Assembly: GCA_002281875.1 (NCBI GenBank)
Contig: NCHN01000023.1
Coordinates: 1 to 42,162 of the forward strand
DNA: 42,162 nucleotides
Direction: 5' to 3'
Origin: Sphingobacteriia bacterium 24-36-13
Lineage (GTDB): Bacteria; Bacteroidota; Bacteroidia; Chitinophagales; Chitinophagaceae
Below, one piece after another: positions 1 to 42,162 of the stretch; the first letter of the stretch is position 1; each line of letters opens with the position of its first letter. A model generated the notes under the pieces. It saw nothing but the letters and a program-made list of their open reading frames with translations, was not told the DNA's origin and did not search any database. The translations under genes and the position numbers were made by a program.

Positions 1-10
1 TTTGTTTATC

Positions 11-36
11 AACTGAGCCCTTTTGGCTGTTTTTTT
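11..36 (+). terminator. Possible intrinsic terminator of an upstream gene outside the window
   Basis: AGCC at 16-19 can pair with GGCT at 25-28, with AAC/GTT flanks after a 2-nt bulge, and a run of seven T follows at 30-36. The stem is short, so this is tentative. It would end a gene lying to the left of the window. Confidence 0.35.
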
Positions 37-100
37 AGTAAATTTCTATTAAATCAATAGGTTATTAATATTGTTTTACTATTAACTTATTGTAATTTAA

Positions 101-108
101 TATCTTTG
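101..108 (+). promoter_or_regulatory. Bacteroidota-type -7 promoter element (TATCTTTG)
   Basis: TATCTTTG matches the Bacteroidota sigma-ABfr consensus TAnnTTTG exactly and lies about 95 bases upstream of the serine palmitoyltransferase start. A TTG at 71-73 is rather far for the -33 element (27-nt spacer), so only the -7 match is strong. Confidence 0.45.
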
Positions 109-203
109 CAAATGTTTCAGCCTGAATAAATAATAAAATTCAGCAGATTTTTTTGCTACCGAAACCTGCGTTTCAGTTCAAAATTGTCAAAATTGTATAT
201 AGA

Positions 204-1412
204 ATGATTCAAGAGAGTTTACTGGAAAAAATTAGAAGTTTTACTACCCCCGACGAATTAAAAAGCGCAGGTATTTATCCTTATTTCCGTGCAATTGAAA
301 AAAACAATGACACTGAAGTAATGATTGGTGGCAATAAGGTATTGATGTTTGGTTCCAATAGTTATATGGGGCTTACCAACCATCCTGAAGTATTAAAAGC
401 AGCCAAAGACGCGATTGATCAATACGGCAGCAGCTGTTCGGGATCTCGTTTCTTGAATGGTACTTCTAATTTACACGTTGAGTTAGAAGACGCTTTAGCC
501 AAACATATTGGCAAAGAAGCCGCACTTACATTCACCACCGGATTTCAAACTAATTTAGGCGCTGTTTCTGCTATTACAGGTAGAAATGGAGTAATTATAT
601 TAGATGAATTAGATCATGCATCTATTATTGAAGGAGCACGTTTGTCTTTTTCTAAAGTGCTTAAATATGCACATAATAATATGCAAGACCTTGAGCAAAA
701 GCTCAGAACTGTTCCTTTAGATACCATTAAAATGATTGTGGTTGACGGTATTTTTAGCATGGAAGGAGACATTTGTAAATTGCCTGAAATTGTTGCTTTA
801 GCAAAGAAATACCAGTCATTGGTAATGGTTGATGATGCCCATTCTTTAGGAGTCTTGGGTAAGTTGGGTAAAGGAACGGCAGATCATTTTGGATTAACCA
901 ACGAGGTAGACTTAATTGTTGGAACTTTTAGTAAATCGTTGGCTTCATTAGGTGGATATGTTGCTGGAAGCAAAGAAATGATCAACTTTTTAAAGCATAC
1001 TGCACGTCCAATGATTTTTAGTGCAAGTACTCCTCCTTCTGCAACTGCTTCTGCATTAGCTGCTTTAAGAATTATACAGCGCGAACCAGAAAGATTAGAG
1101 GCGCTTTGGAAGAACACTGCTTACATGGTGAATGCATTACAAGAACTTGGTTTTGAAATGGGTGCTTCAGAAACGCCCATCATTCCAATATATATAAGAG
1201 ATAATTTCCTCACTTTTAAATTTACACAGCGTCTTTTTGAAGAAGGTGTTTTTGTAAATCCGGTAGTATCCCCTGCTGTTAAAAGTGATTCATCGCTTAT
1301 TAGAATGTCTATCATGGCCACACATACGAAAGAGCAATTAGATACTGCATTAGAAAAATTGCAGTTGGTTGCTAATGAGCTAAATATAGCTAGACACGTA
1401 TCTGTAGCATAA
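204..1412 (+). CDS. spt: Serine palmitoyltransferase (PLP-dependent alpha-oxoamine synthase)
   Basis: It condenses L-serine with a long-chain acyl-CoA to 3-ketosphinganine, the first step of bacterial sphingolipid synthesis, in the cytosol or at the inner membrane. The 402-residue length and full alpha-oxoamine synthase fold are visible: the PLP-stacking His138 (DELDHAS), the VDDAHS motif with Asp210 and His213, and the Schiff-base Lys244 in GTFSKSLASLGG. The GTFSKSLASLGG stretch is characteristic of serine palmitoyltransferase rather than BioF or Kbl. I chose the ATG at 204; an in-frame TTG at 153 would add 17 residues unlike the family. It is followed 13 bases later by the GNAT-like gene and then by an epimerase-like reductase, the expected ceramide pathway partners, so the family assignment and the context agree. 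Confidence 0.92.
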   Translation: MIQESLLEKIRSFTTPDELKSAGIYPYFRAIEKNNDTEVMIGGNKVLMFGSNSYMGLTNHPEVLKAAKDAIDQYGSSCSGSRFLNGTSNLHVELEDALAKHIGKEAALTFTTGFQTNLGAVSAITGRNGVIILDELDHASIIEGARLSFSKVLKYAHNNMQDLEQKLRTVPLDTIKMIVVDGIFSMEGDICKLPEIVALAKKYQSLVMVDDAHSLGVLGKLGKGTADHFGLTNEVDLIVGTFSKSLASLGGYVAGSKEMINFLKHTARPMIFSASTPPSATASALAALRIIQREPERLEALWKNTAYMVNALQELGFEMGASETPIIPIYIRDNFLTFKFTQRLFEEGVFVNPVVSPAVKSDSSLIRMSIMATHTKEQLDTALEKLQLVANELNIARHVSVA

Positions 1413-1425
1413 TACCGCTTCCATT

Positions 1426-2547
1426 ATGGATATTACCATTCAAGAAGTAACTGGTAAAAAGCTGATGAATGCTTTTCTAGACTTTCCGTATGCGTTGTAT
1501 AAAAACAACCCTTACAATATTCCGAAGCTTAGATTTGATGAGGCAGCTACGCTCAACCCAAAAAAAAATCCAGCTTTTGATTTTTGTGAAGCCCGTTATT
1601 GGTTGGCTTTTCAAAATGGAGTGGTAGTAGGTAGGGTTGCCGCCATTTACAATAAAAAATATGTAGAGCGTTGGAAGAATAATTATTTGCGTTTTGGATG
1701 GATTGATTTTATAGAAGACTTCCAAGTGGCCAATGCATTAGTAAATCAAGTAGAAAATTGGGCGAAGGAATTAGGTTGCACTGCTGTTCATGGTCCTTTG
1801 GGTTTTACCGATTTAGATTATGAAGGCATGCTGGTAGAGGGTTTTGAGGAGAGAGGTACGATGGCTACTATTTATAATTATCCTTACTATCCAACATTCA
1901 TGGAACAGTTAGGTTATGGTAAAGCTGTTGATTGGCTTGAGTATCGCATTCATGTTCCTAAAGAATTACCTGAAAATATTTTAAAAATTGCCAATCTGGT
2001 AGAGCGCAGATTTAAGTTGCATGTGGTTCCAATGAAATCTACCAAAGATTTAAAGCCTTATGCAAAAGAAGTATTTCAATTGGTGAATGAAACCTATGCC
2101 GAATTATATGGTGTAGTAGAATTATCTCAACGCCAAATTGATTATTACGTAAAAATGTATTTCTCTATGATTAGGGTAGATTTTATTACCCTAATTGCCA
2201 ATGAGCAAAATAAATTAGTGGGCTTTGGAATTTCAATGCCCTCTTTATCTAAAGCATTACAAAAAGCAAATGGATCATTGTTCCCTTTTGGATTTATTCA
2301 TTTGCTAACAGCCCTTAAGAAAAATGATGAAGTAGACTTATTATTAATTGGAATTGATAAAAGTTTACAAGGTAAAGGCGTAAACGCAATTGTATTAAGA
2401 GAGTTCAATAAGAACTATGCAAAAGCTGGAATTGTTTTTGCAGAAAGTAATCCTGAACTTGAAGAAAATACCAAAGTGCAAAGTACCTGGCAGCATTTTG
2501 ATGCAAGACAACATAAGCGCAGACGTTGTTTTATTAAGCAACTATAA
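1426..2547 (+). CDS. GNAT-fold acyltransferase, candidate bacterial ceramide synthase (bCerS-like)
   Basis: This is a cytosolic protein of 373 residues with a GNAT-like C-terminal half. An acyl-CoA-binding loop of the QGKG type is visible at residues 315-318 (ISLQGKG-like context after LLLIGID). Known biology: in Caulobacter a GNAT-family protein, bCerS, N-acylates the long-chain base during ceramide synthesis and works with Spt and CerR. Inference: being second in a tight operon between spt and a CerR-like reductase, this gene probably does the same. The N-terminal half (INxPKLRFDE, YLRFGWIDF, HGPLGFTDLDYEG) resembles the conserved family often annotated simply as a hypothetical or N-acetyltransferase protein beside Bacteroidota spt genes. 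A different acyl acceptor cannot be excluded. Confidence 0.7.
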   Translation: MDITIQEVTGKKLMNAFLDFPYALYKNNPYNIPKLRFDEAATLNPKKNPAFDFCEARYWLAFQNGVVVGRVAAIYNKKYVERWKNNYLRFGWIDFIEDFQVANALVNQVENWAKELGCTAVHGPLGFTDLDYEGMLVEGFEERGTMATIYNYPYYPTFMEQLGYGKAVDWLEYRIHVPKELPENILKIANLVERRFKLHVVPMKSTKDLKPYAKEVFQLVNETYAELYGVVELSQRQIDYYVKMYFSMIRVDFITLIANEQNKLVGFGISMPSLSKALQKANGSLFPFGFIHLLTALKKNDEVDLLLIGIDKSLQGKGVNAIVLREFNKNYAKAGIVFAESNPELEENTKVQSTWQHFDARQHKRRRCFIKQL

Positions 2548-2558
2548 CCAGCAGTTTA

Positions 2559-3560
2559 ATGAAAAATATACTGATAACAGGTGCCAGCGGATTCATTGGT
2601 AGCTTTTTAGTGGAAGAAGCTTTAAAGAGAGGCTATAGAACTTTTGCTGGTATAAGGTCTTCAAGTAGTAAAGGATATTTAAATCATCCCGATTTGCATT
2701 TGTTCGAAATGGATTTTTCGAATCAAGATAAATTGCAAAATCAACTACTTAAAAACGCAGAAGCATTTGGCCCCTTTGATGTGGTGGTACATGCTGCAGG
2801 ACTCACCAAGAGCAGGGTTTTAGAAGAATATTATACAGTCAACTTACACAATACCGAAAGACTGGTTGACGCATTGATACAGCTAGAAATGGTTCCTGAA
2901 CGGTTTGTTTTTTTAAGCAGCCTTGCTTCTTATGGTCCTGGCCAAGGCAAAACTCCTGTTGCAGAATCCAATATTCAAGCACCTATTACGGCATATGGAA
3001 AAAGTAAATTGGCTGCAGAGCAAATGCTGGCAACCAAAAATCAATTCCCTTTTGTTATTGTTCACCCAACAACCGTATATGGTCCTAGAGAAAAAGACTT
3101 ATTGGTTTTAATTCAGTCTTTAAATAAACACTTAGAGTTGTACATTGGTAATACCGAACAGCAACTCAGCTTTATTCATGTGAACGATGTTTGTAAAGCT
3201 GTTTTTTTGAGCATTGATCAACCCATTATAGCGCAAAATATTCTACTAAGTGATACCGCTAATTATACTGCAAAGGAGTTTAACAATATGGTTAAAGTGG
3301 TACTAGGTAAAAAAACACTCCCTATTGTGGTACCTGTTCCCATAGCAAAAGCAGCGGCTCAAGTGAGTGAGTGGGTGGGTAATTTAAGGGGAGTAACGCC
3401 TGTTCTAAATAAGGAACGGTTGAAAGAATTCCAGGCACCCAACTGGGGAGTGGATGCAACTGTGCTAAAGCAACTGGGTTTTACACCAGATTACCCCTTG
3501 CAAAAAGGGTTGGTACACACAATTGAATGGTATAAAAAAAATGGATGGTTAAAGGCTTGA
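2559..3560 (+). CDS. NAD(P)-dependent epimerase/dehydratase family reductase, CerR-like
   Basis: This is an extended short-chain dehydrogenase of 333 residues. The nucleotide-binding GxxGxxG is at residues 8-14 (GASGFIG) and the catalytic Tyr146-xxx-Lys150 is in AYGKSK, with SSLASYG supplying the upstream Ser. Members of this family reduce or epimerise nucleotide sugars, but in sphingolipid gene sets the equivalent enzyme (CerR in Caulobacter) reduces the 3-keto group of the sphingoid intermediate. The gene starts 11 bases after the GNAT-like gene, so a three-gene operon is likely. The reductase role is inferred from this context; the SDR fold is directly visible. A nucleotide-sugar epimerase is the alternative. 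Confidence 0.75.
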   Translation: MKNILITGASGFIGSFLVEEALKRGYRTFAGIRSSSSKGYLNHPDLHLFEMDFSNQDKLQNQLLKNAEAFGPFDVVVHAAGLTKSRVLEEYYTVNLHNTERLVDALIQLEMVPERFVFLSSLASYGPGQGKTPVAESNIQAPITAYGKSKLAAEQMLATKNQFPFVIVHPTTVYGPREKDLLVLIQSLNKHLELYIGNTEQQLSFIHVNDVCKAVFLSIDQPIIAQNILLSDTANYTAKEFNNMVKVVLGKKTLPIVVPVPIAKAAAQVSEWVGNLRGVTPVLNKERLKEFQAPNWGVDATVLKQLGFTPDYPLQKGLVHTIEWYKKNGWLKA

Positions 3561-3588
3561 TAAAATTTGACTAAAATTTACTTCCCTT

Positions 3589-3639
3589 ACAACGTATAGT
3601 TGTTTTACCCTAAATTTACGCATACAACCATAGGTTGTA
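3589..3639. promoter_or_regulatory. Two palindromes around a promoter-like element upstream of the carbonic anhydrase unit
   Basis: ACAAC-GTATA-GTTGT (3589-3603) and TACAACC-ATA-GGTTGTA (3623-3639) are both perfect inverted repeats with the same ACAAC/GTTGT arms. They flank TAAATTTA at 3611-3618, which is one base off the TAnnTTTG promoter element. The second lies only 4 bases before the start of the small exported protein. The arrangement resembles a two-site operator, and the arms resemble BlaI/CopY-type operators, but no matching regulator is in the window. Confidence 0.45.
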
Positions 3640-3643
3640 AACT

Positions 3644-4009
3644 ATGCGTAAACCAACCCAGATACATACTATTCTAAATAAGCTGAATGCTGCATTTTTT
3701 GTATTGGCATTGGTATGGCTTACAGTAAGCACGCCATTTATTATGGCAAATCAATTTAATCAAGATCATTTAACCAATATAGAATCACCAATCGACAACA
3801 GTGGTGAAGAGGAAACGGCCAATCCTTTAAATAGTAGCTCCGAAGAAAAGCCGCACAATTGCAACAGTTTATTGGAAGAATATTTACACCACACTGCTTC
3901 TCTAATAACTATCAGTTATACTACTGTATCACACTGTATAGGTTTACACGCCAATAGCTATCATGCATATCATGGTGAACTCTTAGTACCCCCTCCAAAC
4001 AAAGCATAG
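3644..4009 (+). CDS. Small exported or membrane-anchored protein of unknown function
   Basis: I do not recognise this 121-residue protein as a named family. A hydrophobic segment at about residues 15-35 (AAFFVLALVWLTVSTPFIM) looks like a signal peptide or anchor. It is followed by an acidic, Ser/Asn-rich stretch (residues 40-70), two cysteines (in PHNCNS and SHCIGL) and a His-rich C-terminus ending HGELLVPPPNKA. It lies 83 bases upstream of the carbonic anhydrase start on the same strand and directly after an operator-like palindrome pair, so it is probably co-transcribed with the carbonic anhydrase and SulP genes. The His/Cys residues could bind metal, but this is speculation. Confidence 0.6.
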   Translation: MRKPTQIHTILNKLNAAFFVLALVWLTVSTPFIMANQFNQDHLTNIESPIDNSGEEETANPLNSSSEEKPHNCNSLLEEYLHHTASLITISYTTVSHCIGLHANSYHAYHGELLVPPPNKA

Positions 4010-4092
4010 TTTAACGCAGAAGATTCATTTTACCCTTTTTGTTGAACAAGTTGTTAATGCCCGTCTTGAGCATTAACCTGAATAATTTAATT

Positions 4093-4752
4093 ATGAGAAA
4101 ACATTCTAAAGAATACTTAGAAACCCTAACTCCCGCTAAAGCATATGAATTATTAGTAGAAGGGAACAATCGATTTGTAAATAATTTAAGTAAAGACCAT
4201 GATCATTTAGAAATGATTAATGAAACCCGCGAAGGTCAATTTCCATTTGGCGTTGTATTGAGTTGTATGGATTCAAGAACTTCTGTTGAATTAATTTTTG
4301 ATCAAGGTTTAGGAGATTTATTCAGTATCCGCGTAGCAGGAAATATTGTAAACGACAGTATTTTAGGCAGCCTGGAATATGCAGTCAAATATGTGGGTTC
4401 AAAAGTATTAGTAGTGCTGGGGCATACTGCCTGCGGTGCCATTAAAAGCGCCCAAGCAGATGTTAAAGATGGTCATATCACTGGTTTGTTGAGTGCCATT
4501 AAACCCGCAATTAGTAAAGCCATGTTGAAAAGCAAAGACCAACATTGTTTTAAAGACAATGTAGCTTATGCCAATGTAGAGAATAGCATGGAAGAAATAT
4601 TACATAGAAGCGAAATTATTAAAGACTACTTTTCTAGGGGCGAAATTGGAATTGTGGGTGCTATGTATAATGTAGAAACCGGAGAAGTAGACTTCTTTAA
4701 AAACTTAACAACACAACCAGTTCAAAAGAAACAATTAACAGAAGCAGTATAA
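4093..4752 (+). CDS. Beta-class carbonic anhydrase
   Basis: This cytosolic zinc enzyme interconverts CO2 and bicarbonate. The 219-residue protein has the complete beta-class signature: Cys58, Asp60 and Arg62 in SCMDSR, and His111 and Cys114 in GHTACGA. Those are the three zinc ligands plus the Asp/Arg dyad. The ATG at 4093 was chosen; an upstream in-frame TTG at 4039 would add 18 residues with no family resemblance. It is 4 bases from the SulP transporter gene, so the two are translationally close and probably operonic. The pairing suggests that bicarbonate brought in or expelled by SulP is equilibrated with CO2. Confidence 0.93.
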   Translation: MRKHSKEYLETLTPAKAYELLVEGNNRFVNNLSKDHDHLEMINETREGQFPFGVVLSCMDSRTSVELIFDQGLGDLFSIRVAGNIVNDSILGSLEYAVKYVGSKVLVVLGHTACGAIKSAQADVKDGHITGLLSAIKPAISKAMLKSKDQHCFKDNVAYANVENSMEEILHRSEIIKDYFSRGEIGIVGAMYNVETGEVDFFKNLTTQPVQKKQLTEAV

Positions 4753-4756
4753 GATT

Positions 4757-6331
4757 ATGAAACTTTCTACTAAGTATTTTAAGGCAGACATGCTTGCAGG
4801 AATGGTAGTGTTTTTAGTAGCATTACCCCTATGTTTAGGAATTGCAGTAGCCAGTGGTGCACCCCCTTTTGCAGGAATAATTTCTGGTATAGTTGGGGGC
4901 ATTGCAGTAGGTTATTTGAGTAATTCTAATGTAAGCGTTTCAGGACCTGCAGCTGGATTAATTGCCATTATTTTAGTAGCGGTAACCGAAATGGGGTATC
5001 AAACATTTTTATGTTCTGTAGTAATTGCGGGAGCAATTCAGTTGGCATTAGGATTAGCTAAAGCAGGAGGAATTTCAAGTTACTTCCCTACTAGTGTTAT
5101 TGAAGGTATGCTAGTTGCTATTGGTATTATCATTATTAAGAAAGAGATTCCACATGCAATTGGATATGACTTGGAACATGAAGGTGATTTTTATTCGTAT
5201 CAATTAATAGAAGCGGACAAAGGATTTTTTACAGAGTTGATACACGCTTTTAATTTTGCACATACAGGTGCAATTATAATAGCTGCAGTATCTATTGCAA
5301 TAATTATTGCGTTCAACAAAGTGCCAGCACTTAAAAAATTAAAAGCAGTTCCTGGTGCATTGGTAGCTGTTCTAGCAGGTATTTTGTTGAATGAACTTTT
5401 TGCAGCAACTAATCCAACTTTAGAAATAAAGAATGAGCACTTAGTAGTATTGCCTATTGCAACTTCTTTTAATGAGTTCACTAGTCAGTTTACAGCACCT
5501 AGTTTACAAGGTTTTCTAAATGTGAAAGCTTGGACAGTTGGTGTAACCATTGCCATTGTAGCCAGTATTGAAACCTTACTATGTTTAGAAGCGGGTGATA
5601 AAATGGACCCATTGAAAAGATTCTCAAGTGCCAATAAAGAATTAACTGCACAGGGTATTGGAAATATAATGTCTGGATTTTTAGGAGGAATACCAATGAC
5701 TTCGGTAATTGTGAGAACCTCTGCCAATATAAACGCAGGCGCAAAAACCAAGTTAGCTGCCATTGCACACGGTGTTTTTTTATTGGTAGCTATATTGGCC
5801 ATACCCGGACTTTTAAACAAAATACCAATGGCCAGCTTAGCCGCTATTTTAATTATGATTGGGTTAAAGCTAGCGAGCGTTAAGACCTTTAAGCATATGT
5901 GGCATAATGGTGCACAGCAGTTTGTTCCATTTATTGTAACTGTGATTGCAGTGGTATTTACCGACTTGTTAAAAGGAGTAGGAATAGGCTTAGTAGTAAG
6001 TATTTATTTTATTTTAAAAGGGAATATGAAATTGGCCTATTTCTTTAGAAAGGAAAAGCACCATACTGGAGAAACCATACATATTGAATTGGCTCAAGAA
6101 GTTTCTTTTTTAAATAAAGCTGCCATTAAGCAAACATTAGCACATTTACCCCAAAATTGCACCGTTATTATTAATGCGGCCAACACGGTATACATTGATT
6201 ATGATGTGCTAGAAATGATTAAAGACTTTATGAATTTTGGTTCAAAAGATAAAAATATATCAGTGGTATTAAAAGAGTTTAAGGAAGAATACAAAATGCA
6301 AGATTATGCAAATAATCATGTAACCAACTAA
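4757..6331 (+). CDS. SulP-family inorganic anion transporter with C-terminal STAS domain
   Basis: This is an integral inner-membrane transporter of 524 residues. The conserved SulP start (DMLAGMVVFLVALPLCLGIA) is at residues 10-30 and the SVSGPAAGL anion-site motif at about residue 60. About 10-14 hydrophobic segments follow, to residue 425. A STAS-like cytosolic domain occupies roughly 435-520 (ELAQEVSFLN, then VIINAANTVYIDYD). SulP proteins carry sulfate, bicarbonate or other anions. The adjacent beta carbonic anhydrase points to bicarbonate, as in BicA-type systems, but substrate cannot be read from sequence. Its stop overlaps by 4 bases the stop of the convergent epimerase gene, and its terminator lies inside that gene. 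Confidence 0.9.
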   Translation: MKLSTKYFKADMLAGMVVFLVALPLCLGIAVASGAPPFAGIISGIVGGIAVGYLSNSNVSVSGPAAGLIAIILVAVTEMGYQTFLCSVVIAGAIQLALGLAKAGGISSYFPTSVIEGMLVAIGIIIIKKEIPHAIGYDLEHEGDFYSYQLIEADKGFFTELIHAFNFAHTGAIIIAAVSIAIIIAFNKVPALKKLKAVPGALVAVLAGILLNELFAATNPTLEIKNEHLVVLPIATSFNEFTSQFTAPSLQGFLNVKAWTVGVTIAIVASIETLLCLEAGDKMDPLKRFSSANKELTAQGIGNIMSGFLGGIPMTSVIVRTSANINAGAKTKLAAIAHGVFLLVAILAIPGLLNKIPMASLAAILIMIGLKLASVKTFKHMWHNGAQQFVPFIVTVIAVVFTDLLKGVGIGLVVSIYFILKGNMKLAYFFRKEKHHTGETIHIELAQEVSFLNKAAIKQTLAHLPQNCTVIINAANTVYIDYDVLEMIKDFMNFGSKDKNISVVLKEFKEEYKMQDYANNHVTN

Positions 6332-7395
6332 ATCCATTCATAACCAAATCCGGGTTGTTGATTAATCATCATCAACCCGTTTTTTATTTCAAAACCTCCT
6401 TTCACTAAATCTTCTGCTAAATCAAAACTTCCATCTAAATCTAGGTACTGTGTATGCGGACAACTATAAGCAATATGCAAAGCAGCAGTAATACTAATAA
6501 TGCTCTCATCATTGCAGCCCCAAAATAATTGTATACCAGCTGGCTTAGCTATTCCTGCAATTTCTCTAGCACCCAATAGTCCTCCACATTTCATCAATTT
6601 AATATTATAAATACCAAATGGATGGTTTACGGTGGCTAAATCTAAAGCTGCTTTTGCATGATGAAGCGATTCGTCAGCTGCTAGTTTTTTTCTTTTGGCT
6701 TGATCTAGCAATAACAAATCGGTTTCTTTACCAACAGGAAGCGGCTGTTCAATTAATTCAAGACCGGTGTGTTGGGTTGCATTAATAAACCTGGTTAGTT
6801 TGCTTAATGTATAGCCTTGGTTGGCGTCTACTCTTATGCTGATTTGATTGCCGTATTTTTCATTTAATAATAATATTCTTTCAATATCTTCTTCTACGTC
6901 TAATCCGGTCTTAATTTTAAAAATATTGAATCCTTGAGAAAAATATTCAGCAGCTTCTGCCAAAGTTTCTACCCTATTTTTAATTCCGATAGTTACTGAA
7001 GTTTTAAGTGGTCCTGATTGTATCCCATAAAAATCGGCAATTGATATTCCTGCCCATTTTCCAAAAGCATCATGTAATGCAATATCTAAAGCAGCTTGTG
7101 TTCCAGGTAAATGGGGAAAATGTTTTTGAACTTCAGCAATAATTTTTTGAAAACTTCTTATATCTCTACCTACTAATTGTTGAACAATATCAGATTCTAG
7201 ATTAGCCAATGTTTGGATAGGACTTTCACCAACAACGTCTTCAGCAGGACTAGCTGAACCAATTCCAACCGCACCATTGGCTAATTGTATTTCGGTAAAT
7301 ACAATGGAAACATCTGAGTAGGTATTGTATGCAATAGTATAGGGCTTTTTTAAAGCCATATGTTTGATGAATGAACGAATAGCAACAATTTTCAT
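6328..7395 (-). CDS. Enolase-superfamily epimerase: L-Ala-D/L-Glu epimerase or N-acetyl-D-Glu racemase (DgcA-like)
   Basis: This is a 355-residue muconate-lactonising subgroup enzyme. Catalytic Lys160 and Lys162 (FKIK), metal ligands Asp190 (RVDANQ), Glu216 (LIEQPLP) and Asp241 (AADES), and Lys266/Lys269 (NIKLMKCGG) are all present. DLD at 319-321 matches the DxD that in Ala-Glu epimerases contacts the dipeptide ammonium group, which favours murein-dipeptide epimerisation. However, the partner DUF1611 gene 11 bases upstream matches the DgcN-DgcA D-glutamate pathway, in which DgcA racemises N-acetyl-D-glutamate. Both readings fit a cytosolic enzyme acting on D-Glu-containing compounds. It is last in a three-gene minus-strand operon. 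Confidence 0.85.
   Translation of the reverse strand: MKIVAIRSFIKHMALKKPYTIAYNTYSDVSIVFTEIQLANGAVGIGSASPAEDVVGESPIQTLANLESDIVQQLVGRDIRSFQKIIAEVQKHFPHLPGTQAALDIALHDAFGKWAGISIADFYGIQSGPLKTSVTIGIKNRVETLAEAAEYFSQGFNIFKIKTGLDVEEDIERILLLNEKYGNQISIRVDANQGYTLSKLTRFINATQHTGLELIEQPLPVGKETDLLLLDQAKRKKLAADESLHHAKAALDLATVNHPFGIYNIKLMKCGGLLGAREIAGIAKPAGIQLFWGCNDESIISITAALHIAYSCPHTQYLDLDGSFDLAEDLVKGGFEIKNGLMMINQQPGFGYEWI
6351..6385 (+). terminator. Rho-independent terminator of the carbonic anhydrase-SulP operon
   Basis: CGGGTTGTTGAT (6351-6362) pairs with ATCATCAACCCG (6368-6379) over 12 positions with one T-T mismatch and a 5-nt loop. Six T follow at 6380-6385. It is oriented for plus-strand transcripts and begins 20 bases past the SulP stop, inside the 3' coding end of the convergent epimerase gene. 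Confidence 0.8.
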
Positions 7396-7406
7396 GTCTT
7401 CTATAT

Positions 7407-8456
7407 TTATTGCAATAAAGATTTTAAAACAGGTATCAATGGAGCTACTCCTTTTTGAATGGGCAGTAAAACAGGAATATTTAATGACGATTCCATAGAA
7501 GCTTGAATGGCAAAGGCTTCCTCATTACTACAGCCTTCTGTGTTCATGGCTAAGGCAATTACTTTAGAACCAAACTGTTCAATAATGGCTATCTCAGATT
7601 CAACACTAGGTATTTTCCCCCAATGTTCTTCGTTGTCAAAATATATTCTCTTTGGCGCAAAAACTAGAACCACCTTTTTTGCGTTTCCGGAAATCAATAG
7701 CTCTAATCCACAAGGGCCACTTGGGTTTCTTAATGCCGACTGCCCTTCTAAAAAAATGATGTCTGGGTTAACTTCTCTATTACAACTAAGTATAGCGTTT
7801 TCTAATTCTCCTGAAACGAAATCGTTTAAAGTAGAATCAAATACAAATCCATATTTGCTCCCTTGTAACCAACCGGTTTGTCCTGTATAAATCATTTCTG
7901 CTTTAATGTTTTCTTTTGCACAAGCTTGCATCAGCATTCTAGCAGTAGTTCTTTTACCCATTGCACAATCCATCCCAATTACTGCTACAATAGGTGTTTT
8001 AATGTTGAAAATATCACCTGTAAAAAAATGTAGGTCTTCTCTTTTTTTAGGCTTTCTAATATCGATTAGTGTACTATTATTTTTCTGTGCCAGTTCAACT
8101 AAATCTGAATGGTCGTTTAAATAATCGTGTAATCCATTTACAATAGAAAGCCCTTTGCTAATTGCTTCTTTAATAATGACCAACATTTCTACTGGTAATT
8201 TGCCACCTACGGTTGCTACGCCAATGATTAATGTATCAGCATCTTGAATAGTAAATAATGCAGCTGCTAAGTTTGCAAAAACAGGAATATTTCTGTGTAT
8301 ACCATCTAGCAATTCACCAGCATCTTTATTGTCAGTATGGGTATTGTCAATAATTCCGGCAATTAAAAATCGTTCAGAACCTCTTACCAAACCGTGTGCA
8401 GTTTTTGCATCTGAAGTTTGGTATAATCCATTCGTTAAAACCAATGCTTTTTTCAT
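7407..8456 (-). CDS. DUF1611 P-loop protein, candidate D-glutamate N-acetyltransferase (DgcN-like)
   Basis: The 349 residues show an N-terminal Rossmann-like half (KTAHGLVRG at 18-26, then LIAGIID) and a C-terminal P-loop half with GMDCAMGKRT at 161-170 (Lys168). This is the DUF1611 architecture. Members have been described as DgcN, which acetylates D-glutamate to N-acetyl-D-glutamate before racemisation by DgcA. Here the gene sits between an exported D-aminoacylase (8 bases upstream) and a DgcA-like epimerase (11 bases downstream). The D-glutamate role is inferred from this synteny. Older annotation of the family as an epimerase/dehydratase has no support in the visible motifs. Confidence 0.8.
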   Translation of the reverse strand: MKKALVLTNGLYQTSDAKTAHGLVRGSERFLIAGIIDNTHTDNKDAGELLDGIHRNIPVFANLAAALFTIQDADTLIIGVATVGGKLPVEMLVIIKEAISKGLSIVNGLHDYLNDHSDLVELAQKNNSTLIDIRKPKKREDLHFFTGDIFNIKTPIVAVIGMDCAMGKRTTARMLMQACAKENIKAEMIYTGQTGWLQGSKYGFVFDSTLNDFVSGELENAILSCNREVNPDIIFLEGQSALRNPSGPCGLELLISGNAKKVVLVFAPKRIYFDNEEHWGKIPSVESEIAIIEQFGSKVIALAMNTEGCSNEEAFAIQASMESSLNIPVLLPIQKGVAPLIPVLKSLLQ

Positions 8457-8464
8457 CTTCTTTG

Positions 8465-9994
8465 CTAGTTTCGTTTTATTAAAGTTCCCGATAATTCACC
8501 AGTAGCTTGTTGTTGTTGATACACTATTATTCCATTTACCCAAACACGATTAATGCCAGAAGACAATGCTTTACCATTGTTGATTGTTGCGTTGTCATTA
8601 ACTGTGGTTGGATCAAACAGCACTAAATCAGCAAAATACCCTGTTGCTATTTTTCCTCTTTTTTGTAAACCTAAATGTTGAGCTGTTAATTGAGTCATTT
8701 TATGTATTGCTTGGCTTAAAGAGAGTTTATTTTGCTCTCGCACATATTTGCCAAGCACTCTTGTAAAAGCACCGTATCCTCTGGGATGACCACCTGCAGC
8801 TCCGTCTGAACAAATATTTGCATGACTCCATTGAATAAATTCGGCAACATCCTCATCTTTCATAGACTTGCCAGCCAATGCTTCAATGCCTCCAGCATTA
8901 GGGTTAGCTTTTTTATAATCTGCTGCAAGTTGAATTAAACGCATAAGAGCTACTGCTTCTGTTTCATTTCTTTCTTTGGAAATAGCAGCAATTGTTTTAC
9001 CAGTATAAGCAGGATAAGGAGCAAATCTGACTAATACCGATTCTTTGGGATCAAATAATTTGTTTACTGCAAGTTCTGCACTGCTTAGGTTGGTAAATGC
9101 CTTGTCTGGAAATAAAACACGTAAAGTTGAATTCCAAAAATTATAAGGATAAATATCTGCAGTAATATCTACTCCTTGTTTACGTGCTAGTTCTAATTTT
9201 TTAATAATTAATCCTGCTTTGCCCCAATCATCTTTATTGGCAATTTTAATATGAGACAATTTAACAGGCATACCCGTTATTTTACCAATAGCTATAATTT
9301 CGTCGATGGCGTCATTTAACTGAATGTCTTCACTTCTAATATGACTTATATATCTGCCCTTATATTTTGCAGTTAGTTGGGCCAATGCCACTACTTCTTC
9401 TTTGCTGCTATAAAATGCAGATTCATATTCTAATCCGGTAGATAAGCCTAAAGAACCTTTTTCTAAATCGGACGCTAAGTACAATTTCATTTGAGCAATT
9501 TCTTCCAAAGTCGATTTTCTGAAAACATCATTTTCACCCATTATTTTTTCACGAATAGAACTATGCCCCGAATAGCTAGCTACATTTACTGCTATATTGT
9601 TTTGTTGAAAAAAAGCATTTAAGCTATCCATTGGATAACTATCTCCATCTTGTCCTATGATTATTGTGGTAATGCCTTGGTTGGTCATAGCAACACCGGT
9701 TGGCTCTTTTTTTAGGCTACCAAAATGATGACTATGTGAATCTATAAAGCCGGGGCTTAAATACTGTTCCTTTCCATCAATAATTATTTCACCTTTTAAT
9801 GGTGTTAAATTTCCTATTGCCACAATGCGGTTTCCGTTAATTCTTACAGCCCCCTTTTTTGGATTACTACCTGTTCCGTCTACTATCCAAACATTTTGAA
9901 TAATGGTATTGTGGTTTTGCTTTGATTGGCTTTGCAATTGACTTTGAATAAGCGTTAAAAGCAACACCACAAAAAATGTATATTGATTTTTCAT
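8465..9994 (-). CDS. Exported N-acyl-D-amino-acid deacylase (D-aminoacylase, amidohydrolase family)
   Basis: This 509-residue amidohydrolase removes the acyl group from N-acyl-D-amino acids. A signal peptide (FFVVLLLTLIQSQLQSQS, residues 7-24) places it in the periplasm or beyond. The metal-binding HSH (His87, His89 in DSHSHH), the His of SHIRSED and SHIKIAN, and the late Asp397 in CSDGAAGGHPRGYGAF match the D-aminoacylase pattern, where GSDG...PHPR...G.F is typical. It heads the minus-strand operon with DUF1611 and epimerase genes, consistent with feeding D-amino acids such as D-Glu into the cell. The substrate could also be a D-amino-acid-containing lipid or peptide. Confidence 0.87.
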   Translation of the reverse strand: MKNQYTFFVVLLLTLIQSQLQSQSKQNHNTIIQNVWIVDGTGSNPKKGAVRINGNRIVAIGNLTPLKGEIIIDGKEQYLSPGFIDSHSHHFGSLKKEPTGVAMTNQGITTIIIGQDGDSYPMDSLNAFFQQNNIAVNVASYSGHSSIREKIMGENDVFRKSTLEEIAQMKLYLASDLEKGSLGLSTGLEYESAFYSSKEEVVALAQLTAKYKGRYISHIRSEDIQLNDAIDEIIAIGKITGMPVKLSHIKIANKDDWGKAGLIIKKLELARKQGVDITADIYPYNFWNSTLRVLFPDKAFTNLSSAELAVNKLFDPKESVLVRFAPYPAYTGKTIAAISKERNETEAVALMRLIQLAADYKKANPNAGGIEALAGKSMKDEDVAEFIQWSHANICSDGAAGGHPRGYGAFTRVLGKYVREQNKLSLSQAIHKMTQLTAQHLGLQKRGKIATGYFADLVLFDPTTVNDNATINNGKALSSGINRVWVNGIIVYQQQQATGELSGTLIKRN

Positions 9995-10032
9995 AAAATG
10001 TTAGGATAAAGTATTCTTTAAATTTATCAAAC

Positions 10033-10046
10033 ATGATTTGAATCAT
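10033..10046. promoter_or_regulatory. Inverted repeat between divergent D-aminoacylase and copper-receptor operons
   Basis: ATGATT-TG-AATCAT is a perfect 6-bp inverted repeat in the 94-base divergent intergenic region. It overlaps CATGTTTG on the minus strand (10028-10035), one base off the TAnnTTTG element for the D-aminoacylase operon. It may be an operator for either side. Confidence 0.35.
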
Positions 10047-10088
10047 AAAATGCTTTTTTGATTATTTAGATATTTGCATTCAACTGAA

Positions 10089-10472
10089 ATGAGGAGGCAG
10101 CTGATTATATTGATGTTTTTGAGTTCACTAATGGTGCAAGTGTTTGCTGGTTTTATTTTGAAAGCAGATTACGCCATCAATAGAGCTGTTTACATCAAAT
10201 CTTGTGTTAACAAAAATAGGCCTGTATTAAAGTGTAATGGTAAATGTCAATTGAGTAAAAAAATATTGGCTGCAGAAAAAGAACAACAAAAAGCCGCACA
10301 AAAAGGATCATATCAATTCAATATTTCTATTGAAACTCTTTGCAATACCATTTTTATTCCATCAATAAATACGCTAGAAATATCAATTAATCCAATTAAG
10401 TTTCAGTATGGCATTAAAGATGAACTAGCGGGTCATTATAGTACTATTTTTCATCCCCCACAGTTGACATGA
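10089..10472 (+). CDS. Small exported Cys-motif protein preceding a copper TonB receptor
   Basis: The mature protein is about 107 residues after a clear signal peptide (residues 1-20, RRQLIILMFLSSLMVQVFA). The notable feature is a cysteine cluster, Cys39, Cys49 and Cys53 in SCVNKNRPVLKCNGKCQL, followed by Lys-rich sequence, a lone Cys85 and a C-terminus ending HYSTIFHPPQLT. Small Bacteroidota proteins with a CNGKC motif are commonly encoded just before TonB receptors (family memory, not a database result). The receptor gene starts 43 bases downstream, so a periplasmic metal-binding or redox role in copper handling is a reasonable inference. I used ATG 10089; a TTG at 10074 would add five residues in front of the signal peptide. 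Confidence 0.7.
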   Translation: MRRQLIILMFLSSLMVQVFAGFILKADYAINRAVYIKSCVNKNRPVLKCNGKCQLSKKILAAEKEQQKAAQKGSYQFNISIETLCNTIFIPSINTLEISINPIKFQYGIKDELAGHYSTIFHPPQLT

Positions 10473-10515
10473 CAATTTTTAAGATCTAATTATTTTTTAA
10501 TCAAAAAATTTTGTC

Positions 10516-12567
10516 ATGAACTATCGTTCTTCGAAGGCCCTGTTGAGCCTTCTTGTACCAGTTTTTGCCCTATCACAAACAGCTGGTCAATCAATAAATA
10601 ATAATGTCGATTCATTTTTTAGTAAAACACTTGCTCCTGTAAGTGTATATGCAGTCAAGGGAAAAACACCTCAAAAAACCTATCAACTAAAATCTGCAGA
10701 TTGGGTGCAACACGATGCATCACAAGTTTTATTACAAATTGCTGGTTTTAATGCAATCCGAAAAAGTGGAAACTTTGGATTTGATCCGGTTTTTAGAGGT
10801 TTTAAATGGGAGCAAATCAATTTGATAACCGATGGCGCAATGGGTGCTCATCAAGCATGTCCAAATAGAATGGACCCTCCTAGTAGCCAGGTAATGATTA
10901 ATCAAATAAAAGAAATAGAATTATACAAGGGGCCGCACAATTTTAGGTACGGTCCTGCAACTGGAGCAATCATTAATTTTAAAATGAATGATCCAGTTTT
11001 TTCCGATAATCCAAAATGGAATGGAAGAGTGGGTGCTGGCTATGAAACCAATGGTAGCATTAGAAGAACAGAAGCTTATATAAATAGGAGTAGTAATCGT
11101 TGGCAAACAGCATTGGCATTTTCTTATTCTGCGGGCGATGATTATAAAGATGGAAAGGATAGCATTATTCCAGCTGTATTTAACAGAACTGCTATCAATT
11201 TTACTACCGCTTATTTAGTAAAACAAGGAACTATAGCTTCAATAAATATTACACGCAACTTTAGTCGTAATACCAGTTTTCCAACACTAATGATGGATTT
11301 GTTGAGTGATGATACTTGGATGATTCAAGCAAAGTATCAAGTAGTTGCTAAAAATAAATGGTATAGCCAATGGAATACACAAGCATATACTTCGCTGGTA
11401 GATCATCAAATGGGAAACAGCCTTAGACCAACATCTGCTACAATGTTGTCGCATGTATTTGCTAATACTGAAACAACTGGAGGTAGAACTGAACTAGTCT
11501 TCAGAAAAAATAATAGTGTTATATATATAGGTGCCGATTTAAAATACGAATATGCAAATGGTACTAGGTCTAGAAAGATGATGACAGGAATGATGGCTGG
11601 CAAAGTGTTTTATGATACCCTTTGGCAACAAGGGTCTATTTTAAGAACCAGTACTTTTGCGCACGTTGAAAAAAGATTAGGTCGGTTTCAATTAACCGCA
11701 TCTGGAAGACTAGACTTAGTTAATTCCAAGCCTAATCAGCCAGCAGCAAAAACCATTGCAAACAATGCTTTAACAGCTTCTGATGATTTTAATACTAGTC
11801 TTAGTGTTGGCATAAGTAAGACTTTTGGTAAAATTTTTCAAATGGCATTCTGGTTGGGTCATGGAGTAAGAAGTGCAAGCATTACTGAAAAATTTATTAA
11901 TTATTTGCCCGTAGGATTAGATGCATATGAAGTAGTAGGTAACACTCAATTAAAACCAGAAGCCAATAACCAGATAGACTTTTTGTTGCGATATCAAACT
12001 GAGAAGTCATTGATTCAAGTCAATTTTTATAGTGCAATGATTAATCAGTTTATTACAACTGTTGTTGACCCAAACTTAAAGCCAGTTATTGCGTCATCTC
12101 CAGGTGTTCGTAAATATATTAACGTGAAAGATGTGTCTATGATAGGGTTTGAAATAAATTATGCTCAACAAGTTGGAAAATTTTTAAATCAAGATATAAG
12201 TTTAGCTTATGTAAGAGGTCAAAATAAAGTATTGAACGAACCTTTGCCTGAAATCAATCCATTTGAATTGAAGTATAAATTAGCAGCTAGTTTAATGAAT
12301 TCAAAACTACAGCCCTATTTGAACCTTAGACATAGTTTTGAACAGAACCGTATCTCCAATTCGTTTATGGAAAAAGCAACAGGAGACTTTACTGTAATTG
12401 ATTTTGGGGTGAAAGCTATAGCAGCTAAAAATTTATTGATTACTGCAGCAATAAATAACATATTTGATTTTTCTTATCGTGAACATTTAAGCAGATTTAT
12501 TACACCAACATTGCCATTGAATGCCCCGGGAAGAAATTGGGTATTAATGCTTTCTCACCAATTCTAG
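10516..12567 (+). CDS. TonB-dependent copper receptor, OprC/NosA-like
   Basis: This is an outer-membrane beta-barrel of 683 residues with a signal peptide (residues 1-25), a plug domain at about 40-160 (VQHDASQVLLQIAGFN, FRGF, IELYKGPHNFRYGPATGAIINF) and a barrel ending in Phe (LSHQF). The plug contains AHQACPNRMDPPSS, giving Cys115-xxx-Met119, and the barrel contains DHQMGN, giving His297-x-Met299. These match the CxxxM and HxM copper ligands known in Pseudomonas OprC, and the 182-residue spacing is close to the OprC spacing as I remember it. It therefore very likely imports copper. It follows the small Cys-motif protein and is closed by a strong hairpin terminator. Confidence 0.87.
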   Translation: MNYRSSKALLSLLVPVFALSQTAGQSINNNVDSFFSKTLAPVSVYAVKGKTPQKTYQLKSADWVQHDASQVLLQIAGFNAIRKSGNFGFDPVFRGFKWEQINLITDGAMGAHQACPNRMDPPSSQVMINQIKEIELYKGPHNFRYGPATGAIINFKMNDPVFSDNPKWNGRVGAGYETNGSIRRTEAYINRSSNRWQTALAFSYSAGDDYKDGKDSIIPAVFNRTAINFTTAYLVKQGTIASINITRNFSRNTSFPTLMMDLLSDDTWMIQAKYQVVAKNKWYSQWNTQAYTSLVDHQMGNSLRPTSATMLSHVFANTETTGGRTELVFRKNNSVIYIGADLKYEYANGTRSRKMMTGMMAGKVFYDTLWQQGSILRTSTFAHVEKRLGRFQLTASGRLDLVNSKPNQPAAKTIANNALTASDDFNTSLSVGISKTFGKIFQMAFWLGHGVRSASITEKFINYLPVGLDAYEVVGNTQLKPEANNQIDFLLRYQTEKSLIQVNFYSAMINQFITTVVDPNLKPVIASSPGVRKYINVKDVSMIGFEINYAQQVGKFLNQDISLAYVRGQNKVLNEPLPEINPFELKYKLAASLMNSKLQPYLNLRHSFEQNRISNSFMEKATGDFTVIDFGVKAIAAKNLLITAAINNIFDFSYREHLSRFITPTLPLNAPGRNWVLMLSHQF

Positions 12568-12589
12568 GGAGTAGCTTTAAGCTTATTTT

Positions 12590-12617
12590 ATAGTGCTGTT
12601 TACAGAAACAGCACTAT
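12590..12617 (+). terminator. Strong hairpin terminator after the copper receptor
   Basis: ATAGTGCTGTTT (12590-12601) and AAACAGCACTAT (12606-12617) form a perfect 12-bp stem with an ACAG loop, 22 bases after the receptor stop. The following ATTTATATT is T-rich but not a pure tract. It separates the receptor from the glycosyltransferase. Confidence 0.75.
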
Positions 12618-12641
12618 ATTTATATTCGAATTAATTGATGA

Positions 12642-13649
12642 ATGCCCGAATCCAATTTTGAGCGAATACCATCTACACCTCCTGTAATACTACCACTCCC
12701 TTCTGGTACTAAACGGTTACAATGGTCTGTAATGATTCCTGTTTACAACGGTTTAGCCTATTTAGAGCAAACCTTGCGTTCTGTTTTATGCCAAGATTTT
12801 GGACCAGACAGAATGCAAATTGAAGTAGTAGACGATGTTAGTAATGAAGGTGATGTAGCCGAAATTGTTGAAAGGGTTGGAAAAGGTAGAATTGGATATT
12901 ATAGACAACCCGTAAATGTGGGCAATGTTAGAAACTTTGAAACCTGCATTAATAGAGCTGTTGGAGAATACGTTCATATTTTACATGGAGACGATTATGT
13001 AGAGCCTGGTTTTTATAAAACCATCACCCAATTATTCATTGATTTTCCTGAAGCAGGGGCGGCATGTACAGATTGGAGAGTAGTAGATGATATGGGCTTT
13101 CCTGTATGGACAAACGCACCTGTTGGTGAAGAAAGGGGAATATTGAAAAATTGGCAACAAAGAATTGCAATTCGTCAATGGCTAGAACCTCCTGCCAAAG
13201 TAGTAAAGCGCAGTACTTATGAGGATTTAGGTTCATTTTTTATGGTTCATTGCTGTGAAGACTGGTTAATGTGGAATAGAATTGCCGCCAAGTATCCTGT
13301 GGCCTATCATCCAGAAGTATTGGCCAAGTATCGTAATCACGATCAAAATACCACGGCAGTCTCTTTTAAGAATAGAAAGAATTTTTTAGACATCGAAAAA
13401 ACGATGTTGTACAATATTGCACATCTTCCTGAACATTTGAGAGCTGAGTCAGAAAAAGCATCTCGTAAAAACTACGCTTTCTATTTTGCTAATTTAGCCC
13501 ATAGACAATGGCATGCTAATCATGATAAGGAAGAAGCACTGATTGTTGCTAAAGATGCATTGAAGTTTCAAGTAAATGCCTACTCAGTAAAACACTACCT
13601 TAAATTATTGCTTAAAATAGCAACAGGATACATGGGGAAAACCAAATAA
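12642..13649 (+). CDS. Glycosyltransferase family 2
   Basis: This 335-residue, GT-A-fold protein has the family 2 start SVMIPVYNGLAYLEQTLRSVL (residues 29-49), the VVDDVSNEGD region for nucleotide-sugar binding, and a metal-binding DxD-type HGDDYV at 116-120. The acceptor region contains CCEDWLMWNRIAAKY, the ED typical of the catalytic base position. There is no transmembrane segment, so it is cytosolic or peripheral. Neighbours do not reveal the glycan; it is separated from the copper receptor by a terminator and from the following HAD gene by a promoter-like element. Donor and acceptor are unknown. Confidence 0.85.
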   Translation: MPESNFERIPSTPPVILPLPSGTKRLQWSVMIPVYNGLAYLEQTLRSVLCQDFGPDRMQIEVVDDVSNEGDVAEIVERVGKGRIGYYRQPVNVGNVRNFETCINRAVGEYVHILHGDDYVEPGFYKTITQLFIDFPEAGAACTDWRVVDDMGFPVWTNAPVGEERGILKNWQQRIAIRQWLEPPAKVVKRSTYEDLGSFFMVHCCEDWLMWNRIAAKYPVAYHPEVLAKYRNHDQNTTAVSFKNRKNFLDIEKTMLYNIAHLPEHLRAESEKASRKNYAFYFANLAHRQWHANHDKEEALIVAKDALKFQVNAYSVKHYLKLLLKIATGYMGKTK

Positions 13650-13667
13650 GTTCTAATCATTTTATTT

Positions 13668-13675
13668 TAGTTTTG
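13668..13675 (+). promoter_or_regulatory. Bacteroidota-type -7 promoter element for the HAD gene
   Basis: TAGTTTTG matches TAnnTTTG and lies 15 bases before the ATG of the HAD phosphatase. No clear -33 TTG is at the standard spacing. Confidence 0.4.
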
Positions 13676-13690
13676 CCACAAATTTAAAGA

Positions 13691-14341
13691 ATGGCAAAGG
13701 CATTCCTATTCGATTTAAATGGCACTATTGTAGACGATATGGCATACCACAAAAAAGTATGGTATAATGTATTAGTAAATGAATTGGGGGCCAAAATGAG
13801 TTTTGAAGAAGTTGCTGCAGAAATGTATGGTAAAAATTCAGAGTTATTAGATCGGATATTTGGTAAAGGAACATTTAGTCCTGCACAAGTAAGCGAAATT
13901 GAAATGGCTAAAGAGCAAAAATACCAAGAGCTTTACCGACCATATATGAAACCCCTTGATGGCTTAATGGAATTTCTACAGGCAGCCAAAGCCACTGGAA
14001 TTCCAATGGGTATTGGTTCTGCAGCTATTCCATTTAATATTGATTTTGTGTTGGATGAATTAAATATTCGCCATTTCTTTTCTACAGTAGTAAGTGCTTT
14101 TGATGTGCCAGTTAGTAAACCCGATCCAGCAGTTTTTTTAAAAGGGGCAGCTGATTTAGGAGTAGATCCTGCTAACTGTATTGTTTTTGAAGACGCCCCC
14201 AAAGGAGTAGAAGCAGCCGCAAATGCAGGAATGAAAGCGGTGGCAATTACTACCATGCATACTCCAGATGAGTTTAAGCAATACAATAATATTATTGCGT
14301 TTACAAAAGACTATGGAACCCTTTCTCACCTATTGAAATAA
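13691..14341 (+). CDS. HAD-superfamily phosphatase / beta-phosphoglucomutase-like protein
   Basis: This 216-residue cytosolic HAD protein has a helical cap domain. Motif I is FLFDLNGTIVDD: the nucleophile Asp8 is present but position 10, the usual acid/base Asp, is Asn. Motif II is around IGSAA, motif III Lys in VSKPDP, and motif IV FEDAPKGVEAA, as in beta-phosphoglucomutase and related sugar-phosphate phosphatases. The Asp-to-Asn change occurs in some Bacteroidota HAD proteins, so it may define a subfamily rather than inactivation. The substrate is unknown. It has its own promoter-like element and lies upstream of the DapA-family gene. Confidence 0.82.
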   Translation: MAKAFLFDLNGTIVDDMAYHKKVWYNVLVNELGAKMSFEEVAAEMYGKNSELLDRIFGKGTFSPAQVSEIEMAKEQKYQELYRPYMKPLDGLMEFLQAAKATGIPMGIGSAAIPFNIDFVLDELNIRHFFSTVVSAFDVPVSKPDPAVFLKGAADLGVDPANCIVFEDAPKGVEAAANAGMKAVAITTMHTPDEFKQYNNIIAFTKDYGTLSHLLK

Positions 14342-14381
14342 GCAATAAAAGATATTGGTATAATAATTTGGACTAGCCCAT

Positions 14382-14389
14382 TAGTTTTG
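14382..14389 (+). promoter_or_regulatory. Bacteroidota-type -7 promoter element for the hydroxyproline-type cluster
   Basis: TAGTTTTG matches TAnnTTTG, 28 bases before the DapA-family gene start. TTG at 14355-14357 is a possible -33 element with a long 24-nt spacer. Confidence 0.45.
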
Positions 14390-14417
14390 GTTAAATTGTT
14401 TACCAAAAACAGTAATA

Positions 14418-15335
14418 ATGGCAACACCCAATTGGATAGGTGTATATCCCGCACTTTTAACACCTTTTAATTCCGACGAAAGCATTGATGAAAAATTGTT
14501 CTTAAAAAACCTTCAAGCACAAATTGATGCAGGTGTTCATGGAGTGATTATTGGGGGTTCATTAGGCGAAGCAAGTACTTTATTGAACGAAGAAAAAATC
14601 ATGCTTTTAAAAAGGGCCAAACTAATTGCGCCCATGAACTTTCCTATTATTTTAAATATTGCAGAGTCTACCACCAAAGCGGCAGTAGCATTTGCAAAAG
14701 AAGCAGAGGCATCGGGGGCAGATGGATTCATGTTGTTACCACCTATGCGTTATAAGTCGGACGATAACGAAACTGTTCAATATTTTAAAGCGGTAGCTGC
14801 AGCAACTTCCTTATCAATTATGATTTACAATAATCCAGTAGATTATAAGATAGAAGTAACATTAGACATGTTTGAAGCATTGAAGGAACATTCGAATATT
14901 CAAGCAGTAAAAGAATCTACCAGAGATGTTTCTAATGTAACCAGAATGAAGAATCGTTTTTGGGATCGATTTAAAATCCTTTGCGGAGTAGATACGCTGG
15001 CATATGAAGAACTATGTTTGGGTGCAGATGGTTGGATTGCTGGTTTAGTAGATGCTTTCCCTGAAGAAACAGTTGCAATCTATAAGTTAACCAAAGCGGG
15101 AAAGTTAGCAGAAGCATTAAGCATTTATCGTTGGTTCTTGCCCGTATTAGAATTAGATATTCATCCTAAATTGGTGCAATATATTAAATTGGCTGCAACC
15201 CATACTGGTATTGGCTCTCCGCATGTAAGAGCGCCCCGACTTCCACTAACAGGAGAAGAGTTAAATAAGGTTAATAATATCATTACCAGCGCTTTGGCTA
15301 AACGACCAAATTTACCAGACTACCGATCATTATAA
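14418..15335 (+). CDS. Dihydrodipicolinate synthase-family lyase/deaminase, candidate pyrroline-4-hydroxy-2-carboxylate deaminase
   Basis: This is a TIM-barrel class I aldolase/deaminase of 305 residues. Schiff-base Lys165 (AVKEST) and Tyr137 (MIYNNP) are in place. The substrate loop reads GGSLGEAST at 46-54 rather than the GTTGE typical of true DapA, so lysine biosynthesis is unlikely. It is followed within 6 bases by a semialdehyde dehydrogenase and then by a hydroxyproline epimerase-type gene. In the D-hydroxyproline pathway this family converts 1-pyrroline-4-hydroxy-2-carboxylate to alpha-ketoglutarate semialdehyde and ammonia, which is the best-fitting role (inference). Sugar-acid aldolase activity is an alternative. 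Confidence 0.8.
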   Translation: MATPNWIGVYPALLTPFNSDESIDEKLFLKNLQAQIDAGVHGVIIGGSLGEASTLLNEEKIMLLKRAKLIAPMNFPIILNIAESTTKAAVAFAKEAEASGADGFMLLPPMRYKSDDNETVQYFKAVAAATSLSIMIYNNPVDYKIEVTLDMFEALKEHSNIQAVKESTRDVSNVTRMKNRFWDRFKILCGVDTLAYEELCLGADGWIAGLVDAFPEETVAIYKLTKAGKLAEALSIYRWFLPVLELDIHPKLVQYIKLAATHTGIGSPHVRAPRLPLTGEELNKVNNIITSALAKRPNLPDYRSL

Positions 15336-15341
15336 AAAATT

Positions 15342-16886
15342 ATGAGTACGAGTTTACAATCATTTAGCACATTAAAAGGCGCATATATTCCTACTACTTT
15401 TCCTATTTCTACAGCAGCTGAAGTAGAACAAGTACTGCAGGATGCGGCAGCGGCTTCAATCCCCTTCGGAAAAAAAACTTTTATTGAAAGAGCGGAATTT
15501 TTAGAAGCAATTGCTGACGAAATTATGGAGTTGGGAGATGCGTTATTAGAAAAAACCCTTGAAGAAACAGCTTTGCCACTCGCAAGGTTAACTGGAGAAA
15601 GAGGAAGAACTTGTACTCAATTAAAACTGTATGCGAATTTATTAAGGAATGGTTCATGGTGCGATGCAGTGATAGACACTGCTATGCCTGAACGCCAACC
15701 CTTACCCCGTGCCGATTTAAGAAGAATACTACAACCCATTGGTCCAGTATTGGTTTTTGGGGCAAGCAATTTTCCTTATGCTTATTCAACGGCTGGAGGT
15801 GATACCGCTTCTGCCCTAGCAGCAGGATGCCCAGTGATTGTTAAAGCCCATGAGTCGCATTTGGGTACCAGCGAATTGGTTGCAAAAGCCGTATTGCGTG
15901 CTGCAGAAAAAACAGGAATGCCAAAGGGGGTATTTGCGAGTTTAGTTGGAACTGGCCCAATATTGGGTCAACAATTAGCAGCAGATGAAAGAATACAAGC
16001 CATTGGTTTTACAGGATCTTACAAAGCCGGTATGGCATTATATACAACAGCAACACAAAAAAGGAAAACCCCCATTCCAGTATATGCAGAAATGAGCAGT
16101 ATTAATCCAGTAATACTTCTACCTGAATTATTGGCTCAAAAAACGGCTTTCATTGCAGCAGCATTAGCAGGTTCAATTTGTTTAGGTGTTGGGCAGTTTT
16201 GTACTAGTCCAGGATTAATTTTTGCTTTGGACGATGAAGCAACGCAATCCTTTGCAGCTGAATTAGCTACTGCATTGGCGGCTGTTTTACCAGCCACTAT
16301 GTTGAACCCACAAATATGTAATACGTATTATGCCAATAAAAAACAATTGGTGAATACAAAGAATGTAAAAATACTTTTTGAGGGATCAGAACTGTCTGAA
16401 GTATTTCAAGCCACTCCAGCTTTGTTGCAAACAACAGCCCTACATTTTATGGCTAATCCATCATTGCAAAAAGAAATTTTCGGGCCTTGTAGTTTATTGG
16501 TAGTATGTAAAAATCAGCAAGAACTATATGCAGCAATTGCAACCATGGAAGGACAGCTAACAGGCTCGGTATATGGATCAACCGAAGAGTTAATTCAACA
16601 CCAACAACTGGTTGATACTTTGCAACAAAAAGTAGGTAGACTCATATTTAATAATGTACCTACTGGTGTTGAAGTATGCAATGCTATTGTACATGGTGGA
16701 CCATTCCCTGCAACAACCGATGCAAGAACTACTTCTGTAGGGCCTGAAGCCATTAGAAGATTTGCAAGGCCGGTTTGTTACCAAGATTGTCCAGAAGCAT
16801 TACTACCATTGTATTTGCGCAATAGCAACAAAGCGGGAATTTTAAGACTGGTTAATGGCATTTTGACTATTGAAGCTGTTGCGTAA
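15342..16886 (+). CDS. Aldehyde dehydrogenase, probable alpha-ketoglutarate semialdehyde (2,5-dioxovalerate) dehydrogenase
   Basis: This 514-residue NAD(P)-dependent aldehyde dehydrogenase has the general base Glu250 (AEMSSINP), the catalytic Cys287 (GVGQFCTSPG) and the nucleotide motif GFTGSYKAG. The GQFCTSPG motif and Glu-Met-Ser-Ser-Ile-Asn-Pro are typical of the ketoglutarate semialdehyde dehydrogenase group. It would oxidise the deaminase product to alpha-ketoglutarate, feeding the TCA cycle. It starts 6 bases after the DapA-family gene and precedes the epimerase gene by 34 bases, supporting an operon. Confidence 0.85.
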   Translation: MSTSLQSFSTLKGAYIPTTFPISTAAEVEQVLQDAAAASIPFGKKTFIERAEFLEAIADEIMELGDALLEKTLEETALPLARLTGERGRTCTQLKLYANLLRNGSWCDAVIDTAMPERQPLPRADLRRILQPIGPVLVFGASNFPYAYSTAGGDTASALAAGCPVIVKAHESHLGTSELVAKAVLRAAEKTGMPKGVFASLVGTGPILGQQLAADERIQAIGFTGSYKAGMALYTTATQKRKTPIPVYAEMSSINPVILLPELLAQKTAFIAAALAGSICLGVGQFCTSPGLIFALDDEATQSFAAELATALAAVLPATMLNPQICNTYYANKKQLVNTKNVKILFEGSELSEVFQATPALLQTTALHFMANPSLQKEIFGPCSLLVVCKNQQELYAAIATMEGQLTGSVYGSTEELIQHQQLVDTLQQKVGRLIFNNVPTGVEVCNAIVHGGPFPATTDARTTSVGPEAIRRFARPVCYQDCPEALLPLYLRNSNKAGILRLVNGILTIEAVA

Positions 16887-16920
16887 ATATCCGTTTGACT
16901 AAATAGATTATTGAGTAATT

Positions 16921-17922
16921 ATGGCGCATAAAAAATTCTTTTGCATAGATGCACATACCTGTGGTAATCCAGTAAGACTGGTTGCAGGTGGAGGCCCTTT
17001 ATTAGAAGGCAATTCAATGATGGAAAGACGATTGCATTTTATGCGCGACTACGATTGGATTAGAAAAGGGTTAATGTTTGAGCCACGCGGACACGATATG
17101 ATGAGTGGAAGTATATTATATCCGCCTTGTGATCCACAAAATGACATTGGTGTACTATATATAGAAACCAGTGGTTGTTTGCCTATGTGCGGACATGGAA
17201 CTATTGGAACCATTACCATTGCTATTGAAGAAGGATTGGTTCAACCGAAACAGCCAGGTAAACTTAGAATAGAAACACCAGCAGGCTTGGTATTGATTGA
17301 ATATAAACAAGAAGGTAAAAAAGTAGTTTCCGTAAAACTAACCAATGTGCCTGCCTTCTTATATGCAACTGATTTAGCAGTTGAATGCAGTGGGCTAGGC
17401 ACCATTAAAGTAGATGTGGCTTATGGTGGAAACTTTTATGCCATAGTAGATCCACAAGAAAATTTTGCCGGATTGGAGCATTATACCGCAGACCAATTAA
17501 TTAGTTTTAGCAGGGAGTGTAGAACTTATTTAAACAAGCATTACTCATTTGTACATCCGGCAAACGAACATATCAAAGGCTTAAGCCATTTATTGTGGAC
17601 AGGTAAAACAATTAGCGAAAAAGCTACTGCAAGAAATGCCGTTTTTTATGGTGACAAAGCCATTGATCGTTCTCCTTGTGGTACAGGAACATCTGCAAGG
17701 ATGGCACAATGGTATGCGAAGGGTTTATTAAAGCAAGGAGAAGTGTTTGTACATGAAAGTATAATTGGATCTATATTTAACGGTACTATTGAAGCAGTAA
17801 CAACAGTAAATGAGCAGCCAGCCATTATTCCAGGAATAGAAGGATGGGCAAGGGTAACCGGATACAATACCATTATTATAGATGATGATGATCCTTATGC
17901 ACATGGATTTCAAGTAATTTAA
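16921..17922 (+). CDS. Proline racemase-family protein, probable 4-hydroxyproline 2-epimerase
   Basis: This 333-residue, PLP-independent enzyme uses two catalytic cysteines, both present: Cys90 in MCGHGTIG and Cys253 in SPCGTGTSA. Two Cys residues mark racemases/epimerases; the trans-3-hydroxyproline dehydratases of the same family replace the second one with Thr. With the neighbouring deaminase and dehydrogenase, the likely reaction is trans-4-hydroxy-L-proline to cis-4-hydroxy-D-proline. The D-hydroxyproline oxidase needed next is not in the window. Proline racemase is the main alternative. Confidence 0.87.
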   Translation: MAHKKFFCIDAHTCGNPVRLVAGGGPLLEGNSMMERRLHFMRDYDWIRKGLMFEPRGHDMMSGSILYPPCDPQNDIGVLYIETSGCLPMCGHGTIGTITIAIEEGLVQPKQPGKLRIETPAGLVLIEYKQEGKKVVSVKLTNVPAFLYATDLAVECSGLGTIKVDVAYGGNFYAIVDPQENFAGLEHYTADQLISFSRECRTYLNKHYSFVHPANEHIKGLSHLLWTGKTISEKATARNAVFYGDKAIDRSPCGTGTSARMAQWYAKGLLKQGEVFVHESIIGSIFNGTIEAVTTVNEQPAIIPGIEGWARVTGYNTIIIDDDDPYAHGFQVI

Positions 17923-17969
17923 AGGCACCACTTAATTATATAAAAAGAGATAAAGTTTAAAACAAACCG

Positions 17970-19739
17970 ATGAAAAAATATTTATTAGCACTAAGTTTTT
18001 CAGCAGCAATAGTAGCAACGCCAGCAATTGTAGATGCACAGGTTTCTGCCAATGAATGGATTCCCTGTCAGGAAATGCCTGCATTAATTCAACGATTTAA
18101 TGCAGATAGCAGGGTATTGAATAGATATTATAGCCCAGCATTGAATAATAGCAGAGGCGGTTTTGGTGCAGACTGGAGTATTGGATCACCCGAAAAAAAT
18201 ACCCGTTTACAAAAATTAGTACAAGACTACCAACAACAATTGGCAGCAGTTAATTTTAAAAACTTAAGTCAAGAGTGTAAGGCAGACTATATATTATTCA
18301 AGCGAGACCTAGCTAGTAGATTAGAGCAATTGCAATTAGATGCTGCTGCATTACAAAAAGTAGCAAGTTGGGTAGGTTTTACCGATAAAATATATGCGCT
18401 AGAACAATTACGAAGAAGAGGAACACAGCCCGATGCAAAAGCAGTTGCAAAAGAATGGAATGATATCATTGATCAAGTAAAACAATTGCAAGAAAAAATT
18501 AAGAAAACGAATTCAATAGAACCCGACCAAGTAGCAGCCGCTACTGCCGCTATTAATAATGCACGAAATACGGTGCAGAGTATTTTTGAATTTTACAATG
18601 GATATGATCCCATGTTTAGTTGGTGGGTTCCGGTAACACAAAAATCATTAGATGAAGCGTTGAATGCATACAGTACTGCATTTAAAGCAAAAGCCAATAG
18701 CACATTAACCGCTTCTGATAAAAGTGGGATTGTTGGCGTACAAGCTGGTAGAGAAAGTTTGATTAGACAATTAAAAAATGAAATGATTCCTTATACCCCA
18801 GAGGAATTAATTGAAATAGCCAATAAAGAATTTGCTTGGTGTGAAGCAGAAATGTTGAAAGCTTCCAAAGAAATGGGATTTGGAAATGATTGGAAAGCAG
18901 CGTTGGAAAAAGTAAAAAACACTTATGTACCAGAAGGCAAACAACCCGAGCTTATCTTAAAGCTTTACAATGAAAGCATTGACTTTCTAAAGAAAAATCA
19001 ACTAATCACTATACCACCATTGGCCGAAGAAACTTGGGGTATGATGATGATGAGTCCTGAAAGACAGTTGGTTGCTCCATTCTTTTTAGGGGGTGCAGAT
19101 ATTATTATTTCATATCCCACCAATACCATGACGTATGCAGACAGAATGATGAGTATGAGGGGGAATAACCCACATTTTTCTAAAGCAGTGGTACACCATG
19201 AATTAATTGCCGGTCACAATTTGCAACAGTTTGTTAACCAACGAAACAGAACATACAGAAATTTTGGAACACCATTTTGGAGTGAAGGATGGGCATTGTA
19301 TTGGGAATTGATTTTATGGGATATGCAATTTGCTAAAACACCTGAAGACCGCATAGGTATGTTGTTCTGGCATATGCATCGTTGCGCTAGAATCATCTTT
19401 TCTTTGAACTACCATACCAGTAAATGGACCCCTCAACAATGCATAGACTTTTTAGTAGACCGTGTAGGTCATGAAAGAGCCAATGCTGAAGGAGAAGTAA
19501 GAAGGTCTTTCACTGGTGCTTATCCTCCACTGTATCAATTGGCCTATTTAACCGGAGGCCGTCAGTTTTATGCATTAAAGAAAGAATTGGTAGACAGCAA
19601 AAAAATGAGCTATAAAGAATACCATGATGCAGTGATGAAAATGAATGCCATGCCTGTAGAAATGGTAAGAGCCATTTTAACCAAGCAACCATTAACGGAA
19701 GATTTCACCACCAACTGGAGATTCTACGAGAAGCAGTAG
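17970..19739 (+). CDS. Exported DUF885 metallopeptidase-like protein
   Basis: This 589-residue protein has a signal peptide (KKYLLALSFSAAIVATPAIVDAQ), so it is periplasmic or secreted. The zinc-site motif HHELIAGH (His410, Glu411, His416) matches the DUF885 HExxPGH pattern with Ala in place of Pro, and the downstream SEGWALYWE supplies the third-ligand Glu. DUF885 proteins are thought to be dipeptidases or carboxypeptidase-like metallopeptidases. It starts 47 bases after the hydroxyproline epimerase gene on the same strand. Inference: it may release proline- or hydroxyproline-containing residues for the cluster, but this is context only. Confidence 0.82.
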   Translation: MKKYLLALSFSAAIVATPAIVDAQVSANEWIPCQEMPALIQRFNADSRVLNRYYSPALNNSRGGFGADWSIGSPEKNTRLQKLVQDYQQQLAAVNFKNLSQECKADYILFKRDLASRLEQLQLDAAALQKVASWVGFTDKIYALEQLRRRGTQPDAKAVAKEWNDIIDQVKQLQEKIKKTNSIEPDQVAAATAAINNARNTVQSIFEFYNGYDPMFSWWVPVTQKSLDEALNAYSTAFKAKANSTLTASDKSGIVGVQAGRESLIRQLKNEMIPYTPEELIEIANKEFAWCEAEMLKASKEMGFGNDWKAALEKVKNTYVPEGKQPELILKLYNESIDFLKKNQLITIPPLAEETWGMMMMSPERQLVAPFFLGGADIIISYPTNTMTYADRMMSMRGNNPHFSKAVVHHELIAGHNLQQFVNQRNRTYRNFGTPFWSEGWALYWELILWDMQFAKTPEDRIGMLFWHMHRCARIIFSLNYHTSKWTPQQCIDFLVDRVGHERANAEGEVRRSFTGAYPPLYQLAYLTGGRQFYALKKELVDSKKMSYKEYHDAVMKMNAMPVEMVRAILTKQPLTEDFTTNWRFYEKQ

Positions 19740-19745
19740 CGGGAA

Positions 19746-19763
19746 CGCCACAATGATGTGGCG
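19746..19763. terminator. GC-rich hairpin between convergent genes
   Basis: CGCCACA-ATGA-TGTGGCG forms a perfect 7-bp stem 7 bases after the DUF885 stop and 19 bases before the end of the convergent DUF6526 gene. There is no T-tract, so it may act as a bidirectional structural terminator only. Confidence 0.4.
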
Positions 19764-19781
19764 AGCCGGCCTGAACTATAA

Positions 19782-20210
19782 TTACACTCTGTACCAGTCT
19801 GCTCTCCAGTTTTGGATAGCCAACTTAATCCCTTTATTCGATAAGTTTTCTGCTGCAGCTTTGGTGGCTAAGGCAGGAAACTCTTCGTCTGAAGCAAAGC
19901 GCAATGCAACAATTTGACTAACTGTTAACCCTGCGGGTAATAATTTACCTGTTAATGCAAAGTGGCGCAAGTTTTCTTCGGCTCTGATGGCTCTGTCTTG
20001 TGCTTTTAGCGCAAATATGCGTACATAGGCAAAAAAGAAACAACAGATTAATGCAATCACACAAATTAATGATGCGGAGTATTTATTCTCAGGAGCAGAA
20101 CCATTCAGGTTAATGAAAGAACCAATTAAAACTGCAAGGATGGCGAAGAAGGTAAGACCATGCCATCCAAATACCAATTGAGTGTGATTTTTAAAGTTTT
20201 GCTCTTTCAT
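19782..20210 (-). CDS. DUF6526-family membrane protein
   Basis: This is a 142-residue inner-membrane protein. The start KEQNFKNHTQLVFGWH matches the conserved beginning of DUF6526 proteins of Bacteroidota. Two transmembrane segments are visible at about 17-35 and 44-66 (LICVIALICCFFFAYVRIF), followed by a cytosolic helical domain (AQDRAIRAEENLRHFALTGKLL, LRFASDEEFPALATKA). Its function is unknown. It is transcribed from its own promoter-like element and is convergent with the DUF885 gene. Confidence 0.75.
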   Translation of the reverse strand: MKEQNFKNHTQLVFGWHGLTFFAILAVLIGSFINLNGSAPENKYSASLICVIALICCFFFAYVRIFALKAQDRAIRAEENLRHFALTGKLLPAGLTVSQIVALRFASDEEFPALATKAAAENLSNKGIKLAIQNWRADWYRV

Positions 20211-20227
20211 AATGTAGTCGTTTGGTT

Positions 20228-20235
20228 CAAATATA
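20228..20235 (-). promoter_or_regulatory. Bacteroidota-type -7 promoter element for the DUF6526 gene
   Basis: The minus strand reads TATATTTG here, an exact TAnnTTTG match 17 bases upstream of the start codon. It lies between this gene and the end of the large regulator gene. Confidence 0.5.
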
Positions 20236-20237
20236 AA

Positions 20238-23162
20238 CTATTGTTCAGTAGCATCTTCATTGCCAATTGCAATAAGGTAGTTGAAGAGGTTTACTTCGGT
20301 AGCCAAGTTTAGTTTTTTTCTTAAACGATAACGACTGATTTCTACTCCTCTTACCGAAATATTCATCAACTGTGCAATTTCTTTGGTAGTTAAGTTCATG
20401 CGCAAATAAGCACAGAGCTTAATTTCATTGTTACTGATATTAGGGTGAATCAATTTGAGTGATACAATAAAATTACTGTGCACTTTATCGAAGTGCTTGG
20501 TAAAATATTCCCACTCTTCATCTAATTGTTCGTCTTCGCCCAATGTTTTAATCATTTTCTTTAACTCGGTAATAGCGTATTCGTTGTCTATTTTTTTAGT
20601 GATCTGATTTAACTCGGTCTTAATTTTAGTAAGCAGCTCCCCTTTTTTAACCAAGTGCATAGCTGAAGAAGCCAGTTCGGTATTTTTATAATTGAGGTCT
20701 GCTTCTAGTTTTTCATTGCGCAATGCTGCCAATTCCCCATCTGTTTTACTCAATTCTAATTCATGTATATAAACCAACTTTTTTTGTTCTTCTTGAAAGC
20801 GCAACTGTTGTTGTATGAATTTCTTTTTCTGCCAATAGTATAAACCAAATAATCCAGCAATGGTTAAAAGACCATAAACAAAATAAGCCCATAAGGTTCT
20901 GTACCATGGGGCTAATATTACAAAACTATAGTTGGCTACCGCAGACTCGTTTCCTAAATTATTACGCGCTTTAATTTCGAAAATATATTTACCAGGAGAA
21001 AGATTGGTGTATTCTTTTTCTGTTCTTTGACTCCAAGCGGACCAATTGTTTTCTAATCCTTTTAATCTAAAACTATATTCGAGGTTATTTAGATACCCGT
21101 GAAGTGATGCAGCAAAATCAATCTGCACACTATTAAAATCGTAATTGATTTGAGGTATACTTTCTTCTAATTGAATAGCCGGTAAATCTAGCCGATTAAA
21201 GTAACCGCCAAATACCATGCTATCTAAATTACTTCCAATTTTTAAAGACCTTACCTGAACAGAAAGTGGTGGGGTATTTTGTTTGTATTTTTTATAATTG
21301 ATATGATAGAATCCACGTTCGCCTCCTAAAAAAATATTGTGCTGGTCTACTGCATAAATCATTTCGAATCCGCTCAGCATTTTATTTTTTAATTCAGGGA
21401 TATCAATTAATTGCGGTTGATCTACCGACATATCAATTACACTAACATTTTTTTCATGGATATACCAGATATTACCCTCTTTGTCTTCTTTTAAATAACG
21501 AATGCTTTTGTTGCCCAAAAGGTTTAAGAAAAAACCATCGGGTTCAAATAAGTTGGTTTCTTTATTGTATTGATAAACTCCGTTACTAGTAGCAAGGTTT
21601 ATTTTATTTTTAATTAAAAATACATGGTTGTTTAAATTAGAAGGCAGGCCCTCTTTTATACCATAAGTAGTTACTTGTTTATTACTATCAATCTTGAACA
21701 CACCATGATATGGATGCGATACCCAGGTATTTAAATCGGCATCTACTGCAACAAAACGAGAAGACTCATTGAAATTGGGGATAGGTGTTTGAACCGTTCC
21801 GTCTATATTGAGCAAGCCTTTGTAGTTACCAGCTATAATCCCGGCACGGTAAGGGGTAAAATTCCAAAATCCTGCATAATTAGAAAAAGGTACAGCTGTA
21901 TTTCCTTTTATTTCAAACGCACCCTCATGATGGCCTAACAATAATTTGCCATTGAATTGTTGCAAATTCCAGTTTTGTCCACGCGTATTATTTACCAATG
22001 AAAAATTTCCTTTGCTAAAACTGAGGTCTTTGGGGGGTTGAAGGGGAACCACAAATAATCCATTAGAGGTACCCAAATAGAGTTGGTTATTTTGAACCAT
22101 GGCGGTATAGCCAGATTCCTCATTTAATTGGGGAGATATATTTTTGATGGCACTATTGTTCGCAATAAAGTCGATGCCATTATTGAGCCCTAACCAGAGA
22201 TTTTTTTCCTTGTCTAAAAAAATACTAAGGATATTATTGTTTTGTAAACCCTCTGTTCTAGCAAAACGTTGAATGATATTTCCACTATGATCAATTATAT
22301 ACACTCCACCATTGGTAGTGGCAAGGGCAATCCATTCGCTGTTTACATTGGTAGCTGCATAAATACGTTCATTGGCAAATAGGGTATTATTGGCCGAATT
22401 AATTTTTGTTAGTTGATTTTGACTAAGCAAGTATAACCCGTTTTTAAGGGTGGTTATCAATGATTTGTTTTCACCAATCGGTAATATGGAAGTAACCCCG
22501 TCGGTCTTGGGTAATTGGAGACTTCCTGTTGAACTAGCCACTAAAGAAGCGGGTACAAGGGGAAGCAATTGGTTTTTCTCAAAATAGAGCAGACCTTTTT
22601 CAATATCATGCACAATGAGTTGATCATTGGCAGTTTCTAGATAGGCAAACTCACCTAGAGCGGTAAAAACGGACGTTTTTCCATTCAAAAACCGGAAAAT
22701 TTTATTAGAAGTTCTAAAATAGATCCCCTTTTTAAATGAAACTATGTCCCAAACATCCCCAAAACTGCGGTCGGCTTCGGGTATTGCATTAATTAATGAA
22801 GTAAATACCAGTTTCCCCCAGCGATTGGGTAAAAAATAGCCCAACTCGTCTTGACCCCCTACATATATTTTACCATCATTGCCAATTAAGACCGAACGAA
22901 CAATGGTTTTATTAGGTAATGGGTATAATTGCCAAGTTTTACCGTCAAAAGTTAAGAGTCCCTCATTATTGGCCAGATAAATTACCCCCTGTTTGTCTTG
23001 TCGGATGTCCCAGTTTTGGGCACCGGCATTGTATTGGTTTTTAGAATAGTTGATTATTTCGGGTAACCCGATGGTATTTTGCGCCCCTATGGCCAAGGGG
23101 AATAAAAGGAATATGGTGAGTTTTTTTAACAAGCGATAGAAATGGTATGATGAATATAACAA
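20238..23162 (-). CDS. Membrane-bound two-component-propeller/Y_Y_Y sensor fused to a LuxR-type HTH, PUL regulator
   Basis: The 974 residues are arranged as follows: a signal peptide (residues 10-27); a periplasmic region of about 14 Reg_prop propeller repeats (for example DIWDIVSFKKGIYFR, NNNILSIFLDKEKNLWLGLNNG, GNIWYIHEKNV) to about 640; a Y_Y_Y immunoglobulin-like domain (EYTNLSPGKYIFEIKARN); a transmembrane segment (WAYFVYGLLTIAGLFGLYYW); a coiled coil; and a C-terminal LuxR/GerE-like helix-turn-helix (residues about 905-965, LTTKEIAQLMNISVRGVEISR). There is no kinase or receiver domain, so DNA binding is directly membrane-tethered. It is divergent from susC, 163 bases away, and probably senses the glycan released by the GH16 enzymes. 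Confidence 0.88.
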   Translation of the reverse strand: MLYSSYHFYRLLKKLTIFLLFPLAIGAQNTIGLPEIINYSKNQYNAGAQNWDIRQDKQGVIYLANNEGLLTFDGKTWQLYPLPNKTIVRSVLIGNDGKIYVGGQDELGYFLPNRWGKLVFTSLINAIPEADRSFGDVWDIVSFKKGIYFRTSNKIFRFLNGKTSVFTALGEFAYLETANDQLIVHDIEKGLLYFEKNQLLPLVPASLVASSTGSLQLPKTDGVTSILPIGENKSLITTLKNGLYLLSQNQLTKINSANNTLFANERIYAATNVNSEWIALATTNGGVYIIDHSGNIIQRFARTEGLQNNNILSIFLDKEKNLWLGLNNGIDFIANNSAIKNISPQLNEESGYTAMVQNNQLYLGTSNGLFVVPLQPPKDLSFSKGNFSLVNNTRGQNWNLQQFNGKLLLGHHEGAFEIKGNTAVPFSNYAGFWNFTPYRAGIIAGNYKGLLNIDGTVQTPIPNFNESSRFVAVDADLNTWVSHPYHGVFKIDSNKQVTTYGIKEGLPSNLNNHVFLIKNKINLATSNGVYQYNKETNLFEPDGFFLNLLGNKSIRYLKEDKEGNIWYIHEKNVSVIDMSVDQPQLIDIPELKNKMLSGFEMIYAVDQHNIFLGGERGFYHINYKKYKQNTPPLSVQVRSLKIGSNLDSMVFGGYFNRLDLPAIQLEESIPQINYDFNSVQIDFAASLHGYLNNLEYSFRLKGLENNWSAWSQRTEKEYTNLSPGKYIFEIKARNNLGNESAVANYSFVILAPWYRTLWAYFVYGLLTIAGLFGLYYWQKKKFIQQQLRFQEEQKKLVYIHELELSKTDGELAALRNEKLEADLNYKNTELASSAMHLVKKGELLTKIKTELNQITKKIDNEYAITELKKMIKTLGEDEQLDEEWEYFTKHFDKVHSNFIVSLKLIHPNISNNEIKLCAYLRMNLTTKEIAQLMNISVRGVEISRYRLRKKLNLATEVNLFNYLIAIGNEDATEQ

Positions 23163-23171
23163 AAAAAGCTT

Positions 23172-23238
23172 GATGTAGTTTTGATGTACTCCATTTTATT
23201 AAAAATCAATCATTTAGAAATCATGATGTAGTAATGTA
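23172..23238. promoter_or_regulatory. Repeated TGATGTA elements in the regulator/susC divergent region
   Basis: GATGTA occurs at 23172, 23183 and 23225, and the related AATGTA at 23233. The first two are 11 bases apart (one helical turn), and the third starts 42 bases after the second (about four turns). These direct repeats are plausible binding sites for the divergent LuxR-type regulator. Confidence 0.45.
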
Positions 23239-23325
23239 GGGGCAAGTTATTCTTTCATTGAAGTAGAGTGAAATAGTTTTATGTTGTTAAAACGACTGCA
23301 TTTCATTCACCAAAAAGCTTGCATT

Positions 23326-26300
23326 ATGAGATTAAGATTTCTACTGCTCTGCCTCCTATTTATTATGGGTGGTTTTCTACAGCAGGTACTGGCGCAGCAA
23401 ATTGCTGTTAGCGGTAAAGTAACCAATAAAACTACAGGGGAAGCATTGGCCGGTGCTTCAGTTATTGTTCAGGGTACCACTATGGCAACCCAAACCAATG
23501 CCCAAGGTCAATTTACCATCAATGTTGCCAAAGGCGCTGTGGTGGTAGTATCATTTGAAGGATTTGAATCTGTAAAAAATACCATCAATGGTCCAGTAAC
23601 CCTGGGTATTGCTTTGGAGTTAAGTACAGCTAATACCTTAAATGATGTAATCGTAATTGGATATGGTACCAGAAAAATAACCAAGGTTTCAGGGGCTATT
23701 TCTACTGTTAAAAGTGAAGACATTGAAAAATTAAAGCCTGTTAGAACAGAGGAAGCCCTTCAGGGTAGAGCATCTGGGGTAAATGTGATTCAAAATGGTA
23801 CACCAGGATCTAAGCCAACTGTATTAGTAAGAGGTATTCCTTCTTTCTCTGGTACAGACCCAATGGTTATTATAGACGGGGTTCCGCAAACATTAACCGA
23901 CTTCAACTCAATTAATGCCGCCGATATTGAATCTATCAACGTATTAAAAGATGCAGCGGCAACCGCTATTTACGGAGTTAAGGGGGGTAATGGAGTTATA
24001 GTTGTTACTACTAAGTCTGGCCGTAAAAACCAAAAAACCGATATCACTATCAATGGTAACTATGGTGTTCAGAATGTAATTAATACCATTGGCGTGTTGA
24101 ATGCTTCAGAATATGCTGCTATGATTAATGAAGGAAGTACGGTAGCTGGTGGTCCAGTGGTGTTTTCCGATTTAAGTAAAGTGGGAGTTGGTACCAACTG
24201 GCAAAATCAGGTATTTAAAAATGCTTCATTCCAAACGCATTCAATTGCGGCAAGAGGTGGTAGCGATAAAATGACTTATTTCTTAAGTGGTGGTTATGTA
24301 GACCAGGGTGGTATAGTTGGTGGAGACAGCAAGAGCCGTTTTAGCCGTGGTAACTTTACTGCTAACTTAAATTTCGATTTGAGTTCTAAAGTAAAATTAT
24401 TGATCAACACTACTGCCGTAACGCTTTCAGGTAGAGGGGTTCAAGAAAATTCATTCAACTCTATTATTGGTAGTGCCATCAATTTTGATCCAACTGTTTC
24501 TGTGTTGAACACAGTTCCAAATACAGTGGGCCAATATGGATTTAGCACTTTGTTGTTATCGGAGATTTATAATCCCCTAACTAAATTAGAAAATACCTAT
24601 AATAAAAACACTGGTTCAAAAATCTACGGAAAATTTGAATTACAGTACGATATCATGAAAGACCTTAAGTTGACTACTCGTTTTGGTTATACCAAATACG
24701 ATGGCAATGCAAAAGGATTTAATCCATTGGTATTTTATGGTCCTCAAAACGTAGATAACTCTATGAATGCTGACGGATCAACTGTTGCAGGAAGATTCAA
24801 TAGTGTTTCACACGAAAAGACGAGCAACTTTAACTGGACTTGGGAAACCTATGCGAACTACAATTTCAAGATCAAAAATGATCATCAGTTTGAAACAGTA
24901 GTAGGTATGGCTGTTGCAAAAACATCAGGAAATGCAGCAGGTGCAAGCAGACAAGATGTTCCATTTAACTCATGGGATTTTGCAGATTTTACCGCTGCTA
25001 CAGGAAACAACAATGCAACCAATAGCAATGCCATCAATGGTTATTACTATCAATATTTCAGAAGAAACCTGTCTTATTTTGGACGTGTTAACTACGATTA
25101 CCAAGACAAGTACTTAGGTTCTTTAACATTAAGAAGAGATGGTTCTTATGCATTTGGATCAGAAAACAGGTTTGCTAATTTCTTATCAGGATCTGCAGGA
25201 TGGGTTATCTCTAACGAGTCATTCTTTAAATCTAAAGTAGTAGACTATTTAAAGATCCGCGGTAGTTATGGTTCAATAGGAAATGAAAATGTAAATCCAC
25301 AATACGTTTCTATTGTAACAGGTGGTCCTAGTTATGGTCCTACTGCCAACAGTAATGGATACAATTTTGGTGATGTATTTTATCCTGGTTCAACAGTTGC
25401 ATCTGCAGCCAACAATGCTTTGCGTTGGGAAAAACAATTGCAAGCCAACTTTGGATTTGATGCGGCATTCCTTTCTAGAAAATTAAATTTATCAGTTGAT
25501 TATTTCCAAAAGAATGTAGATGGTTTATTGTTTACTCCATCTGCTTCTATGTATTTAGGTACAGTGCCTATTCCAACTGCAAATATTGGTTCTACCAGTA
25601 CACGTGGTTTAGATTTGAGTATTAGCTACAATGATATATTTGGTAAAGACCTTAAGTTCAATACCAGCTTAACTTTCACTACAGCTAAAAACGAAGTAAC
25701 TGCTACCAATGATGATGGTACAGCAAAAATTTTAGGCGGTTTCTATTTCAATGGACAGAGCCAAAGTGTTACTGTATTTGAAAAAGGAGCAACTCCTGGT
25801 TATTTCTTCGGATACAAAACAGTAGGCTTATTTCAAAATGCAGCAGATATAGCTAAAGCACCAACACAAGCAGGTGCGGTACCAGGCGATATTCAATTTG
25901 CAGATATTAATGGCGATGGCGTAATTAACGCAAACGATCGTACAAAAATTGGAGATCCATTCCCAACTTTTACCATGGGTTGGAACTTAAGCTTAGATTA
26001 TAAAAACTTCGACTTCAACATGTTTACTTACGCATCAATAGGCAATGATATATACAAAGCCTATGAGCGTAATGCCAACTTCTCTAATAAATCAAGAGAA
26101 GTATTGGCTCGTTGGACTGGCGAAGGTTCTACCAATGATGCAAGATATCCTCGTTATTCATTTACCGATGCAAACAGTAATATTAGAGTAAGTGATCGTT
26201 ATGTTGAAGATGGTTCATTTGTGAAAATCAAGAATATTCAACTAGGATATACTTTCACTTCTCCTACTATTAAAAAAGCATTCAGCAAATTAAGGGTTTA

Positions 26301-26445
26301 TGTACAGGTAAGAAATGCATTCACATTCACCAAGTACACCGGATTTGATCCTGAAATAGCTGGAGGAATTTTAGACACAGGTATTGATCGTGGTGCATAT
26401 CCACAAGCAAGAACCTTCTCTGTAGGATTAGACATTAAACTCTAA
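23326..26445 (+). CDS. SusC/RagA-family TonB-dependent outer-membrane glycan importer
   Basis: This 1039-residue barrel protein has a signal peptide (RLRFLLLCLLFIMGGFLQQVLAQ), a carboxypeptidase-regulatory-like domain (IAVSGKVTNKTTGEALAGAS, residues 26-105), a TonB-box region (DVIVIGYGTR), a plug (RASGVNVIQNGTPGSKP through DAAATAIYG) and a 22-strand-type barrel ending GLDIKL. It forms the outer-membrane complex with the SusD lipoprotein encoded 18 bases downstream and imports oligosaccharides. I used ATG 23326 since it starts a textbook signal peptide; ATG 23281 would add 15 polar residues. Substrate is probably a beta-glucan, judged from the two GH16 genes downstream. Confidence 0.93.
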   Translation: MRLRFLLLCLLFIMGGFLQQVLAQQIAVSGKVTNKTTGEALAGASVIVQGTTMATQTNAQGQFTINVAKGAVVVVSFEGFESVKNTINGPVTLGIALELSTANTLNDVIVIGYGTRKITKVSGAISTVKSEDIEKLKPVRTEEALQGRASGVNVIQNGTPGSKPTVLVRGIPSFSGTDPMVIIDGVPQTLTDFNSINAADIESINVLKDAAATAIYGVKGGNGVIVVTTKSGRKNQKTDITINGNYGVQNVINTIGVLNASEYAAMINEGSTVAGGPVVFSDLSKVGVGTNWQNQVFKNASFQTHSIAARGGSDKMTYFLSGGYVDQGGIVGGDSKSRFSRGNFTANLNFDLSSKVKLLINTTAVTLSGRGVQENSFNSIIGSAINFDPTVSVLNTVPNTVGQYGFSTLLLSEIYNPLTKLENTYNKNTGSKIYGKFELQYDIMKDLKLTTRFGYTKYDGNAKGFNPLVFYGPQNVDNSMNADGSTVAGRFNSVSHEKTSNFNWTWETYANYNFKIKNDHQFETVVGMAVAKTSGNAAGASRQDVPFNSWDFADFTAATGNNNATNSNAINGYYYQYFRRNLSYFGRVNYDYQDKYLGSLTLRRDGSYAFGSENRFANFLSGSAGWVISNESFFKSKVVDYLKIRGSYGSIGNENVNPQYVSIVTGGPSYGPTANSNGYNFGDVFYPGSTVASAANNALRWEKQLQANFGFDAAFLSRKLNLSVDYFQKNVDGLLFTPSASMYLGTVPIPTANIGSTSTRGLDLSISYNDIFGKDLKFNTSLTFTTAKNEVTATNDDGTAKILGGFYFNGQSQSVTVFEKGATPGYFFGYKTVGLFQNAADIAKAPTQAGAVPGDIQFADINGDGVINANDRTKIGDPFPTFTMGWNLSLDYKNFDFNMFTYASIGNDIYKAYERNANFSNKSREVLARWTGEGSTNDARYPRYSFTDANSNIRVSDRYVEDGSFVKIKNIQLGYTFTSPTIKKAFSKLRVYVQVRNAFTFTKYTGFDPEIAGGILDTGIDRGAYPQARTFSVGLDIKL

Positions 26446-26463
26446 CGAAAACAAATTACAACA

Positions 26464-27975
26464 ATGAAAAAGTTCAACTATACTATTCTAAGCTTGGCCA
26501 TGGTTTCCATGCTTAGTGTCTCCTGCAAAAAGTGGGTAGACTACGATCCCAAAGAGGATTTTGTAATTACCGAAAAAGAATACCTGCGTTCTGAATCAGA
26601 TTATAGAACCATGGCAGTGAGTGTGTACACGCCATTGCAGTGGTTAAATCAAGCAGTAGTAGTGGGTGAAATTGCATCGGATAATGCAGTAGCTGGTGGC
26701 GAAAACGCATCTGATGTTTTAAGCTTACAACAAATAGACGACTACACGCACACCCCTATCAATAGTACCTTACAAGAGTTATGGGTAAGTGCTTACGAAG
26801 GCGTGAATCGTGCAAATTACATGACACAATATAAAACAACCAATCTTGCAGGAGCAACAGTGAATTTTGCAGGTAAAGATGCTTTGTATGGTGAAGTATA
26901 TTTCTTACGTGCTTACTACTATTTTACTTTAGTTAAGTTTTTTGGAGATGTTCCATTGTTTGTAGACAAGCGTTTGGGCTTAACCGATTCAAAATCTTTG
27001 AAGCGTGCACCTAAAGCTGATGTGTACAAACAAATTGAAGCAGATTTAACTGCAGCAATTGCAGCATTACCAGCAGTGCAAGTACAAAAAGGAAGAATTA
27101 CCAAGTATGCCGCACAAGCATTATTGGGTAAAGTTTATTTGTACCAGAATAAATTTACGGAAGCAGCTACTACTTTAGAAGCAGTGATTACTGCCAATGC
27201 ATTTTCATTGGTGTCTAATTATGGTTCTATGTTTTTAGCTTCTGGCGAAAATGGACCAGAGTCTGTTTTTGAAATTCAGTACAGCAATAACTCACCTTAT
27301 TATAACTGGGGTGGAGCAACAAGAGGTCAAGGAAACTATGCAGTACAACAGTGTGGTGTTAGAGGATTAAATGGATCTGGCGCTATGCCTTATGCAGCAG
27401 GTTGGAGTACCAATTTGCCCACTGCTAATTTAGCAGCAACTTATACTGCTGGTGATCAAAGAAAGAATGTAACCATCCTAGACATTGAAGCGTACAAAGC
27501 AGCTAACCCAAGTTTTAATATTACTTATCAAGTAGCTCCTTATAAAAACACAGGTTTATACAATCAAAAGTATTTACCACGCAAGGGGGAAACATCTGGT
27601 CAAATTGAATTGAACTACACCAATAACTTCCGCATCATTCGTTATTCTGATGTATTGTTAATGGCTGCTGAAGCATTCAATAGATCTGCTGCGCCTAATG
27701 ATGCAAAAGCCTTGACTTATTTAAATAGAGTGAGAGAGCGTGCATTTGGAAACACCAGTAATAATTTTTCTGGAGCGGGTACAGCATTAAGAGATGCTAT
27801 TTGGAATGAGCGCCGTTTAGAATTGGCTATGGAAGGAGACCGTTTCTTTGATTTAGTTAGAACTGGTCAGGCAGCCACTAAAATCACTGGCTTTGTAGTA
27901 GGCAAGCACGAAGTATTTCCTATACCTCAGCAAGAAGTGGAAATTTCAGGCTTACCACAAAACAGCGGCTATTAA
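26464..27975 (+). CDS. SusD/RagB-family surface glycan-binding lipoprotein
   Basis: This 503-residue protein has a signal peptide and lipobox with Cys21 (MLSVSCKK). It is exposed at the outer surface and caps the SusC channel. The TPR-like helical region (GEVYFLRAYYYFTLVKFFGDVPL) and the C-terminal SusD core (FRIIRYSDVLLMAAEAF, NRVRERAFG, IWNERRLELAMEGDRFFDLVRTG) are diagnostic. It is second in the six-gene operon. Glycan specificity is not readable from sequence. Confidence 0.93.
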   Translation: MKKFNYTILSLAMVSMLSVSCKKWVDYDPKEDFVITEKEYLRSESDYRTMAVSVYTPLQWLNQAVVVGEIASDNAVAGGENASDVLSLQQIDDYTHTPINSTLQELWVSAYEGVNRANYMTQYKTTNLAGATVNFAGKDALYGEVYFLRAYYYFTLVKFFGDVPLFVDKRLGLTDSKSLKRAPKADVYKQIEADLTAAIAALPAVQVQKGRITKYAAQALLGKVYLYQNKFTEAATTLEAVITANAFSLVSNYGSMFLASGENGPESVFEIQYSNNSPYYNWGGATRGQGNYAVQQCGVRGLNGSGAMPYAAGWSTNLPTANLAATYTAGDQRKNVTILDIEAYKAANPSFNITYQVAPYKNTGLYNQKYLPRKGETSGQIELNYTNNFRIIRYSDVLLMAAEAFNRSAAPNDAKALTYLNRVRERAFGNTSNNFSGAGTALRDAIWNERRLELAMEGDRFFDLVRTGQAATKITGFVVGKHEVFPIPQQEVEISGLPQNSGY

Positions 27976-27996
27976 TCAACCCACAAAAAAAATGAT

Positions 27997-30072
27997 ATGA
28001 AATCAATAAAATTTTTATTCAGCGCAGTACTGGTGGGATTGCTTTTCACCGGTTGTAGCAAAAAGGAGTTTACGGATACTTCTTTTGTTGAATCTGCCAG
28101 CGTTCCAGATAAATTGAGCGCATTGTTTACGATTACCCAAGACAATACTGGATTAGTAACAATTACCCCCCAGGGTGAAAGTGCGGTGTCTTATGATGTA
28201 TATTATGGAGACGCCACTACCACTCCCGCTAAAGTGGTAGCTGGAAAAAATACTACCCATATTTATAAAGAAGGAGTGTACAATGTAAAGTTGGTAGCCT
28301 ATAACGTTTCAGGAAAAACAAAAGAAGCTACTCAACAACTGACCGTAACATTTAAGGCACCAGAAAATGTAGAAGCAACTGCAGTGATAGATGCCAGCAA
28401 TAACTTTAAAGTGAATGTGGGTGCAAAAGCTTTGTACGAAACATTCTTTCAAGTGTATTTTGGAGATGTAGCCAATGAGGTACCTACTAATTTTAACGAA
28501 GGACAAACAGTGAGTCATGTATATGCAGCAACTGGAACCTATACTGTTAAAGTGGTAGCATTAAGTGGTGGAGCTGCTAAGACAGAAGTAACTAAAACAG
28601 TTACCATTGTAGATCCTGTTTTATTGCCATTAACTTTTGAATCACCTACTATTAATTATGCATTCAGCAATTTTGATGGCGGTAATTCAAGTGTGATTGA
28701 TAACCCTTTTAAAACAGGCATCAACACCACTAATAAAGTAGGTAGAATGATTAAAGGAGCCGGACAACCATGGGGCGGATCTGTATTGCCTTTGAGCTCA
28801 CCTATCGACTTTAGCACCAATAAGGTTTTTAGAATGAAAGTGTACTCACCAAGAGTGGGTGCTAAAGTATTATTGAAAGTAGAAAACGCAGGTAATGGCG
28901 CTATCAATTTTGAAAGAGAGCGTACTACCACTGTTGCCAATGCTTGGGAAGAAATTGGATTTGATTTCAGTTCTATCAATACAGCCAATGTATACAATAA
29001 TATCGTCTTGATTTTTGAATTAGGAACAGTAGGTGATGGTTCACCAAATTTTACTTTCTTATTTGATGATATACGTTTGGCAGCAACTATGCCAACCAAT
29101 CAAATTGATTGGCCAGTAACATTTGATGTAGTAGGAACCAATTACACTGTAACAGACTTTGGAAATAATGCATCAGAAATTGTGAACGATCCAACGAATG
29201 CGGCTAATAAAGTAATGAAGACTACTAAGCCTAATGGAGCTGAAACATGGGCTGGTACAACTATTGGAACGCCTAGTGGTTTCGCAAGAGCATTGCCCAT
29301 TACCACTACCACATCACAAATGAGTGTAAGAGTTTATTCTCCAGCAGCAGGTTTAAAAATCAGGTTGAAAATTGAAGATGCTGCTAATAATACCAGATCA
29401 GTAGAAACCGATGCAACAACTACGGTTGCTAATGCATGGGAGACCTTGATTTTTGATTTTGCTAATCAAGCAGCTGGAACAGCAGCATTGAATGCAGCTT
29501 ACCGTTATGATAAAGCATCAATCTTCTTTGATTTTGGAACAGCGGGTAATGGTAAAGTATTCTATTGGGATGATGTTCAATACCTAAGTACCAATGTGGT
29601 AACAGGGGTAACATTGCCATTGAGTTTTGAAAATACTGCGCTTACATATACATTCACCAATTTTGATGGAGGTGGTGCAACCGTAATTGATAACCCACAC
29701 AAGACCGGTATTAATAACAGCAATAAAGTGGGAAGAATGATTAAGAGTGCTGGCCAACCTTGGGGTGGATCATTCATTGAATTAGCTGGTCCTATTGATT
29801 TTAGTAAAAAGACTTTCAAAATGAAAGTGTATTCACCAAGAGTGGGTGCTAAAGTATTGTTGAAAGTAGAAAATGCAACCAATGGTGCATTAAACTTTGA
29901 GAAAGAAGTAACTACAACAGTAGCCAATGGTTGGGAAGAATTAACCTTTGATTACAGTGCCATTAACACCGCTAATAGTTACCATAAAATCGTATTGATT
30001 TTTGAATTGGGAACTGTAGGAGATGGTAGTAGCAATTTCACTTTCTATTTTGACGATATCAATCTTTTTTAA
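27997..30072 (+). CDS. Surface lipoprotein with PKD-like domains and tandem jelly-roll repeats, candidate glycan-binding protein
   Basis: The 691 residues begin with a lipobox (LLFTGC, Cys20). Two PKD-like beta domains follow at about 35-120 and 121-205 (YDVYYGD...HIYKEGVYNVKLVAY; FQVYFGD...HVYAATGTYTVKVVA). Three carbohydrate-binding-like beta modules come next: A1 (about 210-361), B (about 372-529) and A2 (about 540-691). A1 and A2 are nearly identical (TGIN..NKVGRMIK.AGQPWGGS, KVYSPRVGAKVLLKVENA). B is a diverged relative. Position after susD suggests a SusE/SGBP-like surface glycan binder. It is not a known enzyme. Confidence 0.82.
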   Translation: MKSIKFLFSAVLVGLLFTGCSKKEFTDTSFVESASVPDKLSALFTITQDNTGLVTITPQGESAVSYDVYYGDATTTPAKVVAGKNTTHIYKEGVYNVKLVAYNVSGKTKEATQQLTVTFKAPENVEATAVIDASNNFKVNVGAKALYETFFQVYFGDVANEVPTNFNEGQTVSHVYAATGTYTVKVVALSGGAAKTEVTKTVTIVDPVLLPLTFESPTINYAFSNFDGGNSSVIDNPFKTGINTTNKVGRMIKGAGQPWGGSVLPLSSPIDFSTNKVFRMKVYSPRVGAKVLLKVENAGNGAINFERERTTTVANAWEEIGFDFSSINTANVYNNIVLIFELGTVGDGSPNFTFLFDDIRLAATMPTNQIDWPVTFDVVGTNYTVTDFGNNASEIVNDPTNAANKVMKTTKPNGAETWAGTTIGTPSGFARALPITTTTSQMSVRVYSPAAGLKIRLKIEDAANNTRSVETDATTTVANAWETLIFDFANQAAGTAALNAAYRYDKASIFFDFGTAGNGKVFYWDDVQYLSTNVVTGVTLPLSFENTALTYTFTNFDGGGATVIDNPHKTGINNSNKVGRMIKSAGQPWGGSFIELAGPIDFSKKTFKMKVYSPRVGAKVLLKVENATNGALNFEKEVTTTVANGWEELTFDYSAINTANSYHKIVLIFELGTVGDGSSNFTFYFDDINLF
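28624..29079 (+). repeat. Module A1, first copy of an internally duplicated domain
   Basis: This stretch encodes the A1 module of the surface lipoprotein. It is a near match at protein and DNA level to 29614-30069, with one codon more. The shared KVYSPRVGAKVLLKVENA block is almost unchanged at DNA level. Confidence 0.8.
29110..29583 (+). repeat. Module B, diverged middle copy
   Basis: This stretch encodes a module (WPVTFDVVGTNYTVTDFG to FYWDDVQYL) with the same order of motifs as A1 and A2 (VYSP, LKIED, TTTVANAWETL, FFDFGTAGNG, DDV) but clearly diverged sequence. Confidence 0.65.
29614..30069 (+). repeat. Module A2, second copy of the duplicated domain
   Basis: This near-identical copy of A1 ends at the stop codon. 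The offset between matching start points is 990 bases early and 987 later, which fixes a one-codon deletion inside the copy. Confidence 0.8.
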
Positions 30073-30090
30073 TTGAATAAAACGAGTATT

Positions 30091-30987
30091 ATGTTTAAAA
30101 ATATAACCACCCTGTCTGCGTTTTTTGTTGCTGCAGTGCTACTATTTACGGGCTGCAAAAAAACAGAATACAGCTTTGGCGCTATCAAAGCCCCAACAGG
30201 ATTAACCCTCAATACCGTAATTGCAGGTGTTGATGCAAGTAACCCCAACGGTAATGGAACAGGTAATGTTGCAATTACTGTAGCGGCAACTAATGCTATT
30301 ACTTATAATATTGATTTTGGTGATGGTAAAACTCAAGTAGTACCTACCGGTACAATTAATTACCGATACACTACACCGGGTACTAACGAATTCACGATTG
30401 TAGTGAATGCAGTAGGAACTGGCGGAAGCATTAGCACCATCAGTAAAAAAATCACCGTGTTTGTAGCATTTGAAATACCCACTGCAATTGTAACTGCCCT
30501 AACAGGCGGTTCATCAAAAACATGGGTAACCGATAAAGGAGCTGTTGGTCATTTTGGTGTAGGGCCAGCTAATGAGTTTGCACCTATTTGGTATGCAGCA
30601 ACACCTGATTCAAGAGAAGCATGTGCCTATGATGACGAAATTAGTTTCAGCAAAGATGCTAATAACAATATCACCATGACCATCGACAACAAAGGACAAT
30701 CTTTTGCTATTGGTGCTGCAAGTGCATTCTATGGATTTAGTGGAGGAGATGCTTGTTTTGCAATGAGCATAGCAGCCCCTAGAAGATTAAGTTTCATGGA
30801 TGCAAACACAGGATCAACTGCAGCTAATTCAACCAGAATTGCATTCACTGTACCAGGCAATGGTATCATTAATTTTGGAACCGGCGGAACCAGCTATGAA
30901 ATATTGGCTATTTCTGCAACCGAATTAAGCTTAAGAAATATTGGTATAGACGGAAACTCTTGGTACCAAAAATTGAAAGTAAAATAG
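30091..30987 (+). CDS. PKD-domain surface lipoprotein of the glucan utilisation locus
   Basis: This 298-residue protein has a lipobox at Cys22 (LLFTGCKK), an N-terminal PKD-like domain (about 35-130; YNIDFGDGKTQVVPTGTINYRY) and a C-terminal beta-rich domain (SSKTWVTDKGAVGHFGVGP, FYGFSGGDACFAM, then LSLRNIGIDGNSWYQKLKVK). The domain starting with KTWV...GHFGVGP resembles glycan-binding domains often found beside GH16 genes, but I cannot name it. It sits between the repeat lipoprotein and a GH16 lipoprotein in the same operon. I used ATG 30091; the in-frame TTG at 30073 directly abuts the previous stop and would precede the signal peptide. Confidence 0.78.
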   Translation: MFKNITTLSAFFVAAVLLFTGCKKTEYSFGAIKAPTGLTLNTVIAGVDASNPNGNGTGNVAITVAATNAITYNIDFGDGKTQVVPTGTINYRYTTPGTNEFTIVVNAVGTGGSISTISKKITVFVAFEIPTAIVTALTGGSSKTWVTDKGAVGHFGVGPANEFAPIWYAATPDSREACAYDDEISFSKDANNNITMTIDNKGQSFAIGAASAFYGFSGGDACFAMSIAAPRRLSFMDANTGSTAANSTRIAFTVPGNGIINFGTGGTSYEILAISATELSLRNIGIDGNSWYQKLKVK

Positions 30988-30990
30988 GTT

Positions 30991-32016
30991 ATGAAGTATA
31001 TTTTAAGTGTGATTGGTTTCAGTTCTTTCTTGTTGCTTAGTTGCGGCAAGAAAGAAACTGCACCAACTGTAGTAACGCCAACCAACCTTACACTAAATGC
31101 AGTGGTAAGTACCGATAATAGTGGAAATGTAGCATTTACTGCAACAGCCACCAATGCAAGTACCTACGATTTTGATTTTGGTAATGGGGTTTTTCAAACG
31201 GTTCCTTCGGGGATAGTAACTTATAAATATCCAGCAGCCGGCACTTATACCGTAAACGTTATTGCCAAAAGCAGCACGGGACAAACCGCTTCAAAAAGTA
31301 CACAGATAACGGTTGCCGTAGCGCAGTCGCTTATATTTTCTGATGAGTTTGATGCAAACGGCGCGCCTGATCCCTCCAAATGGGGATACGATATAGGTAC
31401 AGGTTCTGGAGGATGGGGAAATAATGAGTTACAATATTATACCAATCGTTTAGACAATGCATTTGTATCTAACGGCACACTAAAAATTAAAGCCATTAAA
31501 GAAAATTTCAGTGGAAGTGCGTACACCAGTGCACGTATTTTAACCCAGAATAAATTCAGTTTTAAATACGGAAAAGTAGAAGTGAAAGCTAAACTACCAG
31601 TAGGAGTAGGCACTTGGCCAGCAATATGGATGTTGGGGAGTAATATTACCACTGTGAGTTGGCCAGCCTGCGGCGAAATAGATATTATGGAGCACAAGGG
31701 ATCACAGCTGAATAAAATTTATGGCACCGTACACCATCCGGCAAGGTTTGGTGGCAATGCAGACGGAGGAACACGCGATATCACGAATGCAACTACAGAG
31801 TTTCACATTTATACTATGGAATGGAATGCAACATCTATCAAGTTTTTTGTAGATGGAAATGTATTTCATACTGTGGCCAATACTTCCAGCTTACCCTTTA
31901 ATCAAAACTTCTTTTTAATCATGAACCTGGCCATGGGCGGCACTTTTGGAGGCGCAGTAGAAAGCGGCTTTAATAATGCCACTATGGAAATAGATTATAT
32001 TCGGGTTTATCAATAG
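30991..32016 (+). CDS. GH16 family glucanase lipoprotein with N-terminal PKD domain (laminarinase-like)
   Basis: This 341-residue protein has a lipobox (Cys18 in LLLSCGK), a PKD-like domain (residues 30-110, YDFDFGNGVFQTVPSGIVTYKY) and a GH16 catalytic domain (115-341). The nucleophile, assisting Asp and acid/base are Glu229, Asp231 and Glu234 in CGEIDIMEH, the ExDxxE form typical of bacterial beta-1,3-glucanases. WGNNELQYYTNR and WPAIWML are also laminarinase-type. It starts 3 bases after the previous stop. It probably makes the first surface cut in a beta-1,3- or mixed-linkage glucan. Confidence 0.9.
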   Translation: MKYILSVIGFSSFLLLSCGKKETAPTVVTPTNLTLNAVVSTDNSGNVAFTATATNASTYDFDFGNGVFQTVPSGIVTYKYPAAGTYTVNVIAKSSTGQTASKSTQITVAVAQSLIFSDEFDANGAPDPSKWGYDIGTGSGGWGNNELQYYTNRLDNAFVSNGTLKIKAIKENFSGSAYTSARILTQNKFSFKYGKVEVKAKLPVGVGTWPAIWMLGSNITTVSWPACGEIDIMEHKGSQLNKIYGTVHHPARFGGNADGGTRDITNATTEFHIYTMEWNATSIKFFVDGNVFHTVANTSSLPFNQNFFLIMNLAMGGTFGGAVESGFNNATMEIDYIRVYQ

Positions 32017-32026
32017 TAGTACAGTT

Positions 32027-32839
32027 ATGAAGCAAGCAAGCACTAGCATCGGCAGGTATTTAATTATCCTGCTGGTGCTTATTTCTGCCAATGCACAATC
32101 GCAATCATACAAAAAATTGGTATGGTCCGATGAGTTCAATGGCAAAGGGTTACCAGATAGTACCAAATGGGGGTATGATGTAGGAAGAGGCTGTCCACAA
32201 AACTGTGGATGGGGTAATAATGAATTACAATATTATACCAATAAGAATACCAGTAATGCCAGAGTAGAAAATGGCTTATTGGTGGTAGAAGCACATAAAG
32301 AAAATGTGGCCGATGCCAAATATTCCAGTGCTAGATTAGTTACCAAAAACAAAGGCGATTGGAAATATGGACGTATAGACGTAAAAGCCAAACTGCCCGC
32401 AGGACGCGGCATGTGGCCAGCAATTTGGATGTTGCCCACCGATTGGAAATACGGCGGATGGCCTCATAGCGGAGAGATAGATATCATGGAGAATGTAGGA
32501 TTTTGGCCAGACTCAGTATTAGGAACGGTGCATACCAATGCATACAATGGAATGAAGGGAACACAAAAAACTTTGGGAATGAATTTCAAAGATTTGTCAA
32601 CCGCATTTCATGAGTACAGTATTGAGTGGGATGCAGAAGAAATTCGATTCTATGTAGACAACAAGCAGTACAATTCTTTTAAGAATTCACATAAAAATGT
32701 AGACGAATGGCCCTTCGATCAACGCTTTCACTTACTCATTAATATAGCAGTAGGCGGAAACTGGGGTGGACAAAAGGGCGTAGACGACAGCATTTTTCCG
32801 CAAAAAATGTGGATTGATTATGTTCGCGTGTATCAATAG
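32027..32839 (+). CDS. Secreted GH16 family glucanase (laminarinase-like)
   Basis: The 270 residues comprise a signal peptide without a lipobox (residues 10-25, YLIILLVLISANAQSQ) and a single GH16 domain. The catalytic residues are Glu150, Asp152 and Glu155 in SGEIDIMEN. It shares the ELQYYTN and RVYQ ends with the preceding GH16, so the two are likely related by duplication, but it lacks the PKD domain and the lipid anchor and may act in the periplasm. It is last in the operon, and its end overlaps by 7 bases the end of the convergent Fic gene. Confidence 0.9.
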   Translation: MKQASTSIGRYLIILLVLISANAQSQSYKKLVWSDEFNGKGLPDSTKWGYDVGRGCPQNCGWGNNELQYYTNKNTSNARVENGLLVVEAHKENVADAKYSSARLVTKNKGDWKYGRIDVKAKLPAGRGMWPAIWMLPTDWKYGGWPHSGEIDIMENVGFWPDSVLGTVHTNAYNGMKGTQKTLGMNFKDLSTAFHEYSIEWDAEEIRFYVDNKQYNSFKNSHKNVDEWPFDQRFHLLINIAVGGNWGGQKGVDDSIFPQKMWIDYVRVYQ

Positions 32840-34305
32840 CGAAGCTTACCCTGACTAGGTAAATAAAACGCATGAGCAGAACGGAGGTAACGCTCCATTT
32901 CATTTTTAGTATCTCCCAACACAGTAGCACTGAACGCATAAATATTCAACATTGATTGAATGAATGCTGGAAAGTCTTGGTGTTGGGAGATTTTATTTAA
33001 AGCCAATTGATAAGCATCTGCATAAACAATCGGAATCATTATTTTAGTCAGGTTCTTCGCAGCCAGTTCTGCATTCATCATTAAGCGAGCCAAAGCACCA
33101 TTGCCCTCAGCAAATGGATTGACCTCAGAAAGCAAGAATAATAAGTAAATAGATTTAGCAAAAGGATCCTGCAATAAAGCATACCAATCAAACCCTTTGA
33201 TAAGGGTCCCTTCAATTAATTGCCAGGGCACCAATTCGGTAATGCCCGAAGGGTTATTGCTCTCTTTAAATTTGCCCGGATTTTTATTGGGCCTACTGGC
33301 CATTAAAAAAGCATGGCGCTTCTGCAATAGTTGAATAAACTCCTGCGCCGATTTAGGGCAGGTGGCCATTTCTTTTTTGTTGGAAGCAAGCTGGTAGGTA
33401 TGCAAGAGGTCTTCAGCATCTTCCCTACGACCCGAAAGCGGGGAAGCCGTTTCCACCATATGACGGGCTTCGGATAATTCAAATTCGTTGCCATCGATGT
33501 ACTGCGAAAAATAGCTTTCAAAAAAAGCAAAGTGCTGAAAAGTTGCTGTAGACAAATTTTGGTCGGGATATTGGGGGTAATTGTTGCCCGCTAAATGCCC
33601 GTATAATTCTTCCAATAATTTTACACTCGGTAGGTGGAAGGGTTTACCCAAGTAATTATTTAGCCTACTGGAGTTGTTGGCATTTGGTCCGAGTGCTTGT
33701 TGTTGAACTGCGTTAATTAACTTGGTCAAGACGGTTAATTCTTTTTCTAAACCGAGCATGGGAGCCAAAACCTTGGCTTGCTCTTTTAGGCGAATTAGGG
33801 CCGATTCTGAGTGAATTTGAAGCAAATCGGCCAATTTTTGACTGATTTCGGCCGTTTTTAGTGATTTTGCCCCTTCCTCTGATTTGCGAGAACTCGAGCA
33901 ATTTTCTAAAAAAGCACGGGCGTCTTGAGAGCGATAGAGTTGCTCAAAAAAGGGACGGTCATCTAAAATGGGGCCCCTGCCTTTGAGCAAATGAATGGTG
34001 AGGCCAGGCAATTCCACCATTTTGGTATACCCATGGGTAATAAAAATATGACCAGTAGGGGTGGGTTTGCATTCAAGCGCCGACCGATGACTGAGTACCG
34101 CACCAGGATATAAATGAGCAATGATTCTGAACCAGTTTCTTTTTACAATTGCATGCGTATTATCCGCAAGGTTGGTCGTGTAAACACGGGGGGCAATTTT
34201 ATAAGCCAAGCCCTTGCGAACCAGTTGTTGAATGCGCTTAGATTCGGAAGGATTCGCCGATCCAAAGAGGATTTCGGACAAAACAACCGGGTTAGAATTT
34301 TCCAT
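32833..34305 (-). CDS. AbiEi-like domain fused to a Fic domain with a degenerate catalytic motif
   Basis: The 490 residues start with an AbiEi antitoxin-type winged-helix region (about 1-110; VVLSEILFGSANPSESKRIQQLVRKG, IAPRVYT, AVLSHRSALE). A helical linker follows, then a Fic domain whose motif reads NPFAEGNGALAR at 396-407. In active Fic AMP-transferases this is HPFx(D/E)GNGRxxR, so the catalytic His is Asn396 and the first Arg is Ala404, while Arg407 and the GNG loop remain. The protein may therefore bind nucleotide without normal AMPylation. It is the first gene of a defence-like region, with an inverted repeat just upstream, and may autoregulate through the AbiEi domain. Confidence 0.82.
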   Translation of the reverse strand: MENSNPVVLSEILFGSANPSESKRIQQLVRKGLAYKIAPRVYTTNLADNTHAIVKRNWFRIIAHLYPGAVLSHRSALECKPTPTGHIFITHGYTKMVELPGLTIHLLKGRGPILDDRPFFEQLYRSQDARAFLENCSSSRKSEEGAKSLKTAEISQKLADLLQIHSESALIRLKEQAKVLAPMLGLEKELTVLTKLINAVQQQALGPNANNSSRLNNYLGKPFHLPSVKLLEELYGHLAGNNYPQYPDQNLSTATFQHFAFFESYFSQYIDGNEFELSEARHMVETASPLSGRREDAEDLLHTYQLASNKKEMATCPKSAQEFIQLLQKRHAFLMASRPNKNPGKFKESNNPSGITELVPWQLIEGTLIKGFDWYALLQDPFAKSIYLLFLLSEVNPFAEGNGALARLMMNAELAAKNLTKIMIPIVYADAYQLALNKISQHQDFPAFIQSMLNIYAFSATVLGDTKNEMERYLRSAHAFYLPSQGKLRY

Positions 34306-34331
34306 TAAATAATTCCTTTGCTTAAAATTGG

Positions 34332-34352
34332 CAATTATTTTGATAATAATTG
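34332..34352. promoter_or_regulatory. Inverted repeat upstream of the AbiEi-Fic gene
   Basis: CAATTATT-TTGAT-AATAATTG is a perfect 8-bp inverted repeat with a 5-nt spacer, 27 bases before the Fic start codon. It is a candidate operator for the AbiEi-type DNA-binding domain, or possibly a terminator for the Ate-like gene. Confidence 0.45.
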
Positions 34353-34415
34353 ATATTTATGGAAAATATTTTAGATTAATTATTTAAATGGGGTGAAAAA
34401 ATTGGAATAGGTGGT

Positions 34416-35159
34416 TTAGCGTGTTTCATCCGCCATATTGTCGAAATCGATACCTAAAACTTGCTTAAAGTAATAGTCTTCTAATTGAATTTTGGAATAA
34501 TCTTCTAGAGGAACCCAGGATTTGTCTTTTGAAAGAAATACCTCTATGGCTTCTTTTTGAGGGAAGATTTTATAATCCATTTTGGTGCCGTCGATGGTAA
34601 AATAGCCAGGATAAACAAAATCCATTTTGGCGTCTTGTGCGAAATCTTTGGTAATCAGCATTAAGAATTTACCCAAACTGAAGCGTTTATAGTCGGGATG
34701 ATAAAAGTGTAATACTGACATTAGAGATTTCAAGCCCGAATCAAAAAAACCAACTGCAATTAACTGGTCCCGATCAAGAATTTTGATCATGTAGGTATCA
34801 AAAACAGATGCTGGTGTATTTACTTCTGGAATGCAACCTTCGCATGATGGATAACCGTCAAAATTGATACTGGCTAAATACTGAGCGTAAAGCGCTTCAA
34901 TTTCTTCTGTGATTACGGCTTCCTGAATAACGAAGGAAAAGCCCGCACATTTTTTTCTAATTCGTTTGGTTGACGAGGTTTCTTTGGCTTTTTTTAGATT
35001 GAGCCTTAACCAAAAGACAGGATCATAGATTGCACTTTTACCATAATTGCCTACAAACACTTCGTTAGTAGTAAAAATATCATTGCCCATTCTGAAATAT
35101 CCATCAGCCAATGCATAGTCTAATGAATCGCCTTTGTAGATACCTAGTTCTAAACTCAT
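34416..35159 (-). CDS. Arginyl/leucyl-tRNA-protein transferase-like (Ate1/Bpt-family) GNAT-fold protein
   Basis: This is a 247-residue protein of the arginyltransferase C-terminal fold. LADGYFRMGNDIFTT (18-32) and DPVFWLRLNL are typical of bacterial members. AVGFFDSGLKSLMSVLHFYHPDYKRFSLGKFLMLITKDFA and YPGYFTIDGTKMDYKIFP are the ATE_C-like core. Members attach amino acids from aminoacyl-tRNA to protein N-termini and so create N-degrons. A CEGC pair (YPSCEGCIP) may replace the usual N-terminal Cys cluster. It is divergent from the AAA+ gene across an operator-like repeat. The substrate is unknown. Confidence 0.72.
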   Translation of the reverse strand: MSLELGIYKGDSLDYALADGYFRMGNDIFTTNEVFVGNYGKSAIYDPVFWLRLNLKKAKETSSTKRIRKKCAGFSFVIQEAVITEEIEALYAQYLASINFDGYPSCEGCIPEVNTPASVFDTYMIKILDRDQLIAVGFFDSGLKSLMSVLHFYHPDYKRFSLGKFLMLITKDFAQDAKMDFVYPGYFTIDGTKMDYKIFPQKEAIEVFLSKDKSWVPLEDYSKIQLEDYYFKQVLGIDFDNMADETR

Positions 35160-35181
35160 TCTATAAAATTAGCCAACTCCT

Positions 35182-35198
35182 ATGCAACCTATTTGCAT
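35182..35198. promoter_or_regulatory. Shared regulon operator, site 1 (Ate-like / AAA+ divergent region)
   Basis: ATGCAA-CCTAT-TTGCAT is a perfect 6-bp inverted repeat in the 148-base divergent region. Its 15-base core TGCAACCTATTTGCA is identical to the reverse complement of the core upstream of rmuC (40404-40424). It lies 23 bases from the start of the Ate-like gene. Confidence 0.6.
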
Positions 35199-35307
35199 TG
35201 TGGAAATAAATTTTCCTATGTGTATTTAACAAAGTCTTTTCAGTTGCAAAAGCAGACTGTAAATACATGGCAGAGGGCCTGATCAATTTTGCATCTCAAG
35301 CTTATAT

Positions 35308-36984
35308 ATGCCAGCCAGAAAATTTGACCCTACTGTTTTATTTCAATCTTGTCAGACTGTTTTTGTTAAAACCAAAGGTAAACTGATTCAACCCCCCAGT
35401 TTACTGGGGATTGAACAGGAGGTTAACCTGCTGTCTAGTTTTTTTGGGATTAATGAAATAGAGGTTTATATATTAATATATTTTGTGAACAAAGCACTTA
35501 ATGACGATACTGTTTATTGGGATAAAATAATTAACCATTTTGGCGATGATTTATCTCAGTTGCCCATCATGACTAAAGCTATTCAAGCGTTAATTAAAAA
35601 GGCAAGATTGCTGGAAAAACCTAAAAGCAGAAATGGTAAACCAGAATTCTTTATAATCGGAATAATGCACCCGAGAACGATTCAGGCACTTTTATCGGGC
35701 AATAAGCGTGATTTAAATGCAAAACCAGTTAAAAGTTTTGTTGAATTATTGGAACTCATTGACCAACAAATTCACTTAAAAGATTATGATACCATTAGTG
35801 GCGAAGCCATGCATAACGAAGTAGAATCTTTGTTCATTACAAATAAGCATTTTAGGGAAATACAATGGTTGAAAAAAATTGAACTCAGCACTGCAGAAAA
35901 ATTACTACTGTTTCAATTGGTATCAGAAGCATTTGAAAATATTGATTTATCTAATTTGCCAGAATTAATAAAGAAAGCAGCCAAGAACAAGGAGGAAGCT
36001 AATCAGCTTCAAAACTGTTTATTAACTGGTGCAAGTGCCTTGTTACTTCACGATTTAATTGAATTAGAACCTAATCAATTTATGCAATGCGAATTAGGCT
36101 CATTAAGTAAAAGAAGCTATGAACAGTTTTTTCATGAAGGCAATCTCTTGCGAAAAAAAACCTTTTATACACGGGTAAGTACTTTAATAGAGTCACAAAA
36201 AATTGAGGAAGAGCCATTGTTTTTTAATGCCGCTGTTTCTAAGCATATCCTGCCTCTGCAAAATGCATTATTGGAAGAAAATTATAATGCCATCTGTAAT
36301 AAAATCAAAGGAACGAATAAGGGTTTCACCCTGTTGTTTCATGGGGCACCAGGTACCGGAAAAACCGCATTGGCCAAACAACTTGCTTTTCAAACAGGCA
36401 GGAATCTATTAATGGTAGATGCAGCTTCTATCCGGAATATGTATGTAGGCGAATCTGAAAAGAATATCCGAAGAATCTTTAAAGAATATATACAGGCCAA
36501 ACAGCATTTTGAAATGCATCCCATATTATTGTTCAATGAGGCGGACGCATTAATAGCAAAGCGTATTTCTGTAAACAGCAGTGTTGACCAGATGAATAAT
36601 GCCATGCAGAATATATTGTTGCAATACTTAGAAGATTTTGAAGGGGTCTTTATTGCCACTACTAATTTGGCTTCCAATTTAGATGAAGCATTTAATAGAC
36701 GATTTTTATATAAGGTAGAGTTTAAAAATCCAGACAAAGAAGTGCGGCTACAGATCATGCAACATCATTATCCTAATATGCCTCTTAGCTATTTGCAACA
36801 ATTGAATGAACGCTATGCTTTATCTGGGGCGCAGTTTGTAAACATTAATAAGAAAATGTTGGTGGAGCAACTACTTTATCCTGATCTTGATCCGCTGGTT
36901 TTATTGGAACAACTTTGTGCGGAAGAGCGCATGGGTATGGGCAAACAAAAAGCTCAGCCCATTGGATTTATGAAGCGGGCTTAG
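35308..36984 (+). CDS. AAA+ ATPase of unknown function
   Basis: This 558-residue protein has an uncharacterised helical N-terminal half (residues 1-300) and a classical AAA+ module. Walker A is GAPGTGKT at 346-353 (Lys352) and Walker B is ILLFNEAD (Asn410, Glu411, Asp413), with Asn in place of the usual first Asp of the DE pair. The sensor and arginine-finger region is ATTNLASNLDEAFNRRFLYKVEF. It has no protease domain and no transmembrane segment. It is divergent from the Ate-like gene over a repeat shared with rmuC and the WYL gene, so it probably belongs to a co-regulated stress or defence set. Remodelling of a partner protein is the likeliest role. Confidence 0.8.
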   Translation: MPARKFDPTVLFQSCQTVFVKTKGKLIQPPSLLGIEQEVNLLSSFFGINEIEVYILIYFVNKALNDDTVYWDKIINHFGDDLSQLPIMTKAIQALIKKARLLEKPKSRNGKPEFFIIGIMHPRTIQALLSGNKRDLNAKPVKSFVELLELIDQQIHLKDYDTISGEAMHNEVESLFITNKHFREIQWLKKIELSTAEKLLLFQLVSEAFENIDLSNLPELIKKAAKNKEEANQLQNCLLTGASALLLHDLIELEPNQFMQCELGSLSKRSYEQFFHEGNLLRKKTFYTRVSTLIESQKIEEEPLFFNAAVSKHILPLQNALLEENYNAICNKIKGTNKGFTLLFHGAPGTGKTALAKQLAFQTGRNLLMVDAASIRNMYVGESEKNIRRIFKEYIQAKQHFEMHPILLFNEADALIAKRISVNSSVDQMNNAMQNILLQYLEDFEGVFIATTNLASNLDEAFNRRFLYKVEFKNPDKEVRLQIMQHHYPNMPLSYLQQLNERYALSGAQFVNINKKMLVEQLLYPDLDPLVLLEQLCAEERMGMGKQKAQPIGFMKRA

Positions 36985-37002
36985 TGATTAATAATTGTAA
37001 GC

Positions 37003-37437
37003 TTAATAAATAAGCATTTTAGGATCGATTATCGGAAGAAATGCATTGTGTAAAAAAGTGCCTTTAAAAGTTGAAAACATAACGCCTCTTGTTGTTGAGA
37101 TAGAAATAATATTTAGTGTTTCAACTAATTTAGGTGGCATATTAATTCTACCGTCCACTTCTATTTTTATTGCTTCTTCAAAATTGAATATTTCATAAAC
37201 ACAACTAACCGATATCGTACCAATTATTAATGATTGGTCATCATTTTTTATTTGAACGTTAACAATTACAAATACTAATTTTTTTGTAACATCTGCTTTG
37301 CTTTCAATATTTAAATTAAAATTGAAATTAGTTATAGGGTTTTTTGCATCAGGAGGCAGTATAATTGAGTTATTTAAAAGCTCAATTGCTTTTATTTGCA
37401 TTTCTATGTTTACCTCTTTTTGTTCAATATTATTCAT
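37003..37437 (-). CDS. SecB-like chaperone of a toxin-antitoxin-chaperone (TAC) module
   Basis: The 144 residues show the SecB-like pattern: alternating beta strands in a central sheet (NFNFNLNIESK, KLVFVIVNVQIKND, IIGTISVSCVYEI) and a C-terminal TTRGVMFSTFKGTFLHNAFLPIIDP, which corresponds to the RG...P.lp.inP end of SecB. In TAC systems such as Mycobacterium HigBA1-Rv1957, a SecB-like chaperone protects the antitoxin. The start codon overlaps the antitoxin stop by 4 bases (ATGA), so the two are translationally coupled. This is a solitary, non-housekeeping copy by context. The SecB fold is inferred from pattern only. Confidence 0.68.
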   Translation of the reverse strand: MNNIEQKEVNIEMQIKAIELLNNSIILPPDAKNPITNFNFNLNIESKADVTKKLVFVIVNVQIKNDDQSLIIGTISVSCVYEIFNFEEAIKIEVDGRINMPPKLVETLNIISISTTRGVMFSTFKGTFLHNAFLPIIDPKMLIY

Positions 37438-37898
37438 TTCGCTGTGTTGTAAAAGGATGAATATGCAATTTGATCTTCTTGAAAAGTTAAAGCAGAACCT
37501 CCTGCTTCATTACTCGTGTAAACATAAGGTGTACTCAAGTTAATTTCTGCAGCTTTTCCGCTTGACTTAACCGCAATTTTTCCTCTATAGATGACTTGTT
37601 CTTTCTTATTGGTAAATAATTCAGTGATATTAACTTTAAATGCTGAAGCAATTTCAATTAAGATATCAATGGTAAAGTTTTGTGTTCCGCTTAACCATTT
37701 GGTAATTTCAGAAGGGTTTTTACCAACCATTCCCGCAAATTGTGTCTTATTCCAACCCCGCTCTATCATTAAATCTTCAATTTTAGCGGCAATCTGCATT
37801 TTAGATTTTGTTTGCTCCATCTCTATTGGAGTTGTTTCTTCTAAAAGTTCATCAATCAATGGACTTTTATATTTCCTTGCTTTATTCGTCGTCTTCAT
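37434..37898 (-). CDS. XRE-family antitoxin (HigA-like) with C-terminal extension
   Basis: The 154-residue protein has an N-terminal extension (1-35), a helix-turn-helix (about 36-96; KTQFAGMVGKNPSEITKWLSGTQN) and a 58-residue tail (97-154) rich in aromatic and small residues (EINLSTPYVYTSN, QIAYSSFYN). In TAC systems the antitoxin tail is the chaperone-addiction region bound by the SecB-like protein, and this tail fits that role. It overlaps the toxin end by 17 bases and the chaperone start by 4, giving one operon. It should neutralise the toxin and repress the operon. Confidence 0.8.
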   Translation of the reverse strand: MKTTNKARKYKSPLIDELLEETTPIEMEQTKSKMQIAAKIEDLMIERGWNKTQFAGMVGKNPSEITKWLSGTQNFTIDILIEIASAFKVNITELFTNKKEQVIYRGKIAVKSSGKAAEINLSTPYVYTSNEAGGSALTFQEDQIAYSSFYNTAK

Positions 37899-38400
37899 TA
37901 TTGTAGTTTTTTAGATTTCCTAATAGTTCTGAGCCATTATCAGACCAATACAATTCTTCTTCATCTATTTGTTTTATTATGCTTGCAGCATAAGCCATTA
38001 TTTTTTCTACTTCCTCAGACAACTCTTTGCTTTCTTGCCATTTAACAACCGATTTGTCTTTGAATCCACCACCACCAAGTATAATTGCAACAGTCGAAAA
38101 CCTTATACAGTATAACCTTAAATTACTGTCTTCTTCATCGTAAAGTGCATAAACGTAGTTTCCATATTTTCTGACAAATTCATGATCCCCTTCCTGTTTA
38201 AAATAATTTTCTCTAGCTCCAGTATAATGCCCAATTTGTTTTAATCGATTATTTATCTGCTTTAATTCTCCTTTATATTGATTCTTATGACCTTCTATAA
38301 ACCTATCATATAGGGTTATTTCATCTCCTTCAGGAATAATTGAGTAAACTTTTGCTTCGCTGCCGCTAAATTGCTCAATTTCAACGATTTCGTAGTTCAC
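37882..38400 (-). CDS. RelE/HigB-like toxin of the TAC module
   Basis: This 172-residue protein has a RelE-superfamily core at about 50-130 (FVRKYGNYVYALYDEEDSNLRLYCIRFSTVAIILGGGGFKDK). RLYCIRF and ILGGGGFK match a common Bacteroidota HigB-type pattern, expected to act as a ribosome-dependent mRNA interferase. The start is GTG; no ATG lies in frame before the upstream stop, and the weak start fits toxin dosage control. The position, upstream of antitoxin and chaperone, matches known TAC gene order. An intact catalytic Arg/Lys cannot be confirmed without an alignment. Confidence 0.72.
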   Translation of the reverse strand: MNYEIVEIEQFSGSEAKVYSIIPEGDEITLYDRFIEGHKNQYKGELKQINNRLKQIGHYTGARENYFKQEGDHEFVRKYGNYVYALYDEEDSNLRLYCIRFSTVAIILGGGGFKDKSVVKWQESKELSEEVEKIMAYAASIIKQIDEEELYWSDNGSELLGNLKNYNNEDDE

Positions 38401-38475
38401 TTTACTTAAAAATAAAATTTAGACATTGAATGTACGTTTATTTTTTAAATAATGAGAAAACTGAGAATTTATTTT

Positions 38476-38485
38476 ACTTATAAGT
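38476..38485. promoter_or_regulatory. Palindrome upstream of the TAC operon
   Basis: ACTTATAAGT is a perfect 10-bp palindrome within AT-rich flanks (TTTT...GAAA), 76 bases before the toxin start codon. It could be the operator bound by the XRE antitoxin, as is usual in HigBA-type operons. Confidence 0.4.
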
Positions 38486-38504
38486 GAAATTAATGTTTTT
38501 TCTT

Positions 38505-39200
38505 TTAATCAAGTTGGCTCAAGGGATAAAATTTTTCCAAATCCATCAGGCTCGATTTTTTATAGAAAACCAGGTTATCTGGGGAGAGGATTAGCTCTTG
38601 GGCGATGGAGCTGATTTGGGTGGGCTCCGGGATGCCGTATTTTTCTTGCAGCATTTTTCGGATGGCAGGATTGAGCTCAATTAAATGTTGCAAGAGGTTT
38701 CTGTAAGAGATATTGCTTCCGATTATTGTATGAATACCTACTGCGGGTCCGTTTAAAATGATTCGAAACAATTGAATGCTTAAAGAAACGGGCTTGGCCT
38801 TAACTAAATTCCAGATATCATCAATTAAAAGCAATTTGTAGGGAAGCTTAACAGTGTTCCATAAATTAAGGGCATGGTATTTTTCAAAACTAGTTATGCG
38901 TTTTTGCTTCATGGTTCGTTCACGAAACTGCATTTCACGCAAGACGGCGTTCAGCAATTTTGCTCGTGTGGTATGGGTCCCGCTTTCGGGTTCGTCGGTT
39001 AAAAAATAGGACCATCCATTAGGGTCGGATGGTAAGTGGCGGCTGTTGGCGATTAAAAAGTGGCTATCGGAAATCTGCGAAAAATACCGCTGTATCTCAT
39101 TGACAAATGAATAAGAAACCATTAATAGTGGCACTTGAGCCAAGTCAATATACTGTGGTTCGTTACTACTATTTAAACCTATGGTTAATGGATATTTCAA
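38505..39200 (-). CDS. FtsK/SpoIIIE-like protein lacking the Walker A motif (degenerate translocase)
   Basis: The 231 residues align by eye with the FtsK motor: IGLNSSNEPQYIDLAQVPLLMV at the start, then EMQFRERTMKQKRITSFEKYH (EMERRY region), LPYKLLLIDDIWNLV (Walker B, Asp127-Asp128) and GPAVGIHTIIGSN (the GIHLIxATQRP region). Where FtsK has its P-loop, residues 29-36 read SYSFVNEI, with no GxxGxGKS. So it is probably unable to hydrolyse ATP on its own. It may be a remnant, or an adapted nucleotide- or DNA-binding partner. TAATTTTG on the minus strand at 39205-39212 is promoter-like but very close to the start. Confidence 0.72.
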   Translation of the reverse strand: MKYPLTIGLNSSNEPQYIDLAQVPLLMVSYSFVNEIQRYFSQISDSHFLIANSRHLPSDPNGWSYFLTDEPESGTHTTRAKLLNAVLREMQFRERTMKQKRITSFEKYHALNLWNTVKLPYKLLLIDDIWNLVKAKPVSLSIQLFRIILNGPAVGIHTIIGSNISYRNLLQHLIELNPAIRKMLQEKYGIPEPTQISSIAQELILSPDNLVFYKKSSLMDLEKFYPLSQLD

Positions 39201-39252
39201 GGGGCAAAATTATATGTAAATCAAAAGCAGTATTTTTATAAGAATAAAAAGC

Positions 39253-39301
39253 CAATAGCACAGGAAGTTATCCCCCCCGAAATACCCTTACCTGGCTATT
39301 G
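39253..39301. promoter_or_regulatory. Long inverted repeat between the FtsK-like and WYL genes
   Basis: CAATAGCACAGG (39253-39264) and CCTGGCTATTG (39291-39301) pair over 11 bp with one bulged base, around a 26-nt loop containing a run of seven C (39272-39278). It may be a structured leader or regulatory element. It lies in the 176-base divergent gap. Confidence 0.35.
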
Positions 39302-39323
39302 ACCATGTAAAACTAAAAAGGCA

Positions 39324-39344
39324 GTCTGCAACCTATTGGTTGAG
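39324..39344. promoter_or_regulatory. Shared regulon operator, site 2 (WYL regulator promoter)
   Basis: It begins with GTCTGCAACCTATT, identical over 14 bases to the reverse complement of the rmuC site (40404-40424). The other half (GGTTGAG) has diverged. It sits 32 bases before the WYL gene start, consistent with weak autoregulation. Confidence 0.55.
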
Positions 39345-39376
39345 TAAGCTTTATTTCAAGATTGTAAAAGGGGGAT

Positions 39377-40369
39377 ATGCCAAAAAACAAATCGGCTGTT
39401 TTACGTTATAGAATTATTGACGGATGTTTAACCAATAGCATGCACCCCTATCCTAGCTTGGAATCGATTCATCAAAAAGTGGAATCACAGTTAGAAAAAG
39501 CCATTTCCATTTCTATGTTGAACAAAGATTTGGCGGCTATGAAAGAAATTTATGGGGCGCCTATTGCCTATCATAAACAGAAGGGTGGGTATCATTATAG
39601 CGAACCCGATTTTTCCATTTCAGAATTTCCGTTAACCGAAGAAGAGCGGGAAGCATTGGATTTTTCCACTGCCCTATTACAGCAAATCCGCGGTACCCGA
39701 TTGTTTCAGCAGTTTGAGAATGCCATTAATAAAGTAATAGAAGGGTATAGAATTAGTAAAATAATCGGCGTATCACAGCGACAGTTTTTGCAAGTAGAAG
39801 AACCCGTTCGACCGCAAGACAGCCCTTACTTAGAACAATTGTTACAAAGCATTATTCACCAACAACCATTGGCCATTACTTATCAAGGATATGGCCGCGA
39901 GCCCAAGTTGCACCAGTTCTCTGCGCATTTATTAAAAGAGTATCGCAACTGTTGGTATGTGGTTGGCTATTCGGACAGGGGAAAGAATCTATTGATGTTT
40001 GCACTCGATCGAATTAAACATATAGCCAACAGTAATAGTGAATATATTAAGGTAGAGGGATTTGATCCCGACGAATTTTTCAAGTACTCATTTGGTATCA
40101 CACAGATACACGAAGCAAAGCCAGAAAAAGTAGTCTTACAGTTTACAGCGTATCAAGCACCTTTTGTTTTGAATCAACCCTTGCATCATTCTCAAAAAGT
40201 GTTAAAGCAAACTGATGCTGTTGTAGAAATAGAATATCATGTGTATATTACAACTGAATTAATTATGACCATCCTTTCTTACGGAAAAGAGGTTAAAGTA
40301 ATTCAACCCAAAACCTTAAAAGACCGAATCAAAGCTACTGTGCAAGAAATGGCTGCTCAGTACCAATAA
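39377..40369 (+). CDS. WYL-domain transcriptional regulator
   Basis: This 330-residue cytosolic regulator has an N-terminal winged helix (about 1-75; KQKGGYHYSE wing), a WYL domain (about 150-245; NCWYVVGYSDRGKNLLMFALDRI) and a C-terminal WCX-like domain (250-325). WYL domains bind ligands such as nucleic acids and often regulate defence or DNA-damage genes. A strong AAGGGGG Shine-Dalgarno-like run precedes the ATG. The half-conserved repeat upstream and the fuller copies near the AAA+ and rmuC genes suggest it controls them and itself. The direction of regulation, repression or activation, is unknown. Confidence 0.88.
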   Translation: MPKNKSAVLRYRIIDGCLTNSMHPYPSLESIHQKVESQLEKAISISMLNKDLAAMKEIYGAPIAYHKQKGGYHYSEPDFSISEFPLTEEEREALDFSTALLQQIRGTRLFQQFENAINKVIEGYRISKIIGVSQRQFLQVEEPVRPQDSPYLEQLLQSIIHQQPLAITYQGYGREPKLHQFSAHLLKEYRNCWYVVGYSDRGKNLLMFALDRIKHIANSNSEYIKVEGFDPDEFFKYSFGITQIHEAKPEKVVLQFTAYQAPFVLNQPLHHSQKVLKQTDAVVEIEYHVYITTELIMTILSYGKEVKVIQPKTLKDRIKATVQEMAAQYQ

Positions 40370-40403
40370 AAATCCCTCCCCAATTTGTACATATAATAAA
40401 CTA

Positions 40404-40424
40404 GTCTGCAAATAGGTTGCAGAC
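40404..40424. promoter_or_regulatory. Shared regulon operator, site 3 (rmuC promoter)
   Basis: GTCTGCAA and TTGCAGAC form a perfect 8-bp inverted repeat around ATAGG. The reverse-complement core TGCAACCTATTTGCA is also found at 35182-35198. The site lies just upstream of the TATATTTG promoter element (40433-40440), around the -33 region. Confidence 0.65.
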
Positions 40425-40432
40425 ACCGCAAT

Positions 40433-40440
40433 TATATTTG
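40433..40440 (+). promoter_or_regulatory. Bacteroidota-type -7 promoter element for rmuC
   Basis: TATATTTG is an exact TAnnTTTG match, 18 bases before the chosen rmuC ATG and directly after the inverted repeat. Confidence 0.55.
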
Positions 40441-40458
40441 TTTGTAAAAACAATTAAT

Positions 40459-41763
40459 ATGGAGCCGATGGTATTTATTATTGGAGGGGCAGTTGTCTTA
40501 TTAGTCATTTTAGCCACTTTATTTTATGCAAAAGCCAATACTGGCAAGCAGTTAACTGTATTAGAAGAACAGTTAAAGCAAAAAGAATTCCAGTTGCAAG
40601 AGCAATTGAATGCCCGTGTTTTATTACAAACAGAGAAAGAACAGTTGTTGAGCAGGGTTTCAAAAACAGAAGCCCAGTTAGAGAACAGCCAACAAGCATT
40701 GGTACAAGCCAAAGAAGCCAGTGATAAATTAAGCACTCAACTAAAATTAGAGTTTGCAGAAATAGCGCATAAAGTGATGCTCAACAATAGCGAGCAAATG
40801 CGTGCCAAGAGTGAGGAAAAAATTGGAGAGCTCCTTAATCCCCTTAAAACAGAACTGGGCGAATTCAAGAAAAAAGTGGACGATGTATATGTAGCGGAAG
40901 CCAAAGACCGACATGTATTAAAAGCTGAGATAGACCGACTCATTACCATGAGCCAACAAGTAAGCCAGGAAGCCAATAATTTAACATCGGCATTGAAAGG
41001 GAATAATAAAACGCAGGGCAATTGGGGAGAAATGCTGTTAGAAAGCATTCTAGAACACAGTGGACTCGTGAAGGGAAGAGAATTTGTGACCCAAGAATTT
41101 ATTAAAGACCCCGGTGGCAATATCATTAAAGATGAGGAAGGACGAGGCTTACAGCCCGATGTAATGGTGTATTATCCCGATCAACGTACGATTATTATAG
41201 ACTCCAAAGTTTCTTTGGTGCATTGGGAACAATATGTAAACAGTGAAGACGAAACAGAAAGAACCAAGGCATTGAATATGCACTTGGCATCTATTAAAAG
41301 TCATATTGATGGACTGAGCAGAAAGAACTATCCCAAATATGCGAAGGCATTGGATTATGTATTGCTCTTTGTTCCCATTGAGCCAGCTTTTTTAGAAGCA
41401 GTTAAAAAAGACACCAATCTTTGGAAGTACGCCTATGATAAACATATCATGTTGGTAAGCCCCACTAATTTATTGGCCGTATTAAAAATTATTGCAGATC
41501 TCTGGACTGTAGAACTTCGCAACCAAAATGCTTTAGAGATTGCCGAGAAAGCGGGGATGATGTATGATAAGTTTGTATTGTATTTAGAAAGCATGGAATC
41601 GGTGGGCAATGGAATTAAAAATGCACAGACTGCTTATGATAAAGCCATGGGGCAATTGAGTACAGGCCGAGGCAATTTAGTGGGTCGTGCAGAAGAGTTA
41701 AAGAAAATGGGTGCTGCAGCACAGAAACAAATTCCGGATAAAATATTGTTTGAATTGAAATAG
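40459..41763 (+). CDS. rmuC: RmuC-family DNA recombination protein
   Basis: This 434-residue protein has an N-terminal membrane anchor (VFIIGGAVVLLVILATLFY), a long coiled coil (about 30-115) and the RmuC domain (about 125-420). Family signatures visible are GNNKTQGNWGEMLLESILEHSGL, QPDVMVYYPDQRTIIIDSKVSL, LFVPIEPAFLEA and VSPTNLLAVLKIIADLW. RmuC proteins are predicted PD-(D/E)xK nucleases that limit DNA rearrangements; the IIIDSKVS patch is the nuclease-type motif. I used ATG 40459; a start at 40417 would overlap the repeat and promoter. It shares the operator-like repeat with the AAA+ and WYL genes, suggesting co-regulation. Confidence 0.92.
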   Translation: MEPMVFIIGGAVVLLVILATLFYAKANTGKQLTVLEEQLKQKEFQLQEQLNARVLLQTEKEQLLSRVSKTEAQLENSQQALVQAKEASDKLSTQLKLEFAEIAHKVMLNNSEQMRAKSEEKIGELLNPLKTELGEFKKKVDDVYVAEAKDRHVLKAEIDRLITMSQQVSQEANNLTSALKGNNKTQGNWGEMLLESILEHSGLVKGREFVTQEFIKDPGGNIIKDEEGRGLQPDVMVYYPDQRTIIIDSKVSLVHWEQYVNSEDETERTKALNMHLASIKSHIDGLSRKNYPKYAKALDYVLLFVPIEPAFLEAVKKDTNLWKYAYDKHIMLVSPTNLLAVLKIIADLWTVELRNQNALEIAEKAGMMYDKFVLYLESMESVGNGIKNAQTAYDKAMGQLSTGRGNLVGRAEELKKMGAAAQKQIPDKILFELK

Positions 41764-41777
41764 TAAATGTAAAGTTT

Positions 41778-42162
41778 ATGTTTAAAATTAATGATAGAGT
41801 TACTCTAATAAATAGAGATGATATTCATGGAATAATTAATACTGTTAAACAGAGTGGCATCATTACTTATTATGGGATTATGCTTGATACTGGTGACTTA
41901 GTAACTGAAATGGAGGGAAATATTAGATATAAGGTTGAAAATCCAAGCCCGATTGATTTATTTCGACAACTTAATTATGAAACCAAAGAAGAATACATTG
42001 TTCGAACAGTAATAAATAAAATGTTTGGGAATAATAATGATATTATTGCAACACTAAAATCTTCTAAAACTACATTTCTTCCATATCAGTTTAAGCCTTT
42101 AAATAAATTTTTAAAATCAGAAAATCGAAGATTATTGATTGCTGATGAAGTGGGTTTGGGTA
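41778..42162 (+). CDS. SNF2/DEAD-type helicase, N-terminal part, cut by the window edge
   Basis: The reading frame from ATG 41778 stays open to the end, giving 128 residues. An N-terminal beta-rich segment (MFKINDRVTLINRDDIHGIINTV) is followed by FLPYQFKPLNKFL and LLIADEVGLG, which is the Q-motif-like YQ and the start of the GLGKT Walker A of SNF2/RapA-type helicases. Such large proteins occur in defence systems, for example DISARM-type DrmD. Subfamily cannot be decided because the catalytic core is off the window. It lies 14 bases after rmuC, possibly in the same transcript. Confidence 0.75.
   Translation, partial: MFKINDRVTLINRDDIHGIINTVKQSGIITYYGIMLDTGDLVTEMEGNIRYKVENPSPIDLFRQLNYETKEEYIVRTVINKMFGNNNDIIATLKSSKTTFLPYQFKPLNKFLKSENRRLLIADEVGLG

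Follow-up and report, generated by a model that had tools for sequence, protein, structure and literature searches.

Genes and promoter boxes at the WYL locus

The window, by which the whole stretch of 42,162 nucleotides is meant, encodes a WYL-domain regulator (39377..40369, + strand; WYL and WCX domains in Pfam) between genes of several kinds. An Ate-like gene (34416..35159, − strand) specifies an ATE_C domain (PF04377, E 5e-18), and its product scored below the cut-off of every NCBIfam arginyltransferase model. The AAA+ ATPase gene (35308..36984, + strand; PF00004) encodes a protein resembling the defence ATPase IetA (PADLOC IetA, E 4.5e-26), which reached 82 bits against the NCBIfam model of the IetA-like ATPase, far under its 510-bit cut-off. 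It is followed by a toxin-antitoxin-chaperone-like operon (37003..38400, − strand), in which PADLOC found the three matching proteins of PDC-M64 side by side; the operon occupies the same place in genome G448, and no box was recognised for it in the window although it lies inside the locus. D231 (38505..39200, − strand) had no match in Pfam and weak similarity, under the cut-off, to the EccC/EssC ATPases of type VII secretion (E 3e-4), and has homologues in G405, G448, G591, G600 and G013. The last gene, rmuC (40459..41763, + strand), is assigned by PF02646 (E 1e-99).

The initial annotation had placed a shared operator-like sequence at 35182-35198 (ATGCAACCTATTTGCAT), 39324-39344 (GTCTGCAACCTATTGGTTGAG) and 40404-40424 (GTCTGCAAATAGGTTGCAGAC), and all three sites were confirmed at these positions, the first and third sharing the 15-base core TGCAAATAGGTTGCA and the second having 14 bases in common with the rmuC site. 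Box 1 (35183..35197, − strand) and its −7 element TAATTTTA (35164-35171, − strand) form the predicted promoter of the Ate-like gene, with a predicted transcription start at 35159, the A of that gene's ATG. Box 3 (40407..40421, + strand), in a site with perfect 8-bp arms and a 5-nt spacer, is followed by the −7 element TATATTTG (40433-40440, + strand) at the predicted promoter of rmuC, whose transcription is predicted to begin at 40445 (+ strand). Box 2 (39327..39341, − strand) is a half-diverged dyad, AACCAATAGGTTGCA, whose −7 element TAGTTTTA (39308-39315, − strand) lies at the same distance as at the other sites and gives it a direction away from the WYL gene. Unlike in the earlier reading, the site at 35182 is directed to the Ate-like gene, and the AAA+ gene has a further box of its own, which had been overlooked. 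This weaker box 4 (TGTAAATACATGGCA; 35258..35272, + strand), with a −7-like element CAATTTTG at 35284-35291 (+ strand; whole unit 35258-35291) and a predicted transcription start at 35296 (+ strand), corresponds in an alignment made by eye to the orthologous boxes of G591 and G448, and ranks fourth in the window at 18.5 bits, against 11.0 for the next best, by a matrix built without box 4 itself but with its orthologues. In their reading directions the four units face the Ate-like and AAA+ genes, rmuC, and a conserved hairpin with the EccC-like gene behind it, consistent with the predicted regulon of Ate-like gene, AAA+ gene and rmuC that had been proposed.

The box is part of a rare promoter unit with fixed spacing

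Across the 3.07-Mb genome the palindromic 15-mer TGCAAATAGGTTGCA has two exact copies, both of them within the window, and 11 further places differ from it by 2 mismatches; when up to 2 mismatches were allowed, the reversed control gave 6 places. Within the window alone, with up to 3 mismatches allowed, its count of 6 does not stand out (3.19 expected; 6 were reached in 12/100 shuffles). The promoter unit, box-N11-TAnnTTT, was searched as AATAGGTTGCA-N11-TAnnTTT and has exactly three genome places at 0 mismatches, all in the window (sites 35182, 39324 and 40404), none at 1 mismatch and seven at 2; at up to 3 mismatches there are 128 places compared with 96 for the control. Genome-wide scatter of the core, which would have spoken against a regulon, was thus not seen; in the window's genome, units at 0-1 mismatch, the range covered when looking for a box before recA or lexA as in a LexA SOS regulon, are confined to the WYL locus. 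A chance repeat as the origin of the box was rejected on the genome-wide rarity and on the 0 sites for the reversed control. In design the box consists of arms TGCAA/TTGCA flanking a conserved, non-palindromic centre, ATAGR. The arms vary between genomes and yet remain paired (for example GCCCGTAA/TTACGGGC in G050), and the two bases directly flanking the searched core are complementary to each other at 58/70 sites, against 35.8 in shuffles.

An unbiased sample was obtained by searching 198 genomes of the order, including the window's genome, for the box irrespective of a −7 element, and yielded 18 sites in 10 genomes, with 0 for the reversed control. The −7 sequence TAnnTTTG (at least 5/6 letters) stood at offset +11 in 12 of these 18 sites (10 of 16 once the two sites of the window are set aside), at any other offset in at most 1/18, and in 1/18 at +11 on the opposite side; the six sites failing at +11 had 4/6 letters in two cases and only 1 or 2 letters in four. 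The arrangement known for DriD and PafBC-type regulators, a dyad over the −35/−33 region at one distance from the −10/−7 element, is therefore found here at 12/18 sites. At the rmuC gene of G448 the spacing is 12 instead of 11.

A conserved hairpin lies behind box 2

A hairpin with a run of seven G, a candidate small RNA or leader, lies at 39252..39303 (− strand), ahead of D231. The match to the hairpin model R1 starts at 39303, the predicted transcription start (window match E 1e-17, the window being one of the model's own four sequences), and the fold has a z of −3.7. Five pairs have changed on both sides, a degree of covariation seen in 0/500 shuffles, and a box precedes the RNA in 7/7 genomes with a strong RNA match, the window's genome included. 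No Rfam family matched 38900-39500, and model R1 did not find the hairpin of G036 at E up to 1, where it is visible by eye only. Site 2 (39324) had been taken for a promoter into the WYL gene, a reading that was rejected because the conserved RNA behind the box is on the other strand and because of the orientation at other loci; the site points instead to the hairpin RNA and the gene at 38505-39200.

Conservation of the boxes at genus level

A box lies upstream of rmuC in 6/7 genus-level loci having rmuC beside WYL, the one before rmuC of G036 not being found, and upstream of the AAA+ gene in 3/3 loci. The Ate-like gene has a box directly upstream in only 3/8 loci: a box was found ahead of it in G405 (1 mismatch) and L180, and none directly before it in G017, G591 and G448. 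The expectation that the box precedes the orthologues was thus borne out in many cases but not in all. G405, G017 and L180 had suggested that the AAA+ gene is a mere insertion unrelated to the box, which was rejected because G448 and G591 keep it in the same location with its own box.

The WYL regulator is related to DriD and PafB and co-occurs with the box

The best PDB relatives of the WYL regulator are DriD entries (E about 6e-15), followed by PafB (7e-13), BrxR (3e-4) and CapW (8e-3), so by sequence it is closer to DriD/PafBC than to BrxR/CapW. No Pfam HTH model matched its N-terminus, although the alignment of the WYL profile with PafB runs from near position 45.

In a family sample the box-linked WYL subfamily is present in 141/384 genomes, and in all nine with an exact box (Fisher p 1e-4), 18/21 when 1 mismatch is allowed (p 3e-6) and 38/60 when 2 are allowed (p 8e-6), as expected if the box tracks WYL orthologues. 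These Fisher tests ignore the relatedness of the genomes, and the co-occurrence test is partly circular because WYL proteins from box loci are among the 18 sequences of the WYL HMM and the 40 of profile A6. Genomes with a box and no strong WYL number 22/60 at up to 2 mismatches and 3/21 at up to 1, and some of their box sites are probably due to chance, but in G311, where TGCAAATARATTGCA occurs three times, no WYL was found at E 1e-20. Of 97 listed box sites, 19 have a WYL gene no more than 1 kb away, where a rough uniform estimate gives about 0.07. The WYL regulator, named earlier as the candidate binder, is accordingly retained as the likely, though putative, one.

The exact unit recurs across Bacteroidota

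The box also occurs beyond this locus: a scan of 84,980 genomes returned 56 stretches with the exact unit, 54 of them titled as Bacteroidota groups and two from one contig titled Chlorobiota. Flavihumibacter profundi KCTC 62290 is one of the strains that have the box. A WYL ORF was found in 28/56 of these stretches (418 kb in all) and none in the other 28 inside the fetched stretch (up to 8 kb), compared with 0/38 control loci taken from the window's genome (109 kb), which were shorter (up to 3 kb) than the exact-unit loci tested (up to 8 kb). In 26/28 nearest box-WYL pairs the promoter is directed away from the WYL gene. The genes behind the boxes include RmuC, as the largest group, RtcB, RlaP, Ro60, RecD-like, UvrD-nuclease, DNA methylase and Cas1 genes; recA, lexA or a Y-family polymerase were not recognised among them by eye.

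A proposed activator of damage and defence genes

The interpretation that we consider probable is that the box is the operator of the locus-encoded WYL regulator, which would be a DriD/PafBC-like activator of a nucleic-acid-damage and defence regulon; the earlier interpretation as a whole is thereby partly supported. What was observed is the sequence of the box, its spacing, orientation and conservation, and its co-occurrence with WYL; from this we infer binding, dimer, activation, ligand and damage or defence response in the following form. A WYL dimer would bind the arms TGCAA/TTGCA on either side of the ATAGR centre, one WYL gene and a dyad site suggesting a homodimer. The box, spanning −38 to −24, would place this centre about at the −33 element, with a constant interval to the −7 box TAnnTTTG that follows, which argues that the WYL protein is most likely an activator. 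Like DriD, it would recruit RNA polymerase over the −33 region and so activate promoters that are weak by themselves, upon a nucleic-acid signal such as single-stranded DNA bound by the WYL domain. In the window the Ate-like gene, the AAA+ gene, the seven-G hairpin RNA with D231, and rmuC would be switched on, and in other Bacteroidota the same box may serve RNA-repair, DNA-repair, restriction and CRISPR genes.

Among WYL proteins of defence-like loci, CapW is a repressor. A BrxR/CapW-type repressor that blocks the −33 region from the box, and is freed by a ligand after damage or infection, is the less likely reading of the overlap between box and promoter. BrxR, a repressor, does bind inverted repeats spaced by 5 bp within a defence island, but its first box sits between its own promoter and gene (PMC9122601), whereas boxes here are directed away from WYL in most nearest pairs. 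A repressor would also have no need of one exact distance and orientation to the −7 box, yet 12/18 sites keep both, and DriD and PafB are the nearest solved relatives, BrxR and CapW being far weaker.

It is much less probable that the box is read by another regulator, such as an SOS repressor of LexA type or an XRE protein from these loci. The RecD-like, UvrD-nuclease and rmuC content does resemble a damage response, and a strong WYL is absent from some box genomes; against this, boxes adjoin WYL genes far above chance, all nine exact-box genomes of the family sample have the WYL subfamily, and inspection of the downstream genes by eye showed no recA, lexA or Y-family polymerase. Least probable of all is that the unit represents the promoter class of an alternative sigma factor, with the box as its −35 element: the fixed spacing to the −7 element would fit, but that element is of the ordinary sigma-A type, TAnnTTTG (PMC9723704), and the box has dyad symmetry, with co-varying flanks and with arms that change between genomes but keep pairing.

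Extended to the phylum, the activator reading becomes tentative, and we hold it at slightly below even: a LexA-independent regulon in which a single subfamily of WYL proteins, acting on a dyad box joined to the sigma-A −7 element, would couple DNA repair (RmuC, RecD-like, UvrD-nuclease), RNA repair (RtcB, RlaP, Ro60), restriction, CRISPR and, in one genus, a dedicated hairpin RNA starting at +1. This RNA may be an output, or a feedback on a nucleic-acid-binding WYL protein. To our knowledge, no WYL regulon has been described in Bacteroidota, and none was found among the open-literature matches listed; of 143 papers with at least one of five box strings, the 15 listed look by title like primer or sequence coincidences, and the longer strings were absent from those 15. 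A box readable from DNA would allow co-induced repair, RNA-repair and defence genes to be predicted for each Bacteroidota species, would make the question of the WYL ligand testable in a phylum that is important in gut, rumen and soil, and offers a candidate new hairpin RNA for study.

Comparison with known systems

DriD, the closest solved sequence to the WYL regulator, has a pseudo-palindromic site overlapping the −35 at the same distance from the −10, regulates a divergent operon instead of its own gene, and has repair genes among its targets (PMC12340889). The system described here differs in having another box and the Bacteroidota −7 promoter type, and its predicted targets add RNA-repair, defence, AAA+ and Ate-like genes and the hairpin RNA. 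PafBC of mycobacteria is a WYL activator that works near the −35 with the housekeeping sigma (sigma adaptation) in response to single-stranded DNA (PMC11804915), a mode proposed here for the window's WYL; according to the same source it is a heterodimer with a −26 motif, in contrast to the one gene and dyad site of the window. BrxR and CapW share the defence-like setting and inverted repeats with a 5-bp spacer, but BrxR represses, its sequence relation to the window's WYL is weaker, and a fixed link to a −10 element was not seen in the part of PMC9122601 consulted. RtcB is under nucleic-acid-sensing control also by RtcR, a CARF, sigma-54-type regulator of rtcBA (PMC4012209; PMC7790460), whereas sensing by the WYL protein is a proposal here, and in the window's family the WYL box, with two mismatches in each case, is present at four rtcB promoters, with Pfam run on one.

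A repeated promoter unit in the window

The initial annotation had described three intergenic copies of a 15-base inverted repeat, the putative operator of a WYL-domain regulator, and all three were found at exactly the positions it gave. At three mismatches the 15-mer is unremarkable in the window alone; its exact form occurs twice in the 3,069,191-base genome, both times within the window. At all three sites, read on the strand AATAGGTTGCA, a TAnnTTTR that equals the Bacteroidota -7 box or is one letter off lies exactly 11 bases beyond the box. Genome-wide, the composite AATAGGTTGCA-N11-TAnnTTT (hereafter the unit) was found three times without mismatch, all in the window, never with one mismatch and seven times with two.

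Box 1 (35183-35197, minus strand) reads into an Ate-like gene (34416-35159, minus strand) and box 3 (40407-40421) reads into rmuC (40459-41763, plus strand). At the site 39324-39344, the box (box 2, 39327-39341) reads away from the WYL gene (39377-40369, plus strand), not into it, and has a hairpin behind it. With the -7 box placed at -12 to -5, as in Flavobacterium psychrophilum (PMC9723704), the predicted transcription start of the box 1 unit is the A of the Ate-like ATG. The AAA+ gene (35308-36984, plus strand) has its own box in two relatives' genomes (G448 and G591), with the layout box-N11-CAAyTTTGCATCTCAAGC, and the same layout precedes it in the window (box 4, unit at 35258-35291). A matrix scan using 15 genus boxes, including those of G448 and G591 and excluding box 4, gave box 4 the fourth-best score of the window, 18.5 bits; the three above it reach 33.6, 33.1 and 31.8, and the next one down has 11.0. 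Given this rank and the recurring layout, the shared sequence is real but its units in the window number four, not three.

Spacing and symmetry of the box in other genomes

The exact unit has 20 fixed bases and one R, for which arithmetic gives about 0.2 chance matches; a scan of 84,980 genomes gave it in 56 stretches. Titles of groups that we take to be Bacteroidota are borne by 54 of them, and the remaining two belong to one contig titled Chlorobiota. On that contig (L189:3096, L195) the box precedes cas1, near WYL genes, and there may be a CRISPR locus under WYL control.

The 15-mer plus -7 pattern, allowing two mismatches, matched in 60 of 384 genomes of the window's family (97 listed places), compared with 10 matches for the reversed control, counted by hand. 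When TGCAAATAGRTTGCA alone was searched in 198 genomes of the order, the window's included, 18 sites were found in 10 genomes and no control match was seen. TAnnTTTG (at least 5 of 6 letters) lay at offset +11 in 12 of these 18 sites, with at most one at any other offset and one at +11 on the opposite side. Two of the six remaining sites had 4 of 6 letters and four had 1 or 2, and those four may be chance, though one of them (L224) lies immediately upstream of a WYL gene.

Among 70 exact units, the first pair beyond the searched core was complementary in 58 (35.8 expected) and the third in 35 (22.4 expected), the second and fifth being near expectation; this excess in the flanking pairs argues that the dyad is under selection. 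The box centre, ATAGR, is not palindromic and lies at about -33 to -29. In two loci with distant WYL relatives (38%; L068, L069), small genes of ~120-126 aa that are alike by eye follow boxes whose arms differ (GCCCGTAA/TTACGGGC; AACCGCAT/ATGCGTTT), and the arms seem to change along with the WYL protein.

Association of the box with the WYL regulator

A WYL HMM (18 training proteins, some from box loci) found a WYL reading frame in 28 of the 56 exact-unit stretches, versus none in 38 control loci, near matches covering 109 kb of the window's own genome. The promoter is directed away from WYL in 26 of the 28 nearest pairs and into it in two (L169, L193). A WYL profile of 40 sequences, partly from box loci, matched 141 of 384 family genomes at E 1e-70, and the proposal that the box tracks WYL orthologues was borne out, the protein being present in 9/9 exact-box genomes, 18/21 at up to one mismatch and 38/60 at up to two, in counts that ignore relatedness. 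The box lay within 1 kb of WYL at 19 of the 97 sites (about 0.07 expected), and WYL was present in 22 of the 69 loci retrieved from the family around sites with no more than two mismatches. At E 1e-20, WYL was found in 11 of 12 hand-chosen box genomes and not in G311. The three G311 sites (L152, L135) have the centre ATAGA or ATAAA, and perhaps belong to another regulator with a related box.

Genes behind the boxes

Downstream genes (at least 80 aa, within 120 bases of a site with up to two mismatches, some sites lying inside longer reading frames) numbered 109, or 102 distinct by their last 60 residues, and formed 64 clusters, the largest being rmuC (14 entries, of which two are a single gene listed under different names). 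A Pfam scan of 20 cluster representatives gave no match for six. Among the rest were RtcB, RlaP, TROVE/Ro60, a RecD-like helicase, UvrD with a PD-(D/E)XK nuclease, an N6 DNA methylase, Cas1, AAA_21, DUF2130, DUF2604, DUF488 and DuOB. Two more, an ankyrin protein and a HAD hydrolase, are not in themselves what a damage and defence theme would suggest. In one genus (L077, L079, L145) exact boxes are followed directly by proteins of one ~140-aa family, and the single member put through Pfam gave no match.

Conservation of the locus

The window order (Fic, Ate-like, AAA+, toxin-antitoxin-chaperone trio, the EccC-like D231, RNA, WYL, rmuC) is identical in G448. G591 is without the trio, G405 without the trio and AAA+, and G017 without the trio, AAA+ and D231 in the fetched 15.5 kb; in the 8 kb of locus L180 are Fic, the Ate-like gene, WYL and rmuC. 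The expected box upstream of orthologues was found for rmuC in 6 of the 7 loci at genus level where rmuC adjoins WYL (the window, G405, G017, G591, G448 and L180; not G036), at 11 bases from the -7 element in five and 12 in G448, and directly ahead of the Ate-like gene in 3 of 8 (the window, G405, L180). No box was found ahead of the Ate-like gene in G017, G591 or G448. In G013 and G600 it precedes a same-strand gene upstream of the Ate-like gene; the two copies share 71% identity and are distant relatives of the AAA+ protein (24%, E 5e-5 and 2e-7), and RecB/RecC-like genes, named by eye, lie near the locus.

The Fic-domain protein (32833-34305) adjoins the Ate-like gene also in G405, G448, G591 and L180. 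The toxin-antitoxin-chaperone-like operon (37003-38400) matches PADLOC PDC-M64 on 3/3 genes, and no box of its own was recognised. In L073 (G015) and L074 (G009), where a clear box was not seen, proteins distantly related to the AAA+ protein (31% and 25%) have distant WYL proteins in their neighbourhood, so the link between AAA+ and WYL may be wider.

A candidate activator mechanism

The nearest solved relatives of the WYL protein are the DriD entries 7TZV, 8TP8 and 9PFQ, followed by PafB. According to a DriD study (PMC12340889), DriD sites overlap -35 at a constant distance from -10 across DriD promoters, and DriD acts on the divergent operon, not on driD itself; PafBC acts close to -35 together with the housekeeping sigma factor, ssDNA being its trigger (PMC11804915). 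By sequence and analogy, the WYL protein would bind the boxes and act as an activator in the DriD/PafBC manner, its signal, its binding and the sign of its control all being inferred. A repressor of the BrxR type (PMC9122601) would be the alternative; the fixed spacing, the orientation and the DriD/PafB kinship speak for an activator instead, which is therefore preferred. The best explanation, that a WYL activator reads the box and switches on a damage and defence regulon, is probable; it was rated slightly lower in the end, since several Ate-like orthologues have no box ahead of them. The initial finding is real, extends further than it was first described, and had for the most part been read correctly. 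No Bacteroidota WYL regulon was found in the open papers searched, and the present one would give that phylum a WYL regulon with a readable box.

A conserved hairpin behind box 2

Starting at the predicted +1 of the box 2 unit lies a hairpin (39252-39303, minus strand) that contains seven consecutive G and has a fold z of -3.7. With a covariance model built from four genomes, matches with E below 1e-10 were obtained in 7 of the 101 genomes of the genus, namely those four and, newly, G591, G448 and G600, and in 7/7 the hairpin sits between WYL and a divergent gene with the box ahead. The match in G013 (E 0.004) is without an adjoining WYL, a hairpin similar by eye in G036 is not found by the model, and the model found none in L180, which comes from a close relative with a WYL gene 95% identical in DNA. 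Rfam gave no match for the hairpin. Changes on both sides were seen in 5 of 19 pairs, a number reached in 0 of 500 shuffles and biased towards the structure by an alignment fitted to it. The hairpin may be an RNA in its own right, or it may form the leader of D231 (38505-39200, minus strand), which lies behind it.
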